From Sporofaciens musculi (GTDB taxonomy: Bacteria > Bacillota > Clostridia > Lachnospirales > Lachnospiraceae): a stretch of DNA of 64,000 bases. The stretch lies in the NCBI RefSeq assembly GCF_009830285.1, contig NZ_WUQX01000001.1, positions 4,030,501 through 4,094,500 on the forward strand. Direction: 5' to 3'. Each line of letters opens with the position of its first letter. Within the stretch, counting starts at the first letter, position 1. A model generated the notes under the pieces. It was not told the DNA's origin and ran no database searches. It was given only the letters and a program-made list of their open reading frames with translations. The position numbers were made by a program, and so were the translations under genes. This document shows, piece after piece, positions 1 through 64,000 of this stretch.

Positions 1-529
1 CACATCCTCTAGTAAAATTATAAATACCGACTGTGGCCTCATTGGATATCACTTCTTTTTCTCTGACTTCTTTTACTAAGTTCTGTTCGTCATAATTTAT
101 ATAAGACCATTTGGGATCGTCTGCCTTCATAGTCATGATGAATCCATCATAGTTCTTCCCCGAATTCAGATATTCGTTAATATCTATATCTACATATTGA
201 TCTGAATTCGCAATCATCAAATTATCTTCATTGTCAATGTATTCTTCTGCCAAAAGAACCGTACATGCTGCTCCTTCTGTTACCTCTTTAACTGGGATAA
301 TAAGACACCCCGGAGAAATCTGTTGCAGATAACTTTCCAATTCAAACTGTTCTAAATGTTCCTGCAGACATAAATATATGAACCGATGCTCGCATTCGGG
401 CATAATGTTTTTTGTTACAACCTCAATCATATATTTCCCATGAACATCAATCAGTGGTTTCGGCATCTTATATCCGGCTTTTACAAATCGACTTCCTCTC
501 CCTGCCATTGGCACTACAATATTTATCAT
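1..529 (-). CDS. Sugar-phosphate nucleotidyltransferase, partial (C-terminus outside window)
   Basis: This is the N-terminal 176 codons of a nucleotidyltransferase; the gene runs off the left edge. The start MINIVVPMAGRGSRF is the GxGxR nucleotide-binding loop of the sugar nucleotidyltransferase superfamily, followed by KMPKPLIDVHGKYMI (the PKPL motif) and, near residue 120, an IANSDQYVD metal-binding segment. Enzymes of this fold join an NTP to a sugar-1-phosphate. The start ATG overlaps the upstream cupin stop as TAATG, so translation is probably coupled. It is the last visible gene of the minus-strand sugar cluster and could supply the CTP-dependent step for the CDP-glucose dehydratase, but nucleotide specificity cannot be read here. 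Confidence 0.85.
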   Translation of the reverse strand, partial: MINIVVPMAGRGSRFVKAGYKMPKPLIDVHGKYMIEVVTKNIMPECEHRFIYLCLQEHLEQFELESYLQQISPGCLIIPVKEVTEGAACTVLLAEEYIDNEDNLMIANSDQYVDIDINEYLNSGKNYDGFIMTMKADDPKWSYINYDEQNLVKEVREKEVISNEATVGIYNFTRGC

Positions 530-864
530 TATTCATCTTCCTTTTCTGCAAAATATTTATCATTATTCATCCCCGGAATTTTAACAACAGTATTTACAGT
601 GTCTTCTAATGCTGTAAAATCAGTAATATCTCCAGGCTCTGCAATTACGATATCCCCTGCCTGCCATTCTGTTCCAAACATCTTTGCCCGTCCGGACATA
701 ATGACAGTAATTTCCGTGGCAATCTTGTGATAATGTGCTTCTTCATAATCACCTGTACTGTATTTTTTTACTGCTACTTCAACGTCATTTGTTTTAAAGA
801 GAGACGGTTCAAAATTACCTACGAACCATCCTTTTTTCATATTTTCGATTCTTTCACATCTCAT
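529..864 (-). CDS. Small cupin-fold protein
   Basis: A 111-aa protein with a single cupin barrel. The motif around EEAHYHKIATEITVIMSG matches the first cupin metal box (HxH, E), and GDIVIAEPGDITDFTAL fits the second box with its usual second His missing. The ATG at 864 is chosen over an upstream TTG because it follows AAAGGAA and lies just past the previous stop. Cupins in polysaccharide clusters are often sugar isomerases, epimerases or small regulators; the exact role here is not visible. It overlaps the next nucleotidyltransferase by one base. Confidence 0.75.
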   Translation of the reverse strand: MRCERIENMKKGWFVGNFEPSLFKTNDVEVAVKKYSTGDYEEAHYHKIATEITVIMSGRAKMFGTEWQAGDIVIAEPGDITDFTALEDTVNTVVKIPGMNNDKYFAEKEDE

Positions 865-871
865 ATTCTTA

Positions 872-1507
872 TTATTCCTTTTCAAAAAAATATTTGGCTT
901 CTTCTGGATAATCTGTGCAGAGATAAAAAGCTTCTTCCGTGTTCATGTGCTCCTGTTTAATCCTGTCCCACATTTTTTGCCTGGACTTTCCATGCAATTC
1001 CGGTGATACAGCCGCAACGCACTTTCCGGCATTCAACCCCTCCTTAGCCGAATCAAATAATTTCCAGTCATCGTCATAAAAAGTGTCCATCCATATTCCT
1101 GAAGCATCCTGATATAATACACATTCCTTTTCAATGTCGCTGCTTCTCGTAAAAAACTGAAAATTTTTTTGTTTATAAATCACCATTTCTGGAACAGACA
1201 TATCAAACACAAAGTAATTGGTAACTTTATACTTTTCTAGTTGTTCTCTAAGAATATCCTGAATACCATCAGACTTAATATTTAATGCCAATGGAACATT
1301 ATTGCCATATTGCCGATATAATTCAAATAATTCCTCACTAAGCACACTATTACAATCTGCAACATTATGCGATATTACCAGTTGACCACAATAATCTCGT
1401 AAATCTGTTTCTACTCCATATCCGTTTAAAAATGCTTTCTGAAACGAAATCATACTGTTTTTTTCTTTATTATTCTGCCACCATCCCCTATGTGCAATAA
1501 TTCTCAT
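872..1507 (-). CDS. GDPD-like phosphodiesterase
   Basis: A 211-aa protein that begins MRIIAHRGWWQN, the HRG signature of glycerophosphodiester phosphodiesterases, followed by VETDLRDYCGQLVISHN (the E-x-D metal pair and the second catalytic-site His, as HN rather than the usual HD). The family hydrolyses phosphodiesters in a TIM barrel. It is shorter than typical GDPDs (about 240-250 aa) and has no signal peptide, so it should be cytosolic. The start follows AGGAG with good spacing and overlaps the preceding nucleotidyltransferase by 20 bases. A link to phospho-decoration of a surface polymer is an inference from its neighbours. Confidence 0.75.
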   Translation of the reverse strand: MRIIAHRGWWQNNKEKNSMISFQKAFLNGYGVETDLRDYCGQLVISHNVADCNSVLSEELFELYRQYGNNVPLALNIKSDGIQDILREQLEKYKVTNYFVFDMSVPEMVIYKQKNFQFFTRSSDIEKECVLYQDASGIWMDTFYDDDWKLFDSAKEGLNAGKCVAAVSPELHGKSRQKMWDRIKQEHMNTEEAFYLCTDYPEEAKYFFEKE

Positions 1508-2228
1508 TTCTTCGCATCTCCTGTTCGTATTTTTTGATTTGCTTTAGCTCATAAAAAGTATGGTATTGCTCTTTTTCTACCGTATAGCTGACTACTTTTT
1601 TACCTTGCAGGATTATCTCATTTATAGCTGTAGATATAAAATATCTGCCATCATATTGCTGTCCTTTTAATATCGTTTTCTTAGCAGTCTCGACAAAATC
1701 TTTTCCTTTTTTAAAGTAATAAACTCCTGCTATTGCCTTTTTTGAGATAGGCCTCTTTTCAGCGGTTTCTATTACAAGATCATTTTCTACGCGCACAAAT
1801 GACCAACGTGGGTGAATACACTCAAAACAAACTACACCACAATCCGCATCTTTTTGACGAAAATCCTGTATAATCTCAAACAAATCACAGTCAAATTTTT
1901 GGTCATTGTTTGATATTAACAGCTCGTCATCATTATTTATAAGCTCTATTCCCATCAAACAAGTACATAATGCTCCTCCTGTTTCATTCTGTAGTGTAAT
2001 AATATTGGCATTTTCTTCTGACAACAAAGAAACCATATTGTCCGTATGAAAACGAATACATTCTTTTTCATTTAATATAAATATAAATTTCTTATCTGGA
2101 ATAGAGTTAAAATTTTCTACTGCATATTGTATCATTACCTTTCCGTTCACTTCTGTTACATTCTTCGGCCAGTAATTTTCAAGAAACTTCTGGTCATTTC
2201 CACATGCTGGAATCATAATATGTATCAT
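1488..2228 (-). CDS. Nucleotidyltransferase-family protein
   Basis: A 246-aa relative of the sugar nucleotidyltransferases. The N-terminal loop is degenerate (MIPACGNDQKF in place of GGxGTR), but NVTEVNGKVMIQYAVENF and the later ELLISNNDQKFDCD segment (in the place of the metal-binding SDQ) are recognisable. IAGVYYFKKG and DGRYFISTAINEI match the C-terminal core of the fold. Together with the gene at 1-529 it makes two separate nucleotidyltransferases in one cluster. The changed loop leaves open whether it is catalytic or regulatory. The ATG follows GGAGAG. Confidence 0.7.
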   Translation of the reverse strand: MIHIMIPACGNDQKFLENYWPKNVTEVNGKVMIQYAVENFNSIPDKKFIFILNEKECIRFHTDNMVSLLSEENANIITLQNETGGALCTCLMGIELINNDDELLISNNDQKFDCDLFEIIQDFRQKDADCGVVCFECIHPRWSFVRVENDLVIETAEKRPISKKAIAGVYYFKKGKDFVETAKKTILKGQQYDGRYFISTAINEIILQGKKVVSYTVEKEQYHTFYELKQIKKYEQEMRRNENYCT

Positions 2229-2244
2229 CTGTTCTCTCCATATT

Positions 2245-2865
2245 TCAAATACTTTGTAGTTTTGTTCTAATATTTGTATAATTTACATCATAAACCGTAT
2301 CTATTTTCAGTAAATGCCCGCCTGATGCTATTGCAGCAGCTATTCCATTTTTATTGTCCTCTAAAATCAGACATTCTTCAGGCTGAAGATTCAATTTTTT
2401 CATTGTTGTAATATAAATCTCTGGATTCGGTTTCGCCTTTTCAACATCCTCATTTGACATAATAAGATCTAAATATTCCAGCAGTTCTGCTCTTTCCATC
2501 ATTTCAATAATGGTTTTTCTTTTAGAATTGGAACATACCGCCAAAAGGTAGCCTTCCCTTTTTAACCTTGACAACGCATACTCATGCTGAAATAATGGCT
2601 TGCACTTTTGTGTAATGATTTCCATTGTGTATTGCTGTTTCAGTTGATTTATAAATTCATGCAGCTCTGTTGGCAAATAGGAAACTCTTCCAAGGAGTTC
2701 TAATTTATCTTTTGTTGGCAGCCCATCAAATGTATGAACATGGTCAAATCTGGAAATCTCACACCCAAACAGCTTTAATGCTTGGTTTAGTGCTTCATAG
2801 TGCCACTCTTTTGCATCAATCAACACCCCATCCATATCAAACAATATAGCTTTAATCCTACTCAC
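2245..2865 (-). CDS. HAD-superfamily phosphatase
   Basis: A 206-aa HAD hydrolase. Motif I is ILFDMDGVLID (nucleophile and acid Asp), motif II is LAVCSNSKRKT, the conserved Lys lies in VEKAKPNPEIY, and motif IV is CLILEDNKNGIAAA. The alpha-helical cap between motifs I and II resembles beta-phosphoglucomutase or sugar-phosphate phosphatases. In this operon it probably dephosphorylates a sugar-phosphate intermediate. It starts with GTG; an AGGAGG lies about 12 bases upstream, which is long spacing. Confidence 0.85.
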   Translation of the reverse strand: MSRIKAILFDMDGVLIDAKEWHYEALNQALKLFGCEISRFDHVHTFDGLPTKDKLELLGRVSYLPTELHEFINQLKQQYTMEIITQKCKPLFQHEYALSRLKREGYLLAVCSNSKRKTIIEMMERAELLEYLDLIMSNEDVEKAKPNPEIYITTMKKLNLQPEECLILEDNKNGIAAAIASGGHLLKIDTVYDVNYTNIRTKLQSI

Positions 2866-2882
2866 TATTATTTAGCACCTCC

Positions 2883-3959
2883 TTATATGCATCCTACTTT
2901 TTCCTTAAATAATAAATCCTGATACTCTGTAATCTGTTCAATCATCCTATCTTCTATCTGCTTTCCATCTGCAATCAACTTATATAAATCAACAGTCCTG
3001 GAGACCGCTTCATCAACATCCCAGATAGGCTTCCAATGAAGAACATTTTTAATTTTAGAACAATCCAACCTCAAAAACTGTGCTTCATGCGGCATATCTC
3101 TTTCAATATATTCTGGTTTGATTGAACCCCATTTGCGACAAAATAATTCCACAATTTCAAGAGTCGTAACACAATTTTTGTAATCAGGTCCAACATTATA
3201 ACATCCAGCAATTTCAAAATGTCTTGTTTGCTCTGCTGCAAGTGCCAAATATACAAAAACAGGCTCCAGTACATGTTGGTATGGTCTTACGGAATATGGT
3301 GAACGTATAATAACATTTCTGCGTTCACAAGCTGCCCTGTATGCATCTGGAAGAATTCGGTCTGCCGCAAAGTCTCCCCCGCCAATTACGTTACCAGCTC
3401 TTACGGTTGATACTGCAAGATTTTTCTCAGAAAAAAATGAATTTATGTAGCTTGACGTAACCAACTCTGAGCAAGATTTTGAATTTGAGTAAGGATCAAA
3501 ACCATTTAATACATCGTCTTCTCTATACCCCCAGTACCATTCATTATTTTTATATACTTTATCTGTTGTAATATTAATAACTGACTTTACACTATTACAA
3601 TTCCTTACAGCTTCCAGAATATTTACAGTTCCCATCACGTTCGTTTCATAGGTGTAAACAGGATTTTTATATGCTTCCAGTACAATTGGCTGTGCCGCAA
3701 GATGGAATACAATATCTGGCTCAAATGCTTCTACCGCCTTTAATACCTGAACCCTATCGCGTATATCGCCTGATACAGATTTTATATGTTCAGAAAGTTC
3801 CAACAGTTCAAATAGAGAGGGGGATGTTGGAGTCCCTATGGAAAATCCACATAATTGAGCCCCCCATTCCAACAAAACCTTGCATAGCCAAGAACCCTTG
3901 AAGCCTGTATGTCCCGTAATAAAAACTTTTTTTCCTTCATAAAATTTTTTTAGTTCCAA
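2883..3959 (-). CDS. rfbG: CDP-glucose 4,6-dehydratase
   Basis: A 358-aa short-chain dehydrogenase/reductase enzyme converting CDP-D-glucose to CDP-4-keto-6-deoxy-D-glucose, the entry to CDP-deoxysugars. The Rossmann loop is VFITGHTGFKGSWL. Further support comes from DIVFHLAAQP, the ITTDKVY segment, the EWYWGYREDD loop and the DPYSNSKSCSE catalytic Tyr/Lys region. This combination is characteristic of RfbG rather than RmlB or GalE. Translation most likely begins at TTG (3959), 7 bases after GGAGG. No 3,5-epimerase or 3-dehydratase is visible, so the final sugar is unknown. Confidence 0.9.
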   Translation of the reverse strand: MELKKFYEGKKVFITGHTGFKGSWLCKVLLEWGAQLCGFSIGTPTSPSLFELLELSEHIKSVSGDIRDRVQVLKAVEAFEPDIVFHLAAQPIVLEAYKNPVYTYETNVMGTVNILEAVRNCNSVKSVINITTDKVYKNNEWYWGYREDDVLNGFDPYSNSKSCSELVTSSYINSFFSEKNLAVSTVRAGNVIGGGDFAADRILPDAYRAACERRNVIIRSPYSVRPYQHVLEPVFVYLALAAEQTRHFEIAGCYNVGPDYKNCVTTLEIVELFCRKWGSIKPEYIERDMPHEAQFLRLDCSKIKNVLHWKPIWDVDEAVSRTVDLYKLIADGKQIEDRMIEQITEYQDLLFKEKVGCI

Positions 3960-3982
3960 ATACTATCCTCCATACTCCTAAA

Positions 3983-4576
3983 TTATTTAATGACGTTTTC
4001 ATATAACGTCTTTCCAATATACCCACCCGGATGATTCTGTCTGAAGCTCTCTATATCCAGCCCAAGCATATCCGCAATCTGCATTGCCAAGCCCTGCAGA
4101 ATAATCAAATTTAATGTAGTAGAATTATTAGGCATGATATTCCACAAATCTCCCTCATGTTCCAACTCAACTATGACGCTGTTCTCAATTTCCTTCGTCA
4201 ACGTACTTTCTCCGGAAAAAGTCAACAGCCACATATTCACCTTTCGCTTTTTCAGAAGCCTTGTAAGCAGAATAGATTCCTCCGTCTCGCCACTTTTTGA
4301 AAGCAAAATCACCATATCCCCCGCTTTTACCACTCCCATATCGCCATGTATAGCTGAATTGGTATGTAAAAAGCACGCGTCAAGCCCGATTGAAACCATT
4401 GACCCTACAAACTTCTCACAAATCGGAACATTTTTCCCCAAACCTGACACCACAATTTTATTGTCTCTTTTTAATACTTCTACCGCTTCCCTCACCCACC
4501 GGTCAAGTATCTGCCCATCCAAAGAGTGGACAGAGTGTTCAAACTCTTTTAACTGCTTCTCAAAATAGCGAATCAT
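3983..4576 (-). CDS. SIS-domain sugar-phosphate isomerase (KdsD/GutQ-like, no CBS domains)
   Basis: A 197-aa SIS protein. The substrate loop is VVSGLGKNVP, the second phosphate loop is ILLSKSGETEE, and the C-terminus has FRQNHPGGYIGKTLYE, the HPGG-x-IGK motif of arabinose-5-phosphate isomerases (KdsD/KpsF/GutQ). The CBS pair of full-length KdsD is absent, as in short versions. It probably interconverts a keto- and an aldo-sugar phosphate for the CDP-sugar pathway. The ATG at 4576 follows GGAGG and overlaps the preceding TGA (ATGA), so it is coupled to the kinase ORF. Confidence 0.85.
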   Translation of the reverse strand: MIRYFEKQLKEFEHSVHSLDGQILDRWVREAVEVLKRDNKIVVSGLGKNVPICEKFVGSMVSIGLDACFLHTNSAIHGDMGVVKAGDMVILLSKSGETEESILLTRLLKKRKVNMWLLTFSGESTLTKEIENSVIVELEHEGDLWNIMPNNSTTLNLIILQGLAMQIADMLGLDIESFRQNHPGGYIGKTLYENVIK

Positions 4577-6084
4577 AATATATCCTCCAGGTACCACAAT
4601 CCATTATAAAAAGCCCCGCAGACAGAATCGTAATCTTGCCAGGCATATGTAGTCAGCGACAGCCAAATCAATGCATGAAGCAGTTTGATTTCCCCAGGCT
4701 TTGTACCAGTCATTTTAAAAAAGGAGCTCTCCATATCCTCCCAATGATTGGATACAATATCAAGACACACATCCCTTTCCCTAATTTCCAACCGAAACTC
4801 TTTTAAATTAAATCTGTCATAATTTCCCACAATGGAATAATACAGCTTTGCCCAATCATAGCGCGGATCACCATAAAATCTAACATCTCCAAAGTATCCC
4901 CGCGGATCCAGCAATACTGGATTTTCATCCTCTCTCAGCATCAGATTTGAAAACGTGCAATCTCCATGAATAAAACTAAATTTTTCACACCCCATCTGTT
5001 CAATCAGGCATTCAATATCTTTTTATATAAAAAAATACATTCCTGCATCTTTTTCCATTAACCACAATATTTTTTCATTTGCAAAAGGTAAAAGATTCCT
5101 AATCTTATCGACACGATAAAATGTTTTATTCAAATAAACTTCCCTGCAGGCAGATAAATCTGCGGGAACCTGTTCTTTACTATGGAGGATTTGTAAGGTT
5201 TCCACCAATTTTTTTAGGACTTTTTTCTTCTCCTCATAAGACAACTGATATTCATAAATATTTTTCCCCTGAATCAATTCCATTTCTAATGGCTCTGTTC
5301 CGTAAATCTTTGGAAGCGCAGTAATTCCCAATTCTCCCGCCTTTTTATACCATTCCCGCTCTCTCTTTGCCAGCTTTCTGCCATGCTTGTCAACAGCCTC
5401 TTTGATAAATCGGTCTGCTCTGATTGTGATTCTATTGAATGGACGGCACTTATTTTGTTCTAATCTGCTATATTCCTCAAGCAGTCCAAATTCTTTTGTT
5501 CCATCTAAGCCTATTTCACAAAATTTCAATTTACTTTTCTGCATCCAACGTACCAACTCGCCATTTTCAGGAACTGCTTTTATTTTCTCTTTATCCGTAA
5601 ACAAGAAAAAACCCGCCACACCATGATCATAAGATTTTTTTTCTTCAAATCTCCCGGCAAAGTAAGACCATCGGCAGGGAAATGACTGAGATATACCAAT
5701 ATAATCTTCCGTAGGATTTGAGTATTCGCCGTCCTCATATCCTGACGGCAATTTCAAATCCATTGGGAGAAGCAAATCTGACCATATTAACAGAAACGGC
5801 TCCTTTTCCGGCAATAAATGAATTGCTTGCTTTATACCGGCACAAGTTCCGTTTCCCCTTGCTTCTACAATTTGATATTTCACATCCGCAAATACCTGTA
5901 AATATTCTTTCATAACTTCCTTTTTATAATCTGCGATAATTATAAAATGTTTGTCCTGGTATTTCCGAAAAAGATGGAATAGCATTGGAAGATTATTCAC
6001 CGGCACAAGCGCTTTAGGCTTATTTCTTGTCAAATATTCCAGACGTGTTCCTCTTCCGCCTGCCTGCACAATAATATAATTCAT
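4573..6084 (-). pseudogene. Nucleotidyltransferase-kinase fusion interrupted by an in-frame TAA
   Basis: Two ORFs in the same frame (6084-5023, 353 aa; 4995-4573, 140 aa) together form one 503-codon gene. The N-terminus (MNYIIVQAGGRGTRLEYL, NKPKALVPV) is a nucleotidyltransferase. From about residue 220 a choline/aminoglycoside-kinase-like N-lobe starts (FIKEAVDKHG, MELIQGKNIYEY). The catalytic loop (FIHGDCTFSNLM) and metal site (LLDPRGYFGD) lie after the TAA at 5025-5023. The TAA and the downstream ATG are 30 bases apart, so no frameshift is involved. The second ORF has no clear ribosome site. The first product would be a transferase with half a kinase. Sequencing error, a real nonsense mutation and reinitiation all remain possible. 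Confidence 0.8.
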
Positions 6085-6199
6085 TTAGACACTTTTATCT
6101 CCTGATTTATATTAAATAAGATACATATACTTTATTAAAACCAAATACTATACCTTGAATCATGAATACTACTTACATGTTTTAATAAAATATATTGGT

Positions 6200-6218
6200 C
6201 ATCTTTTACTAAAAGATG
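6200..6218. other. Short perfect hairpin
   Basis: CATCTTTT and AAAAGATG form a perfect 8-bp stem with an ACT loop. It lies between the tandem repeats and the sugar cluster. It is AT-rich with no following U-run of its own, so terminator activity is uncertain. Confidence 0.4.
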
Positions 6219-6255
6219 ATGCAGAATTCTCCGCTTCGCTCCCCGCTACCTCATG

Positions 6256-6420
6256 ACATGTCACCAACCTCTGGTTGATGACCTTCTTGTGCCTCAGCAC
6301 ACTTCCTCTTATACATGTCACCAACCTCTGGTTGATGACCTTCTTGTGCCTCAGCACACTTCCTCGTTATACATGTCACCAACCTCTGGTTGATGACCTT
6401 CTTGTGCTTCATGTTCACAG
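6256..6420. repeat. Three tandem 57-58 bp hairpin repeats
   Basis: Copies start at 6256, 6313 and 6371 (periods 57 and 58; the second copy has one extra G). The first two are almost identical, and the third diverges after about 38 bases. On the minus strand each carries CATCAACC-AGA-GGTTGGTG, an 8-bp stem with one G-U pair; the plus-strand version has a C-A mismatch at that pair, so the minus-strand RNA folds better. A second small stem, GTGC-TGAG-GCAC, lies in the unit. The array sits 225-390 bp downstream of the TnpB-like gene and reads in the same direction. The rest of 6085-6644 holds no gene I can support. Confidence 0.85.
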
Positions 6421-6644
6421 GGTCTTGGCATACCCAATACGCAGGTTTAAGAATTCACTTATCTCCTGCCTTCTAATGCCGTAAGTTATTTTTATATTAC
6501 AGGTACATATCATACCCGCTTTATCATGAACTTGCCCCTTAGTCCTGAAACCCCTTCGGGAATTTCCATAATTCCCTAGTGATCCATTTAACGGTAAACT
6601 CCCGGCTCATCACCGAAACTTATCTAAATGGCTGTTCTTATGAC

Positions 6645-7958
6645 CTAATATAGCTTCCCATCTCCCTGCCCCCGCTTCTTCACATTACGGGCAGTATTAA
6701 TCTTATCCTCCGACTGATACCCACACAAGGAGCACAGAAACTTCCCCTTTTCTTTGCTTCCAAATTCGCCGCACTCGCTGCACACCTTACTGATATCTTT
6801 CCCCAGAACTTCCACAATATCAATCGACTGCTCCCTGCATTTCTGCCACAGACGTTTCCGAATATATCCTCTCTGCCACTGGGCAACGGAATAATTAATC
6901 TCCTTATTGTATCCCCCTGCCTGTGGTTTCGCCAGCCTCACTATGTAGACCGTCTTCGGTTTCTCTGTAATAAGGAAACGATTCAGTTCCTGATTAATAT
7001 AACTGTGCAGCCGTTCTTCCAGACGCCGCTTTTTGTCATAATACTTTTTACGCCCTGGATTATTGTCTTTATTGCGGCGATAACTGCTTGTCTGTATCCG
7101 CACCCATTCTGAATACTCCAACTGGTATCTGCCTAATTTTTCCCCATAGCGATGCCCCTCATCTGTAGTCAGCATCGTATAGAATCCAGCAGCCACACCT
7201 ACCTGATTAATATAATCCTTATGGCTTTGGACAGTTACATTTACAGGCGCCTTAATCTCTATGCGGCTTTCCTCTGGATACAGCTTAATCCGTAATTGAC
7301 TTTGATACTGATTATTGTCTGTCAGCAGAATAAAGACGCGCTTACGCTTCTCCTTGGTGGAGATATAGATTCCATGGTCTGCATAACGATACGCCCTCTC
7401 TGCTATGGAAAATACATCGGCTGCATCCGTATTGAGCTTCACATGATATTTTCGCACCTTTCTGCACAGATATCGGTGTATTCGTTCCACATCAACCTGC
7501 CCTGCCAGCTCACAATACTGCTTCTGAATCTTCCCAGTCAACTCTATGGGCTTCTGATTCAGTACCGCCTCAAACGCATTATTGACCTTTAACAGAAAGC
7601 GAAGATAATGCTTATCTTCTTCCGTAAAACTACCATTCTTGTTGATCAGTTTTCCAATCTTCGTCTTTGTCCTGGTCCACTGGCTCTTAATGTCCGCCAA
7701 CGCATCAAAGACCGCAAGATAAAAATAGACTGAGGGCAGTCCTACAACCTCCCTGTAACCGCTGGCTGTCATCTCGTTCTGAACCGTATATCCCGGATAT
7801 ATTTTAGGCAAACTACCAATTCCACCATACCGGCTATATACATAGTTCTTAACCTTTCTGTAGCCCTCGGCAATATCCAGAAGTTTCTGCATATCTCCTT
7901 CTGACACTGGCTTCTTATTATACTGATGGACTGTCTTGCATATCTTATCCGGCGGCAT
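6645..7958 (-). CDS. TnpB-related protein (IS200/IS605 OrfB family) with apparently inactive RuvC site
   Basis: A 437-aa TnpB-family protein. The C-terminal zinc ribbon is clear: CSECG near residue 393 and CSLCG near 409. The RuvC fold can be aligned, but the acidic residues are missing. Motif I reads VGVAAGF (253-259) where TnpB has G-[IV]-D-L-G. Motif II reads TVYIVRL (336-342) where TnpB has the IVIEDL Glu. Motif III reads EDKINTARN (417-425) with Lys where the D of D-x-N-A-A is expected. TnpB is normally an RNA-guided nuclease. Loss of all three suggests an RNA-guided binder without cleavage, as in TldR repressors. The ATG at 7958 follows AAGGAG; a GTG at 8021 is an alternative. No TnpA lies nearby. 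Confidence 0.8.
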   Translation of the reverse strand: MPPDKICKTVHQYNKKPVSEGDMQKLLDIAEGYRKVKNYVYSRYGGIGSLPKIYPGYTVQNEMTASGYREVVGLPSVYFYLAVFDALADIKSQWTRTKTKIGKLINKNGSFTEEDKHYLRFLLKVNNAFEAVLNQKPIELTGKIQKQYCELAGQVDVERIHRYLCRKVRKYHVKLNTDAADVFSIAERAYRYADHGIYISTKEKRKRVFILLTDNNQYQSQLRIKLYPEESRIEIKAPVNVTVQSHKDYINQVGVAAGFYTMLTTDEGHRYGEKLGRYQLEYSEWVRIQTSSYRRNKDNNPGRKKYYDKKRRLEERLHSYINQELNRFLITEKPKTVYIVRLAKPQAGGYNKEINYSVAQWQRGYIRKRLWQKCREQSIDIVEVLGKDISKVCSECGEFGSKEKGKFLCSLCGYQSEDKINTARNVKKRGQGDGKLY

Positions 7959-8027
7959 CTTTACTCCTTCATACTGAATGATATGAAATCTGCAAGAATA
8001 CGCTCTTTGCTTATAAAACACAACACA

Positions 8028-8053
8028 TTACGAATAAGTATACTTTTTCGTAA
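8028..8053. promoter_or_regulatory. 26-bp palindrome, copy 1 (one mismatch)
   Basis: TTACGAATAAGTA followed by TACTTTTTCGTAA is a near-perfect palindrome centred on GTATAC. It lies directly upstream of the TnpB-like gene and differs from the second copy by one base. It is likely an operator or a transposon-end structure. Confidence 0.6.
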
Positions 8054-8107
8054 GAGTTTTTTGGAAAATTTTTAGACATATATTACAAAAAATAGATGTT
8101 AAGTTTA

Positions 8108-8136
8108 TTGACGAATTGTCGATAATATATTAGAAT
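8108..8136 (+). promoter_or_regulatory. Sigma-A-type promoter for the methyltransferase gene
   Basis: TTGACG, 17 bases, TAGAAT, facing the methyltransferase at 8290. The predicted transcription start lies about 20 bases before the perfect palindrome at 8164. Confidence 0.6.
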
Positions 8137-8163
8137 GTTTAAGAAATCAATGGGAAATTGCCA

Positions 8164-8189
8164 TTACGAAAAAGTATACTTTTTCGTAA
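8164..8189. promoter_or_regulatory. 26-bp perfect palindrome, copy 2
   Basis: TTACGAAAAAGTA and its exact reverse complement meet at GTATAC. The arms are too AT-rich for an intrinsic terminator. Its position just downstream of the plus-strand promoter fits a repressor site. With copy 1 it brackets 110 bp of intergenic DNA. Confidence 0.65.
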
Positions 8190-8289
8190 TGTAATCTATT
8201 TTGCATAAAAAGTACGGAAAATTCTTTGATTATGTAGAATTTACGTCGATTCATTAGATTTCTAAACTTAAAAAGAGAAGGTTGATTAT

Positions 8290-9339
8290 ATGAAGCTTGT
8301 TTTATGGGGGAGAGGCAGAGACTTTAATATTTTAATGATGGCTGCAAGCTGGAAGAAGGACGTACAGATTGTAGGTGTTATTCAGAGCGAGTGTAATGGA
8401 AACGAAGAATTTTTATGTGGAAATCAAAGATTTATTTTGTATAATAAAGATATTTTGGACACATTGGAATTTGACTATATCATAATTGCAAATTCACATT
8501 ACAAAGATATAATTGTAAATAATCTTCATAAGAAATATATAAATCAGATGATTATTCCCTATGCATGCGATTGCCAAAATAAGGAAGCTGCAATAACCAA
8601 GATGCAGATGTTTGTTGACAATCCAAGAGATGTTGTTGTGAGACTATCAGGTTTGCACTGGGGATATGAGATACTGCCAATGCATTTTGATTTAAAAGAT
8701 ACCTCTGTATTATATGAACAAGATGTTTTTGTTGAGCTGGCCGACTATACAAGAGTTAGGACCACTGAACTAATTATTAAAGAATTAAAGGAAAATAATA
8801 TAGACGGTGCAATGGCGGAAGTTGGGGTATTTAGAGGAAGGTATGCAAAGATTTTCAGCCATTATTTTCCAGAGAAAAGCTTATATTTATATGATACTTT
8901 TGAAGGCTTTGATTCAAAACAATTAGAAGATGAAATCAAAGAGAAACATGCGAATGTCACATGGGCGCAATTATTTTATAATACCAGCGAAGAACTTGTA
9001 AAGAATTATATTAAAAATGAAAAAAATACATTTATACGAAAAGGCTTTTTCCCAAATACGATCGAATTGAAAGAAAAAGATGATAAGTTTTGTTTGGTTT
9101 CTTTGGATGCAGATCTATATGAACCTATTTTAGAAGGATTACGTTTTTTTTATCCCAGACTGGTAACAGGAGGGTATATTTTAGTACACGATTATAACGG
9201 ACTGGATATAATAGGTAATGAATATATCACCTTAGCAGGAGTCAAAAAAGCCATAAAAGATTATGAAAAAGAAATAGGGAAAGGTTTATGTAAAGTTCCT
9301 ATTTCCGATATGAATGGTTCTGTTATTATAACCAAATGA
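8290..9339 (+). CDS. TylF/MycF-type methyltransferase
   Basis: A 349-aa protein with two parts. Residues 1-120 look like a small Rossmann-type sensing or sugar-binding domain (MKLVLWGRGRDF, DYIIIANSHY). Residues 150-349 match the macrocin O-methyltransferase family (TylF): AEVGVFRGRYAKIF is the SAM loop, LYLYDTFEGFD the second acidic loop, and FCLVSLDADLYEPI plus GGYILVHDYNG the metal-binding DD segment. The family methylates sugar hydroxyls using SAM and a divalent metal. The ATG follows GAAGG. It is probably a decoration enzyme for the polysaccharide region, now separated from it by the TnpB-like gene. Confidence 0.85.
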   Translation: MKLVLWGRGRDFNILMMAASWKKDVQIVGVIQSECNGNEEFLCGNQRFILYNKDILDTLEFDYIIIANSHYKDIIVNNLHKKYINQMIIPYACDCQNKEAAITKMQMFVDNPRDVVVRLSGLHWGYEILPMHFDLKDTSVLYEQDVFVELADYTRVRTTELIIKELKENNIDGAMAEVGVFRGRYAKIFSHYFPEKSLYLYDTFEGFDSKQLEDEIKEKHANVTWAQLFYNTSEELVKNYIKNEKNTFIRKGFFPNTIELKEKDDKFCLVSLDADLYEPILEGLRFFYPRLVTGGYILVHDYNGLDIIGNEYITLAGVKKAIKDYEKEIGKGLCKVPISDMNGSVIITK

Positions 9340-9365
9340 CATATTTAAACAGAAGGTTTTTGGAA

Positions 9366-9429
9366 AATGAATGACAGCGTCTGCATGGCATATAGATAAA
9401 ATTATGCCGTGCAGACGCTGTCATTCATT
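9366..9429. terminator. Long hairpin between convergent genes
   Basis: A stem of about 26 bp (AATGAATGACAGCGTCTGCA against its complement, one mismatch) with a 12-base AT loop. It sits between the methyltransferase and the convergent sodC-like gene and probably ends transcription from both sides. Flanking U-runs are short. Confidence 0.7.
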
Positions 9430-9452
9430 CTAATATCTCTATTTTACAACTC

Positions 9453-9941
9453 TCAATCCCTACGGCAAAAATCTGGACTCCAGCTAACAATCTCCCCACA
9501 TGCAATCATTTCCCCCGCATCCCCCGAAGGCTGGCTGTGAAAATCATCCGCATTCTCATGTATAATAACCGTACGTCCAATCACATCCTCCGGATAAAAG
9601 CGGCTTGTATAAACTGCCATCCATGCTGTTCCATTGTTACTTAATAATGGCGGGAGGTCACCGTCATGTTCCGGATGTGGGAAAACTCCTGGGTTATAAT
9701 GTCCTTTAGCATCAGCAAATTCATTCTGTACATTTCCAGAACATGTGCCGCCTTCATGGATATGAAAGCCATGGAAGCCACCATTGTTCTCTCCTCTTTT
9801 TTGTGGCAGGCCGTAAACAGTCGCCACCACCACTGTTCCTCCATATGTATCATAAAAGGCAGCCCGCCCTTTAATATCCGGATATTTCTTACTTCCTTTG
9901 ATTACTGCATAAGCTGCAGGATTTTCCTTGATATCTATCAT
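9453..9941 (-). CDS. sodC: Cu/Zn superoxide dismutase-like protein
   Basis: A 162-aa SodC-family protein. The metal ligands are all present: H60 and H62 (GFHIHE), bridging H81 (GHYNPG), H89, H92 and D95 (HPEHDGDLPP), and H128 (VIIHENADDFHS). The disulfide pair C67 and C148 is kept. The active-site Arg that guides superoxide (GxAGxRxACG) is replaced by Met (GDAGEMIACG). There is no signal peptide, whereas most bacterial SodC proteins are exported. An intracellular copper/zinc protein with reduced dismutase activity is therefore possible. A GGAGG lies 13 bases upstream of the start. Confidence 0.85.
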   Translation of the reverse strand: MIDIKENPAAYAVIKGSKKYPDIKGRAAFYDTYGGTVVVATVYGLPQKRGENNGGFHGFHIHEGGTCSGNVQNEFADAKGHYNPGVFPHPEHDGDLPPLLSNNGTAWMAVYTSRFYPEDVIGRTVIIHENADDFHSQPSGDAGEMIACGEIVSWSPDFCRRD

Positions 9942-10042
9942 ACGCCATCACACTCCTCCCATCATCTTATGCAACTCAAAGTTCAATTATTCCATCCATT
10001 TATTCCGCCCCATTGCAAGTTAGGGCCATTTTTATCGACAGG

Positions 10043-10993
10043 TCACATCATCATTTCATAAAATGTATACGGAATAAAATCAATCCTTTCCGTAAGAAAA
10101 TGATACTCTACATAATGCCCCTTCATAGACTTACGAACCAGCCCCGCCTGATTCAAAATCCTCAGATGCTTCGACACGCCTGCCTCACTTATCCCCATTT
10201 TCAGAGAAATCTCCTGCGTAGTAAGCGTCCCCTGCATCAACAGCTTAATAATCTTAAGCCGCGTATGATCGCCTAAAGCCTTAAATACCAGAACACAATG
10301 ATTGGGAATATCATCCTCTGCCTGCTCGGTCAGAACCTCCTTTACCATCTCCAATTCCCCATCCCCCTTATACAGCCAGAGATGGGGATTCACAAACGTA
10401 CTTGCCATAGCGTAGATTCTACGGACATGCGCTTTTTGATAGCGATATTCCCTGTCTTTGCGAAACACCAGACAATCCCCCTCCACCAACAGACGTGGAT
10501 GAATACCTTCACACCACCTCCAGATGCCAAGCCTCCTACACACTTCCCTCTCCTTCTGCATAATGCGCGCCAGGTAGGGTCTAAGCAGCCTCTCCTCCCT
10601 CATAAAAACTCGTTCATAGTATTCCTTTATCACCCTAATTACAGCATCCCGTCCGTCAATTTCCATCCTTTGTCCAGTATATTCTATCATATCGTTCCAT
10701 TGGTAAATGTTCATCTTCTGCAAATTGGAAATCAACTCCTCAATCTCCATCTGCCGCATCTGACTCCACTTGGGGCCATCAATTACAAACAGCCATTTCG
10801 CCGTAGCCTCGTTCAGATCTATGATACTCTTTACCAAATCCGGCTCTTTCTCGCTGATTCGCTTTGCCCACCTCCTCTGGTACAAATGATGCTCCGAATC
10901 GGCAAGGACATGCATGGAAAAAAACATTTCCCACACAGGAAGATAAACAAAAACAACCTCTACATTATCATCCTCAAATTTGTCTAAAACCAT
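10043..10993 (-). CDS. ArsR-family transcriptional regulator with long N-terminal domain
   Basis: A 316-aa protein whose last 85 residues form an ArsR winged helix (FKALGDHTRLKIIKLL, TTQEISLKMGISEAGVSKHLRIL, the recognition helix, and GHYVEYHF wing). About 220 residues of unassigned sequence precede it. The start at 10993 is chosen because GGGGG sits 5 bases before the ATG. The two CxC-type metal motifs of classical ArsR are absent, so the signal is probably not a metal. It is the last gene of the exporter operon that begins at 13666 and probably controls it. Confidence 0.8.
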   Translation of the reverse strand: MVLDKFEDDNVEVVFVYLPVWEMFFSMHVLADSEHHLYQRRWAKRISEKEPDLVKSIIDLNEATAKWLFVIDGPKWSQMRQMEIEELISNLQKMNIYQWNDMIEYTGQRMEIDGRDAVIRVIKEYYERVFMREERLLRPYLARIMQKEREVCRRLGIWRWCEGIHPRLLVEGDCLVFRKDREYRYQKAHVRRIYAMASTFVNPHLWLYKGDGELEMVKEVLTEQAEDDIPNHCVLVFKALGDHTRLKIIKLLMQGTLTTQEISLKMGISEAGVSKHLRILNQAGLVRKSMKGHYVEYHFLTERIDFIPYTFYEMMM

Positions 10994-11021
10994 GATATCC
11001 CCCGTTTCTTCAAAGAAAACC

Positions 11022-11810
11022 TTAATAAAATTGAAGCTTTCCTGTTTCCCTATTATGCTTCTCCACCTTATCGAGCAAATATTTCGTGATAAACAGCATG
11101 ACAGCCAGACAAATAATAAGCCCCGCCAGGCTAACGAACACATCATTATCCTGTTTTTGAAGCCCCAGAATAAAACGAATCATATTCAGGCAATAGGTCA
11201 GTGGAAAAAATAATGAAATCACCTTTGCCCATTGGGGAAAACAACTGACAGGTATCCTTGTCCCTGCAAATAAGGTCATGGGAGCGTCGAATAAATCCAT
11301 CAGAATCGAAGCATCCCTGGAAAACAGAAATACAGCGTTCAGCATTCCCCCCCAGACGGTAGACGCTGCTAACAAAAGCATAAGAAACAGCGGCAAAAGC
11401 GCCAAGTTATCCCATCTCAGTGTTTTCGTATAGAATAGCACAAAGATGCAAAAGCAGCAAAACATCCACACTTCCTGCAAAAGCGCCCCCAATGCCTTTC
11501 CGTAAACCATAGCCAATCTGTTCGCCGGAGTCAAAAATGCGATTTCCAGGGTTCCGTTCTTTCTCTCTTGATTCGACATGGACCATGCATTCTGCACCAT
11601 TGACCAGAAGCAGGTGTAAGCCATAAATCCAGTCCCCAGAAAAGCCAATAACTCCCTTCCCTGTGCCTCAAACGGCCGATACGTATAGTAGATTTCCCAA
11701 AAACCTAAAATGGGCCATACAAGTAATGAAAAGTACACAAAATAGGAATGATAATCATTCTGCTGTTGTTTTTTTATCTCCGCCTTCATTACTAACAGAC
11801 TCTTTCTCAT
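11022..11810 (-). CDS. ABC-2 type transporter permease
   Basis: A 262-aa membrane protein with about six hydrophobic segments and the ABC-2 signature layout: an early QERKNGTLEIAFLTPAN segment (the EREEGTLE-type motif) and the FPQWAKVISLFFPLTY segment before the last helices. It overlaps the ATPase gene by 56 bases; the ATG after GGGAGG is the better start. Together with the permease at 12860 it would form a heterodimeric exporter. The substrate is unknown. Confidence 0.85.
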   Translation of the reverse strand: MRKSLLVMKAEIKKQQQNDYHSYFVYFSLLVWPILGFWEIYYTYRPFEAQGRELLAFLGTGFMAYTCFWSMVQNAWSMSNQERKNGTLEIAFLTPANRLAMVYGKALGALLQEVWMFCCFCIFVLFYTKTLRWDNLALLPLFLMLLLAASTVWGGMLNAVFLFSRDASILMDLFDAPMTLFAGTRIPVSCFPQWAKVISLFFPLTYCLNMIRFILGLQKQDNDVFVSLAGLIICLAVMLFITKYLLDKVEKHNRETGKLQFY

Positions 11811-12843
11811 ACTTTTCCTCCCTCGACTGACTTATAATTTTCATCAATATTTCTTCCAGATTCGGTTCATGAATACTTAAGTTCTGAATCTGGATTTGCT
11901 GTTCAAATAATACATTTAGGACGTCTGACCAGTCCTTGGATGTCCCGCTTATGTGAAGCACCCGCTCCAGTCCATTTTCAATCCGAATCTGGTCATGAAA
12001 ATGCTCTCTCAACTCGTTTAGTATTGCCATATTGTTGTCCAAATATGCCCCGTTCATAGATTGAGATGGGGCCTCTGATGATATCACGACAGACAATTCC
12101 GGCTGATACATAAATAATTCCTTTAATTCTTCCTTCGTTCCCTGGGCAATCACCTCTCCTTTATCCAGCACATAGATGTAATCGCATAACTCCTCTGCCT
12201 CACTGATATAATGTGTGGTCAACAGCACTCCTTTTCCCCGCTCTTTTGCCAGTTTTGAAATAAGCTCTCTGATTTCCTTTGCAATCATAATATCAAGCCC
12301 AAGAGTCGGTTCGTCCAGGAATATATACTGTGGGCCATTAATAAGCCCTCTGGCAATCTGGAGGCGCTGCTTCATCCCTTTTGAATACCGCTCTACAGGG
12401 ATATCCTGGGCATTTTCCAAACCAACGATACCGATTAAATGAGAGATACGCTCATTTAACTCCTTTCCGCTCAATCCGTATAAGCTTCCAAAATATCTTA
12501 GATTCTCCCTTGCAGTAAGTCTCCAATACAGATTTCGTTCGCCTCCTGAAATAACATTGATACGCTCCTTCACCCACAAATGATTCGTAACCGCATCCAC
12601 TCCATCCATTGTCAAGACTCCGGAGGTAGGCGTAATAAGAGATGCCAGCATCCTGATTGTCGTCGTCTTTCCAGCGCCGTTAATACCTAGAACACCAATG
12701 ATTTTCCCTTTGGGTATCTCCAGCGTAATATTTCGTACCGCATGAACTGTCCTTTTTGTTTTTCTCTGAAACAGCCTCTTTTTTTCATATAATATATAAT
12801 CCTTCACTAAATTCCTTGCCTGAATCTTTTCTTCTGGTTCCAT
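11755..12843 (-). CDS. ABC transporter ATP-binding protein (ABC-2 exporter)
   Basis: A 362-aa ATPase. Walker A is GINGAGKTT, the signature is YSKGMKQRLQIARGL, Walker B is YIFLDEPTLGLD, and the switch His lies in LLTTHYISEAEELCD. About 100 residues after the NBD, ending in a highly charged tail, form an accessory domain as in NatA/DrrA-like exporters. The ATG at 12843 follows GGGAGG; the longer TTG start would overlap the upstream permease. It powers the two adjacent ABC-2 permeases. Confidence 0.9.
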   Translation of the reverse strand: MEPEEKIQARNLVKDYILYEKKRLFQRKTKRTVHAVRNITLEIPKGKIIGVLGINGAGKTTTIRMLASLITPTSGVLTMDGVDAVTNHLWVKERINVISGGERNLYWRLTARENLRYFGSLYGLSGKELNERISHLIGIVGLENAQDIPVERYSKGMKQRLQIARGLINGPQYIFLDEPTLGLDIMIAKEIRELISKLAKERGKGVLLTTHYISEAEELCDYIYVLDKGEVIAQGTKEELKELFMYQPELSVVISSEAPSQSMNGAYLDNNMAILNELREHFHDQIRIENGLERVLHISGTSKDWSDVLNVLFEQQIQIQNLSIHEPNLEEILMKIISQSREEKYEKESVSNEGGDKKTTAE

Positions 12844-12859
12844 CACAAAGCCTCCCGCC

Positions 12860-13666
12860 TTATCCAAATATACTCTCTATCATCCTTCGTTCCAGACTTT
12901 TATTCCACAGCAGCCCTACCGCCAAATAGATTCCTGAAAGAACAAAGACATGTAAAATAAGCCAGATATTATCCACCATATACTGACGCCCTATGACGAT
13001 ATTCCGAAACAAGGTTACCGCCGGGGTTAATGGAAATATTTGCGCAAAACACTGTACCCACCTTGGTAAATACTGAATCGGATATGCGATTCCACAAATC
13101 AGGCTCATCGTAATAAACAGCGTATTCTGTGTGATGTATGTATCCCGTGTATACAGCATAATTCCTGACAAAAAAATCCCCATGCAGAAAAAGCCAAATA
13201 CTGCCAAAAGAATTGACAAAAAAGCGCTTAAGGATAATAGAGCGCGCAGCTTAGCGCCCAGAGCTACCCCGGCCAATATTACCGTCACGAATTCGATTAA
13301 CGCTCTTGTTGTCTGTTCTAACAGACAACCCAGGAAATATAAATTACGGGATGCCGGCGCAAGAAGCAACATTTCCAGCGTTCCTTCTCTCAATTCTGTA
13401 ATAAGCGCTCTCCCTATATTCATCAGGGTTGACACCGCAAGTACATTCAAAGCAGACCCCAGGACAATATAGGTCATATAATCTGCGCCGTCTGCATATT
13501 GGCTAAATTCACTGTTAAGATTTCCCTTCATAAAATAAACATAGATAAAATAAGGAAAGACAATCTGCGTGACTCCGGTTGTAACCCTGGACACCATGAA
13601 GGACCACGGGACTGCCCGCAGTATCCCGATCCGGATTTTTTTATACGTGGACCAAATTACTCTCAT
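12860..13666 (-). CDS. ABC-2 type transporter permease
   Basis: A 268-aa permease and first gene of the exporter operon. It has six predicted membrane spans, the LITELREGTLEMLLLAPAS motif after the second, and YLPRWVQCFAQIFPLTPAV before the last ones, both typical of ABC-2 permeases such as DrrB/NodJ. The ATG at 13666 follows GGGAG. A consensus promoter lies about 100 bp upstream. Confidence 0.85.
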   Translation of the reverse strand: MRVIWSTYKKIRIGILRAVPWSFMVSRVTTGVTQIVFPYFIYVYFMKGNLNSEFSQYADGADYMTYIVLGSALNVLAVSTLMNIGRALITELREGTLEMLLLAPASRNLYFLGCLLEQTTRALIEFVTVILAGVALGAKLRALLSLSAFLSILLAVFGFFCMGIFLSGIMLYTRDTYITQNTLFITMSLICGIAYPIQYLPRWVQCFAQIFPLTPAVTLFRNIVIGRQYMVDNIWLILHVFVLSGIYLAVGLLWNKSLERRMIESIFG

Positions 13667-13766
13667 ACTTTCACTCCCATTTCTTACACTAGCAGACCAC
13701 CTCTGCACGTTCGGTTATGGATTATCCATCCGGTTAATCTTTCTCATTTTCCCTTAAGGTGGAGAC

Positions 13767-13795
13767 ATTATAGAGAAAGACTCATTTTTTGTCAA
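13767..13795 (-). promoter_or_regulatory. Consensus promoter of the ArsR-exporter operon
   Basis: On the minus strand TTGACA, exactly 17 bases, TATAAT. Both hexamers match the sigma-A consensus fully, so the operon should be strong when not repressed. Confidence 0.8.
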
Positions 13796-13833
13796 TCCCA
13801 TTTTTCATTATATTTCTAAATGAATGACATCTA

Positions 13834-13863
13834 TTGCCAAATCAGTCGATAAAATGGTAAAAT
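13834..13863 (+). promoter_or_regulatory. Likely promoter of the LytTR operon
   Basis: TTGCCA, 18 bases, TAAAAT, about 50 bases upstream of the response-regulator start and divergent from the exporter promoter at 13767-13795. Confidence 0.5.
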
Positions 13864-13910
13864 ACTCTGGAAAGTTTATATTCACGTTGTCAATACCAGG
13901 AGGTGATGCT

Positions 13911-14630
13911 ATGTTACGCATAGCGGTTTGCGATGACGACAAAGCGGCCGTCCAAGCCCATACAGAAATTACAGAAAGTTGTCTAAAGCAATGTGAGAGC
14001 GCCGGCAAAATAGATACTTATACCTCTAGCGAGGCTCTGCTTTATGATATTACCAAGGATGGTTTTTATTTTGATTTGATTCTTCTGGATATAGAAATGC
14101 CAGAAAGTACGGGCATGGAAATTGCAGAGAAAATCAAGCCTTATCTTCCTAATGTGAAAATTATCTTCATTACCTCGCACATTGAATATGCTATAGATGC
14201 TTTTGAATTGTCCATTTTTCGATATGTGCCAAAAGATGATATAGATAAACGGCTTCCCCCCGCTATTCTGGACGCCGTTAAGCTGCTTGAGCTAGAAGAT
14301 GGAAAATCCTATACAATACAAACAAATAGCCGTCTTGAAAAAATCCCTTACAGAGGCATTTACTATATAGAGAGGGACGGAAAAAATGCGGCTATTACAA
14401 CTGCCGGCAAAGTATCTAAGGTACGAAAAAGCTTACAGCAAGTATATGACGAGCTTGGGGCAGACGAATTCATTTACATTGACCGAGGCTGTATCGTGAA
14501 TATGATTCACATTATGCAGATAAAAAATGGTACGGCAGTATTAAAGAACGGTAAGGTTCTTCCTATCAGCCGCTCTCACTTACAAGAGGTGAAGGAAATG
14601 ATTAACAGTTATTGGGGGATGCATATATGA
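13911..14630 (+). CDS. LytTR-family response regulator
   Basis: A 239-aa AgrA-type regulator. The receiver domain has AVCDDD (acid pocket), LILLDIEMPEST (phospho-acceptor Asp), FITSH and a switch Lys in VPKDD. Residues 135-239 form a LytTR DNA-binding domain (IYYIERDGKNAAI, FIYIDRGCIVNMIHI, LPISRSHLQEV). The ATG at 13911 follows AGGAGGTGATGCT, so the longer in-frame start is rejected. It overlaps the kinase gene by the ATGA motif. It probably controls the ABC exporter that follows. Confidence 0.92.
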   Translation: MLRIAVCDDDKAAVQAHTEITESCLKQCESAGKIDTYTSSEALLYDITKDGFYFDLILLDIEMPESTGMEIAEKIKPYLPNVKIIFITSHIEYAIDAFELSIFRYVPKDDIDKRLPPAILDAVKLLELEDGKSYTIQTNSRLEKIPYRGIYYIERDGKNAAITTAGKVSKVRKSLQQVYDELGADEFIYIDRGCIVNMIHIMQIKNGTAVLKNGKVLPISRSHLQEVKEMINSYWGMHI

Positions 14631-15925
14631 AAGTCCTCTTTATCCTATTCTCAAATATTATGTCAGCAGATGTGAGAATTTTCGTATGCCTGTTCCTGAT
14701 TCACCGGTTCCTGTCAGCAAAAAAGCCTGACAGGAAACACATTTGCTTTATATTCGCTGGAATCGCTGTTATTTCTGCCGCTCTGTCCCTATTACAGTGC
14801 TCCCCCCAATGCAGCATAATATTAGAAATCCTGTGGATTGCTGTCTGCGCCAGCCACTTTCAAGGCGCAGATACCCGAATGAGCCTGTTTATCGGAATTT
14901 TTTATGAGATAGCAGTTTCCTTTTGGCTATTCCTGGCTGCTGCGTGGGCAGGCGTATTATTCCATGCCCCCAGTTTTCTTGATTATAATACCAGAAACGG
15001 TCAAATTACCCTCTGGCTGCTTCATATACTTTTGGTTGCTTTTGCGCTCTGTCTCAATAAGCATCCGAATATAGATAGAAAAGAAGGGGTTCGTTTGGGC
15101 GCGATGATTGCTCTCACAGGATTCCTTGCAGTTGTAACCTTATCACAGCAGTCCATTCTCCTGATTCCAAATGATACTGTCTATATGTGGACGATTTTAT
15201 CCGTCCTTTTGATGATGTCTGTTCTTGTATTTAATATGAACCGTCAATATGAGGTGGAAAAGGAATTTGCACTGTTAAAATCCCACCAGGCAGAGTTGTT
15301 AGAACAAAACTACACTACATTGAATCATGCCTATTCCATCAACGCCAAGTTGTTTCATGACTTTCATAACCATATCGGCGTGCTGCAGCAGCTCCTTACT
15401 CGCAGAAAATTTGATGAGGCCATACAATATCTGGAGGAGCTTAACGCTCCTGTACGGGAAATGGCCCACTCTATATGGACCGGTGACGAAACGCTGGATT
15501 ACCTTATTAACAGCAAGGCCCAGGCCGCCGAAGCCAACGGCATACAGTACCAGGCACAGGTTGAGTTCCCCCGACACACAAACCTGGGAAGCGCTGATTT
15601 GTGTGCAATACTGGGAAACCTTTTAGATAACGCTTTGGAGGCAGCGGGACAGGCAGCGGAAAAAGAAGGACGGTTTATACGGCTTACGATTCGCCGTATC
15701 AATCAAATGTTGGTCATTAAGGTTGAAAACAGTTTTTCCTCCCATCCTGTTGTAAAAGACGGTATTCTGAAAACATCAAAAGAAGAAAATGGATTGCATG
15801 GATGGGGGCTGAAAAGCGCCCAAACTGCCGCCGAGAAATATGACGGAACGGTACAGACTTCTTATGCAGGCAATACATTTCGGGCTGTCGCGACTTTGTC
15901 CTTTCAAAGTGTTTCAATCGAATAA
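14627..15925 (+). CDS. GHKL sensor histidine kinase (AgrC-like)
   Basis: A 432-aa kinase. About seven hydrophobic helices fill residues 1-200, a layout of AgrC/ComD peptide sensors. FHDFHNHIGVLQQLL carries the phospho-acceptor His. The ATPase domain has ILGNLLDNALEAA (N box) and GLHGWGLKSA (G box) near the C-terminus. It begins on an ATG that overlaps the regulator stop, behind GGGGG. A secreted peptide signal is plausible but no pheromone gene is seen nearby. Confidence 0.9.
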   Translation: MKVLFILFSNIMSADVRIFVCLFLIHRFLSAKKPDRKHICFIFAGIAVISAALSLLQCSPQCSIILEILWIAVCASHFQGADTRMSLFIGIFYEIAVSFWLFLAAAWAGVLFHAPSFLDYNTRNGQITLWLLHILLVAFALCLNKHPNIDRKEGVRLGAMIALTGFLAVVTLSQQSILLIPNDTVYMWTILSVLLMMSVLVFNMNRQYEVEKEFALLKSHQAELLEQNYTTLNHAYSINAKLFHDFHNHIGVLQQLLTRRKFDEAIQYLEELNAPVREMAHSIWTGDETLDYLINSKAQAAEANGIQYQAQVEFPRHTNLGSADLCAILGNLLDNALEAAGQAAEKEGRFIRLTIRRINQMLVIKVENSFSSHPVVKDGILKTSKEENGLHGWGLKSAQTAAEKYDGTVQTSYAGNTFRAVATLSFQSVSIE

Positions 15926-16073
15926 CTTATTTCGGGCTGTAAAGTGTTTCAATCGCTTTACAGCTTTTTCGCGGTCAAAAACCTGCCATTTACAGACATT
16001 TTCGCACATAGCATTTTTCTTAGTTATAATACAAATACAATAAATCAAAGAACAATGCAAGGAGGTAATGATT

Positions 16074-16244
16074 ATGCGGCATGTTTATATTCGAGGGATT
16101 ATGGGTTTGATTTGGGTGGCAGCAACGATTGTAAGCGTCATGTCTGGTAATTTCATGATGGCTGTCCTCTATGTTATTTTGGGCGGTGCATTCTTTTTCT
16201 CTGCTTATAAGACATGGAAAAAAGATAATAAAGGGGGCAGGTAA
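16074..16244 (+). CDS. Small 56-aa membrane protein
   Basis: A 56-codon ORF with an excellent ribosome site (AAGGAGG, then 7 bases, ATG). The product has two hydrophobic stretches, roughly residues 9-23 and 28-44, with a basic tail ending KDNKGGR. It ends one base before the start of the ATPase gene, whose ribosome site lies in its last codons. No family is recognised. It may be an accessory subunit of the exporter or a small protein sensed by the kinase. Confidence 0.75.
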   Translation: MRHVYIRGIMGLIWVAATIVSVMSGNFMMAVLYVILGGAFFFSAYKTWKKDNKGGR

Positions 16245-16245
16245 A

Positions 16246-16953
16246 ATGGAAAGACCTCTCTTGACTATTAAGAATTTGAGCGCATGGTATAACAGTAAGA
16301 AAATGGTTCTGTCTGACTTTTCGTTAGAGCTTGCCGAACATGAAGTGGTAGGACTGATTGGGCTGAACGGCGCCGGCAAAACCACATTTCTCAAAGTATT
16401 ATCCGGCATGCTGACTTCCTTTTACTCTAATGGCATCTGGCTTTATGACCGCCATGTCAATCTGAGAGAACAGGATTTCAAATTCTGCCGCTATACCGTA
16501 TTCGCCGAGGACAATTCCTTTCAGTATTTCACATTTCGTGAATACCTGTCCTACGTCTTCTCTGCTTATAGAAAGGAATTGCCAGATGTATCAGAACTGC
16601 TACGTGGATTTCATTTTGAAAATTATACGGATGTTCTTTTAAAGGATTTGTCAACCGGCAATCATAAAAAAGTATTTTTGATTACTGCCTTTGCACTAAA
16701 GCCGACGCTGCTTCTCCTTGACGAGCCGGTCAATGGATTGGATTTTCAAAGCACTGAATACTTATATCAGCAGATTGCTGGATACAAAAAATACGGAACT
16801 GTCCTATTTTCTTCTCATATTTTGGAAAGTATTACCCTTACTTCTGACCGGATATTCATCCTAGAGGACGGCAAAATCCGGCAGACATTTGAATGCGGAC
16901 AAATAGACGCCGCTAATATTCGGGAGGCTCTGCGCTATGAAAATGACCTTTAA
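16246..16953 (+). CDS. ABC transporter ATP-binding protein
   Basis: A 235-aa ATPase. Walker A is GLNGAGKTT, Walker B is LLLLDEPVNGLD, and the switch region is LFSSHILES. The signature loop is degenerate: LSTGNHKKVFL in place of LSGGQ, which is seen in some bacteriocin-immunity type exporters. The ATG at 16246 follows GGGGGCAGG. It pairs with the permease that overlaps its end by 17 bases. Confidence 0.9.
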   Translation: MERPLLTIKNLSAWYNSKKMVLSDFSLELAEHEVVGLIGLNGAGKTTFLKVLSGMLTSFYSNGIWLYDRHVNLREQDFKFCRYTVFAEDNSFQYFTFREYLSYVFSAYRKELPDVSELLRGFHFENYTDVLLKDLSTGNHKKVFLITAFALKPTLLLLDEPVNGLDFQSTEYLYQQIAGYKKYGTVLFSSHILESITLTSDRIFILEDGKIRQTFECGQIDAANIREALRYENDL

Positions 16954-18076
16954 GGCTTTTGCCAAAAAACTGTTTGGAGTAAACTATGACCGATTGATAA
17001 GAACCTTTTTCATCTATCTAATCATATTCTGGGGATTATTTATTGCTGATTTAAGGATGCAGATTGCACCGTTTATTCTGTATTTGATGGTAAGCGCCTT
17101 TACCGCCGGTATGATGTGGCAGGCCCTTTCATCAGCGGACAATGCCGCTAATATGCAGAATATGTTTATGCTTCCCTTTGACAGCCGGAAATTTGTTTTT
17201 TCCTATACTGCCGCATTAGGCGCCTATATTCTTCTAACAAAGACAGCGGCGCTTCTGACGGTCGTATTAGCCGTATCAAAACGGAGCATTTTAGAAATCC
17301 TTGGAAGTATTCTCTGCGCGGTAAATGCAGTCCTTATGACTGCTGCTGCTTATTCATTAAAGAAATATTTGTATGCGGTTGGGTTTTGGGGAGCCGGCCT
17401 GATTGCTGTTATTCTATTTTGGGGAAATAGTCCCTGGTTTATGCCGTTTCTGGTTGTCAACAGCGCTCTTGCAGTTCTTCTATTATATGGAGCGGATGCC
17501 TATTCTTTTTATCTGTTGGACTCCAAAAACAGCCACGCAGTAAAGAGCTGGAAACATCATTCTGTATGGAGGTATCTTCTTCGATACTTAATTTGCCACA
17601 AAAACTATATGATGAACACAGTAGTCCTATGGTGCGCAGCCTGTGTATTACCCTTGTTTTTCAAACAGACAGAAGGTCAGTTCATTGCTCCAATTGGTTT
17701 TGCTATTCTCTCCCTGAATACGCCTATTTGTATCCTGTTATCCTGTGATCCGTCTCTTTTACAGGCGGTCCACTTTCTTCCTAATCAAGAGAAGGCATTT
17801 TGCATCCCTTACGCTTTGTTCATCTTTGTATGCAACATGTCCGCAGATATGATTTTCCTTTGCAGCCTGCAAATACAAAACGGCGGTGTGACCGTCTTCA
17901 CGATAATAACCGCCGTTTGCTTTGCTATATTAAGCTCCATTAGCTCTGTCCTGCTGGAATGGTTTTACCCCATTAAGAGCTGGAAAATCGAAAATGATTT
18001 ATGGCACCATCCGCGAAAATATGTTGTTCCTGTGGTTATGCTCTTACTTGCAGCAGCTTTAGGGACATTGCCCTAA
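16937..18076 (+). CDS. ABC transporter membrane protein
   Basis: A 379-aa protein with about ten hydrophobic helices and no recognised catalytic motif. It is the membrane partner of the upstream ATPase by position (17-base overlap) and by the repeated-helix layout of peptide-resistance or lantibiotic-immunity exporters. The start follows GGGAGG. Its stop overlaps the stop of the convergent hybrid kinase by four bases, leaving no room for a separate terminator. Confidence 0.75.
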   Translation: MKMTFKAFAKKLFGVNYDRLIRTFFIYLIIFWGLFIADLRMQIAPFILYLMVSAFTAGMMWQALSSADNAANMQNMFMLPFDSRKFVFSYTAALGAYILLTKTAALLTVVLAVSKRSILEILGSILCAVNAVLMTAAAYSLKKYLYAVGFWGAGLIAVILFWGNSPWFMPFLVVNSALAVLLLYGADAYSFYLLDSKNSHAVKSWKHHSVWRYLLRYLICHKNYMMNTVVLWCAACVLPLFFKQTEGQFIAPIGFAILSLNTPICILLSCDPSLLQAVHFLPNQEKAFCIPYALFIFVCNMSADMIFLCSLQIQNGGVTVFTIITAVCFAILSSISSVLLEWFYPIKSWKIENDLWHHPRKYVVPVVMLLLAAALGTLP

Positions 18077-21000
18077 GCCAAAATCTTTTCCAACACTCCA
18101 AACAGAAGCCCCACGTCAATGGGCTTGGCAATATGCCCGTTCATCCCGCTCTTAAGCGCCTCCTGCTTATCCTCCTCAAATGCGTTGGCGGTCATGGCAA
18201 TGATGGGTATATTAGCCAGCTCACACTCATTAAGCTTCCGTATTGTCCTTGCCGCCTCATAGCCGTTCATGTTGGGCATCTGAATATCCATGAGAATCAA
18301 CTGATAATATCCCACTCCCGCGTTTCTTAGCATATCCACAGCCTTCTGGCCGTCTTCTGCAACCTCCACAGTAAATCCTGCTTCCTCCAGAATAACCTCG
18401 GCAATCTCCTGGTTCAGCTCATTATCCTCTGCCAATAGAATCCGTCCTGTATGGCATTTTGCCTGCTCCTGCGACACTCTCTCCATGCTCACTTCTTTTG
18501 AATGAACCAGGGTGTACAGACACCGTCTTAACTCTGACAAAAACATGGGTTTATCGCAGAATGCCATGACTCCAGCCTCTCTCGCTTCTTCCTCAATCTC
18601 TGCCCAGTCATAGGCAGTCATCAAAATAATCGATACGTTCTCACCCATCTCCTTGCGAATCCGCCGTGCCACCTCGACGCCGTTCATATCCGGCAGCATC
18701 CAGTCAATGATATATACGCTGTAAATATCATTGCGCATAACCGCCTGATGGGTACGCAGAATTGCCTCTTTTCCTGATAACGTCCACTCGGCACGCATAC
18801 CAATCTGCTCCAGCATATAAGATACGCTGTCACAGCTATCGAAATTATCATCTACCACCAGCGCCCGAAGTCCCTTCAATTCCGGAATATCCTGAGGTTC
18901 TTTTTCTTTGGAGGGCAGGCGGAAGGTAAACGACACCGTAATCTCTGTTCCCACGTTCAGCTCGCTCTTAACAGAAATGGAGCCGTTCATCATATCCACA
19001 ATATTTTTGGTAATCGCCATTCCAAGTCCGGTTCCCTGGATTCTGCTAATCGTGGAATTCCTCTCTCTCTCAAAAGGCTCGAAAATATGCTCCACAAACT
19101 CCCGGCTCATGCCGATTCCGTTATCCTTAATGTTAAATTCATAATTCGCGCTGCCCTTAGGTGCGCCTGGTCTTTCCGTAATCCTCAGACTGATAATTCC
19201 ACCTGGTCCCGAATATTTTACTGCATTGCTCATCAAATTCAAAAGCACCTGATTCAGCCGAAGTTTATCACAGAAAATCTCCTCGTCAAACACATCCACT
19301 GTGTCAATGTACAACTCCAACTGCTTTGCGTGGATATCTGCCTGCAGGATGTTGCGCAGCCCATGCAAAATCTCTGGAAGGCTGCATTTCTTCTCATCCA
19401 GACGAATCTTTCCGCTCTCAATACGGCTCATATCCAGCACATCATTGATTAAGCTAAGCAAATGGTTTCCTGACGTCATAATCTTCTGCAGATATTCCTC
19501 CACCCGTTCCCTGTGGGCAATATGGGTAATTGCCAGGGCAGTAAAACCAACGATAGCATTCATCGGAGTGCGTATATCATGAGACATATTAGACAGGAAA
19601 ACACTCTTTGCCTTGCTGGCCCTGTTGGCCTGCATCAGTGCATCCTCCAGCAGATTCTTCTGCTCCATGGCCTCCCGAATCTCACCGTCCACATTGCGGA
19701 AGCCCATAACAATTCCTTGGCTCTCCTCCCATGAACCCGTACGTACAACCTTCATCTGGAAATATTTCTCCTTGCCCTTCCAGATGACACGATGATTTAC
19801 AAAATACATCCCTTTTTCCGCCAGCTGCTTTTTCAGGTTCTCCCGTGAGGACTCCTGCCGGAGCATATCTCGGTCCTCTTGGCAGACATAATCTTTTATG
19901 TAACGCTCCATACTTTCTTCCATGGAAATCTCGCCATGGAAAACAGAATCAAACATCTCCTTATGTTCCTTTGAACCCTGAAGTGGAATTCCCATTCCTG
20001 TATTGAGGTCAAAATAACACACTCTGTTATAATCAATACTTAAAGCCTGAACCAACTCCTGATTATGCTGCTCCTTCTTCTCCTCCTCCAGCTTCTGCTT
20101 TGTACAATCTAAAAGGAAACGCTGATAGAATTCTTCTCCATTTTCCTTCAAAAGCTTGATATTTCCCATCACATGCAGAAGCTTTCCATCTTTATGCCTT
20201 ACGCGGTATTCCACACTGGCGCTGTCCCCTTCTTTCTTAAGGGAGGTGATACTATCCCGAAGCTTAGGCTTATCCTCGTCCAACACAGAGTCCGCAACCA
20301 TACGAAACCCTGCCTCCATCATCTCCTCCTGGGATTCATATCCCAAAATATTAAGGGCAGCCCTGTTGATACTGACGATGTTGGAGCCGTCCACAGTATG
20401 GCACAGGATTCCGCAGTCCATGGTCGTAAACACAGTCTCCAGTGTACGGTTCTTCTCTACGATCTCCTTCTCATAAGCGCGCTCCTGGGTCACGTCGATT
20501 GCAACGCCTACCGTCCCCATCACGCTTCCATCAAGATCATACAAGGGTGACTTATATGTAGTAAGAAGCCGCGTACCCTCTCCTGTCATGATGGTCTCCT
20601 CAGAAACACAGGTCTGCCGCCTGCTCATGACCTCCCGTTCAGACTCGATACATGCCGGATCATCCGCCTCTACATCCCAGATATAGGCATGACCTCGTCC
20701 CTCTACCTGTTCCTTTGTCTTATTCACAGTCCTGCAAAAACTGTCATTTACCTTCTCGTGGATTCCGTCCTTGTCCTTATACCATATCAGGTTGGGAACA
20801 TTGTTGATCGTAGCCTCGAAAAACTGGCTGGTCTGCCAGTAATCCTTCTCCATCTTCTGCTCATACTGTAACTTCTGAAAACGAAACTTCGCCTCCGCGT
20901 CCGACATCGGCATCACCCAAACGTCGCACACCTCTCCCAAACTATCTTCTATCGTCAATATCTGCTCTTTGCTCGCAAGCAGGATAAGACGGGCTTCTGT

Positions 21001-21216
21001 CTTTTTACCGGCAAGCAAAGCCTGCAATGTCCTTTTGCAGTCCTTCTCCATAAGGTTCGCCAGGATTATATCTGCCCTGGCAGTCTGTTCTGAGTCCAAT
21101 TCCTCACTTTCATAAAACTCATGTGTAAAGTGCTTAAACGGAAGTATTTCCTTCATACTCTCAAAGGCGCTACATGGACGACCTGTTAAATAGAAACGTA
21201 AGCAGCAATAATACAT
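18073..21216 (-). CDS. Hybrid sensor histidine kinase with two receiver domains
   Basis: A 1047-aa cytosolic protein. In order: about 130 residues resembling a degenerate receiver, PAS (NVPNLIWYKDKDGIHEKV), a second PAS (MDCGILCHTVDG), a possible third, HisKA (SNMSHDIRTPMNAIVGF), HATPase (LMSNAVKYS, DNGIGM, GTGLGMAI), receiver 1 (ALVVDDN, IIDWMLPDMNG) and receiver 2 (ILLAEDNELNQ, LILMDIQMPNMNG). There are no membrane segments, so the signal is intracellular, probably bound by a PAS domain. No output protein is adjacent. The ATG at 21216 follows GGGGAG; a longer ORF extends to 21315. Confidence 0.85.
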   Translation of the reverse strand: MYYCCLRFYLTGRPCSAFESMKEILPFKHFTHEFYESEELDSEQTARADIILANLMEKDCKRTLQALLAGKKTEARLILLASKEQILTIEDSLGEVCDVWVMPMSDAEAKFRFQKLQYEQKMEKDYWQTSQFFEATINNVPNLIWYKDKDGIHEKVNDSFCRTVNKTKEQVEGRGHAYIWDVEADDPACIESEREVMSRRQTCVSEETIMTGEGTRLLTTYKSPLYDLDGSVMGTVGVAIDVTQERAYEKEIVEKNRTLETVFTTMDCGILCHTVDGSNIVSINRAALNILGYESQEEMMEAGFRMVADSVLDEDKPKLRDSITSLKKEGDSASVEYRVRHKDGKLLHVMGNIKLLKENGEEFYQRFLLDCTKQKLEEEKKEQHNQELVQALSIDYNRVCYFDLNTGMGIPLQGSKEHKEMFDSVFHGEISMEESMERYIKDYVCQEDRDMLRQESSRENLKKQLAEKGMYFVNHRVIWKGKEKYFQMKVVRTGSWEESQGIVMGFRNVDGEIREAMEQKNLLEDALMQANRASKAKSVFLSNMSHDIRTPMNAIVGFTALAITHIAHRERVEEYLQKIMTSGNHLLSLINDVLDMSRIESGKIRLDEKKCSLPEILHGLRNILQADIHAKQLELYIDTVDVFDEEIFCDKLRLNQVLLNLMSNAVKYSGPGGIISLRITERPGAPKGSANYEFNIKDNGIGMSREFVEHIFEPFERERNSTISRIQGTGLGMAITKNIVDMMNGSISVKSELNVGTEITVSFTFRLPSKEKEPQDIPELKGLRALVVDDNFDSCDSVSYMLEQIGMRAEWTLSGKEAILRTHQAVMRNDIYSVYIIDWMLPDMNGVEVARRIRKEMGENVSIILMTAYDWAEIEEEAREAGVMAFCDKPMFLSELRRCLYTLVHSKEVSMERVSQEQAKCHTGRILLAEDNELNQEIAEVILEEAGFTVEVAEDGQKAVDMLRNAGVGYYQLILMDIQMPNMNGYEAARTIRKLNECELANIPIIAMTANAFEEDKQEALKSGMNGHIAKPIDVGLLFGVLEKILA

Positions 21217-21365
21217 GGTCTGTTCTCCCCTCTTAATTCTGCAAATATAACTCTGATGAATGCGGTACTCCCGTGTCAACACACGAAACTGATAGCTACG
21301 CATATTATATCTCATATTCTATCAACTGTTAAAATTTATGTCAATATGCATTATCGGACTAAGTC

Positions 21366-21373
21366 GGGCAGCT
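21366..21373. repeat. IS66 target-site duplication, left copy
   Basis: GGGCAGCT immediately before the left inverted repeat. The identical octamer follows the right end at 23190-23197. Eight bases is the usual duplication for IS66. Confidence 0.9.
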
Positions 21374-23189
21374 GTAACAGTTCAGCCTTGCGACTGGCAA
21401 AAGAGAGAAATTGAAAAAGTTTTTTCTTCTGATTATCCACATGGAAACACGTAATTTCACGAATTTAATTGCTTTGTGATTAGTATGTGGATAACTTTTG
21501 AACAACATGTCTGTTCAGAATCCCATTTTTCATAGTTTTTGTGACCGGTATTCCACAGAACCTCTGGAATACACAAAAATAATCCACCGTCATTTTGACG
21601 AACCTATTCTAAAGAGGATTTTTCTTTTCTATTCATTTCTGATAAACTATGGTTATCAGAAATGAACGGAAGGAGATGCCCCATGGGAAGAAAAAGCAAC
21701 TATGAAAATGGAATGTACCAGCAGCTCATGGAAATCATGGGGCGTCTGGATACGGTTGAAAAAGAACACAAACAGGAAGTTGGGGAATTGAAAGCGGAAA
21801 TCGCAGATTTAAAAGAAGAGAACCAGCTCTTACGTCAAGAAAACCGACTGCTTAAAGACGATAATGCACGTCTGAAAAGTATTATCAATCATGACAGCTC
21901 CAATACTTCCCTTCCACCATCTACCGATCAAAAAGGCGGAAAACCTGCAAATACCTATAACGGAAGAAAGAAAACAAAACGTAAAGCAGGCGGACAAAAA
22001 GGGCATAAAGGAACAACGCTTACAAAAGCAGAGATAGAAGTAAAAATTGCTTCCGGCAAATGCAGACATGAAGTAAAAATGATTGGTAATGCAGCCGGAC
22101 AGAAATACGTCACAAAATATGTGGTTGATCTAGCTGTGGAACCGATGATTACAGAAATCCGTATCTATGCAGATAAAGAAGGGGTTTTACACATTCCAAA
22201 AGAATACCGCAGTGATGTTACCTATGGAGCAAATGTAAAAGCGCTGGCTGTATCCCTGTATAGTGAAGGGGTTATGTCAAACGACAGGATTGCTTCTTTT
22301 TTAAATGCAGCCGGTAACGGAGAACTCGAATTATCAGAAGGGAGCGTCTATGGATTTTGCAAAAAACTGGCGTCGGTTTCTCAAACAAGCATTTCAAATT
22401 TGGAAAACGAACTGTTGAACCAAAAAGTTGTTGCAACCGATGCCACAGTGGTAACAGTAAATGGGAAACAGAATTATATCCGGAATTTCAGCATAAAAAA
22501 CAGCGTGGTATACCATGCCATGGGCGGCAAATCCATAGAAGCACTGAAGGGACTGTATTTTTTGAAACACTATACAGGGATTCTTCTCCATGACCATGAA
22601 ACCGCATTGTACCACTTTGGCACGGATCACGCAGAATGCAATGTCCACATCATCCGTTATCTCCGAAAAAATACGGAGGAAACAGGGAATGCATGGTCCG
22701 GGGAGATGAGTGCGCTCCTGTGTGAAATGAATCGGGAACGGAAAGAATTACTAGGGCAGGGGTTCCCATCATTTCCGCCTGCAATCCTAAGGGAATATGA
22801 AGAAAAATATTTTTCCCTGATACGAAAAGGAGAGGCAGAAAATAAAACGACCAGACATAAATATGCGAAAAAAGAGGAAAAGACATTACTTAACCGTATG
22901 GATAAATACAGTCATAACCATCTTTTATTCTTGCATGATTTTTCCGTGCCCTTTGATGACAATATTTCGGAACGAGATTTACGGAAAGCAAAAATCGCCA
23001 GAAAATGGCTGGAGGTTTTCGCAAGGAAAGCGGCAGTGAAATGTACTGTTCCATTATGACAGTCATAGAAACCCTTAAGAAAAGGAAAATGGGGATTATA
23101 GAAAATATAAAAATGTTATTTATGGGCACACCGGCTATATTTTAGCCGGTGTAATACCCGTTAGGTCAATCGCAAGGCTGAACTGTTAC
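21374..23189 (+). mobile_element. IS66-family insertion sequence, complete ends
   Basis: A 1816-bp element. Its ends are inverted repeats: GTAACAGTTCAGCCTTGCGA on the left and its exact complement on the right (20 of 20), extendable to 25 with two mismatches. An 8-bp duplication flanks it on both sides. It encodes only the tnpC-type transposase and lacks tnpA and tnpB, as in single-ORF members of the family. It landed between the hybrid kinase and the DUF4253 fragment. Confidence 0.93.
21683..23145 (+). pseudogene. IS66 transposase, frameshifted near its C-terminus
   Basis: The transposase has a coiled N-terminus rich in Glu, Leu and Lys, a SSNTSLPPSTD linker, a basic RKKTKRKAGGQKGHKG segment, a DATVVTVNG catalytic Asp and HDHETALYHFG. 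The typical end NISERDLR is followed by an abrupt frame change. The main frame stops at 23059, whereas the -1 frame from 23005 continues as MAGGFRKESGSEMYC and ends at 23145 with MLFMGTPAIF. One missing base in the AAAA run at 23002-23005 explains this. The short run is not a canonical slippery heptamer, so inactivation or sequencing error is more likely than recoding. The ATG at 21683 follows GGAAGGAG. Confidence 0.85.
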
Positions 23190-23197
23190 GGGCAGCT
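23190..23197. repeat. IS66 target-site duplication, right copy
   Basis: GGGCAGCT directly after the right inverted repeat, identical to 21366-21373. Confidence 0.9.
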
Positions 23198-23347
23198 TTG
23201 CTTAGATATTGCTTTCTTATTTTTTTATATGTGATATAATGTAAGCAGCTTTACATTTCATAAAATCATGAAAAAAGAAAGGAAAAAGAAACCGAAGGAG
23301 AGATTGTAAATCATTTTATAAGCTATATATCATTTCACGACAACAAA

Positions 23348-23650
23348 TTGGCAGAAGATACCCTTCTCCTTGAACTTCCTGTCAAGAATCCCTGGGAGAT
23401 TATTGCCTACCTTCCCATGGGCGGCTGGAATGACTGTCCTGCGCCTGAGGAGATGATCTCTATCTGTAAATACTGGTATGAGAAGTATCAGGCTGTTCCT
23501 GCGGCATTTACCAGTGATGTATTGGAGTTCTATGCGCCCGCCGGACTGAACAAAGAGGACAGCCTTGAGGCCGCCAAGGAGCACTATGCCTTCTGTACAG
23601 ACAGAATCGACCAGGGAACCAGGACATGTAAAGTGTCAGAATTGGCTTGA
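23348..23650 (+). CDS. DUF4253-like protein, 5' end unclear
   Basis: A 100-codon frame with LELPVKNPWEIIAYLPMGGWNDCPAPEEM, typical of DUF4253, and a WYEKYQAVPAAFTSDVLEF core. No ATG start is in frame: the frame opens after a TAA near 23265, and only TTG (23348) or ATT codons are available. An out-of-frame ATG at 23269 stops after 13 codons. The gene is therefore a 5'-decayed fragment, or it uses a weak start. The 151 bp between the IS end and this frame contain a TATAAT-like box but no other gene. Function of the family is unknown. Confidence 0.6.
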   Translation: MAEDTLLLELPVKNPWEIIAYLPMGGWNDCPAPEEMISICKYWYEKYQAVPAAFTSDVLEFYAPAGLNKEDSLEAAKEHYAFCTDRIDQGTRTCKVSELA

Positions 23651-23724
23651 GGAATCAAATGTGTGGTATTTTTGGTGGGATTAATATCTTTGAGCTTTCT
23701 GTACGGTGTTTGTTCACAAATGCC

Positions 23725-24084
23725 TCAACAGAAAGCTCTTTTCACTTCGATTACATGCCTGTCCGGATCATAAAATCGAATCACTTCGTTCTCATCCTCA
23801 TCCCGCCCGACTAAAAACTCCACATGAAAATCCGATGCCGCCAATCTTTCCCGCAATGCCTCCACATCCAAAGTCTCAAAGTATAGCTCCATATCATTGC
23901 CGCCATATACGGCTGAAATCTCCAGGGAATCCTCCCAGGGCGGACTCTCCTCCAGAACAATCCCTCCGGCAAACAGAACCTTCCTTCCCAAATCAGCCAA
24001 AACCATAAGCCCCAACACCTCCTGATAAAACCGGCGTGACCGATCTATATCTTTCACTATCAATAATACATTCTTTAATACCAC
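23725..24084 (-). CDS. VOC-family (glyoxalase-fold) protein
   Basis: A 119-aa single VOC module. KNVLLIVKDIDRSRRFYQEVLGL is the typical first beta-alpha unit, and VIRFYDPDRHVIEV carries the final metal-ligand Glu. A GTG start at 24084 is chosen because GGAGGG lies 6 bases upstream and overlaps the stop of the preceding nucleotidyltransferase. VOC proteins include glyoxalases, dioxygenases and drug-binding proteins; the substrate is unknown. It is co-transcribed with the twin nucleotidyltransferases. Confidence 0.85.
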   Translation of the reverse strand: MVLKNVLLIVKDIDRSRRFYQEVLGLMVLADLGRKVLFAGGIVLEESPPWEDSLEISAVYGGNDMELYFETLDVEALRERLAASDFHVEFLVGRDEDENEVIRFYDPDRHVIEVKRAFC

Positions 24085-24086
24085 TT

Positions 24087-24875
24087 TTATCCCTCCATAC
24101 ACAATGATTGAAGCCCCAACACCCTGTCCATAAAAATCCGGTTCAGCACATCCCAATCCTTCAGATGGTCGTCCTCCATCAAATCAGCAATCTCTTTCTG
24201 TCTCTCAAGCTCTGACGCTATAAAATCAATCACTAAGGGAAGCTGCGGATTGAGCTGTCCCTCCTTTGTCGTCTTCTTAATTCTAAGAAGTTCTTCTACT
24301 TGGGTGCAAAGCCCCTCCGGCAGCTTAAGCTTCATCAGCTCATCAAACAGCACCGGAGGCGGACAATGATTTTCTTCTATATACCGGCATGCCAGCAACG
24401 GGCGCAGGGCATAGAAGTACTTCTTATACTTTACCCTGTCCGTCTGTAAATGACCGTAAAATGTATTGGCAGCCGTCCCCCGATAATGATGTACCGCCGC
24501 CTTCTTAGAAAAATATACCTTGGCTTCTCGATAAATCTCATCCCATTCCGGACGTTTACGATAAACCACAGGAGAATTACTCCATTCAAACAGCGTGGCA
24601 TTGCCTTTATAGAACTGTCTCAGCGCCTTCTTTAAATCCCATCCATTGATATCCAACACTTCATCCAACTGCCAGTCAATCGTATCCTTCTTTTCATCCA
24701 GTCGAAGATAATCCTTGCGCACTCTCTGATAAACGAACCGCACGTCATAATCGCTGTCAGGAGACGATAATCCCCATGCCCGGCTGCCAGATTCCACAGC
24801 CAGAAGTATCCTTACATTCTCCCTTTGCTCTATCTCGTCTAATTTCACCTGAATCTCGTCAAATATATCTCTCAT
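24087..24875 (-). CDS. PF10127-type nucleotidyltransferase (second of a pair)
   Basis: A 262-aa member of the DNA-polymerase-beta-like nucleotidyltransferase superfamily. AVESGSRAWGLSSPDSDYDVRFVY holds the GS helix-turn and the DxD metal site. The family (COG3541, YcgL/RlaP group) is known from sequence and has been linked by context to RNA repair; its reaction in this setting is unknown. It overlaps the upstream paralogue by ATGA and has GGAG at good spacing. Confidence 0.85.
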   Translation of the reverse strand: MRDIFDEIQVKLDEIEQRENVRILLAVESGSRAWGLSSPDSDYDVRFVYQRVRKDYLRLDEKKDTIDWQLDEVLDINGWDLKKALRQFYKGNATLFEWSNSPVVYRKRPEWDEIYREAKVYFSKKAAVHHYRGTAANTFYGHLQTDRVKYKKYFYALRPLLACRYIEENHCPPPVLFDELMKLKLPEGLCTQVEELLRIKKTTKEGQLNPQLPLVIDFIASELERQKEIADLMEDDHLKDWDVLNRIFMDRVLGLQSLCMEG

Positions 24876-25909
24876 GAAAACATCTCCTGAACTGTTCCTG
24901 TCTCGATACTTTTCCGGTTCACATACTCTACGAACGCCTCAACCTTCTCCATGTCCGGCCCAGCCGGAAGCGTACAGTTTTCTGCCGCTTCCTCCAGACG
25001 CCTCTCATAGTCCGCCACAATCTCATAGAACTCTGCCTGAAAAGTCCCGTCTGCTTTCTGGAAGCCTCCCTGGCGCACCTTCATAAGCAGCTCTAAGTCT
25101 CCTCGCCTGTTAGTCCGAATCTGCCCGTGTTCCAGGATATCGAATGCCATCATAAAGAGGCGAAGCAGATGCATGGCATGTTTATTCAGGTGGTTATCGT
25201 CCTTCTTCTTATTCCGTTTGCCAATCTTATCGTAATCTCTCACCACATTACTCATCGTCGCCCACATACCCTCGTAATCCCGCAGCGGCAAATGCGTATA
25301 ACTGGCGTCCACAAAAATCTCTGTCTCCAACTCAGGATTCAAAGCCTCGTCAATATACAGCCGGATACTTCCATTAGAAAACGTCCCATATCTCCGGTTG
25401 AAATCGTACAATGCATTTTTCACAGAAGTTAAAATATGCCTCTCCCGTTCCGTCTGCTCCATGTTATCCCGCGCAATAGCATTCTGCAGGCGGCGAAGCT
25501 GCGCCCCCGCATAGCCCCCAAAAGATTTCACGGCACGCTTTGTCAAAAACAGGTCTGTATGGTCAATCAATTCCTGTCCAAGCCTCGTCTTGATTAAATA
25601 CTGGTCTTCATCCAGCCCTAACAGTTCGCAGGTATTCGGATTACATTCCAACAGCAGGCGTATAATCTTGTTGAAGGAATAAATCACCGTATCTGTCTGC
25701 CGGTCCTCATACTGCTCGAACCGAGTAAGGCCAAGCAAATCCGAGGGCAGGGAGAGTGTGACCCCGCGAAAATCAACATCACTGTTCTCATTACTGGTGC
25801 CATAGGCATGGCTGCCGCCCAGTCCGAGAAGGATGATACGGCTGCCAAGGCGTTCATTGGTTCTGAGAAAATCATATTCTTTTGTCATCATCAAAGCTCT
25901 GAAATTCAT
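24872..25909 (-). CDS. PF10127-type nucleotidyltransferase (first of a pair)
   Basis: A 345-aa paralogue of the next gene, with LGLGGSHAYGTSNENSDVDFRGV as its GS...DxD catalytic motif. It is about 80 residues longer and carries a basic KRNKKKDDNHLNKHAMHLLRL helix that could bind nucleic acid. ATG at 25909 is chosen because AAGG lies 8 bases before it. The two copies probably act together, either as a heterodimer or on successive steps. Confidence 0.85.
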   Translation of the reverse strand: MNFRALMMTKEYDFLRTNERLGSRIILLGLGGSHAYGTSNENSDVDFRGVTLSLPSDLLGLTRFEQYEDRQTDTVIYSFNKIIRLLLECNPNTCELLGLDEDQYLIKTRLGQELIDHTDLFLTKRAVKSFGGYAGAQLRRLQNAIARDNMEQTERERHILTSVKNALYDFNRRYGTFSNGSIRLYIDEALNPELETEIFVDASYTHLPLRDYEGMWATMSNVVRDYDKIGKRNKKKDDNHLNKHAMHLLRLFMMAFDILEHGQIRTNRRGDLELLMKVRQGGFQKADGTFQAEFYEIVADYERRLEEAAENCTLPAGPDMEKVEAFVEYVNRKSIETGTVQEMFS

Positions 25910-25930
25910 GGAAATCACCTTCTTCTTACA

Positions 25931-26863
25931 TTAAAACGGCACAACCGTATGAGGTTTTTGACTCTGCTCTACCTGTCTCCAGATATGTCTTACAGAAGAA
26001 AAACTAGCCCATATTGCAAGAGCGTATCCTATAACCAAATCCTTTGCCACACCTTGAATGACCTCTGGTTCTTCTAAAAAAGCAGGAACAAGGGCCAGGG
26101 AATCCACCAAAGAAAGATAATACATATCTCCAAGTTCCTGATAAATCACAATTCCAAGCGAAGCATATTCCGCCGCCATAATCATCAGGCAGGCGGTTAC
26201 AATACAGATTACGATTCCCTTTCTTGACAACCTCCTGCCAAGCATATCATAACCTTTTATTCCGCAAAATACCATCGCAAATCCGGCAATTCCGGCAATG
26301 AAGCCAAACATACCAATCACCACCCACAAAACGGCGCCGAGTAAAGTTCCTAAAACCGCCCCAAGAAGCCCCAGAAATATATTCTCCTTCTGTCCGTTTT
26401 GCCCGCTTGTGCCGTTTATCTCCTGCGTAAAGCAATTCTCACAGAGCAAGACCGGCGTTCCGTCTAAGGCCGCGGCACGCAGAGGCAGTACATTTCTACA
26501 TTGAGAACAGCAGTTGCGTATTCCACATTCCAGACATTTGGAAGTAAGCTCTGAAACAATGAGCGTCAGATTGTCCTTGTCGTCTCTCTCGGTTGACTCT
26601 ACATTGAGGGTAATCGTATCATTACCGTTATAGCCCGTATATTGTATGGTTGAATGTCTTTGTTTCAGTTCTTGAAGAAAGGCTAAAAAGTTATCTTTTA
26701 CTCCGCTTTTTTCTATGTCTGCATGAAGCTGTATCCGAAACTGATTCAGCGCCTTCACCGGTATGATCAGCAGCGCAATCCCATTCACAGCCCCATGCAT
26801 TACATCGTAGGTTTTCTCATACACAAAGCCTTCTGGCATATGATTTTCAATCTGTATATCCAT
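25931..26863 (-). CDS. Zinc-finger membrane protein of unknown function
   Basis: A 310-aa protein I do not recognise. Residues 1-105 are soluble. A cysteine-rich stretch (CLECGIRNCCSQCRNVLPL, then CENCF) looks like a zinc ribbon. About five hydrophobic helices follow from residue 160 to 300, with Gly-rich first spans. The start has GGAGG at ideal spacing. It sits between the Panacea gene pair and the twin nucleotidyltransferases on the same strand, so the whole block could be one transcript. No function is assigned. Confidence 0.65.
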   Translation of the reverse strand: MDIQIENHMPEGFVYEKTYDVMHGAVNGIALLIIPVKALNQFRIQLHADIEKSGVKDNFLAFLQELKQRHSTIQYTGYNGNDTITLNVESTERDDKDNLTLIVSELTSKCLECGIRNCCSQCRNVLPLRAAALDGTPVLLCENCFTQEINGTSGQNGQKENIFLGLLGAVLGTLLGAVLWVVIGMFGFIAGIAGFAMVFCGIKGYDMLGRRLSRKGIVICIVTACLMIMAAEYASLGIVIYQELGDMYYLSLVDSLALVPAFLEEPEVIQGVAKDLVIGYALAIWASFSSVRHIWRQVEQSQKPHTVVPF

Positions 26864-26881
26864 AATTTTTTCCTCCTTCGA

Positions 26882-27007
26882 TTAAAAAACTGCATATTCT
26901 TTGTAAACTGTTCTAATAGAAATATTCTTTTCTTCGCCTGCACGCCTTAAACGTTCTTCTACCTGCTTATCTATATAATCATTCTGATTATCCTTAATTC
27001 TTGACAT
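26882..27007 (-). CDS. 41-aa basic protein coupled to the Panacea gene
   Basis: A 41-codon ORF that starts inside the last 14 bases of the Panacea-domain gene in another frame, behind AAGGAG with ideal spacing. The product is charged and helical in character (KQVEERLRRAGEEKN, then TVYKEYAVF). No family is recognised. The coupling suggests a functional partner of the Panacea protein, for example a small toxin, but a toxin role is only inferred. Confidence 0.6.
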   Translation of the reverse strand: MSRIKDNQNDYIDKQVEERLRRAGEEKNISIRTVYKEYAVF

Positions 27008-27467
27008 AATTCTCCTTAAAATATTCGACAATTGACTGTCTTGAAATCTCTGAATTAAACTTTCTGCCTCCGCTAGTTGCATCAAGCCATGGACTTTCTG
27101 CATGTGTCTTATTTCTCAGGCCAGAAGCAGAATATTTCCCAAAAACCGAATAGACATCTTCAAGTAATTCTTTATCTTCGCCCCTGATTTTGGACAAACT
27201 TTTCACCATCTCTGATTCATCAGTGTGCAGGTCATAGGCATTATCAAAACTTCTCCACACTTCTTCCACCACTGGTCCATGTTCCCATGCCACAATCTTT
27301 TCGTCAAACAGCGACCCCTTATCTAATGCAAGCGAACATCCTTCTGCATAATATAAAAGCTTGAGAAGTTTAAGAAGTGTCATCCTTTCATCCTCTCCAT
27401 TATTAACATCTTCACAATTCCTGAAAATAAACCATCTAGCAATATCTATTGCCTTATATCTTCCCAT
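26994..27467 (-). CDS. Panacea-domain (DUF4065/SocA-like) protein
   Basis: A 157-aa protein with KAIDIARWFIFRN, then LKLLKLLYYAEG, and the conserved VAWEHGPVVEEVWRSF segment of DUF4065. Panacea proteins serve as antitoxins that neutralise varied toxins, and SocA of Caulobacter is a proteolytic adaptor. The ATG follows AAGGAG. The adjacent coupled ORF (26882-27007) is much smaller than usual toxins, so the pairing is uncertain. Confidence 0.8.
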   Translation of the reverse strand: MGRYKAIDIARWFIFRNCEDVNNGEDERMTLLKLLKLLYYAEGCSLALDKGSLFDEKIVAWEHGPVVEEVWRSFDNAYDLHTDESEMVKSLSKIRGEDKELLEDVYSVFGKYSASGLRNKTHAESPWLDATSGGRKFNSEISRQSIVEYFKENYVKN

Positions 27468-27548
27468 AGCAAGCTCCTTCTTAAATCCACTGTCAATGCT
27501 TCACAAAAATTATACCATGATCTAATTCAATGTGTCAACCAAATCAGA

Positions 27549-27560
27549 ACAAACGTTTGT
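27549..27560. promoter_or_regulatory. 12-bp palindrome upstream of the ECF sigma gene
   Basis: ACAAACGTTTGT is a perfect palindrome about 120 bp before the sigma-factor start. It resembles a LacI-type or similar operator; no regulator is identified. Confidence 0.3.
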
Positions 27561-27678
27561 ATTTTCTGTCATTAAAATCCAAAAAATAAAAATTTCTTTC
27601 ACTCCTTTTTCCCACAAAAAGGTTATATTTATTGTAAGACGTTTTACAGGACAAAGCCCCAAAGAGAGGAGAAGCATT

Positions 27679-28239
27679 TTGGAGGACAGAGAGCTGATAC
27701 GGCGGATTCAAAACGGACAAACAGAATACTTAAACGAGATTGCCGTCAAATACTACGATGACATCTACTATTTCTGCTGTTACCAGACCGGCAGCCCAGA
27801 GGATGCTTACGACTTAGCTCAGGACACCTTCCTGCGTTTCATAAAATATGTAAACAATTATCAGTATCGCAATCTAAAGGGATATCTCCTGACCATCGCC
27901 ATGAACCTGTGTCGAGATTATATACGGACGGCTTCGCAGACACCGGCAAAGGCTGATCCTTTAGAATACATGGAGTATGCGGCCACGGCAGACAACACAA
28001 AAGCCCCAAACCCTGCGGGCGATACACAGACCTCGGAAAACACTCTGATGCTTAAAGAAGCCCTCGCAAAGCTTCCGGAGAATCAGCGGGAGGCTGTGCT
28101 TCTCCATCATTTCTACGGATATAAAAACCGAGAAATCGCCCGAATAACAGGTGCCTCTTACGATGCTGTCAAGTCCCGCCTCCGTCAAGGTATGAAACGC
28201 TTAAAAGAACTGCTTCACCAGAGTGATTTTAACCAATAA
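27679..28239 (+). CDS. ECF-type RNA polymerase sigma factor
   Basis: A 186-aa sigma factor of the extracytoplasmic type. Region 2 has DAYDLAQDTFLRFIKYVNNYQYRNLKGYL. Region 4 has LPENQREAVLLHHFYGYKNREIARITGASYDAVKSRL. The best start is TTG at 27679, with GAGGAG 7 bases upstream. It opens an operon with a membrane protein and an ABC exporter. The next gene may take the place of the usual anti-sigma factor. Confidence 0.88.
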   Translation: MEDRELIRRIQNGQTEYLNEIAVKYYDDIYYFCCYQTGSPEDAYDLAQDTFLRFIKYVNNYQYRNLKGYLLTIAMNLCRDYIRTASQTPAKADPLEYMEYAATADNTKAPNPAGDTQTSENTLMLKEALAKLPENQREAVLLHHFYGYKNREIARITGASYDAVKSRLRQGMKRLKELLHQSDFNQ

Positions 28240-28263
28240 TTGCAGAAAGGAGACTTAAATACC

Positions 28264-29058
28264 GTGACATCACAAAAAAGAGCAACGCCTCCTGCCGGAA
28301 GGCATGAACACCAGACCATAAATCTCACAGAATGGAAATTCCCGCTGGATGAAACAAAAAAATCCCAAAGTCTGTCCGTAATCAGGATGGCGGCACAGCA
28401 GAAGCGTATCCGCCGCTGCCCTACATTTACAGAGCTGCTCTTTAACCAGCTTCGCTTCCAGTCATGGAGGTATCGAATACTAGAAGGCATTATTTTGCTA
28501 ACCGCCATGGCTTTGGCGCTTACCCTGCACAAACGACAGACAGACCGCATAGAAACTCTTGCCGCCTGCTCTGTATTCCTTGTGTTTGCGGGAAATATTT
28601 TCCTCGGCCATGTGGCAAGCCTGTTCTCCTGGCATATGGCAGAACTTGAGCAGACCTTGTACCTGAACCTGAAACAGATGGTATGTATTCGGATGATGCA
28701 GGCAGGCATTGCCGATCTGGTCATACTGACATTGTTCCTAATCATCACTGGCAGCAAACAGCCCTCAGAAATCGGTACGTCCCTCATCTATATGCTGGCG
28801 CCGTTTCTGTGGTCAGACACCCTGTATCTGCACATGCTGACAAACCTAAGGAATATTTCCCAGGGGTTCCGTTCCCTTGCCTTTGGCCTGCTTAGCGGCA
28901 CTCTTGCGCTTTTCCCTATATTATGGGAATCCGTCTATCAGCCGAAGTATCTGGTCATTTGGCAGATATTGACGCTTGCAGGACTGGCTCTGCTGATTGC
29001 AGAAGTCTACGGCCTTCTTGGCAAAATAGAAAATGGAGGTGACATATGCCTGAATTAA
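28264..29058 (+). CDS. Membrane protein of the sigma-ABC operon (possible anti-sigma factor)
   Basis: A 264-aa protein with a basic soluble N-terminus of about 80 residues and five or six hydrophobic helices. Such a layout fits ECF-linked anti-sigma or exporter accessory proteins, but no zinc-binding HxxxCxxC motif is present. A GTG at 28264 is the likely start, with AGGAG 11 bases upstream; a TTG at 28240 is possible. It overlaps the ATPase gene by 13 bases. Confidence 0.6.
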   Translation: MTSQKRATPPAGRHEHQTINLTEWKFPLDETKKSQSLSVIRMAAQQKRIRRCPTFTELLFNQLRFQSWRYRILEGIILLTAMALALTLHKRQTDRIETLAACSVFLVFAGNIFLGHVASLFSWHMAELEQTLYLNLKQMVCIRMMQAGIADLVILTLFLIITGSKQPSEIGTSLIYMLAPFLWSDTLYLHMLTNLRNISQGFRSLAFGLLSGTLALFPILWESVYQPKYLVIWQILTLAGLALLIAEVYGLLGKIENGGDICLN

Positions 29059-29948
29059 AATTAGATCGTATTACAAAACAATTCAAAAATAAAATCGCCG
29101 TGGATAACGTGTCCTTAAACCTTCACGAAGGTGTGTACGGATTTCTCGGCGCAAACGGCGCAGGAAAGACAACCCTTCTGCGCATGATCTGCGGCGTACT
29201 GAAGCCGACCTTTGGAGAGATAAGATGCAACGGCATAGAGATTGGCAGACTGGACGGCGATTACCGCTACCTTCTGGGATATCTGCCCCAGGACTTTGGC
29301 TATTATCCTGATTTTACCGCCAAGAGGTATCTTGAATATCTGGCGGCATGTAAAGCAGTCCCAAAAGACCTTGTAAAAGAAAAGGTGCAGGAGATGCTTC
29401 GCCTGACAGATTTAACAGGCAGCCAGAAAAATAAAATAAAGACATTTTCCGGCGGAATGCTTCGGAGGCTGGGAATCGCCCAGGCACTCTTAAACGATCC
29501 TGAAATCCTAATTATGGATGAACCCACCTCTGGACTTGACCCCAAAGAGAGGATACGCTTTCGCAATATGATCAGCTCATTATCCAAAGGACGAATCATC
29601 CTTTTGTCCACCCATATTGTCTCTGATGTAGAATTTATTGCAGATGAAATCCTCATCATGAAGCAGGGACGGATTATTGAACATGGCACTGTGGCAGAGG
29701 TCACCAACAGCGTAAATGGCAAGGTATGGGAATATCTTGCCGAACCCGCCAAAGCCCTTCAGATGAACGAAGCTTTCCCAGTCAGCAATCTGAAAAACGA
29801 AGGAGAAAAGGTTCGCCTTCGCCTGGTGTCAGACTCATGCCCCATTGAGGGCGCAAGCATGGCTTCTCCAGGATTGGAGGACGTATATTTATATCACTTT
29901 GAGGAGGTGTCAGAACATGTGGACCATGTGGAAAGAAGAACTCTGTAA
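29046..29948 (+). CDS. ABC transporter ATP-binding protein
   Basis: A 300-aa ATPase. Walker A is GANGAGKTT, the signature is FSGGMLRRLGIAQ, Walker B is ILIMDEPTSGLD, and the switch is LSTHIVSDVE. A C-terminal extension of about 80 residues follows. It resembles NatA/CcmA-type export ATPases. It overlaps the gene before it and the permease after it (32 bases), so the operon is tightly coupled. Confidence 0.9.
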   Translation: MPELKLDRITKQFKNKIAVDNVSLNLHEGVYGFLGANGAGKTTLLRMICGVLKPTFGEIRCNGIEIGRLDGDYRYLLGYLPQDFGYYPDFTAKRYLEYLAACKAVPKDLVKEKVQEMLRLTDLTGSQKNKIKTFSGGMLRRLGIAQALLNDPEILIMDEPTSGLDPKERIRFRNMISSLSKGRIILLSTHIVSDVEFIADEILIMKQGRIIEHGTVAEVTNSVNGKVWEYLAEPAKALQMNEAFPVSNLKNEGEKVRLRLVSDSCPIEGASMASPGLEDVYLYHFEEVSEHVDHVERRTL

Positions 29949-31020
29949 GATGATATCCAGAAAAATCGTCTGGCTCGGTATATTTCTTCTGCTTGCTTTC
30001 GTAACCGTACGTCTGTATGAAGAACGTTACCACTATACAACCATCATAGACGGAAGGATTTACCAGGGACAGGAGGCCATTGTGAAGGACAAAGCCTTAA
30101 CCAAAGACTATTGCGGAGCTTTGACCCTTGAAAAAGTCAACAAGATATATAAAAACTATGGATTTTTTTATTATAATGAAGAAAGCAGCAAGCCGGCGGG
30201 AAACTACTGCAGCCGCTTTGTCACAGAAAACTTTACCAACTTTCGACAGACCGACGGATACGACCCCACTCAAATCCATTTTTATAAAGGAAAAGAATGG
30301 GAATACAACGCCCAATACCTTCTGGATAACGAAGTACGGTTTGATTATGTCTATGGATGGAATGATTTCGCGGAAATGTACGTAGCCGCCATACTGGCCT
30401 TGTTTGTCATACTGCTTCTGGGATTATCGCCGGTCTTTGCCGAGGAATACCAGCTTAAGACGGCAGACATCCTTTTAACGACGCGGCGCGGAAAAGGAAG
30501 CGGCATCTGGATGAAAATTCTCGCGGCATTATGCTTTGCCGTCGTCCTGACCTTGGGGGTCTGCGCTTATATGTGGAGCATCTACCTTGTTATATACGGC
30601 GTACAGGGACTAAACGCCTCTGCAATTCTTCTGAGCTTTGTCACACCTTTTGGCTTTTGTCCCGAAAGTGTCCTGGGCTTCCTCCTGTATATTACGTTTT
30701 TAGGCTTTATAGGCGCCCTTCTCCTGACCGGCATTGCCATGGGAATCTCGGCTCTGTGTAAAAGCCCGTTCCTTGCGCTGATCCTCTCTGTTTCGATATA
30801 CTTTTTTCCCGTCGTCTGGGTTAAGGTGCTTGCACCTATGTGGATTTTCGGAGCATATGCCAAAAAGATCTCTCATTTTATGACCTCCATGCCAGTGTAC
30901 CTTCCCATGAGCACAGGATTTGCATTTTCCACAGAACAGATGGCCTTACATGTATGTATCGCCCTGGCTGTCGGAATCGGCGGGATGTATCTGGGATACC
31001 ACCGATTCCGGCGCTGCTGA
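29917..31020 (+). CDS. ABC-2 type transporter permease
   Basis: A 367-aa membrane protein. One helix lies near residues 15-30, followed by a large extracellular loop of about 110 residues (through FYYNEESSKPAGNYC), then six further helices. GLSPVFAEEYQLKTADILLTTRRG is the ABC-2-like amphipathic motif. The ATG at 29917 sits 10 bases after GAGGAGG. It is the membrane partner of the upstream ATPase. A terminator follows directly. Confidence 0.8.
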   Translation: MWTMWKEELCKMISRKIVWLGIFLLLAFVTVRLYEERYHYTTIIDGRIYQGQEAIVKDKALTKDYCGALTLEKVNKIYKNYGFFYYNEESSKPAGNYCSRFVTENFTNFRQTDGYDPTQIHFYKGKEWEYNAQYLLDNEVRFDYVYGWNDFAEMYVAAILALFVILLLGLSPVFAEEYQLKTADILLTTRRGKGSGIWMKILAALCFAVVLTLGVCAYMWSIYLVIYGVQGLNASAILLSFVTPFGFCPESVLGFLLYITFLGFIGALLLTGIAMGISALCKSPFLALILSVSIYFFPVVWVKVLAPMWIFGAYAKKISHFMTSMPVYLPMSTGFAFSTEQMALHVCIALAVGIGGMYLGYHRFRRC

Positions 31021-31027
31021 TCACTTT

Positions 31028-31067
31028 AGTACTGTCAGGCTGGTTCTGAGCCTGGCAGTACTTTTTT
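31028..31067 (+). terminator. Rho-independent terminator after the sigma-ABC operon
   Basis: AGTACTGTCAGGCT pairs with AGCCTGGCAGTACT across a seven-base loop and is followed by a T6 run. Confidence 0.85.
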
Positions 31068-31073
31068 GCTGTC

Positions 31074-32051
31074 TCAGACCAGATGGGCTATCTTATTTGT
31101 AACCTGTACAAAAGGCTTCCGCGACACAAGCCACACCACAGCCAGACAGAACGCCAGCAGCAGGATACTCTCCCCGTTACTCTCTACCGCCCATAGAGCC
31201 GACGACCGATGCTTCATCCAACTATATATAAGCCCATGGAAAATATAAATCGCCATCGTTCTCTCCCCCAGATAGGAATAGCACTTCTGCTCTGACGGAA
31301 GCACCAGCATAAACAGGTAAATCAGCAAAAATGATATCCCATAGCAGACGATGCGTATCAGTATTCCTTCCACAGAGGATAACTCCAGTTCCTCATAGGA
31401 ATAACGCCCATAGAAAATTTTCACCGACAAGCGGCGGTGGTATCTGTCCCGAAACAGAAACGCCGCCATACCCCCAATGATTCCAAGGGCGCCCAGATAC
31501 CCCTTCCGGTTACGGAAGGGAGTAAGCCATCCGCTGTCAAACTCCATCCCCGCCAGAAAAAAAGGAAAGAAAAATATAATCCTCGGAATGGACAGAAAGT
31601 TGCCGATACCAAACAGCCCCACAGCAAGTCCTGCAATCAGTGATAAGATCAGGTGGCAGGGAAGCCTTTTCACAGCAGGCGCCGCCAGCCTCCAAACGCA
31701 TAATGCCAGGAGATACCACAGTGTAAATTTGGGTCTGGTAAAATATAGCTCGGTTTCTTTGTCCAGTATATATGTATATAGCAGGTAGTAGATTATTTCA
31801 TACACGAAGTAAGGGATTACCAGTCCGCTAATGAGTTTTTTCACAGATGGGATTTTCTTTGAAAAATATCCCGATATAAAGATAAACGCCGGCATATGGA
31901 ACGCCACAATCCCCCATTTCAGCTCATACAAAAACGGATTCTGATCATAGCAGGGCTCAATGAAGTGACCAACCACCACCAGCACAATCAGAAGTACCTT
32001 GTAATTGTCAAAAAGATACTCTCTCTGTCTTTTCTCCATTTTCATCACCAT
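31074..32051 (-). CDS. Acyltransferase-3 family membrane protein
   Basis: A 325-aa protein with about ten helices. The first motif region has FDNYKVLLIVLVVVGHFIEP with the catalytic-type His, and AFHMPAFIFISGYFSKK is typical of acyltransferase-3/OafA-like enzymes. They transfer acetyl or succinyl groups onto surface glycans. Several ATGs (32051, 32045, 32039) are possible starts; no strong ribosome site separates them. It lies after the glycerol genes with no obvious terminator between. Confidence 0.85.
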   Translation of the reverse strand: MVMKMEKRQREYLFDNYKVLLIVLVVVGHFIEPCYDQNPFLYELKWGIVAFHMPAFIFISGYFSKKIPSVKKLISGLVIPYFVYEIIYYLLYTYILDKETELYFTRPKFTLWYLLALCVWRLAAPAVKRLPCHLILSLIAGLAVGLFGIGNFLSIPRIIFFFPFFLAGMEFDSGWLTPFRNRKGYLGALGIIGGMAAFLFRDRYHRRLSVKIFYGRYSYEELELSSVEGILIRIVCYGISFLLIYLFMLVLPSEQKCYSYLGERTMAIYIFHGLIYSWMKHRSSALWAVESNGESILLLAFCLAVVWLVSRKPFVQVTNKIAHLV

Positions 32052-32133
32052 CAAATATTTTACTTCTGATATTCCGTCATTTCAATTCGCATTTCAGACA
32101 AAAACAAAGCCATTTCAGAGAGATATTTATGAA

Positions 32134-32502
32134 TTATTCTGCCGCCTCTACATTTTTAGTGGCAACAATATCCACCCCTGTTCCTAAAATATTCTCGACA
32201 ATCACATCACCAATACGAACCGGCGCTTTTGCAGTTACGTCCTTTAATGCCCGCACGCACTCCAAAACCTTTTTTTTCGGGATATCCTCTCTTGTCTTAA
32301 CTGAAACCATCTTCTCCCTTCCCCTGGATACCTTTACTGTAGACGTCACAATCCTGGTCGGGTTCGTCAGCTCCCGTCTTGCATAAGAATCTCCACGCAT
32401 ACAGGTATTTCCGGACACACCCAAAATTGTCTCCCCATCCATTGTAACCGTAAGCCTGCAGCCCAGAGGGCAGTTGATACAGATTAGTTTTTTTTCTTCC
32501 AT
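32134..32502 (-). CDS. DUF1667 protein of the glycerol-3-phosphate dehydrogenase operon
   Basis: A 122-aa protein with LICINCPLGCRLTV and SGNTCMRGDSYARRE, giving four conserved Cys in the CxxCxxxC...C pattern of DUF1667, probably an Fe-S site. It always lies beside a GlpA-like dehydrogenase and an FAD oxidoreductase in Firmicutes, and may take the role of the electron-carrying third subunit. It starts 4 bases after the upstream stop. Confidence 0.88.
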   Translation of the reverse strand: MEEKKLICINCPLGCRLTVTMDGETILGVSGNTCMRGDSYARRELTNPTRIVTSTVKVSRGREKMVSVKTREDIPKKKVLECVRALKDVTAKAPVRIGDVIVENILGTGVDIVATKNVEAAE

Positions 32503-32506
32503 CGCC

Positions 32507-33796
32507 TTATGCCTCCTCTATTTTTACGCTGATTGTCTCTAAGTCAGGATATTCCAAAAGCTGCTCCTTCATAAGTACAAGCTCCTCCATCTCGCCGGGG
32601 GCTGCCACCGCCTTTTTTCTGTGGAGAACCCTGTCTGCGTCAAAATAAACGCTTATATAACAGTTCTTGTAAATATTTCCTACACGGAAGCGTACCGTCA
32701 GCCGTTCGTCCATGCGTTTCACACAGACAGACTCCGGAACCGTGTAGCGCACCCCTTCTCCTGGGATAAGAGAAATAATCTTATTCTTTTTGCCGGCGCT
32801 TTCCGTGTGCATATTTTTGTTGGACAAATTCTGTATATACCCAGCCGCCTTCTTCCCTGCCGTCTTTGCCTCCTCCGACACAAAATCCACCAAATCATGG
32901 ACATGAAGTACATTTCCACATGCAAATACTCCCTCAATATTCGTTTCAAGGCTTTCATCCACCCTCGGTCCGGATGTAACCGGATTCAGCTTAACTCCCA
33001 TTCCGTCTGAAAGTTCATTTTCCGGAATCAGCCCCACAGACAAAAGGAGAGTGTCGCAGGAATAGAATTCCTCTGTTCCAGAAATCGGTTTCCCTTTTTC
33101 ATCAACCTTTGCAAGTGTGACTCCACGAAGCCGTTCCTTTCCCTTAACGTCCACCACTGTATAGCTTAATTTAAGCGGAATTCCATAGTCGTCCAGACAT
33201 TGAACAATATTTCGTTTTAATCCGCCGGAATAGGGCATCAGCTCGGCTACTACCTTCACATTGGCCCCCTCAAGCGTCATTCTCCTTGCCATAATCAGTC
33301 CGATATCGCCGGAGCCTAAGATTACGACTTCCCTTCCTGGTAAATATCCTTCCATATTCACCAATCTTTGGGCTGTTCCTGCGGAAAAGATTCCTGCGGG
33401 ACGATAGCCTGCAATATTCAGCGCGCCCCTCGCCCGCTCCCTGCACCCCATAGCAAGGATAACCGCCTTTGCCTGAAGCTCAAATAACCCCTCCTTGGGA
33501 TTTACGGCTGTCACCACCTTCTCTGGACTAATATCCATAACCATGGTATTTAACCGATACTCGATTCCTAAATCTATTACCTGCTCAATAAACCTTCCGG
33601 CATATTCCGGTCCGGTCAGTTCTTCCTGAAAGGTATGCAGGCCGAACCCGTTATGGATACACTGATTCAATATCCCCCCAAGCTCTCTGTCGCGTTCCAG
33701 TATCACAATCCGGCCAATTCCGTTTTCCCTTGCCGAAACCGCTGCCGAAAGCCCCGCGGGACCTCCGCCGATAATCACTATATCATACTTTTCCAT
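32507..33796 (-). CDS. NAD(P)/FAD-dependent oxidoreductase (GlpB-like partner)
   Basis: A 429-aa flavoprotein. The N-terminal YDIVIIGGGPAGLSAAVSA is the FAD-binding GxGxxG fold, VVILGSGDIGLIMARRM a second dinucleotide fold, and GVFACGNVLHVHDLVD the C-terminal FAD contact. The ATG at 33796 follows GGGAGGAGGAG. By position it works with the dehydrogenase (33817) and DUF1667 protein as an anaerobic glycerol-3-phosphate dehydrogenase complex. Confidence 0.88.
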   Translation of the reverse strand: MEKYDIVIIGGGPAGLSAAVSARENGIGRIVILERDRELGGILNQCIHNGFGLHTFQEELTGPEYAGRFIEQVIDLGIEYRLNTMVMDISPEKVVTAVNPKEGLFELQAKAVILAMGCRERARGALNIAGYRPAGIFSAGTAQRLVNMEGYLPGREVVILGSGDIGLIMARRMTLEGANVKVVAELMPYSGGLKRNIVQCLDDYGIPLKLSYTVVDVKGKERLRGVTLAKVDEKGKPISGTEEFYSCDTLLLSVGLIPENELSDGMGVKLNPVTSGPRVDESLETNIEGVFACGNVLHVHDLVDFVSEEAKTAGKKAAGYIQNLSNKNMHTESAGKKNKIISLIPGEGVRYTVPESVCVKRMDERLTVRFRVGNIYKNCYISVYFDADRVLHRKKAVAAPGEMEELVLMKEQLLEYPDLETISVKIEEA

Positions 33797-33816
33797 ACTG
33801 TCTCCTCCTCCCACTT

Positions 33817-35259
33817 TTAAAAAACATCCTTATTCGTTCCCAAAACCAGATAGGAATCTCCTCCGGATTTCGTCACCTCACGAACCTCCATCTTCCATTC
33901 CCTTGCCAGAATCTCCATTGTCCTTGGCGAACAGAAGCCTGACTGGCAGCGTCCCATCCCTGCCCGCGTCCTTCGCTTCACTCCGTCCAGGGACTTTGCG
34001 CCAAGAGGCCGCCGGATGGCGTCTATAATCTCACCCTCTGTAATCATCTCACAGCGGCAGATGATATTTCCGTACGCAGGATTTTCACGAAGCAGCGCCG
34101 CCTGTTCTTCCTTAGGCAAATTTGCCGGCCTCAGGATTCCTTTTCTTGTGGAAATGAAGTCGTCCTTTTCAACCAGCCCCATTCTTTCCCTTAAGATTCC
34201 TGCAATCCTTTCCCCTATGGCCGGACAGCTCGTAAGGCCCGGCGACTCGATTCCAGCACAGTCGATGAAGCCAGGGGCATCCGCCAATTCTTCTATGATA
34301 AATTCATCTCTGTCCTCATGAGCCCGAAGTCCTGCAAAGGATGTAATCACCTGACGCAAGGGAAGATTTTTCACATTCATTCCTGCTTTTTTCAGCACCT
34401 GGTCAAGCCCCTCTCTGGTCGTATTGGTTCCCTCCTTATCCTGGATATCTATGGCTGTCGGTCCCAAAATCAGATTGCCGTGAGCCGTCGGCGCCACCAG
34501 AATCCCTTTGCCGAATTTCCCCGGCAGGGTGAATATAGTGCTTCTCACATGGGCTTTTGCTCGCTTATCCAACAGACAGTAATCCCCTCGCCTTGCCGTA
34601 ATGTTAATCTTCTGTTCACTGACCATGTTGTGGAGGCTGTCTGCGTAAACTCCTGCAGCATTTACTACGTATTTTGTATCATAAACGCCCTGATTTGTTA
34701 GGAGTCGATACCCCTCCTCCTGCCTCTCAATACCTGTCACTTTTGTACAGAACTTGAAATCTACGCCGTTTACATTTGCATTTTCCGCCAGGGCAATATT
34801 CAGCTCAAAAGGACATACGATCCCTCCTGTGGGCGCATAGAGAGCCCCATACACATCATCCCCAAGATTTGGCTCTTTTTCCAACAATTCTTCTTTGCTT
34901 AATATTTGAAGCCCTTTTACACCATTAGCATTACCCCTGTCGTACAGCTCCTCAAGCCTTGGCATATCCTCCTTACTCTTACCAACTACCAGCGAACCAT
35001 TCCGTATGAAAGGAATATCCAGCTCTTTTGACAAAGGCTCCATCAACTGGTTCCCCCGCAGGTTCATCTTTGCTTTCATGGAACCTGTAGGGGCGTCATA
35101 ACCAGCATGGACGATTCCACTGTTCGCCTTGGAGGTTCCGCAGCATACGTCTTCTTCTTTTTCCAACACGCAAACATTTACCTTGTAGCGGGACAATTCT
35201 CTTGCCACGGCACAGCCGCACACTCCCCCGCCAATAATGATGACATCATATTTATACAT
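33817..35259 (-). CDS. glpA: FAD-dependent glycerol-3-phosphate dehydrogenase with BFD-like domain
   Basis: A 480-aa flavoprotein. YDVIIIGGGVCGCAVARELS binds FAD, and SKANSGIVHAGYDAPTGSMKA is typical of GlpA/GlpO-type dehydrogenases. At the C-terminus IICRCEMITEGEI and RAGMGRCQSGFCSP form a BFD-like [2Fe-2S] domain with four Cys. It oxidises glycerol-3-phosphate to dihydroxyacetone phosphate. The ATG at 35259 follows AAGGAG. It lies behind a strong hairpin (35291-35346) that may couple it to GlpP control. Confidence 0.88.
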   Translation of the reverse strand: MYKYDVIIIGGGVCGCAVARELSRYKVNVCVLEKEEDVCCGTSKANSGIVHAGYDAPTGSMKAKMNLRGNQLMEPLSKELDIPFIRNGSLVVGKSKEDMPRLEELYDRGNANGVKGLQILSKEELLEKEPNLGDDVYGALYAPTGGIVCPFELNIALAENANVNGVDFKFCTKVTGIERQEEGYRLLTNQGVYDTKYVVNAAGVYADSLHNMVSEQKINITARRGDYCLLDKRAKAHVRSTIFTLPGKFGKGILVAPTAHGNLILGPTAIDIQDKEGTNTTREGLDQVLKKAGMNVKNLPLRQVITSFAGLRAHEDRDEFIIEELADAPGFIDCAGIESPGLTSCPAIGERIAGILRERMGLVEKDDFISTRKGILRPANLPKEEQAALLRENPAYGNIICRCEMITEGEIIDAIRRPLGAKSLDGVKRRTRAGMGRCQSGFCSPRTMEILAREWKMEVREVTKSGGDSYLVLGTNKDVF

Positions 35260-35290
35260 AAACCAATTCTCCTTTTTCTGAATTAACTGC

Positions 35291-35346
35291 AAAAGAGCAG
35301 AACAATAAACGCATATGTCTCAATGCGGTTATTGCTCTGCTCTTTT
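35291..35346 (-). promoter_or_regulatory. Terminator-like hairpin between glpK and the dehydrogenase (candidate GlpP target)
   Basis: On the minus strand AAAAGAGCAGAGCAATAA pairs with TTATTGTTCTGCTCTTTT, extended by GCAT/ATGC, giving a stem of about 22 bp ending in T4. It sits 32 bp before the dehydrogenase start. GlpP antiterminates at a leader terminator of glpD in Bacillus, so a GlpP-dependent switch here is plausible. Confidence 0.65.
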
Positions 35347-35391
35347 CTCCTGCAAATCCTCTATTCACAATTACTGTTATGAAGCCGGCTC

Positions 35392-37504
<2,113 letters not shown>

Positions 37505-37545
37505 CCCTTTCCCCTCTTAAAATATATAAGAACTATTATATAAGA

Positions 37546-37593
37546 AAAAGAGCAAACCAAACAACAACATTCCTGTTGTAATCATTCGCTCTC
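37546..37593 (-). promoter_or_regulatory. Leader hairpin upstream of glpP, with a -10-like box after it
   Basis: On the minus strand AGAGCGAAT and an ACAACA arm pair with TGTTGT and TTTGCTCT, followed by TTTTTC. A TATAAT lies 5 bases further on. It may end the pseudokinase transcript, serve as a GlpP leader, or both. Its lower stem (AGAGC...GCTCTTTTT) resembles that of the 35291-35346 hairpin. Confidence 0.5.
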
Positions 37594-37684
37594 CCATCTC
37601 AATACGTTCATGAAACTGTTATAACTATACCATATTGCTGCCAGTAAATCAATCCCAGTATCACAAACAACTCAACAATATTTT

Positions 37685-39244
37685 TTATCGTCCTACCCAT
37701 ACCTGCTCTCCCTCCACTTGAATCTCGTATTCTCTCATAATCTCCTGAAATCCTTCATTTTCCAGAAGCTCTGGCGACTGTGCCAGATACTCCTGTATGG
37801 TCTGGGCACACAGGTCGCGTCCAATGGCTGCATCCTGACATAAAAGCCGCATATGGGCGATTTTTAACTTCTCTGCTTTGTCCAGTTCCCCGATTCCCTG
37901 AACGCATATCTCCACCGCCCTGTCATTGTGTCCGCTGTTTTCATATAGTGTGACCAGCCTGCCATACATTTCCTCCCGCCTTGCGGCATCTGTTTCCAAA
38001 TCCAGCATTTCCTCATAAAGCTGGGCTGCTTCATTGAATTCTCCCGTTCTCTCGTAAGCCAAAGCTAAGTATTTATGAATCTCTTTGGTTTCCTCTCCAT
38101 CATCCGTCTTATCCAGGCATCTTCTGCCAAGACGAAGAATGGCTTCTGCGGCGTCTTTTGTATCCAGCAGGCTGTAACCTTTCATCAGGCAACGGTCATA
38201 CTGCCCTGTAGAATCTTCCTGTCCTTTCTCCTCCAGATAGCGCAGACTTTCCTCCAGTACCTCCGGCTCTTTTTCCTTCCCCATAAGCGCCTCCGCAACC
38301 TCTCTCAGATTCACAGCCATAGCATACTCCTGAATCTTGTCCAGATAATACAGGCTTTTCTCATAGTCCTCCAAATCTAAGATATATGCCAAGGCCAGCT
38401 CCATATACGCTTCGCCGCTTCCCCGCATTAATATTTCAGATTGAAAACCAAATTCCTCTAAATCCTCCCCATTTTTCTGTGACAAGTCTTCCTGAGCTTC
38501 TCTTTCCTGCCATGTATCTTCCTGAAATATATGTTTCTGTGTCATGTCAGAAAGTTCTTCTGTATCAGCTCCATATAAACCTCCTGTTTCCTGCACCTTC
38601 CATGCTCCACCAAGAATAACTGCCGCACCGGCAGATAAAAGCAGCCGTCTGCGAAGGACAGGATTATGTTCTGTTTTTTTCTTATATTGTGGGATATTCC
38701 TTCGGATATCCGCCGCACTTTGATAGGCGGAGTTTGATTGATCATTCAGACATTTTGAAATGATTTTTAGAAATCTTCTTTCCTCCCGCCCGCTAAGCGG
38801 AGGCATCAGAACTGCCGCGTCAAGAAGATACTGGATGGTCCTCCCCATCCCATAGATGTCAAGCTTTGCGCTTCCTCTCTGATAATAGGCTTCCTCCTTT
38901 GGAAGAAAGCACTCTCTGACAACACGCCTTTGCATGAACCGAAGCCGCTTTTCATTCGAGCCGGCCTCCAAATCCAAGAAATAGGGCTTATCCTCGTCCG
39001 TTACCACAATACTGTAAGGATTCACATACTGATAATAGGGCTTCTTCCTGCACTTATGAATCATACTCAACTGATTGACAATCTCCCGCATCAAAGAAAA
39101 TAACTGCTCTTTTGTAACCTTCGGGCGGGACTTAAGCCACCCTGCCAGTATGCTTCCTTCCACATACTCTGAACTGATATAACATGTCTGCCCGTGTTCG
39201 ATTAAACGCAGTACGTCATACCCCTCTTTTCCTGTCACGTACAT
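37685..39244 (-). CDS. Membrane-anchored pseudokinase with TPR-like repeats
   Basis: A 519-aa protein. Residues 1-190 resemble the C-lobe of a Ser/Thr kinase: ISSEYVEGSILAGWL is hinge-like, YYQYVNPYSIVV stands where HRDLKPxNI is expected, LDLEAGS stands for DFG, and LDIYGMGRTIQYLL resembles the DxxxxG helix. The glycine loop, the ATP Lys, the catalytic Asp and the DFG motif are all lost. One membrane helix (RRLLLSAGAAVILGGAW) is near 205-222. The rest is an acidic linker and about six TPR-like helical pairs (KYLALAYERTGEFNEAAQLY). It would bind rather than phosphorylate. Confidence 0.7.
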   Translation of the reverse strand: MYVTGKEGYDVLRLIEHGQTCYISSEYVEGSILAGWLKSRPKVTKEQLFSLMREIVNQLSMIHKCRKKPYYQYVNPYSIVVTDEDKPYFLDLEAGSNEKRLRFMQRRVVRECFLPKEEAYYQRGSAKLDIYGMGRTIQYLLDAAVLMPPLSGREERRFLKIISKCLNDQSNSAYQSAADIRRNIPQYKKKTEHNPVLRRRLLLSAGAAVILGGAWKVQETGGLYGADTEELSDMTQKHIFQEDTWQEREAQEDLSQKNGEDLEEFGFQSEILMRGSGEAYMELALAYILDLEDYEKSLYYLDKIQEYAMAVNLREVAEALMGKEKEPEVLEESLRYLEEKGQEDSTGQYDRCLMKGYSLLDTKDAAEAILRLGRRCLDKTDDGEETKEIHKYLALAYERTGEFNEAAQLYEEMLDLETDAARREEMYGRLVTLYENSGHNDRAVEICVQGIGELDKAEKLKIAHMRLLCQDAAIGRDLCAQTIQEYLAQSPELLENEGFQEIMREYEIQVEGEQVWVGR

Positions 39245-39419
39245 CACCTCTTCTTTATAAAATTTAGATAAACTAAAACTACCTTGGGAATATTAATGTG
39301 AAAACACTGAAGATTCTTTTGAGTATTAGAGTGATTTATATATTACGCGATTTCGCCTAAAATTGCAAGTCTATTTTTGTAAAAATATAAAATATAACCA
39401 AAGGTGCCATACTACCACG

Positions 39420-39444
39420 AAACAGCCACTTAAGTGGCTGTTTT
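39420..39444. terminator. Palindromic terminator near the modification gene
   Basis: AAACAGCCAC-TTAA-GTGGCTGTTT is a perfect 10-bp stem followed by T4 on the plus strand and T3 on the minus strand. It lies 28 bp downstream of the methyltransferase stop. The remaining 39245-39419 region shows no gene. Confidence 0.65.
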
Positions 39445-39471
39445 AGGCTCGTTCATAAATTACGCTTCTAT

Positions 39472-40992
39472 CTATTTTTTCCAAATAGTAATACTTTTCC
39501 GAAGAGGTACTCGTCCATATTTCTTCATCTGTTGGCTGCTGTTTCCCTTTTGCTGCTTCAGACAAAATACTTTTACAGGAGTAAAACCAAATTGTTCAGC
39601 AAAGCTCGTTGACAGATAATCGACTGGTATCACTTCACCGCCATATCGAACATTATCATTCACAAATGCTACAAAAGCACCTTTTTTGCATATGCGATAC
39701 AGTTCTGCATAAATAAATGCAAGCTCTGTAAAATACCCCTCAACCATTCGCAGTACACCCTTATTATTCAAATCACCGTTGGATTTACGCCTTTCCATAG
39801 CTGTAATAATCTCTTGAAATGCAGCATTGGTTTTAATGGCATCATAGATATAATGAAATCTATCCAACGCGCCAGTTTTTTCATAATATTCCTTAAGCGC
39901 TTCCACCTTAGACTTATTTTCAACTGTACACGAAAGCAAAGCCTGACGCATCTCTTTAATGTTTTCTTCACCGCTACCTAAATAGACCAGTTCAAGAGCA
40001 TATGTTCTGGTATAGTCATATCTATTACAATAGGGCGGTGATGTTATTACCCCCGTAATACTTTCTGATTGTACCTGAGGCAGCTCAAACAGAGCGCTGC
40101 TTTGCTTAAAACAAATATTTGCAGACGATTCCATATATCCATTTGACTGTATCATTTTTATATCGGATAAAACATGTTCTAATTCTTCCTGTACCGCTTC
40201 CCTTATATTTCCAATCACTTCTCGGCAATAATGCTTAGGTAAAAGCTTTCGTCCAGCTTTTTTGCGTGCTACATTAGCATTAAAAACCTTTTTTGAACGA
40301 GAATCCCAACTTAGATATTGTCCGCTTTTTGATGTATAGCTGCATCTTTCAAGAGAGTTTATCATGCAAAGAGTAAAAAGATTCTTTGCCTCATTTGAAT
40401 AATCAGACTGAAAAATCCATTCTTTCGCATACTGAATAAATTTCTCATTTAATTCTGGATATGCAGTATCTGTGATCGTAATATACGGAGTTTTACCTAA
40501 ATAATCTTTTGGCATGACCAATGAAGTAAACGTGTCAGTCATTCTTTTTATTTCCTCTATATCATACCGCATCACATTGACCTTAGCCTTTATTGCAATT
40601 TCGGATAACGGCATAATGTCATAACCAATAGTATGAATTCCACGCATCTGACATACTAGCGCTGTCGTTCCCGACCCCATAAAAGGATCCATTACTGTAT
40701 CGCCTATTCTTACATCCATGTCATCCAATAACGTATTCACAAGATCTGCTGAAAATCCCTCTTTATATTTTAACCAGCTATGCAAAGCATCCTTTTTGCT
40801 CAACTGATAGCTAACGCTTCGTCTGTCAAATTTATTTGTTATCTCAAGTATAGGTTCATATTTTTTTTCCAGAGCCTGCCGGGCATCCTCGCAGCAAAAA
40901 CCATCGGCCGAAAAGCGCTCTACAATGTAATTGGCTTTATCAGCAAATTCCTGTGTCATTTCAGGCATTTCAAACAAAGTTAATTGTTCCAT
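39472..40992 (-). CDS. DNA methyltransferase of an AvaI/BsoBI-type restriction system
   Basis: A 506-aa amino-methyltransferase. MDPFMGSGTTALVCQ (motif I, about residue 100) binds SAM, and ITSPPYCNRYDYTRTY (motif IV, about 325) is the catalytic TSPPY form typical of N4-cytosine enzymes. About 200 residues between them probably recognise the target. The ATG at 40992 is placed after GGGGGG. It ends 28 bp before a terminator. By its partner nuclease it should protect CYCGRG sites, which is an inference. Confidence 0.88.
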   Translation of the reverse strand: MEQLTLFEMPEMTQEFADKANYIVERFSADGFCCEDARQALEKKYEPILEITNKFDRRSVSYQLSKKDALHSWLKYKEGFSADLVNTLLDDMDVRIGDTVMDPFMGSGTTALVCQMRGIHTIGYDIMPLSEIAIKAKVNVMRYDIEEIKRMTDTFTSLVMPKDYLGKTPYITITDTAYPELNEKFIQYAKEWIFQSDYSNEAKNLFTLCMINSLERCSYTSKSGQYLSWDSRSKKVFNANVARKKAGRKLLPKHYCREVIGNIREAVQEELEHVLSDIKMIQSNGYMESSANICFKQSSALFELPQVQSESITGVITSPPYCNRYDYTRTYALELVYLGSGEENIKEMRQALLSCTVENKSKVEALKEYYEKTGALDRFHYIYDAIKTNAAFQEIITAMERRKSNGDLNNKGVLRMVEGYFTELAFIYAELYRICKKGAFVAFVNDNVRYGGEVIPVDYLSTSFAEQFGFTPVKVFCLKQQKGNSSQQMKKYGRVPLRKSITIWKK

Positions 40993-41004
40993 ATTCATCC
41001 CCCC

Positions 41005-41955
41005 TCATAGCTCAATTAACCAATTACAATATTCTATTAACTGATTGTTATTTGTCAGATTCGACGCGTTGGATAATGTTCCATCTTCCAATTGTTTATA
41101 TATCTCCTCTGCCATAGAATGTTGAATCGCCGCACCGATAAAAGACGTTTTTATTTTAGGATATCCCGCTTTAGTAAAACTTTCACGAATTCGATTTAAA
41201 GCAGAATTTCCAGTCTTCCAATGTTCATCTGCGCCTGCTGGATCAATTCCGCCTTTTAGCTCGCCAAACATAATTGCGCGTTCATCATGGCGTACTATTC
41301 CATCATAGTCAGCTATGCCGCTGGAAAACAAGCATATATCGACGTTTTTGTTTACTGTCGGTATTTTGGAATTAAAGACAAGGATTCGTTCTCCCCTCGT
41401 ATTCCTCCAATGTAATGCCTTAACATTTGTCTCTGTTCCTGCATCATTACCGTCTATTTCTCTCCAATATTTTGAATTTGTAGAAACGCAATCACATACC
41501 ATTCCTCTGACACTCATACTTGAATAGATGGCGCGAATAAACCGCTCTTGCCCAAGTACGCCGATCTTGTTGCGCATTGCTCCGCCGACTGCATCTCCTT
41601 TGATGAGAAGATAACGAAAAGTCGCCTCATCAATATACGCTTCGCCAGATGGCTTCAAGAACTTATCGATAAGCTCTTTTATTGCCATGGTTTGATCATC
41701 TTCATCCAAATATGACAGCGATTTATCAGATAGACCTGCTGCTGTAATTAAAAATGGCCGAACTTCCGGAAGATTAAGTAAGTCTTCAGCCCTACAAGTA
41801 TGAGCTGCCATTGCCTTAAATGCAAGGGCATTTTTCACAAATGGATCTCCAACCCGATTCTTTTCTAATGCAATGCTTAAAAAACCTGCTCTTGTTTCTT
41901 CATGGGTTGTCACAAGACTCTCTGCCGAGGTAATAAATCTATTGTATATCGACAT
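41005..41955 (-). CDS. Type II restriction endonuclease, AvaI/BsoBI family
   Basis: A 316-aa nuclease whose whole length recalls BsoBI: ESLVTTHEETRAGFLSIALEKNR at the start, TAAGLSDKSL, then KNVDICLFSSG (D206), GELKGGIDPAGADEHWKTGN (E232 and K234, the D...ExK catalytic core), and NASNLTNNNQLIEYCNWLI at the end. BsoBI and AvaI cleave C^YCGRG. The ATG at 41955 follows AGGAGG at 9 bases. It lies 12 bases upstream of its methyltransferase. AT-rich sequence and nearby repeats suggest horizontal gain. Confidence 0.92.
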   Translation of the reverse strand: MSIYNRFITSAESLVTTHEETRAGFLSIALEKNRVGDPFVKNALAFKAMAAHTCRAEDLLNLPEVRPFLITAAGLSDKSLSYLDEDDQTMAIKELIDKFLKPSGEAYIDEATFRYLLIKGDAVGGAMRNKIGVLGQERFIRAIYSSMSVRGMVCDCVSTNSKYWREIDGNDAGTETNVKALHWRNTRGERILVFNSKIPTVNKNVDICLFSSGIADYDGIVRHDERAIMFGELKGGIDPAGADEHWKTGNSALNRIRESFTKAGYPKIKTSFIGAAIQHSMAEEIYKQLEDGTLSNASNLTNNNQLIEYCNWLIEL

Positions 41956-42001
41956 ATAACGCATTCCTCCTGCTATCTATTTATAATCACTGTACTCAAT
42001 G

Positions 42002-42128
42002 GTATACCCAAAGGGCACACCATAATACCTACCCTTCGGGTGGGTGGACTTTGTCCAACAATGTATACCCAAGGGCACACCGTAATACATGCCCTTCGGA
42101 CTGGTGGACTTCGTCCAGTAAGGTATAC
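42002..42128. repeat. Two tandem ~61-bp repeats plus a partial third
   Basis: Copies begin at 42002 and 42063 (61 and 60 bp), each opening with GTATACCC and AAGGGCACACC. A third GTATAC at 42123 starts a partial copy. Within each unit are a TACCCTTCGGGT-like hairpin and TGGAC-[tt]TGTCCA, which on the minus strand reads TGGAC-AAA-GTCCA. They lie between the restriction gene and the phosphofructokinase terminator. The unit may be a dispersed structured-RNA repeat. Confidence 0.8.
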
Positions 42129-42161
42129 AAAAACCGCCGCACGCCTAACCGTGCAGCGGCC
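42129..42161 (-). terminator. Rho-independent terminator of pfk
   Basis: On the minus strand GCCGCTGCACG pairs with CGTGCGGCGG over a six-base loop and ends in T5. It is 13 bp past the phosphofructokinase stop. Confidence 0.88.
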
Positions 42162-42173
42162 ATATTACATCTA

Positions 42174-43442
42174 TTATTCTATATTACCCTTCTTCTGTCT
42201 ATAGCTTAACTCTCTCGGTGTATACAGATGTCTCGGAATACCGTCAACCATAACCGGAGAAACATCCCCCTGAATCAACGGTCTTACATAGGAAATGAAC
42301 TCGCTTGTCACATAAGTTCCCTCCTCATTCACCCACTCTCTCGGAACCAGCTTCTCGTCGTTGGCAATCTTGTGAACATCCTTCACCTCAGTTCCGCACT
42401 GATAAGGATCATCAGACAATCTCTGAAGAACTACCATCTTACCGGTATCTCCCTCGTCTGCTGCCTTCACAGCCGCGCCGCCAACCTGGTAAGCCTCCAG
42501 GATATCTACACGAGACGCTGCATGTGACGCAGAACGCTGCAGGGTACTAAGCTCAATGGCACGGGTCTTGCATCCAAGCTCGCCTGCAATAAAGCTTGCA
42601 AGATAAGAAGCTGTACCTGACAACTGCTTATGTCCGAACGCATCTACAAAGTCAATGCTGTTTCCAAGCTCACATACATAAGTTCCGTCTGCGGTACGGA
42701 TTCCCTCTGATACAGCAACCACGATAGACGTCTTCTTCTCCAAAAGCTCTCTGACTCTTCCTCCAAAAGCCTGAAGATCAAATGTCGTCTCCGGCAGGTA
42801 AATCAGATCTGGACCCTCGCAGTCCTCTCCCTCGGACAACGCCGCTGAACCTGTCAGCCATCCCGCATTACGTCCCATAATCTCTACAATCGTAACGATT
42901 CCGTTCTCAGTCTCCAAGCAGAAACTGTCACGGATAATCTCCTTCATGGAGGTACCGATATATTTTGCAGCGCTTCCATATCCAGGTGTGTGATCTGTCA
43001 ATGCAAGGTCATTATCAATCGTCTTCGGACATCCGATGAATCTTGTTGAAAATCCTGTAATAATTGCATAATCGGATAACTTCTTAATCGTATCCATGGA
43101 ATCATTCCCGCCGATATAGATAAACGCTTCAATATCCAGCTTCTCAAGAATCTCAAAAATCTTATCATAAACCTCTCGGTTCTCGTGAATCTCCGGAAGT
43201 TTATAACGGCATGAACCTAAAAATGCCGCCGGCGTTCTCTTAAGCAGCTCTACATCCAATTCTGTCTTGATATGATCCGCCAGGTCAATATAATTCTCCT
43301 CCAACAACCCCTGAACGCCATGAAGCATACCATATACCTTCTGCGCCCCACGGTCCTTTGCCGTACGATAAACTCCCGCAAGACTTGAGTTAATCGCTGC
43401 TGTCGGTCCTCCTGACTGCCCTACAATAACATTTCTTTTCAT
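42174..43442 (-). CDS. pfp: 6-phosphofructokinase, PPi-type signature
   Basis: A 422-aa PFK-family enzyme. GQSGGPTAAINSSLAG is the start loop. IGGNDSMDTI has Asp where ATP-type enzymes have Gly104, and GCPKTIDNDLALTDHTPGYGSAAKY has the Lys that replaces Gly124; both changes are known to favour pyrophosphate. The sequence therefore predicts a PPi-dependent phosphofructokinase, phosphorylating fructose-6-phosphate reversibly. The N in GGND, where D is usual, is notable. The start follows AAAGGAA. Confidence 0.88.
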   Translation of the reverse strand: MKRNVIVGQSGGPTAAINSSLAGVYRTAKDRGAQKVYGMLHGVQGLLEENYIDLADHIKTELDVELLKRTPAAFLGSCRYKLPEIHENREVYDKIFEILEKLDIEAFIYIGGNDSMDTIKKLSDYAIITGFSTRFIGCPKTIDNDLALTDHTPGYGSAAKYIGTSMKEIIRDSFCLETENGIVTIVEIMGRNAGWLTGSAALSEGEDCEGPDLIYLPETTFDLQAFGGRVRELLEKKTSIVVAVSEGIRTADGTYVCELGNSIDFVDAFGHKQLSGTASYLASFIAGELGCKTRAIELSTLQRSASHAASRVDILEAYQVGGAAVKAADEGDTGKMVVLQRLSDDPYQCGTEVKDVHKIANDEKLVPREWVNEEGTYVTSEFISYVRPLIQGDVSPVMVDGIPRHLYTPRELSYRQKKGNIE

Positions 43443-43517
43443 AGTCCATATTCCTTTCTCTCTTAGATAAATTGTTGACGATATTACAATCTTAATATAT
43501 TCCGATGTAATTGTCTA

Positions 43518-43667
43518 CTATTGCTGTTCCCTGGCTGCGTTCTGTGCAAAGATATATCCCTTCATACATCCATTGCCCGTAACCTCCACAACCTCGCCGT
43601 CTTCCATCTCGACCTCCATCTCACACTGGTTACGGCAGACTTCACACGCAATCTTTTTCTTCTCCAT
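43518..43667 (-). CDS. 49-aa cysteine-rich DUF1667-like mini-protein
   Basis: A 49-codon ORF with a clear ribosome site (GGAGGAGTCCGTGG then ATG). The product has CEVCRNQCEMEVEMEDG and VTGNGCMKGYIFAQ, the same CxxCxxxC...GNxCxxG pattern as the N-terminus of the DUF1667 protein at 32134. Only that module is kept, so it could bind Fe-S or zinc. It lies 75 bp upstream of pfp on the same strand. Function unknown. Confidence 0.75.
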   Translation of the reverse strand: MEKKKIACEVCRNQCEMEVEMEDGEVVEVTGNGCMKGYIFAQNAAREQQ

Positions 43668-43749
43668 CCACGGACTCCTCCTTTAAGGAACTGTGTAAAT
43701 TAACGCCCCATCGTCCCCGATACATCAAGCCCATATCGCCATGGTACGA

Positions 43750-43782
43750 TAAAAGTCCTTACAGAGAAACTGCAAGGACTTT
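43750..43782 (-). terminator. Terminator of the tRNA-Arg gene
   Basis: On the minus strand AAAAGTCCTT-G-CAG pairs with CTG-T-AAGGACTTTT around TTTCT; the T4 ends the tRNA transcript a few bases after its 3' end. Confidence 0.8.
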
Positions 43783-43785
43783 TAA

Positions 43786-43859
43786 CGTGGGCGAGAGGAT
43801 TCGAACCCCCGACCTTCTGGTCCGTAGCCAGACGCTCTATCCAGCTGAGCTACGCCCAC
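43786..43859 (-). tRNA. tRNA-Arg (anticodon ACG)
   Basis: Minus-strand cloverleaf of 74 nt. The acceptor stem is GTGGGCG/CGCCCAC, the D arm GCTC...GAGC, the anticodon stem TCTGG/CCAGA with loop CTACGGA (anticodon ACG), and the T loop TTCGAAT. CCA is not encoded. ACG is normally edited to ICG and reads CGU, CGC and CGA. Confidence 0.96.
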
Positions 43860-43888
43860 ATATTGACAATCTTTTTACAACGATATTT

Positions 43889-43917
43889 ATTATATATCAG
43901 TTGTCCAAGATTGTCAA
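43889..43917 (-). promoter_or_regulatory. Consensus promoter of the tRNA-Arg gene
   Basis: On the minus strand TTGACA, 17 bases, TATAAT, a full sigma-A consensus 30 bp upstream of the tRNA. An 11-bp inverted repeat (ATTGACAATCT and its complement) covers the -35 box and a site at 43862-43872. Confidence 0.85.
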
Positions 43918-43955
43918 TAGAGTTTTACGTTTATTTTTAGATTTATTTTCAGGTT

Positions 43956-45446
43956 TTACAGAGCAGCAATAAACCGCATAAACGCCTTGCGTCCTTCCTC
44001 TGTACACTTATACACCCCTGCATCCTCCAGCACATGGGTAAAGGTAATGCCGATCTCCTCCTTGAGCACCTCCATCACATTCTCCCGCGTAATGCTGTCA
44101 TGCTTGGACAGGAACGCTTCCGCCCAATTTGCATGTTTTTCAATCTTCTCGTTTTCCCTGATGTCCTTGCCTTCCACCAGGTAATCTGCAAGAAGCTCCA
44201 TCTCCTCTTTCAATCTGGAGGGCAGCACCGCCAGTCCCATAACCTCAATCAGACCAATATTTTCTTTCTTAATGTTATGATACTGAGCATGTGGATGATA
44301 AACGCCCAATGGATGTTCTTCTGTCGTAATATTATTTCTCAGAGTCAAATCAAGCTCATAAGTATCGCCCACTTTTCTTGCAATCGGCGTGATTGTGTTG
44401 TGGGGTTCCCCGTCCGTCTCAGAGAAAATAAACGCTGCCTCGTCCGTATAGCCTCTCCATGCGCCCAGGACATGGTCAGCCAGCTCAATCAGACGCTTCT
44501 CGTCCTTGCTCCTGATGCGAAGCACAGATAAGGGCCATTTCACAATCCCTGCCTCCACATCCTCATATCCTGGAATTGTCACAGCCTGCTCGATTGGCGC
44601 TTTCGCCATGGCAAATGTATAATTGCCGCCCTGGAAATGGTCGTGACTTAAAATCGAACCGCCCACAATCGGAAGATCCGCATTGGAGCCCAGGAAATAG
44701 TGGGGGAACTGCTTAATAAAATCAAACAGCTTAATAAACGCTGACCGGTCAATCTTCATAGGCACATGCTGTCCGTTAAATACGATACAGTGCTCATTGT
44801 AGTACACATAGGGAGAATACTGGAAGCCCCATCTGCTGTCATTGATCGTAACCGGTATAATCCTGTGGTTCTCTCTGGCCGGATGGTTCAGGCGTCCCGC
44901 ATACCCCTCGTTCTCCATACAGAGCAGGCACTTAGGGTAGCTGCTCGCCTTCGCATTCTTTGCCGCCGCAATGGCCTTGGGGTCCTTCTCCGGCTTGGAT
45001 AAGTTGATGGTAATATCAATCTCGCCATAAGGAGAAGCTACCTTCCACTTCATATCCTTTTTCACACGATAGCGGCGGATATAGTCGCTGTCCTGGCTGA
45101 GTTGATAGTAGTAATCCGTCGCTTCCTTGGGAGATATCTCGTATTTCTTCGCAAATGTCTCCTGCACCTGGGCCGGTCTTGGAACCAGGCAGTTCATTAA
45201 CTTTGTGTCAAATAAATCCCTGTATCCAATACTGTCTTCAATAATTCCGCGCTTTACGGCTTCATCCAACAGCTCCTTCAACACAGACTCCAACTCAATT
45301 CTGTCTGAATCCACCGCAACATCTTCGTAGCCGTCTTCATGAAACATTTCCAGCAGGAGGTTCGTCGTATAGATTCGCTCAGTCTCCGGAACCAAACCAG
45401 TCTGAATACCGTATTCTACTAATTTTTTGATATTTTCATTTAACAT
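43956..45446 (-). CDS. galT: UDP-glucose--hexose-1-phosphate uridylyltransferase
   Basis: A 496-aa class II (Firmicute-type) GalT. It moves UMP between glucose-1-phosphate and galactose-1-phosphate in the Leloir pathway. CLLCMENEGYAGRLNHPARENHR and the GGSILSHDHFQGG stretch (the catalytic H-x-H-x-Q region) support it, as do PHNTITPIARK and LGVYHPHAQYHNIKKENIGLIEVMG. Length and layout match the family. The start follows GTGGAGG. It is downstream of galK on the same strand with 48 bp between. Confidence 0.96.
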   Translation of the reverse strand: MLNENIKKLVEYGIQTGLVPETERIYTTNLLLEMFHEDGYEDVAVDSDRIELESVLKELLDEAVKRGIIEDSIGYRDLFDTKLMNCLVPRPAQVQETFAKKYEISPKEATDYYYQLSQDSDYIRRYRVKKDMKWKVASPYGEIDITINLSKPEKDPKAIAAAKNAKASSYPKCLLCMENEGYAGRLNHPARENHRIIPVTINDSRWGFQYSPYVYYNEHCIVFNGQHVPMKIDRSAFIKLFDFIKQFPHYFLGSNADLPIVGGSILSHDHFQGGNYTFAMAKAPIEQAVTIPGYEDVEAGIVKWPLSVLRIRSKDEKRLIELADHVLGAWRGYTDEAAFIFSETDGEPHNTITPIARKVGDTYELDLTLRNNITTEEHPLGVYHPHAQYHNIKKENIGLIEVMGLAVLPSRLKEEMELLADYLVEGKDIRENEKIEKHANWAEAFLSKHDSITRENVMEVLKEEIGITFTHVLEDAGVYKCTEEGRKAFMRFIAAL

Positions 45447-45494
45447 CTTCTTTTTTCCTCCACATTATATACTGCCGTATCCCCAAAGAGCTAA

Positions 45495-46661
45495 TTAGAT
45501 TACCCCTGCGCCGTCTCCGATATCTACTACATAAAATTCTGCCTCATGCCCTACCTTTTCCTGATAGGTCCTGCCGATCTCGCTGATAAATGCATCCACA
45601 GCGTCATTCTTCACAATACTTACCGTACAGCCGCCGAAGCCTCCTCCCGTGATACGTGAGCCAAGCACTCCCGGCATTGCCTGAGCAAGATCTACAAGAA
45701 TATCAATCTCCTTACAGGAAACCTCGTAATCATATCTCAGAGATTCATGAGAAGCATTCATAAGCTTCCCGAACAGCTCCACATCCTGATTCTTCAACGC
45801 CTCCACGGCACGGACGGTCCTCTGGTTCTCATAAACCGCGTGTTTTGCCCGCTTCTGCCTTACCGCATCCTTGATTGCATCCTTATGCGCCTCATATTCT
45901 TCCTCTGACAATTCCCCAAGAGAGGATATCTTTGTCACAGCCTTAAGCTCTTTTAACGCAGTCTCACACTCGCTGCGCCTGTCGTTGTAAGCAGAATCCA
46001 CCAGACTGTGCTTTACCTTGCTGTTGGTAATTACGATTTTCGCATCCTCAAGCACAACCGGTGCATACTCATATTGAAGTGTATTGGTGTCCAAAAAGAT
46101 TGCATGATCCTTCTTACCCATAGCGCTGGCAAACTGGTCCATGATTCCGCAGTTACAGCCATTAAAGTTATTCTCCGAATCCTGGCCGATTAATGCAATA
46201 TCTACCATAGATACCTGGTCAAATCCAAAGGTATCCTTTAAGATCACCCCTGTCAGAACCTCCAACGACGCAGATGAGGAAAGACCAGAACCATTGGGAA
46301 TATTGCCATAGATTAGGATATCCATGCCATGGCTCAGCTTATATCCTCGCTTCTCAAACGCCCACATCACGCCTTTCGGATAATTCGTCCAGTTCGCCTT
46401 CGGGTCCGGAACCAATTCGTCAAGGCTAGTCTCAATGACGCCCAGCTTCTCAAAATTAGCCGAATAGAACCGAAGCTTCCTGTCGTCCCTATCTCTCACA
46501 ATTCCGTATGTCCCCAAGGTCAATGCACAGGGAAATACATGACCTCCGTTATAGTCCGTATGCTCTCCAATCAGATTCACACGCCCTGGCGCGAAATAAG
46601 ACCGGATTTCGCCTTCCCCCTTGTATAAATCTTTGAACTGCTGAATTAATTTTTCCTTCAT
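45495..46661 (-). CDS. galK: Galactokinase
   Basis: A 388-aa GHMP kinase. APGRVNLIGEHTDYNGGHVFPCAL is the galactokinase signature, NGSGLSSSASLEVL the ATP loop, GCNCGIMDQFASAMGK contains the catalytic Asp, and GSRITGGGFGGCTVS the third motif. It phosphorylates galactose at C1. The start follows GGAGG. It is transcribed from the promoter at 46728-46756 and probably regulated by the divergent AraC protein. Confidence 0.97.
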   Translation of the reverse strand: MKEKLIQQFKDLYKGEGEIRSYFAPGRVNLIGEHTDYNGGHVFPCALTLGTYGIVRDRDDRKLRFYSANFEKLGVIETSLDELVPDPKANWTNYPKGVMWAFEKRGYKLSHGMDILIYGNIPNGSGLSSSASLEVLTGVILKDTFGFDQVSMVDIALIGQDSENNFNGCNCGIMDQFASAMGKKDHAIFLDTNTLQYEYAPVVLEDAKIVITNSKVKHSLVDSAYNDRRSECETALKELKAVTKISSLGELSEEEYEAHKDAIKDAVRQKRAKHAVYENQRTVRAVEALKNQDVELFGKLMNASHESLRYDYEVSCKEIDILVDLAQAMPGVLGSRITGGGFGGCTVSIVKNDAVDAFISEIGRTYQEKVGHEAEFYVVDIGDGAGVI

Positions 46662-46727
46662 AGTCGTATCCTCCGTTCTTTATTTTATAACCAATCTCCA
46701 TTGCATATCTGCCTTATCTAATTTATA

Positions 46728-46756
46728 ATTATAATGAGATAAGACAGTGGATACAA
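46728..46756 (-). promoter_or_regulatory. Promoter of galK-galT
   Basis: On the minus strand TTGTAT, 17 bases, TATAAT, ending 67 bp before the galK start. Confidence 0.75.
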
Positions 46757-46805
46757 TAAGAATATTTGAGAATATTATCAGTATATTGAGGAAAAGAGGT
46801 TCGCT

Positions 46806-47708
46806 ATGCAGTTACACACCGAAAAAGACCAGAAAGAAATCAAGAAGCATGGAAACTATGAATTTCCTGTTCATATCAGCCTGGAAAAAATTCAGGCATA
46901 TGAGCAGAATTCTTTCCCCTGGCACTGGCATCCAGAGATTGAGCTTACATGGATTATGTCCGGACAGATTGAATATCTGGTAAATGATAAGAAATATCTC
47001 CTGTGCGAAGGCGAGGGACTGTTTGGCAACAGCAACTCTCTCCACTCCGGCTATATGGTAGACAAAAAAGACTGCACCTATCTCTCCATCACCTTCCATC
47101 CCAGATTTATTTATGGGTATGAGAACAGCCTTCTGCAAACGAAATATGTGGACTTTATCACTACAAACGAGAGCTGGCATTCCCTGAAGCTTCAAAAAGA
47201 GATAAAATGGCACCAGGATATTATAGACCAAATCAAAAATATTCATCGGATTTCGCAGACGCCTTTGCCTGATTATGAATTGCAGGTGCATCTCATTCTC
47301 ACCATCATCTGGCAGAAGCTTTACCAATATTACAATTCCCTTCCTGCCAGCGAACAACAGCCCCAGAAGCACCTGACAAGGCTTAAGGACATCCTGTCCT
47401 ATATTCATATTCATTATTCTCAGGAGATTACGCTGGATGAGATTGCAGACCATGTAAATATCTGTAAGAGCGAATGCTGCCGTTTTTTTAAGAAATATAT
47501 GAAAATGACTATATTCGAGTATATCTTGTTCCTTAGAATACAGAACAGCCTGCCGCTTCTGCGGGAGGGAGAAAGCGTCACCAAAATCGCAAGCATGACC
47601 GGCTTCTCCTCTCCCGCATATTACGGGCAGATATTTAAGCGGTATATGGGATGTTCTCCAAGCCGCTACCGCAAAGACCACATGGAGGACGCAACAGAGC
47701 TTTTATAA
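46806..47708 (+). CDS. AraC-family transcriptional regulator
   Basis: A 300-aa regulator. The N-terminus is a cupin-type sugar-sensing domain (FPWHWHPEIELTWIMSGQIEYLV). The last 100 residues carry two helix-turn-helix units, the first around ITLDEIADHVNICKSECCRFFKK and the second around SVTKIASMTGFSSPAYYGQIFKRYMG, ending SPSRYRK. It is divergent from galK, so it probably controls galactose use. Its stop overlaps the convergent ferredoxin gene by 6 bases. Confidence 0.92.
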   Translation: MQLHTEKDQKEIKKHGNYEFPVHISLEKIQAYEQNSFPWHWHPEIELTWIMSGQIEYLVNDKKYLLCEGEGLFGNSNSLHSGYMVDKKDCTYLSITFHPRFIYGYENSLLQTKYVDFITTNESWHSLKLQKEIKWHQDIIDQIKNIHRISQTPLPDYELQVHLILTIIWQKLYQYYNSLPASEQQPQKHLTRLKDILSYIHIHYSQEITLDEIADHVNICKSECCRFFKKYMKMTIFEYILFLRIQNSLPLLREGESVTKIASMTGFSSPAYYGQIFKRYMGCSPSRYRKDHMEDATELL

Positions 47709-48131
47709 GACAGGCAGTTTAGACTCAATGGCCCCCACGCAGCATACTCTGACGCAAGCGGGCTGTCTTCCCTCATAAAGCCGCCCTATACACCCGTCGC
47801 ATTTCTCCATTCTGCCCTCTGCGTCAAAATGGATGACTCCCTTGGGACAGACGGATTGGCAGACGCCGCAGCCTGCGCATTTTTCCTTCTCTACAAGAAT
47901 CAGGCCGTACTGCGCCTCTTTGTAGATTGCCCCCTTCGGACATTTCTCCATGCAAAGGCCGCAATGGATACAGCCTACACAGATATTCTTCTGGAAATCC
48001 TCCTTAACCACCTTTTGAATGACTCTGTGGCTTTTCGCGTCCTCCTCCTCAGGAGAATGGTGAGCCGCGATACATGCGGTATAACATGCATAGCAGCCTA
48101 CGCATTTTTCTTCATCAAACCTTATCTTCAT
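47703..48131 (-). CDS. 4Fe-4S ferredoxin subunit of the molybdenum oxidoreductase
   Basis: A 142-aa iron-sulfur protein of the DmsB/HycB type. Four Cys clusters are visible: CVGCYACYTAC, CVGCIHCGLCMEKCP, CAGCGVCQSVCP and CDGCIGRLYEG...CVRVC, enough for four [4Fe-4S] clusters. It carries electrons to or from the catalytic subunit, whose gene it overlaps by 17 bases. No membrane anchor subunit is present, so the enzyme should be soluble. Confidence 0.92.
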   Translation of the reverse strand: MKIRFDEEKCVGCYACYTACIAAHHSPEEEDAKSHRVIQKVVKEDFQKNICVGCIHCGLCMEKCPKGAIYKEAQYGLILVEKEKCAGCGVCQSVCPKGVIHFDAEGRMEKCDGCIGRLYEGRQPACVRVCCVGAIESKLPVL

Positions 48132-50220
48132 CTTGTCCTGTCCTCTCGATTCTGCAGAAATACCCCTTAAAGCCCGGAAATCCGGAGATGGGATCTACAT
48201 AATCTTTATGAATCAGTTCATTCGCGTCCCCGTTCGGGCTTCCGTGATAGATATAAACGACTCCTGGCTTCCCCTGGTTATTGTAAGCGGCAATCCCTGT
48301 AACCGAACCGGCAGGAGACGTAATCCGGACATTTTCCCCGTCTGCAACGCCGTACTTTCTTCCATCCTTTGGATGTATCTCAACTAGTGGAACATCTTCA
48401 ATCCCTCCAAGCCAGGACATCCGGTACAACCGCGAATGAAACAACTGAGGCTTCCTGCTTCCTGTATTTAAAATCAGGGGATATTCCTCTCTGCCGATTC
48501 CAAAGTCGTTCCAATGCTCTCGGTAATCCCCATATCTTGGCAGCCCGCTGTATCCATGGCTGTCCCTGTAACGCTCTAGTATCAGGGATTTAAACTCCAC
48601 CTTGCCGGACGGGGTATGAAAGGGCTCCTTCTCATAGGTCTTTACGGAAGGCTGATACAGGTTCCTGCCCTGCATCCCTTTGGGATGGCTCTTAAGCTCG
48701 CTAAGGGTAAGTCCGGAGGGCTTCAGGATATACTCCATATAAGCCTCGTATCCGCCCTCCAGAATCTCATCTGCAATCCCAGGCTCTCTTACTTTCATCC
48801 TCCTAAGTACTTCCATAATAATCTCAATATCGTTCTTCGATTCCCCCACCGGCTCAATGGCCTTATTGGAGAAGAAGAACCTGCCGCCTCCCCCTGTATG
48901 CACCTGCTCACGTTCATAAGAGGTACATGCCGGAAGCACCAGATCGGCCCCATCGCAGGACTTTGACCAAAACAACTCTGCATTTACATAGAAATCCAGC
49001 TTCTCAAGGGCCAATTTAAGCCGTTCTGGCTTCGGCCACATCCGATGATTCAGCCCCATGGCGAATACTGCCTTAACGGGGTAAGGCTTCTCGTCTAAAA
49101 TGTAGTCAGCCAGCCTGATACACTGTGCCTCGTCGCAGGGCAGGTCAAACCACGCCGGAAACTCCCTCTGTCCAAGGGCCTCCTCCCCGTCAAACCGCCT
49201 GACCCTGCCAAATTCATTTGCAGGCGAAAAGGGGCCTGGCTGTGTCCGGTTCCCTCCCTCGATATCATAGTTGCCGGTGAGGGCAATCAACGAGAACACC
49301 GCCCGATAATTCTGCACCCCATTGATATGGTGTACCACCGGAGACGCCGAAAACATAATGCCCGCCGGACCGTTTCCGGCATAGGTTCTGGCTGCCAGGC
49401 GAATCAATTCTGCCGGCACTCCGGTAATCTTCTCCGCCTTTTGGGGCAAAAATTCTTGTACATACTCCCGATACTCCTCAAACCCGTAGACATATTTCTC
49501 TACAAACTCCCTGTCATACAGCTTCTCCTCAATGATTACCTGGGCCATGGACAGGGCAAGCGCACCGTCTGTCCCTGGAATCAACTGTAAGTGAATATCG
49601 GCGTCGTGGGCTGTCACCGTATGGCGCGGGTCAACGTCAATCACTTTGACACCCCGTTTTTTCAAATCCTTATACATCGGGCTCATGGGCGTGTTCGAGT
49701 GATAGAGATTGGAGCTCCACAGGATGAGGGTCTTTGTATTCTTAAGGTCCGGTCTGCATATCATGTTCCCGTACAGAGAACGCCATGCAAGGGCCGCCGC
49801 CTGAAAGCATGTGCTGGATTCTGTACAGAAATTCGGCGTACCGTATGCGTTTGCCAGACGCAAAAGCGCAGGACGGTACCATTTGGCGTAACCCGCATAG
49901 AATACCGTTGATTTTGCCCCATAGGTACGGCGCACCCGAAGGAGATTGTCGGCAATCATATCATACGCCTCGTCCCAGGAAATCCGTTCAAATCTTCCCT
50001 CGCCCTTTCTGCCCGCACGCTTCATAGGATACAGCACGCGCTCTTTGTTATAGACATACTGACTGGCTGCAACTCCCTTGGCACACAGCCCGCCGGACTG
50101 CATGGGCGTGTTGCGCGCACCCTCCACAGAAATCAGCTTACCGTCCTTTACGTATGCGTCCACCTCACAGCATGGGCCGCAGGTAGAGCAGGTGGTTTTT
50201 ACAATCTTTGTCTCAGACAT
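48115..50220 (-). CDS. Molybdopterin-dependent oxidoreductase, catalytic subunit
   Basis: A 701-aa member of the DMSO-reductase superfamily. C11, C14, C18 and C46 (TCSTCGPCCEVDAY, GGLCAKG) hold a [4Fe-4S] cluster. NFCTESSTCFQAAALAW contains the likely Mo ligand (Ser or Cys). SSNLYHSNTPMSPMY, VIDVDPRHTVTA and IPGTDGALALSM bind the molybdopterin dinucleotides; LNTGSRKPQLFHSRLYRM starts the last domain. No twin-arginine signal is present, so it acts in the cytosol. The layout recalls gut catechol dehydroxylases and transhydroxylases; the substrate is unknown. Confidence 0.9.
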   Translation of the reverse strand: MSETKIVKTTCSTCGPCCEVDAYVKDGKLISVEGARNTPMQSGGLCAKGVAASQYVYNKERVLYPMKRAGRKGEGRFERISWDEAYDMIADNLLRVRRTYGAKSTVFYAGYAKWYRPALLRLANAYGTPNFCTESSTCFQAAALAWRSLYGNMICRPDLKNTKTLILWSSNLYHSNTPMSPMYKDLKKRGVKVIDVDPRHTVTAHDADIHLQLIPGTDGALALSMAQVIIEEKLYDREFVEKYVYGFEEYREYVQEFLPQKAEKITGVPAELIRLAARTYAGNGPAGIMFSASPVVHHINGVQNYRAVFSLIALTGNYDIEGGNRTQPGPFSPANEFGRVRRFDGEEALGQREFPAWFDLPCDEAQCIRLADYILDEKPYPVKAVFAMGLNHRMWPKPERLKLALEKLDFYVNAELFWSKSCDGADLVLPACTSYEREQVHTGGGGRFFFSNKAIEPVGESKNDIEIIMEVLRRMKVREPGIADEILEGGYEAYMEYILKPSGLTLSELKSHPKGMQGRNLYQPSVKTYEKEPFHTPSGKVEFKSLILERYRDSHGYSGLPRYGDYREHWNDFGIGREEYPLILNTGSRKPQLFHSRLYRMSWLGGIEDVPLVEIHPKDGRKYGVADGENVRITSPAGSVTGIAAYNNQGKPGVVYIYHGSPNGDANELIHKDYVDPISGFPGFKGYFCRIERTGQDEDKV

Positions 50221-50232
50221 GTTTTTCTCCTG

Positions 50233-51909
50233 TTAATCCTGTTTGCCTTCTGACATGCGCTTTCCAATCTCACGGTTCACACGGTTCCTAAGGGTAATCA
50301 GGTACATATCTGATTTGGGATACCGCTTAAATGTCAAAGGCTCGCAAAGCTCGCCTTCAATTAACTCCATCACATACTCCTTGCTGGTCAGAGATTCTAA
50401 AAGCCGAAGAGCTCTTAAGTCCGTAAGCGCCTCATAGTGAACCATCATCCGGATGGATTCCTCTGGATGCCCGTCGCTTCCCGGATACACCAGGAAGGGG
50501 TCTCCAGACGGGAAGGCATTGCCCGAATCCGTCACCTCATATGGGTTAATATGCTCAATGGAGAACTGGCTGTTGTAGAAATTATATCCCCAATGCAGAA
50601 TTCCGACGATATCATATTTAAACAACTGCAAGCCATAAATTCGGTTTCTCGCTGACGGCATGGACATAAACCGATTGCTCACCTCATAGAACTGACCCGT
50701 ACAGTAATATGTCCACATATCCTTAAGCCCGTGGGACAAGAACTCCTCAATCTCATTGTTTCCTGGAATGGGTTTGTCGATTAAACCGTGGCGGTAGAAT
50801 TCATAGCTTGAGAGGGCGTCAAAGGTATGGAACCCGTCAAGCAGATTTCCAAGAGACTCCTTGGCCGCCTTAAAGCTCTCCAAATGTTCTTCCCTTGGCT
50901 CATCAGAAATGTGGAAATATGTAACCCCTGCAATATCCCACTCCCGCAGTCTTTCAATCAACGCAGGCAGGAAGCTGTGGAGAAATCTAGTGTATTCCCC
51001 TACTGCCGGCGTATGCCATCCAAAAATCTTTTCTTCCTTTCCGTCTACAACCGCCACTACCTTCGGCGCATACTTTGCCCCCCACTGTGAGAAAAGGTGG
51101 GACATCTCGTAATATTCAATGCCGCAGGCTTTACACAGCTTGACCCAACGTTCTAATTTGTCGAATCCAAACTGGTATTCCCCGTCCTTCACGTATACGT
51201 CCACCAGTTGGGTGGTTGTGCGCTCAAGTCCCACCGCCGTGTCCAGGGGCGACGTAAAGAGGGGTACAAGCATCATGTTGCAGCCTCTGTGCACATACTC
51301 GTGGAAATAGTTTTCAAGGAGTTTCCAGTGCTCCTCAGAGAAAACCTCCACATGATAATAGTCCGCAAGGCAATCCGCATGAAGCCATTCTGTATGCATG
51401 ATTCCAAGCTTAGGCAGCGCCGCTGGGATAACCGTAATCTTCATAACCCCAGAACATACGACCTCAGCTTCTTTTACCAACTGAATCTCAATCTCATAGT
51501 CGCCGGCTTCGATTTCTTCGGTCACCTCCACGTCAATCCAGAGACTTCTCCACTGGTGAGAGCATACAATCACCTTATTATCCTTCAAATCCCGCAGTAG
51601 ATCGGGATACAGGCCGGAGGTGGTTTTCAGATAATTGTCATCCACGATCCTGTTGGTTGCGCGGCCCACCGGAACCTGTTCAACCGTCCTTACACGAACC
51701 TGTTTTTCAATAGGCGATAGGACTCTGACCTCCAAACGCTCGCGCATAAAATAGTCGCCAGTGTAGGCTGCCTGGAAGGATACCGTTTCTCCCCACAGTG
51801 CGCTAAGCTTTAAACACTCAGGCCGGTATACTGGAGTCTCATCCTGAAACACCTTGGCCAGAGAGCTTAACAGCTTCATCTCGTACTTTACTTCTTTTTG
51901 CATAAACAT
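50233..51909 (-). CDS. DUF4091 protein, putative glycoside hydrolase
   Basis: A 558-aa protein. An N-terminal beta-sandwich (LSALWGETVSFQAAYTGDY) precedes a TIM-barrel core with ITYFHISDEPREEHLESF-like acids (GVTYFHISDEPREEH) and the C-terminal DUF4091 block GILHWGYNFYNSQFS plus DPFLVYPGSDGHPEESIRMM. DUF4091 proteins are viewed as glycosidase-like; no signal peptide is present, so it would act on an imported oligosaccharide or glycoside. It lies directly after the importer permeases and before the molybdenum enzyme. Confidence 0.82.
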   Translation of the reverse strand: MFMQKEVKYEMKLLSSLAKVFQDETPVYRPECLKLSALWGETVSFQAAYTGDYFMRERLEVRVLSPIEKQVRVRTVEQVPVGRATNRIVDDNYLKTTSGLYPDLLRDLKDNKVIVCSHQWRSLWIDVEVTEEIEAGDYEIEIQLVKEAEVVCSGVMKITVIPAALPKLGIMHTEWLHADCLADYYHVEVFSEEHWKLLENYFHEYVHRGCNMMLVPLFTSPLDTAVGLERTTTQLVDVYVKDGEYQFGFDKLERWVKLCKACGIEYYEMSHLFSQWGAKYAPKVVAVVDGKEEKIFGWHTPAVGEYTRFLHSFLPALIERLREWDIAGVTYFHISDEPREEHLESFKAAKESLGNLLDGFHTFDALSSYEFYRHGLIDKPIPGNNEIEEFLSHGLKDMWTYYCTGQFYEVSNRFMSMPSARNRIYGLQLFKYDIVGILHWGYNFYNSQFSIEHINPYEVTDSGNAFPSGDPFLVYPGSDGHPEESIRMMVHYEALTDLRALRLLESLTSKEYVMELIEGELCEPLTFKRYPKSDMYLITLRNRVNREIGKRMSEGKQD

Positions 51910-51950
51910 GTTAATCTTACCTCTCTTTTATTTTTTTATTTTTCTTTGGA

Positions 51951-52787
51951 TCACTTTATCCCGCTCATGGTCATTCCCTTGATAAACTGCTTCTGGAAAA
52001 TCAGGAAGATCACGATCATAGGCAGCATAATCAACGTTGCCGCCGCCATGGTCGCTGACAAATCCATGGACCGCTGGTTATCGAAAATCACAAGCCCAAG
52101 GGGCAGCGTCATTTTCTCCATATCATTCAGCATCAGAAGTGGATTCAGATAATCATTCCAGTGCATCATTGCCGTAAAAATCCCAATAGAGCCAATCGCA
52201 GGCCGGATATTAGGAAGAATCACGTTCCAGTAAATCCGAAACGGGCCTGCACCGTCAATCTTTGCCGCTTCACACAGGCTATCTGGTATGTCTGCAATAA
52301 ACTGCCTCGCCAGATAGATGGAAAACGCACTGACAAGCCCTGGAACCACCAACGCCCACCTTGTATTAAACAGGTGCATTTTCTGAATCATCAGATACCT
52401 GGGAATCATGGTGACCTGAGGCGGAACCATCATGGTTGCCAGCAAAAGCACGAACAAAATCTTCTTTCCTCTGAACTCATACTTGGCAAATACGAAGCCA
52501 ATCAATGTGCTGGTGAGAATCACCGCCGCCGTGACACAGACGGTCACAAACATACTGTTCACAAACCAGTTTGCAATCGGCGCCCGTTCAAAGGCGCTCT
52601 GATACCCTTCTAACGTCCACTCAATAGGCAGAAACTTTGTCCGATAGGTACGAATCTCCGCATTGCTCTTAAAAGAAGTCAGGAGCATCCATACCATAGG
52701 ATACATCATAATACCAGAAAATACTACCAGAAATACAATAATGACATAATGATATTTCTTATATACTGATTTCTTCTTTCGTCCCAT
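51951..52787 (-). CDS. Sugar ABC transporter permease (MalG type)
   Basis: A 278-aa permease with six helices. It carries the EAA loop DSLCEAAKIDGAGPFRIYWNVILPNIRPA and ends with KQFIKGMTMSGIK, the typical MalG C-terminus. It overlaps the MalF-type gene by one base. It forms the channel with that partner; the ATPase is not encoded nearby and is probably the shared MsmK type. Confidence 0.93.
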   Translation of the reverse strand: MGRKKKSVYKKYHYVIIVFLVVFSGIMMYPMVWMLLTSFKSNAEIRTYRTKFLPIEWTLEGYQSAFERAPIANWFVNSMFVTVCVTAAVILTSTLIGFVFAKYEFRGKKILFVLLLATMMVPPQVTMIPRYLMIQKMHLFNTRWALVVPGLVSAFSIYLARQFIADIPDSLCEAAKIDGAGPFRIYWNVILPNIRPAIGSIGIFTAMMHWNDYLNPLLMLNDMEKMTLPLGLVIFDNQRSMDLSATMAAATLIMLPMIVIFLIFQKQFIKGMTMSGIK

Positions 52788-53665
52788 TACTCATAACTCC
52801 AATCCATACGCATCATTTTATTCTGAAGCATTGCAACCGCAAATACCAGCACAAACAATGCCGCCGCCACTGCCGAGGCATAGCCCATATCAAAGCTGTC
52901 AAAGCTCATCTTATACACGTAATTCGTCAGCACCATGGCAGAATCATTCCGTCCTCCGCTGGCTGCAAATACACGGAACTGTGCAAACATCTGAAAATAA
53001 TTTGCCATAGTCATAATCGCAACAAATGCAAATGTACGTCCCATAAGCGGCAGTTTAATCCAAAGAAACCTCCGCACAGGCCCCGCCCCGTCAATGGCGC
53101 CCGCCTCCTCAAATTCCTTGGGCACGCCCTCGATTCCCGCGGTAAAGAGCACCACATTATATCCAATATCTGCCCATAATGTAAAAACAATAATCAGAAG
53201 CATAAACTGCCATGTGGTCAGAAACCAGTTCTTCGGCGCGGCCCCAAAGAGTCCGGCTATCCGGTTCAGCGCGCCTCCATCCGTACCAAAGATGCCGTAC
53301 TTCCATACTGTAGAAGTCCCAACCATAGGCGCAATACAGGGAATAAACAGAATTGTCCGAAACATGGTCTTCATCCATTTTGACGGAAGGATACAGATCA
53401 TCTCAGCAAGAAACAGTGTAATCACAATATTCGCCGTCACCGCTACAACGCAGAAAAAAATCGTATTCTTGACGGCAATCCAAAACACCTCGTCATGAAT
53501 CAGCCGTTTATAATTCTCAATCCCCGTGAACGGGTTCTGAGAATTGGCCGGATTGTAATCATAGAAAGAGATTCCCAACCCATACGCCACAGGAAACACC
53601 ACAAATACAAGCAAGAACAGGAAACCAGGAACCAACACTATCGCTACAAATCGATTATTTTTCAT
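52787..53665 (-). CDS. Sugar ABC transporter permease (MalF type)
   Basis: A 292-aa permease with six helices and the EAA loop KEFEEAGAIDGAGPVRRFLWIKLPLMGRT. The ATG at 53665 follows GGAG that lies in the hairpin region after the binding-protein gene. It pairs with the MalG-type permease that overlaps its stop. Confidence 0.92.
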   Translation of the reverse strand: MKNNRFVAIVLVPGFLFLLVFVVFPVAYGLGISFYDYNPANSQNPFTGIENYKRLIHDEVFWIAVKNTIFFCVVAVTANIVITLFLAEMICILPSKWMKTMFRTILFIPCIAPMVGTSTVWKYGIFGTDGGALNRIAGLFGAAPKNWFLTTWQFMLLIIVFTLWADIGYNVVLFTAGIEGVPKEFEEAGAIDGAGPVRRFLWIKLPLMGRTFAFVAIMTMANYFQMFAQFRVFAASGGRNDSAMVLTNYVYKMSFDSFDMGYASAVAAALFVLVFAVAMLQNKMMRMDWSYE

Positions 53666-53681
53666 ACCATTCTCCAAAAAT

Positions 53682-53710
53682 GGCAGAGAATACAAGCCGT
53701 ATCCTCTGCC
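53682..53710 (-). terminator. Intercistronic hairpin between the binding protein and permease genes
   Basis: On the minus strand GGCAGAGGATAC pairs with GTATTCTCTGCC (12 bp, one G-U) with loop GGCTT, followed by ATTTTT. It probably allows partial read-through and keeps the lipoprotein mRNA abundant relative to the permeases. Confidence 0.75.
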
Positions 53711-53725
53711 GTCTTATATTATCCT

Positions 53726-55054
53726 TTATTTCATTGAGTAGCTAATTTGGCACCCTTCCGTAATCTGAGCCGACGCATCTTTAAGCGCGCCCTCTACATC
53801 CGGACTGTCAGACTGGCACAAATCTATAAACATCTGGTTAAAAATCTCACGCATATCTGATGTATTATACGGTCCCATCCACTGTCCGCTTGGAAGAATG
53901 TCGAGCAGGAACGCCACATTGGGCATAGCCTCTTTGTATTCTTCGCTGTCTAACAGAGACTTCCGCGGCGGAAGCTGATTACATGCAATGTTATGCTGTA
54001 CCAGATTCTCAGGCTCACTGAAAAACTTCACAAATTCCCATGCCGCCTCCTTGTTGGCGCCATTCTCAGGAATAATGATACCCCATCCAGTCTCGGAGGC
54101 AAAGGCCATCTGCTCGCCGTACTGCGGCACTGGTACATACTCGTAATCCTCACCGTAGGTCAAATCATAAGAGCCTGACCCCTCGCCGATTGCCCATGAA
54201 CCCACGGACGCCATGTAGCCTTTATCCTGATATACATCATTGTAGCAATATTCGCCTGCCGTCAGATTCTCAAGGTCACACTCTCCGTTGTTATACATGT
54301 CCAGAATCTCCTCCATGGCTTTTACACCCTCCGGAGTGGCAAAATCAATAGAGCCGTCGTCCTTAAGGTACTGGCCGCCCTGCTGAAGAAGCATGGCAAG
54401 ATAATTACAGATCAGAGAATCTGTATCCATCATCTCGAACCCTTTCATCTCTACGATGTCGCCGTTCTTCTTGGACACTTCCCCTGAAATCTTTCTTAAG
54501 TCTTCCCATGTCTTGGGATAAGGGGTATCGCCAAACAGTTTCTTATTAACGATCATCCCGCCGTATTCCAGGTTAAACTCCATTGGAACGCCGTAATACT
54601 TTCCCTCCTTTTGGTAAATGCCAAGGGTTGGAGCCAGGTAGTCTTCTTCTAACTCTTTTACCATATCCTCCGGCACCTCTGCCAATGCATCCGACTCGAT
54701 AAATGAAGGCGCGGTTCCGCCCCAGACCGCCACAATATCCGGACCTGCCGTTGATGACGTCAGCGCTGTCTGTATCTTGTCATTGTACACCTTGAAGGGA
54801 TAATCCTGAACTTCTACCTTGTAATCTGGATTCGCATCCTCAAATTTCTTTGCCATCTCCTTGTAAGATTTTACCCACGGTTCATTCTCATGGCACCAGA
54901 AGGTAAGAGTTGTCTTTCCGTCAGAAGATTCACTTTTTGTCTCGCCGCTGCCTGAGCCTGAATCAGAGCCTCCCCCCGCGTCAGAGCCGCATCCCGCCGC
55001 CAATGCAGCCACCATTGACGCACACAGTAATACACTTAACCATTTCCTTTTCAT
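53726..55054 (-). CDS. Sugar-binding lipoprotein of ABC transporter
   Basis: A 442-aa extracellular binding protein. The lipoprotein signal MKRKWLSVLLCASMVAALAA ends at C22, followed by a long Gly/Ser linker. TLTFWCHENEPWVKSYKEMAKKFEDANPDY and GPDIVAVWGG are typical of the ExtE-like carbohydrate-binding family. The ATG at 55054 follows AAAGGAA. Ligand unknown, but by context it feeds the DUF4091 hydrolase. It has its own promoter. Confidence 0.93.
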   Translation of the reverse strand: MKRKWLSVLLCASMVAALAAGCGSDAGGGSDSGSGSGETKSESSDGKTTLTFWCHENEPWVKSYKEMAKKFEDANPDYKVEVQDYPFKVYNDKIQTALTSSTAGPDIVAVWGGTAPSFIESDALAEVPEDMVKELEEDYLAPTLGIYQKEGKYYGVPMEFNLEYGGMIVNKKLFGDTPYPKTWEDLRKISGEVSKKNGDIVEMKGFEMMDTDSLICNYLAMLLQQGGQYLKDDGSIDFATPEGVKAMEEILDMYNNGECDLENLTAGEYCYNDVYQDKGYMASVGSWAIGEGSGSYDLTYGEDYEYVPVPQYGEQMAFASETGWGIIIPENGANKEAAWEFVKFFSEPENLVQHNIACNQLPPRKSLLDSEEYKEAMPNVAFLLDILPSGQWMGPYNTSDMREIFNQMFIDLCQSDSPDVEGALKDASAQITEGCQISYSMK

Positions 55055-55090
55055 ACTACTGATTTCCTTTCTTTTGTAATTTTCTCTTAC

Positions 55091-55119
55091 ATTATAATCC
55101 AAATATTTCCCGTTGTTAA
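55091..55119 (-). promoter_or_regulatory. Promoter of the binding-protein operon
   Basis: On the minus strand TTAACA, 17 bases, TATAAT, about 37 bp before the lipoprotein start. It separates this operon from the UroD/GNAT genes. The remaining 55120-55231 has no gene. Confidence 0.75.
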
Positions 55120-55231
55120 ATCAGTAATATCAATATATTATGTCTGTTTATAGACAATCTCTATCGCAAATCATTTACTCAAGATTAATCTCGATCTTGC
55201 GAACCGAGATTTCCTCCAAATAAATATATAT

Positions 55232-56038
55232 TTAACGTGAAAAAAAGCCAACGCCGATTCCAAGGTCCCTGCCGGACAGCACGTACTCCTTTGCTTTTCT
55301 TTGAAGCGACGTATCCTCCGGATAATTTCTCTTATCCTCAAGCGCCTCCCCAAAGATTCTCTGCTCTGCCTGAGGATATGGATAGCCAACCTCTGTCACA
55401 CAAAAAAGCTTCTGGAAACGGAGGATATTGCTTGTATCCGGAAGAATCTCCTGCAAATGAGGAGATAAAAGCCAGGAATCACAGACGAACACCCTGTATT
55501 CCTCCCCGAAAAATTCTAATGCCTGGTCAAAAGACTCCTGACATTCCTCATACCCTAAGGGCTCTCCTGCGGGAATATGTACGTTCAACGCTTTCGTCCC
55601 CGCCAAAATCTCCTGCCCCTCCCCCTTCATGTTCTTCTGAACCAACATTGGCTCAAACTGCAGCCTTCCAAGCCGGAATAACCCCATTTTTACCGACAGC
55701 CCAAGCCACCAGAGCTCCTCCAGACCATAGACTCCATGCTTTTTGTAACATTCATCGCACCAGATTGTAATGTCGTAGAAGGTCTGGTCAAACACTTGGT
55801 CTGCGTACCCTTTCCTTTGGTATTCTTCATAGGTATCGACTGCCAGCTTCAGATAGAACTCTAAAGCCCAGGCAAGGCGTTCATCTATTTCTTTCCATTC
55901 CCTGATAAACTGCTTGATATCCTGATAGAACTTATCTTTCCAGACCTTGTATTCCTTCTCGCTGATTCGTTCCTCCCAAAGCGTCTCACATGCGGCCTGC
56001 GGCAAATGAATCCGCTTCATTAATTCTTCTAACGTCAT
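55232..56038 (-). CDS. GNAT-like acyltransferase (NAT_N/GNAT_C type)
   Basis: A 268-aa protein. The C-terminal half has LNVHIPAGEPLGYEECQESF, FVCDSWLLSPHLQEILPDTSNILRFQKLF and GVGFFSR, matching the GNAT_C pattern of acyltransferase-domain proteins often found beside sugar importers. The N-terminal half is mostly helical (NAT_N type). The acyl acceptor is unknown. It overlaps the UroD-family stop by 4 bases (ATGA), so the two genes form one unit. Confidence 0.75.
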   Translation of the reverse strand: MTLEELMKRIHLPQAACETLWEERISEKEYKVWKDKFYQDIKQFIREWKEIDERLAWALEFYLKLAVDTYEEYQRKGYADQVFDQTFYDITIWCDECYKKHGVYGLEELWWLGLSVKMGLFRLGRLQFEPMLVQKNMKGEGQEILAGTKALNVHIPAGEPLGYEECQESFDQALEFFGEEYRVFVCDSWLLSPHLQEILPDTSNILRFQKLFCVTEVGYPYPQAEQRIFGEALEDKRNYPEDTSLQRKAKEYVLSGRDLGIGVGFFSR

Positions 56039-57105
56039 ATCGTTCTCTCTCCTGTTTTCCCATATTCCCTGGCCGCCTCCATCACCCAGTCAATCTTTTG
56101 CGGGTCTGTCGTATCCGGCACATCGCATCCGGTAGCCAGCACGTACCCTTTCTTTGCCTTTTTCCCAATCTCAATACAACTTTTTACCGCCTCACAGATT
56201 TCCTTTCTGCCGCCGTTCATCACGACCTCCACAGGGTCCACGTTTCCCGCGATTGGAATCTCATTCCCCAATTCCAATACAGCGCGCTCAAGGTCAATAA
56301 TATTGTCAAGGCTTAACTCGTTTAACTCATACTGGCATAAATATTTCCAGATACTATAAGTCTTCCCGCACATATGAAGGGATACCCTCTCATTTGTCTT
56401 AAGAAGGGCATAATCCGTAATCTCCTTCGTATATGGAAACACGAACTTCTCGTACATCTTCGGCCCAATCAGCGCCGGATTGGCAACCGGATCTGCCATC
56501 GCTATTCCAAAGCCAAACTCTGCCGCCATGTCAATACACGACTTCTGGCTCTCCGTAATCAGCCTCAACAGCCCATGAATTTCCTCCGGATATTTCCGGC
56601 AGTCTCTAAGCAGAAGCTCAACCCCTCTGAGATTCGACGCAATGGTAAAGGGCCCCCCGATGCTGACCTCTATTGGAACGATACCTTCGGCTTCTTTTGC
56701 CATAATCTCTGCTTCTCTTGCAAATGTCAGGATTCGCTCATTCTTCTTCGCATCCGCACTCTCTATATCATCCAACTGGCTATATTCTTGTATCAAGGGT
56801 TTGTCGCTAAAGGGAAGCCCCTTTTGAGGATAGATGAACCTTCCCCCTAACGCTTCCGTAATCCCTCTAGTGTTGGGGCCAATTACAATCCTGTCATAGC
56901 CATATCGGTTAAAAGCTGCAATCTCTGCCTCTGCCATCTTCTTCGGGTCATGCCAGAAATCCCATACACTGACTCCCGAAAGACCGCATTTGAACTCACC
57001 CATAAACGGGACGCAGGGAATCCGGTCATAATCCCGCCCTTCCCGAATCGCCGTTCTTCTCTCCATCGGCGTCATCTGATCCGCCTTATGCTTCTGAAGC
57101 TTCAT
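56035..57105 (-). CDS. Uroporphyrinogen decarboxylase-family protein
   Basis: A 356-aa member of the UroD/MtaA/CmuA superfamily. It contains TPMERRTAIREGRDYDRIPCVPFM, VSIGGPFTIASNLRG and VSLHMCGKTYSIW (the H-x-C part of a zinc site used by corrinoid methyltransferases of this family). The heme-pathway Arg and Asp signature of true HemE is not evident. It is therefore more likely a methyltransferase-like or lyase-like enzyme than a heme enzyme. The ATG at 57105 follows GGGAGG. It may act on the imported compound. Confidence 0.8.
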   Translation of the reverse strand: MKLQKHKADQMTPMERRTAIREGRDYDRIPCVPFMGEFKCGLSGVSVWDFWHDPKKMAEAEIAAFNRYGYDRIVIGPNTRGITEALGGRFIYPQKGLPFSDKPLIQEYSQLDDIESADAKKNERILTFAREAEIMAKEAEGIVPIEVSIGGPFTIASNLRGVELLLRDCRKYPEEIHGLLRLITESQKSCIDMAAEFGFGIAMADPVANPALIGPKMYEKFVFPYTKEITDYALLKTNERVSLHMCGKTYSIWKYLCQYELNELSLDNIIDLERAVLELGNEIPIAGNVDPVEVVMNGGRKEICEAVKSCIEIGKKAKKGYVLATGCDVPDTTDPQKIDWVMEAAREYGKTGERTI

Positions 57106-57248
57106 ATCCTGCCTCCCATATAACAAATATACAGATTAATCATATCACATCATTTCTGTATTAGACAATCATAATAATCAATGCTATTTATAGATTTATT
57201 CTATTAATAAAGTTAATTATAATTTTTATCAATTTGAAAATACCCCCC

Positions 57249-57254
57249 TATAAT
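57249..57254 (+). promoter_or_regulatory. -10 box of the second sugar importer
   Basis: TATAAT with a weak -35-like TTATCA 17 bases before it, 66 bp upstream of the lipoprotein start, divergent from the UroD gene. Confidence 0.5.
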
Positions 57255-57319
57255 ATACTTACACTGAAACAAAGTACACGAAGATATCGAGTAAAATATC
57301 ACAGAGGAGGAAAAGGATT

Positions 57320-58648
57320 ATGATGAAAAAGAAATTGTTGAGTACCTTGTTATGTACATCCATGATTGCTGCCCTTGCAGCCGGATGCGGTGGTAACGGC
57401 AACAGCGGAGGCAGCGAAGGCGGCGGCGACTCAAAGGATGATTCCGGCAAGACCACTCTGACAATGTGGCTCCCGCCGCTGGACGACGACACGGAAAACA
57501 ATTTCAAACCCTTGCTTGCAGATTTTGAGGAGGAGAATAACTGCGAAGTAAAGATAACGCTGATTCCGTGGGATACCTACGAAGAAAAATGGTCTACCGC
57601 CATCAGCGGCGGAGAAGGTCCGGACATCGGATATATGTATGCGGAAATGTACCCAACCTATATTTCCTCCGGTGCAGTCATTGACTTGACTGACATGGTA
57701 GACGACGCCGACTATGATGAATATCTGTACTTAGACCGAGGAGAGATGATGGGCGGATTATACGGAATGCCGATCGTAACCGGCGTCCCCTTTGTCCTTT
57801 ACTATAACCAGGATATTCTGGACAGCCTTGAGGAAACCGCGCCTGAAACATGGGAGGATTTTGCGCGTATCTGTGAGAAGGCCACCCAGGATACTAACGG
57901 AGACGGCAAGATTGACCAGTATGGATACGCCGTAGGATTAAACAGCGGTAACATGAGCAACCTGTATATGATGAATTCCTATATTTACAGCCTCATCTGG
58001 CAGGCAGGCGGGGACATTTACGCAGACGACCTTAAGAGCGCACGTTTCAATGACAAAAACGGCACAGAGGCAATCGAATTTTTCTTAAGCCTGAAAGACT
58101 ATATGCCGGAAAATCTCCTGTCCTTATCTGGCCAGGATGCATTTTCCACTGTATTTGGCGCAGGAAAGGCAGCCTTCGGCGTGACCCGTTCCTCTCAGTC
58201 CCATGAAACGATGTTTAAAGAGTCTTATCCTGACTTGAACTGGGATTATGTGACCTCTCTGAAAAATGAGGACTATGGAACCTTCGGCGCTGCCGATTCT
58301 CTGTCTATTATGTCAACCTGCGAGAATCCAGAGCTTGCTATGGACCTGATCAAATACATTTGCAGCTCAGAGTTTATGAACGAATACCACAAAGTAGCGC
58401 CTGGTGCGCCTCTGACTAAATCAGAGAGCTACAACGGCGATCCAAAGATGGAGCGCATTGTTACCGAGGACCGTGACAAATGGCGCCCGTTGCAGGTGGG
58501 TCCTTGTGGAAGTGAGATTCTGGAAAACCTTGCCGCCCACATCCAGTCTATAATGGAAGGAAAGATGGAGGTTCAGGAGGCATTGGATGAATCTGCTGAA
58601 TTTGCAAATGACACCTTAGATGAATACTGGGCAGATAACGAAGAATAG
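57320..58648 (+). CDS. Sugar-binding lipoprotein, second ABC importer
   Basis: A 442-aa binding protein. The signal MMKKKLLSTLLCTSMIAALAA is followed by lipobox Cys and a Gly-rich linker. TLTMWLPPLDDDTENNFKPL and GEGPDIGYMYAEMYPTYI fit the carbohydrate-binding family. GAGGAGG lies upstream at good distance. Its signal resembles that of the first importer but the mature part differs, so a separate sugar is likely. Confidence 0.93.
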   Translation: MMKKKLLSTLLCTSMIAALAAGCGGNGNSGGSEGGGDSKDDSGKTTLTMWLPPLDDDTENNFKPLLADFEEENNCEVKITLIPWDTYEEKWSTAISGGEGPDIGYMYAEMYPTYISSGAVIDLTDMVDDADYDEYLYLDRGEMMGGLYGMPIVTGVPFVLYYNQDILDSLEETAPETWEDFARICEKATQDTNGDGKIDQYGYAVGLNSGNMSNLYMMNSYIYSLIWQAGGDIYADDLKSARFNDKNGTEAIEFFLSLKDYMPENLLSLSGQDAFSTVFGAGKAAFGVTRSSQSHETMFKESYPDLNWDYVTSLKNEDYGTFGAADSLSIMSTCENPELAMDLIKYICSSEFMNEYHKVAPGAPLTKSESYNGDPKMERIVTEDRDKWRPLQVGPCGSEILENLAAHIQSIMEGKMEVQEALDESAEFANDTLDEYWADNEE

Positions 58649-58657
58649 GACAAAAAA

Positions 58658-59545
58658 ATGAAGAAAAAGAAGAACATCTTGTCCGTTCTTTCGCCTTATG
58701 CTTATATCACGCCGATATCATTGATCCTGCTTACGTTTGTGGCAGGATCTTTGATCATTGCAGTCTGTTTCAGCTTCACGAAATACAACATCATTACGCC
58801 GGCGAAATTCAACGGACTATTCAATTATCAGAAATTACTTCGGGATGACAAGCTAAAGCTGTGCATCCTGAATACGGTAAAGATTACCGTGATGGCAGTC
58901 CCCTTACAGATTATTATCTCCACAGCGCTGGCCGCGCTGATTGCCTCCAGGAAGGATACATTTCTGGGAAAATTCGCCAAAGCCGCGCTATTTATTCCAG
59001 TACTGTCCTCCAGCGCCGTAGTCGGCACCGTCTGGAAAGCCATCTTAAACGGCGGGCATCCTGCGGTCAGCTTCCTGTTCGGCCTTTTTGGAATTGACCC
59101 CACTATGCTTCTCGGAAGCAGTACCACAGCAATTATTACCCTGTCCATGATCATTGTTTGGAAAAGCATGGGTTATTACATGATTATTACCCTGTCCTCC
59201 CTGATGTCCATACCAGACAACTACTACGAGGCAGCACGGGCGGACGGCGCCAATTCCTGGTGTATTTTCTCTCAGATTACAATTCCGCTTTTAAAGCCAA
59301 CGTTGATTCTAAACACATTTCTGGCCGTCATCAGCTCCATGCAAGTGTTTGAAATCGCGTACATCACCACAGGGGGCGGGCCCTCCATGTCAACCACTAC
59401 CATGGTAATGTACGCCTATCAGCTTACCTTCAAGGGCGGCAAAGCCGGATATGCCATGACGGTTTCCAATGTCCTGATGCTGATGGTTCTGGTGGTGGTA
59501 TTGTTCCAGCAGCGTTTTATGAGACGCGAAGCTTCAGAGATATAG
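58658..59545 (+). CDS. Sugar ABC transporter permease (MalF type)
   Basis: A 295-aa permease with six helices and an EAA loop DNYYEAARADGANSWCIFSQITIPLLKPT. TYGGGPSMSTTT-like YITTGGGPSMSTTTMVMYAY before the last helices is typical of sugar importers. It follows the lipoprotein by 9 bases. Confidence 0.93.
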   Translation: MKKKKNILSVLSPYAYITPISLILLTFVAGSLIIAVCFSFTKYNIITPAKFNGLFNYQKLLRDDKLKLCILNTVKITVMAVPLQIIISTALAALIASRKDTFLGKFAKAALFIPVLSSSAVVGTVWKAILNGGHPAVSFLFGLFGIDPTMLLGSSTTAIITLSMIIVWKSMGYYMIITLSSLMSIPDNYYEAARADGANSWCIFSQITIPLLKPTLILNTFLAVISSMQVFEIAYITTGGGPSMSTTTMVMYAYQLTFKGGKAGYAMTVSNVLMLMVLVVVLFQQRFMRREASEI

Positions 59546-59557
59546 GAGGTGGCTGCG

Positions 59558-60367
59558 ATGAAGAAATTATCACATATATTGGGAAATGTTGTACTGCTTT
59601 TTACAGCCTTGCTCTGTATCCTGCCCTTTGTATACATGATACTGATGTCCCTGAAAAGTACGTTAAATGCATATGATTTCAGTTTTTCCTTATCCAATTT
59701 AACGTTTGCCCATTATCAAAACATTCTCTCAGGCGGTACCATCGGACGTTATTTTCTGAACAGCGTCATCGTCGCATTTGCAGGAGTGGCCCTGACACTT
59801 TTTACGAGCTGCACCGCCGGCTTTGCATTTGCGAAGCTGAAATTCAAGGGGAATAATAAGATTTTCCTGTTATTGATACTGACCATGATGGTGCCTTCCG
59901 AAGTAATTCTGGTACCGCTGTACATCGTGGTTCGGGGAATGGGATGGGTTAATACCTTCAAAGCCCTGATTCTTCCCCTTCCTACGGCGTTCGGCGTCTT
60001 TATTATGAGGCAGGCGATTCTCGGTATCCCTGATGAACTGCTGGAATCCGCCAGGATCGACGGCGCCTCCAACCTGAAGATTTTGTGGTCTGTCATTCTG
60101 CCTTTGGTAAAATCTGCCATGCTGACCCTTTCGATTTTTACATTTATCGGAGCATGGAATAATTTCACATGGCCGCTAATCATTACTACCAATGATACCA
60201 TGCGTACGCTGCCGTTGGCATTGACTACAATGAAAGCACAGTATGATGTGGACGTGGGGCTTTCCATGGCGTGTGCCGTAATTACGTTCCTGCCGCCGTT
60301 TATATTCTATCTTCTGTTACAGTCAAAATTCGAGGCAGGGGTTGCGTTAAACGGATTAAAAGGATGA
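59558..60367 (+). CDS. Sugar ABC transporter permease (MalG type)
   Basis: A 269-aa permease. DELLESARIDGASNLKILWSVILPLVKSA is the EAA loop and SKFEAGVALNGLKG the characteristic end. The ATG at 59558 is 8 bases after AGGAGG. No ATPase gene is in this operon, as in the first importer. Confidence 0.93.
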   Translation: MKKLSHILGNVVLLFTALLCILPFVYMILMSLKSTLNAYDFSFSLSNLTFAHYQNILSGGTIGRYFLNSVIVAFAGVALTLFTSCTAGFAFAKLKFKGNNKIFLLLILTMMVPSEVILVPLYIVVRGMGWVNTFKALILPLPTAFGVFIMRQAILGIPDELLESARIDGASNLKILWSVILPLVKSAMLTLSIFTFIGAWNNFTWPLIITTNDTMRTLPLALTTMKAQYDVDVGLSMACAVITFLPPFIFYLLLQSKFEAGVALNGLKG

Positions 60368-60409
60368 TAAAAAGAAGTGAGAGGCCGTTGTTTATACGGC
60401 TTCTCGCAC

Positions 60410-60879
60410 TGTCCATCTGTGAATTATAGTCTTTCAAAGCCTTATCTCGTTGCTCATATTCCAGACGTTTCCGTTCGTCCGCACTCAACCGCTGTAACGC
60501 TTCATACGCTTCTCCAAAATATTCGCTCGTCCCTGCCATACGCTCAAACTCCTCCCTGGTCTTTCCGTTCAAAAAACGCATCCAGTCTACAATGTCTTCC
60601 CCCGTCCTTAATTCCTTTGGCAACTTCTCCATAATTAATCCTCGTTCCATCCTTCAGTTTTACCAGGACATCCAGAATTCCAAGCTTATCGTGGGCATTC
60701 TCCCTTCGCATATGTGTAGGCAATAACTCAGTCTCCCCTATCATATCCGGCGAGATCCGCATAATAGCTGCACAAAATCCTTTCCGAACGATGGGATTTT
60801 CCATAAGTCCGCAAAAACATACGTCAACTGTCGGGGACATGATAAAATCAGTCTGCGTTCCATTCTGTGTACGAGTCAT
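60410..60879 (-). pseudogene. Decayed Rpn/PD-(D/E)XK transposase-like gene
   Basis: Two overlapping frames retain parts of one gene. The first (from 60879) begins NGTQTDFIMSPTVDVCFCGL and has ETELLPTHMRR and KLGILDVLVKLKDGTRI, the N-terminal catalytic-type region (GILDV) of Rpn nucleases. The second, in another frame from 60650, has KLPKELRTGEDIVDWMRFLNGKTREEFE and ADERKRLEYEQRDKALKDYN, the C-terminal part. About 140 codons between them are missing, so this is an internal deletion plus frame change. The area 60880-61172 shows no further gene. Confidence 0.75.
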
Positions 60880-61172
60880 AAAAAGTCTCCTTTCATTTAC
60901 AGAATACGTCCGTTCCGATTAAGAAGACTTTCAATGTATAGATTTATCATATCATAAATCAAAAGCATAGAGAAGCAAAATTTCTACATTGCGGCTAATG
61001 GCAAAATCTTCGATGCTAAGAACCTCATACTCTGTATCATTCAAATAACCAGCGAGTAATCCGGTGAACTACCGGACAGAAAATAAAAGATGAACATCTT
61101 TTAGAATTCTTAGCAAAAAGTATACCATATAAAAAGGAATGGCGCAATACCCACACACTCTATATATACTGT

Positions 61173-62048
61173 TTATACTAGTATCTTAACTTTCATCCAT
61201 GTATCATAAATATTTCTTTTAAATGCTTCTGCATCTCCAATCTCCGGAAGATTACACTGCCACATACCCTCCAGCGTCTTTCGCAAATATCCCGTCTTCA
61301 AATCTTCTTCGGAAAATGCAAATCTTCCTCTTTGCTCTGTAAACAATTCCGGATGCATCAGATACACAGCCGCCGTTACATCCCAGTTATAGAAGCCTTT
61401 GATACCATAATCCGCCTCATTATACCCAAACCAGTAATCCGTCCGTTCCCTAATATATCTGGCAATGGGCTCCTTACGTGAAAACAGCTCTCTTTTATAT
61501 TCCTCCTTGGTAAACAAGACCTTAAGACAATGATTCCCCGTAATCACTGATACATTGTTCCCATATTTCAGTACATTACAGGACGCCAGAGGGTCGCAGG
61601 AAAAATTAAGCTCATCCATAACCTTTTTTTCAAAGACCAACGGCTCTGTAATTCCGCCCATGAGCACAATTTCCTTTACCTTCTCAAAAAAATGAGCGTC
61701 CCTTTCATACGCGCCCTGGAGGTTCGTAAGAGAACCAGTTGCCAAAATAGATAACTGCCCCTGAAGCCGGTTAGCCATCTCTGCCAGATAATCCGCCGCC
61801 TCGCTGTCATAGTCTCCCTCTTCATATCCCCCGCGCTTTACCGCAATATCCTCTCTCCCTAAGTCTTTTAACATCCTGTGGATGGTCTCATACACAACCT
61901 CCAGGCGATTGTTTCCATAGGTTGCCGTAATCCCATGGATTTTTGCAGCTTCTTTACATCCAAGAAGATATAGAAGGGCAAGTCCATCATCCACATCACA
62001 GTCCTTCACCCCAAAAGTATTATCACAGTCAAATATAATGTGCTTCAT
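61173..62048 (-). CDS. Nucleoside hydrolase
   Basis: A 291-aa enzyme of the inosine-uridine nucleoside hydrolase family. IIFDCDNTFGVKDCDVDDGLALLYLLG holds the Ca-binding D cluster, an insertion splitting the usual DxDxGxDD. IVLMGGITEP and YNWDVTAAVYLMHPE match the second and final metal-site regions. It cleaves the N-glycosidic bond of nucleosides. The ATG at 62048 follows AAAGGAA. It is the last gene after an ABC importer, which suggests that the importer carries a nucleoside-like compound. Confidence 0.88.
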   Translation of the reverse strand: MKHIIFDCDNTFGVKDCDVDDGLALLYLLGCKEAAKIHGITATYGNNRLEVVYETIHRMLKDLGREDIAVKRGGYEEGDYDSEAADYLAEMANRLQGQLSILATGSLTNLQGAYERDAHFFEKVKEIVLMGGITEPLVFEKKVMDELNFSCDPLASCNVLKYGNNVSVITGNHCLKVLFTKEEYKRELFSRKEPIARYIRERTDYWFGYNEADYGIKGFYNWDVTAAVYLMHPELFTEQRGRFAFSEEDLKTGYLRKTLEGMWQCNLPEIGDAEAFKRNIYDTWMKVKILV

Positions 62049-62058
62049 CTTATTCCTT

Positions 62059-62991
62059 TCAGAAAACTCTAAATCCCACACGTTCTCCAACCTCAACTCC
62101 CATCTCATCCAGTTCCTTACTCATCATCACACAATACACCATCCCCTGGGGAGTGCCAAGCCGAATCTCTACAGTCTCCCCCATGAACACAATCTCCTCC
62201 ACAGTACAGTCATTCCCAGACGGCAGGATACGGATATCAAAAGGACGGACTCCGATTTCCCGTTCACCATCCCTGATATAATTCATCCTTCCAAAATACT
62301 CAGCCACCTCTCGGTTTACCGGATGTCTAAAAATCTCCTGAGGCGTGTCATACTGTAGAATCCTCCCTTTGCTCATCAGCGCAATCCGGTCTGAAAACTT
62401 AAGAGCCTCCTGCTTATCATGGGTCACAAGCACAGTGGTCAGCCCATTTTCACGGTGCAGCTTTCTCACCAGCTCGCCCATCTCCATGCGAAGCCTCATA
62501 TCCAACCCCGAAAACGGCTCATCCAAGAGCAAAAGCCTCGGTTCTGCCGCAAGGGACCTGGCAAGAGCGACGCGCTGCATCTGTCCTCCGGACATCTCCC
62601 GAATCCTCCGGTTTTCATATCCTGATAGCTGCACCTGCTTAAGAAGCCGTTTTACGGTTTCTTTCTGCCGTTCCTTGGGAACCTTCTTAATACTCAAGGG
62701 AAATGCAATATTCTTCCCCGCCGTCATATGGGGAAACAGCCTCAAATCTTGAAACACAATCACAGTCCCCCGCTTTTCCGGCGAAATATTGTCCATAGCC
62801 TTCCCGTTCATCTCAATACTTCCCGACTCCGTCTCCAGGAGCCCCGCTATGCTCTTAAGCAGCGTACTCTTTCCGCAGCCTGAAGCCCCCAGAAGCGACA
62901 CGAACTCTCCGTCTCCAATCTCCATGCTAATCTCTTTTAGAACCCTGGTTCTGCCAAACGATACGCTCAATTCTCCAATCCTTACGCCCAT
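62059..62991 (-). CDS. ABC transporter ATP-binding protein (PotA/FbpC type)
   Basis: A 310-aa ATPase. Walker A is LGASGCGKSTLLKSIAG, the signature REMSGGQMQRVALARSLA, Walker B RLLLLDEPFSGLD, and the switch VLVTHDKQEA. A TOBE-like C-terminal domain follows from about residue 235. This form is typical of importers for polyamine, iron, or thiamine-like substrates. The ATG at 62991 is preceded by GGAAGG. Confidence 0.92.
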   Translation of the reverse strand: MGVRIGELSVSFGRTRVLKEISMEIGDGEFVSLLGASGCGKSTLLKSIAGLLETESGSIEMNGKAMDNISPEKRGTVIVFQDLRLFPHMTAGKNIAFPLSIKKVPKERQKETVKRLLKQVQLSGYENRRIREMSGGQMQRVALARSLAAEPRLLLLDEPFSGLDMRLRMEMGELVRKLHRENGLTTVLVTHDKQEALKFSDRIALMSKGRILQYDTPQEIFRHPVNREVAEYFGRMNYIRDGEREIGVRPFDIRILPSGNDCTVEEIVFMGETVEIRLGTPQGMVYCVMMSKELDEMGVEVGERVGFRVF

Positions 62992-63033
62992 ATCCACACC
63001 TTCCTAAATACACGAAAACACTTCCATGCCAGT

Positions 63034-63846
63034 TTACGTATAAAATTCCGTATCTAAATTCCGGCTCCATCTGTCGGCAATCTTCTCAAATATCCCAAAT
63101 ACCGCCAGCGTGACCCCAAGGAATATCACACTGTACGCACATGCAATGTTCCTCTCCCCACTTAGCAGATAAGGCACCATCACCACCGTAAATGTCTTGA
63201 CCTGCCCTCCACCAATCAACAGCGTCAGAAAATACTGGCTGAATGACACAATATATGACATACTGAAGGCAGATAAAAGCACCGGAACCAGAAGCGGAAG
63301 CGTCACGCGCACAAACGCCTGCACCGCCGACGCCCCCAAAACCCTTGCCTGCTCCTCAAGCCTGTCCCCCACAGCCGCCGTTCCATCCATCATTAGGCGC
63401 ACCGCATACGGAAGGGAACAAATCAGATGGGAAACTGCCACACCCATTACTGTATTATTTAGTCCCATCTTAATGAATGTAATCTGGATTCCCATCGCAA
63501 ATACCGTTGCAGGGACCATAAAGGGAAGCACCGTCAGGAAATGGATCAGCCCCTTCCCGCGAAACTCATACAGTACCAACGCCCTGGCCGTAAGCGTACC
63601 AATGATCACCGACAACACGGCCACCACAGAAGAAATCATAATACTGGAAAGAAATATCCTTGTAAGCGTCCCGCCCTTTTGAAAGATTCCCGCAAGTGCA
63701 CGCATAGAAAACACCTGTGGAAACAAATCCGGCCATGCCCATCGCTCTGTAACCGTCCACAGCAGCATCACCACAACCGGCAGTATAATAGTAAATACAA
63801 AACATGACAAAACCATGTTTGTAACTGTAACCCTCTTTTTTCTCAC
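63034..63846 (-). CDS. ABC transporter permease (PotC-like)
   Basis: A 270-aa permease with six helices. The EAA-like loop is RLEEQARVLGASAVQAFVRVTLPLLVPV. It pairs with the permease that enters from the right edge. With the ATPase and nucleoside hydrolase it forms one operon; the binding protein would be beyond the window. Confidence 0.9.
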   Translation of the reverse strand: MRKKRVTVTNMVLSCFVFTIILPVVVMLLWTVTERWAWPDLFPQVFSMRALAGIFQKGGTLTRIFLSSIMISSVVAVLSVIIGTLTARALVLYEFRGKGLIHFLTVLPFMVPATVFAMGIQITFIKMGLNNTVMGVAVSHLICSLPYAVRLMMDGTAAVGDRLEEQARVLGASAVQAFVRVTLPLLVPVLLSAFSMSYIVSFSQYFLTLLIGGGQVKTFTVVMVPYLLSGERNIACAYSVIFLGVTLAVFGIFEKIADRWSRNLDTEFYT

Positions 63847-63866
63847 CTTTTTATCATCTCCAGCTC

Positions 63867-64000
63867 TTATTCTCTACTTGTAAGGTTTTTCAAATTTTTC
63901 CTCATCAGCACAAAATACACCCACGCACTGACCAGAGAAATCACAATAATCATCCCATTTAACGCCATCGCATAGGGTCTGTTTCTAAGGTCTGGATGCG
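63867..64000 (-). CDS. ABC transporter permease, partial (C-terminus only)
   Basis: The last 43 codons of a membrane protein, open at the right edge: PYAMALNGMIIVISLVSAWVYFVL is a final transmembrane helix and the tail is basic. Its position 20 bp before the PotC-like gene marks it as the PotB-like partner. Confidence 0.75.
   Translation of the reverse strand, partial: HPDLRNRPYAMALNGMIIVISLVSAWVYFVLMRKNLKNLTSRE

Follow-up and report, generated by a model that had tools for sequence, protein, structure and literature searches.

TnpB keeps its guide RNA 3' of its own gene. The capsule loci of Bacteroides have invertible promoters and UpxY/UpxZ, with several phase-variable polysaccharide operons per genome and a regulator as the first gene, and NusG paralogues (UpxY, LoaP) aid read-through of polysaccharide operons other than those described here. 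TldRs, as presented in PMC13418256, are TnpB-like nuclease-dead repressors. The same text describes CsrA-associated TldRs of Oscillibacter and Flavonifractor, which target flagellin genes and have hin upstream; inversions of ~120 bp are given for these loci, in a region with a FliA-dependent promoter (PMC13418256). TldRs beside flagellin invertons are, from that text, already published.

Here we describe a locus in a window of 64,000 nucleotides, this being the whole stretch of Sporofaciens musculi DNA that was analysed. A TnpB-like gene lies there between an invertible segment and an operon, with an RNA in the leader of the operon (Table 1). From the evidence presented below, it is well supported that this dead TnpB is the domesticated head of phase-variable glycan operons and has a partner RNA.

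Table 1. Features of the dead tnpB locus (positions in the window)
Feature	Position	Strand	Remark
Operon: nucleotidyltransferase, kinase-like piece, SIS isomerase, NDP-sugar dehydratase, HAD phosphatase, nucleotidyltransferase, two ORFs without Pfam match	529..6084	-	
Second copy of the word with flank, AAAGTATA	6110..6133	-	Candidate target just before the first operon gene
3' word of the RNA, CCAATATATTTTATTAAA	6181..6198	-	Probable guide position
Conserved structured RNA (omega-RNA-like), operon leader	6181..6644	-	Covariance model, covariation; leader RNA folds at z -7.6
Three tandem hairpin units within one RNA loop	6256..6423	-	Unit number varies among loci
Nuclease-dead TnpB-like protein	6645..8021	-	Stop at 6645; 458 aa from GTG 8021; probable start ATG 7958 (437 aa)
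K440 codon, second RuvC Asp position	6702..6704	-	Column D in 7/7 intact; K 96, R 8, S 1 of 105 dead
V361 codon, RuvC Glu position	6939..6941	-	Column E in 7/7 intact; acid in 0/105 dead
A277 codon, first RuvC Asp position	7191..7193	-	Column D in 7/7 intact; A 68, S 36, Y 1 of 105 dead
Gene-proximal inverted-repeat arm	8026..8053	.	
Promoter-like sequence within the invertible segment	8108..8137	+	Points away from dead tnpB in this assembly (OFF)
Distal inverted-repeat arm	8162..8191	.	
Divergent TylF-like methyltransferase gene	8290..9339	+	Faced by the promoter now

Relatives of the protein were collected by tblastn, and the 144 loci with a match came down to 105 after removal of identical proteins and of matches spanning <380 query residues. 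When the catalytic columns of the 105 distinct proteins were aligned with those of seven intact relatives, all seven intact proteins read D/E/D, and none of the three acids was present in any of the 105. The window protein has A277, V361 and K440 at these places; in the Glu column the dead proteins read V (62), P (24), A (13), I (3) and M, T or Q (1 each). The Asp/Glu/Asp triad of active IS200/IS605 or IS607 TnpB is thus absent from the family. The loss had earlier been read by eye; since the aligned columns separate the two groups without exception, it is not an error of that reading. Four relatives of G840 were left out when the acids were read by motif pattern; L224 escaped the motif I pattern, although its aligned residue is D. 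The nearest intact relatives found were proteins from another family of the same class, and the identity of the window protein to intact relatives was 31–32% over about 427 residues (among the four pairs listed). At the level of aligned sequences, the dead TnpB status of the window protein is established.

In a quick tree that took in 88 of the 105 dead proteins, seven intact and five other TnpB, the dead proteins formed one side of a branch with a support of 94; long branches were flagged. Among the close pairs with dS between 0.05 and 1.5 (30 of 43), the median dN/dS was 0.08 and the maximum 0.17, and these close pairs are accordingly under strong purifying selection. The window ORF is intact and full-length. 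Its product matched Cas12f1-like_TNB of Pfam (E 2e-6) and guided_TnpB of NCBIfam (E 2e-7, which is under the family cut-off). The fold predicted from 58 family sequences had a mean pLDDT of 86, and was used in place of a poor earlier model from 19 sequences (pLDDT 61.5). In a Foldseek search with this fold, ranks 1–7 were Cas12f (TM on query 0.45–0.51, rmsd 12–20), and rank 10 was the ISDra2 TnpB 8h1j (TM 0.56/0.69, rmsd 5.9). The modelled fold is a match to the TnpB/Cas12f family, not a tight superposition; it is not the NusG-like fold of antiterminators of the UpxY/LoaP type.

No Y1 TnpA was found near dead tnpB, each of the five matches in the genome being either on a different contig or separated by 195 kb or more from every copy. 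No TnpB above the family cut-off was found in the window genome. An ordinary IS with a decayed TnpB was considered, and is ruled out by the median dN/dS and by the lack of an adjacent TnpA. As expected of a TldR, dead tnpB stands apart, in the own genome, from Y1 TnpA and is tied to host genes, which are the glycan genes downstream. The sequence-only reading had proposed a full-length ORF with altered motifs, a folded TnpB without its three acids, constraint on the protein, no adjoining TnpA and something other than an ordinary IS; all of this was borne out.

The window genome (G000, 5.76 Mb) has seven full-length copies, with identities of 100, 70, 72, 71, 71, 64 and 49%, and one remnant. Two of the copies, L004 and L005, lie 29 kb apart; their middle and 3' parts and their RNA are nearly identical, their N-terminal regions and operons differ, and the mosaic looks as after gene conversion. 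Within the genus, 9 of 12 genomes had a match, a count that takes in the own genome and a weak fragment (E 8e-4); within the family Lachnospiraceae, the figure was 18 of the 397 genomes drawn, own included. In named genomes, a scan gave 264 stretches that encode a relative; we retained the best 80, which include loci of Dorea sp. 5-2, Schaedlerella arabinosiphila and Acetatifactor muris. Read from the names of the genome records, the carriers are presumably gut bacteria.

Directly past the stop codon starts an RNA of about 210–720 nt (median about 305) in 92 of the 105 loci. These 92 formed the RNA alignment; eight loci with a variant of the 3' word and five without an anchor, two of them having little sequence past the gene, were left out. 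In an alignment of 26 sequences, 21 of the 33 predicted pairs changed on both sides in some sequence, as against a mean of 10.5 in shuffles, none of 500 having as many; because these same sequences had served to predict the structure, the predicted pairs are at an advantage in such a count. In the alignment of 26 sequences, 96% of the cells pair, a value reached by 0/500 shuffles, and slid structures were only 33–45% paired. Several helices are backed by covariation. A covariance model built from loci outside G000 matched the window at 6182–6482 with an E of 2e-31, and matched the RNAs of L009–L014 with an E of 1e-8 or better. When the dead-family model was run on 12 loci of intact relatives, there was no match; RNA homology with these therefore rests on short blocks aligned by eye. 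No Rfam family was found in the window at 6000–8500 with an E up to 1, or in five loci at gathering scores. A simple terminator scan reported one terminator-like stem inside the RNA; from the end of the RNA to the first gene, the operon strand gave none. A group I intron in the intact relatives was also considered and rejected, no Rfam match being obtained in the three loci searched (L217, L219, L220). From covariation and the fold z-score of the window leader (-7.6), a partner RNA 3' of dead tnpB is strongly supported; the gene, like that of a TldR, has a dedicated RNA encoded 3' of it. Gene, RNA and operon would be co-transcribed, and the protein and the RNA would presumably form an RNP.

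The RNA ends in CCAATRTRYYTTATT, an unpaired word that is nearly invariant among loci. The strict pattern of the word was found in 86 of the 105 loci and a looser one in 6, with 8 variants and 5 loci without anchor. No covarying partner for the word was found inside the RNA. Immediately before the word stands an ACC, the CC of which pairs with an early GG in the consensus fold; as this helix hardly varies, covariation is neither for nor against it. The intact relatives keep ACGG and end in ..AGAACCAG, with diverging sequence after it (8/8, by eye). The fold and this end of the intact relatives place the start of a guide, by eye, where the word stands, and hence we assign the word to the probable guide position. 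Judged from the aligned loci, the RNA end is a near-invariant word, not a locus-specific guide. Since the word is common to many loci, a common target would be expected. As a separate observation, the eight intact relatives L237–L244 have the left end AGGAGCAAC (AGGAGCAACA in one) and the right end ..AGAACCAG; in L238, coding sequence on both sides suggests that AGGAG is part of the target.

The genes around the loci were assigned by Pfam for 73 first and 72 second genes downstream and 70 genes upstream, all drawn from the 80 named loci. Sugar and glycan enzymes were the commonest families listed for the first and second downstream genes (best 25 of 29 and best 25 of 45 families). They comprise DegT aminotransferases, nucleotidyltransferases, IspD-like and CTP-transferase-like proteins, Gfo/Idh oxidoreductases, glycosyltransferases and capsule synthesis proteins, with few members per family. 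There was no match at the cut-off for the first genes of L068, L082, L112 and L117 (171, 867, 921 and 908 aa, respectively), or for one second gene (344 aa) that was tested singly. csrA and flagellin were absent among the families listed for the nearest neighbours (best 25 per list). The first operon gene of the window (4573–6084) appears split into ORFs of 353 and 140 aa, as compared with one ORF of 505–507 aa in L009, L012 and L013.

Upstream of dead tnpB, a core of ~110 bp between inverted repeats carries the promoter-like sequence TTGACG-17-TAGAAT. In the 2.5 kb scanned there were 11 promoter-like matches against 7.6 in shuffles, and so the assignment of the promoter rests on conservation and not on the scan. 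A core of the window type was recognised in 31 of the 105 loci, pointing away from the gene in 27 and towards it in 4. By a stricter site pattern, 48 of the 105 loci had two repeat sites 45–140 bp apart; 33 of these 48 cores clustered, with orientations of 16:4, 8:2 and 3:0 and no inconsistent edge. The comparison of L112 with L115, which come from two assemblies and are 95% identical as loci, is one of two that show inversion: the core was 97% identical when inverted and 52% when direct, the right flank, gene and 3' side being 94, 95 and 93% identical and the left flanks differing (45%). Similarly, the core of L026 was 91% identical to that of its paralogue L018 when inverted and 57% when direct (flanks 90 and 78%). 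In G000, the core was directed away from the gene in all six copies that have one (L001–L006), and towards it in the remnant L008. The predicted promoter between inverted repeats thus occurs in both orientations, as befits an invertible promoter (phase variation).

A tyrosine-recombinase N-terminal motif (GENIRKRKDGRW type) or active-site box was present within 2.5 kb upstream in 20 of the 94 loci for which 1.3 kb or more of upstream sequence was available, and Pfam found Phage_integrase in three examples. Downstream of dead tnpB, such motifs were found in 0/105 loci. Among the nearest upstream genes of 70 loci, Pfam assigned 10 to Phage_integrase and 5 to Resolvase (hin family). Our identification of the acting recombinase is putative. 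It may be noted that the commonest upstream families, among those listed, were AAA-ATPase_like (12/70), PDDEXK_9 (10/70) and Phage_integrase (10/70). The switch may choose between two divergent transcripts, as the promoter now faces the methyltransferase gene. In L033, L111 and L112, the gene-start (or just-before-start) sequence recurs beyond the inverton in long inverted copies, as though two divergent loci had one promoter in common.

We looked for DNA that the word could address. Copies of the word with the flank AAAGTWTA, of which the window has one (Table 1), occurred between the RNA and the first gene at ≤5 mismatches to the site consensus in 18 of the 86 leaders counted (of 105 loci; six more fit only the looser word), and ~0 in resampled sequence; the remaining 68 leaders had no such site. 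The exact form of the site occurs three times in the genome, always within these leaders. Genome-wide, the site pattern at ≤2 mismatches gave 7 matches against 12 for a reversed control, and the word itself was no commoner than its reversed control (26 against 28); the 15 word matches outside the loci had no shared flank (by eye). No general target within the locus emerged, the own guide scoring 11.26 against its own locus and a shuffled guide 11.33, and no word match recurred in the inverton. The sequence-only reading had also proposed an RNA-guided DNA binder. Its premises hold, in that the protein is nuclease-dead, folded and constrained and has a covarying RNA 3' of its gene; a general DNA target, on the other side, was not found. 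That reading had overlooked the invertible promoter, the recombinase and the polysaccharide operon, from which the likely biological role follows. From these sequence data, the protein is likely an RNA-guided regulator, which would target DNA and presumably repress.

The reading that we prefer is that of a domesticated, TldR-like, nuclease-dead RNP that heads phase-variable polysaccharide operons and represses at leader sites, and we put its chance of being right at about even. According to this proposal, a TnpB nuclease would have been domesticated in Lachnospiraceae-type bacteria, losing the three catalytic acids and keeping its fold and 3' RNA, and would have come to stand first in phase-variable operons for surface polysaccharides. 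The promoter of ~110 bp would be flipped by a recombinase. With the promoter facing the locus, one transcript would carry the dead-TnpB mRNA, the partner RNA and the polysaccharide genes. The protein and the RNA would then form a TldR-like complex that binds DNA without cleavage, and its binding to word-plus-flank sites in polysaccharide leaders would lower transcription, so that few loci would be on together.

The match between words and sites bears on which loci would be repressed. We compared 24 sites, a set that allows ≤7 mismatches and includes near-identical orthologues (L068, L069) and recent duplicates (L010, L011). At none of them did the own word match fully, the best own match being 11/13. 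Within genomes, the own word matched 8.9 and the words of other loci 9.7 of 13 positions (mean over 21 sites). In 17 of 21 comparisons the own match fell short of the average for the other loci, and random guides were as low in 4.6% of draws; this test was chosen post hoc, and sites and guides that share a genome or belong to orthologues are not independent data. In G000, the word common to L010 and L011 matches the L001 site 13/13, and the L009 word matches the sites of L010 and L011 13/13, the own matches at these three sites being 10–11 of 13. The same matching in two more genera gave one site, at a locus already counted, and no new ones. Words that mismatch their own site and match those of others suggest, on weak statistics, cross-regulation among the loci. 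A locus switched on might then silence its rivals and bring about mutual exclusion of surface glycans; we regard this extension as doubtful, and cross-locus exclusion as an attractive, weakly supported lead.

Another explanation is that dead TnpB acts in cis, binding the nascent leader RNA and aiding polymerase read-through, DNA targeting having been lost and the word being an RNA element. The RNA does lie between gene and operon on the same strand, its 3' word is unpaired and conserved among loci, unlike a guide, and no general DNA target was found. The position of the RNA may, however, be inherited, since TnpB has its RNA 3' of the gene anyway. Moreover, the remnant L008 (L008/L015 in G000) has lost most of the gene and RNA, yet glycan-type genes remain downstream. 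In this remnant, the promoter points towards the gene and the left repeat arm is missing; the gene breaks off near codon 76 and runs straight into the last word of the RNA, with an IS in the next gene. As the IS interrupts the first operon gene, the locus may simply be decaying, and the remnant argues only weakly against an indispensable cis activator. We consider a cis-acting leader factor to be rather unlikely.

Repression at leader sites could also be self-limiting, with the RNP binding the leader site of its own operon as a roadblock and capping its own expression. The location of the 18 leader sites between RNA and first gene fits such a role. The words do not, as none fully matches its own site, and other loci of the same genome match better on average in most of the comparisons described above; a self-imposed roadblock is improbable. 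Alternatively, the RNP might bind in or near the inverted repeats and bias or lock the switch. Gene and inverton co-occur, and recombinase motifs were found upstream in about a fifth of the loci, but the repeat sequence varies among subfamilies while the word is nearly constant, and no match to the word recurs in the inverton. An accessory role in promoter inversion is therefore very unlikely. That dead TnpB is a functionless passenger of mobile origin, as TnpB ancestry and multiple copies might suggest, is hardly credible in view of the strong purifying selection, the conserved RNA pairs, the recurring operon context and the lack of an adjacent TnpA or of a TnpB over the cut-off in the genome.

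We now compare the dead TnpB, taken as a domesticated RNP at the head of switchable operons, with known systems. Like intact TnpB (L196, L197, L218–L224), the dead proteins are alignable over the full length and have short RNA blocks in common with them; the intact loci differ in having the catalytic acids, diverging sequence past ..AGAACCAG and recognisable element ends. The Bacteroides capsule loci resemble the present ones in having several phase-variable polysaccharide operons with the regulator first, but here a dead TnpB and its RNA take the place of the NusG paralogue or UpxZ, and the phylum is different. Among the papers listed in literature searched largely without subscription titles, no report was found of a dead or domesticated TnpB with polysaccharide loci or an invertible promoter. 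If our proposal is true, RNA-guided regulators also head switchable loci for surface sugars, in addition to the flagellin cases found in print, and the choice of coat by such cells becomes open to a concrete test.

The closest known systems are the TldRs, compared here by description. The flagellin-associated TldR is likewise a TnpB homologue with a mutated RuvC and a retained guide RNA, linked to a host surface trait and not to a transposon (PMC13418256). It differs in being associated with fliC, whereas dead TnpB is associated with polysaccharide operons. As described, it also differs in its locus-specific guides, the dead family having a conserved word and no general target found; seven full-length copies in the genome and an RNA in the operon leader further set the dead family apart. 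The CsrA-associated TldRs, too, are chromosomal, occur in Firmicutes at multiple loci with predicted cross-targeting, and have a recombinase upstream and an inversion of ~120 bp around a promoter (PMC13418256). Compared by description, those loci have the serine invertase Hin, csrA and flagellin, whereas the dead TnpB loci have mainly a tyrosine recombinase and glycan genes.
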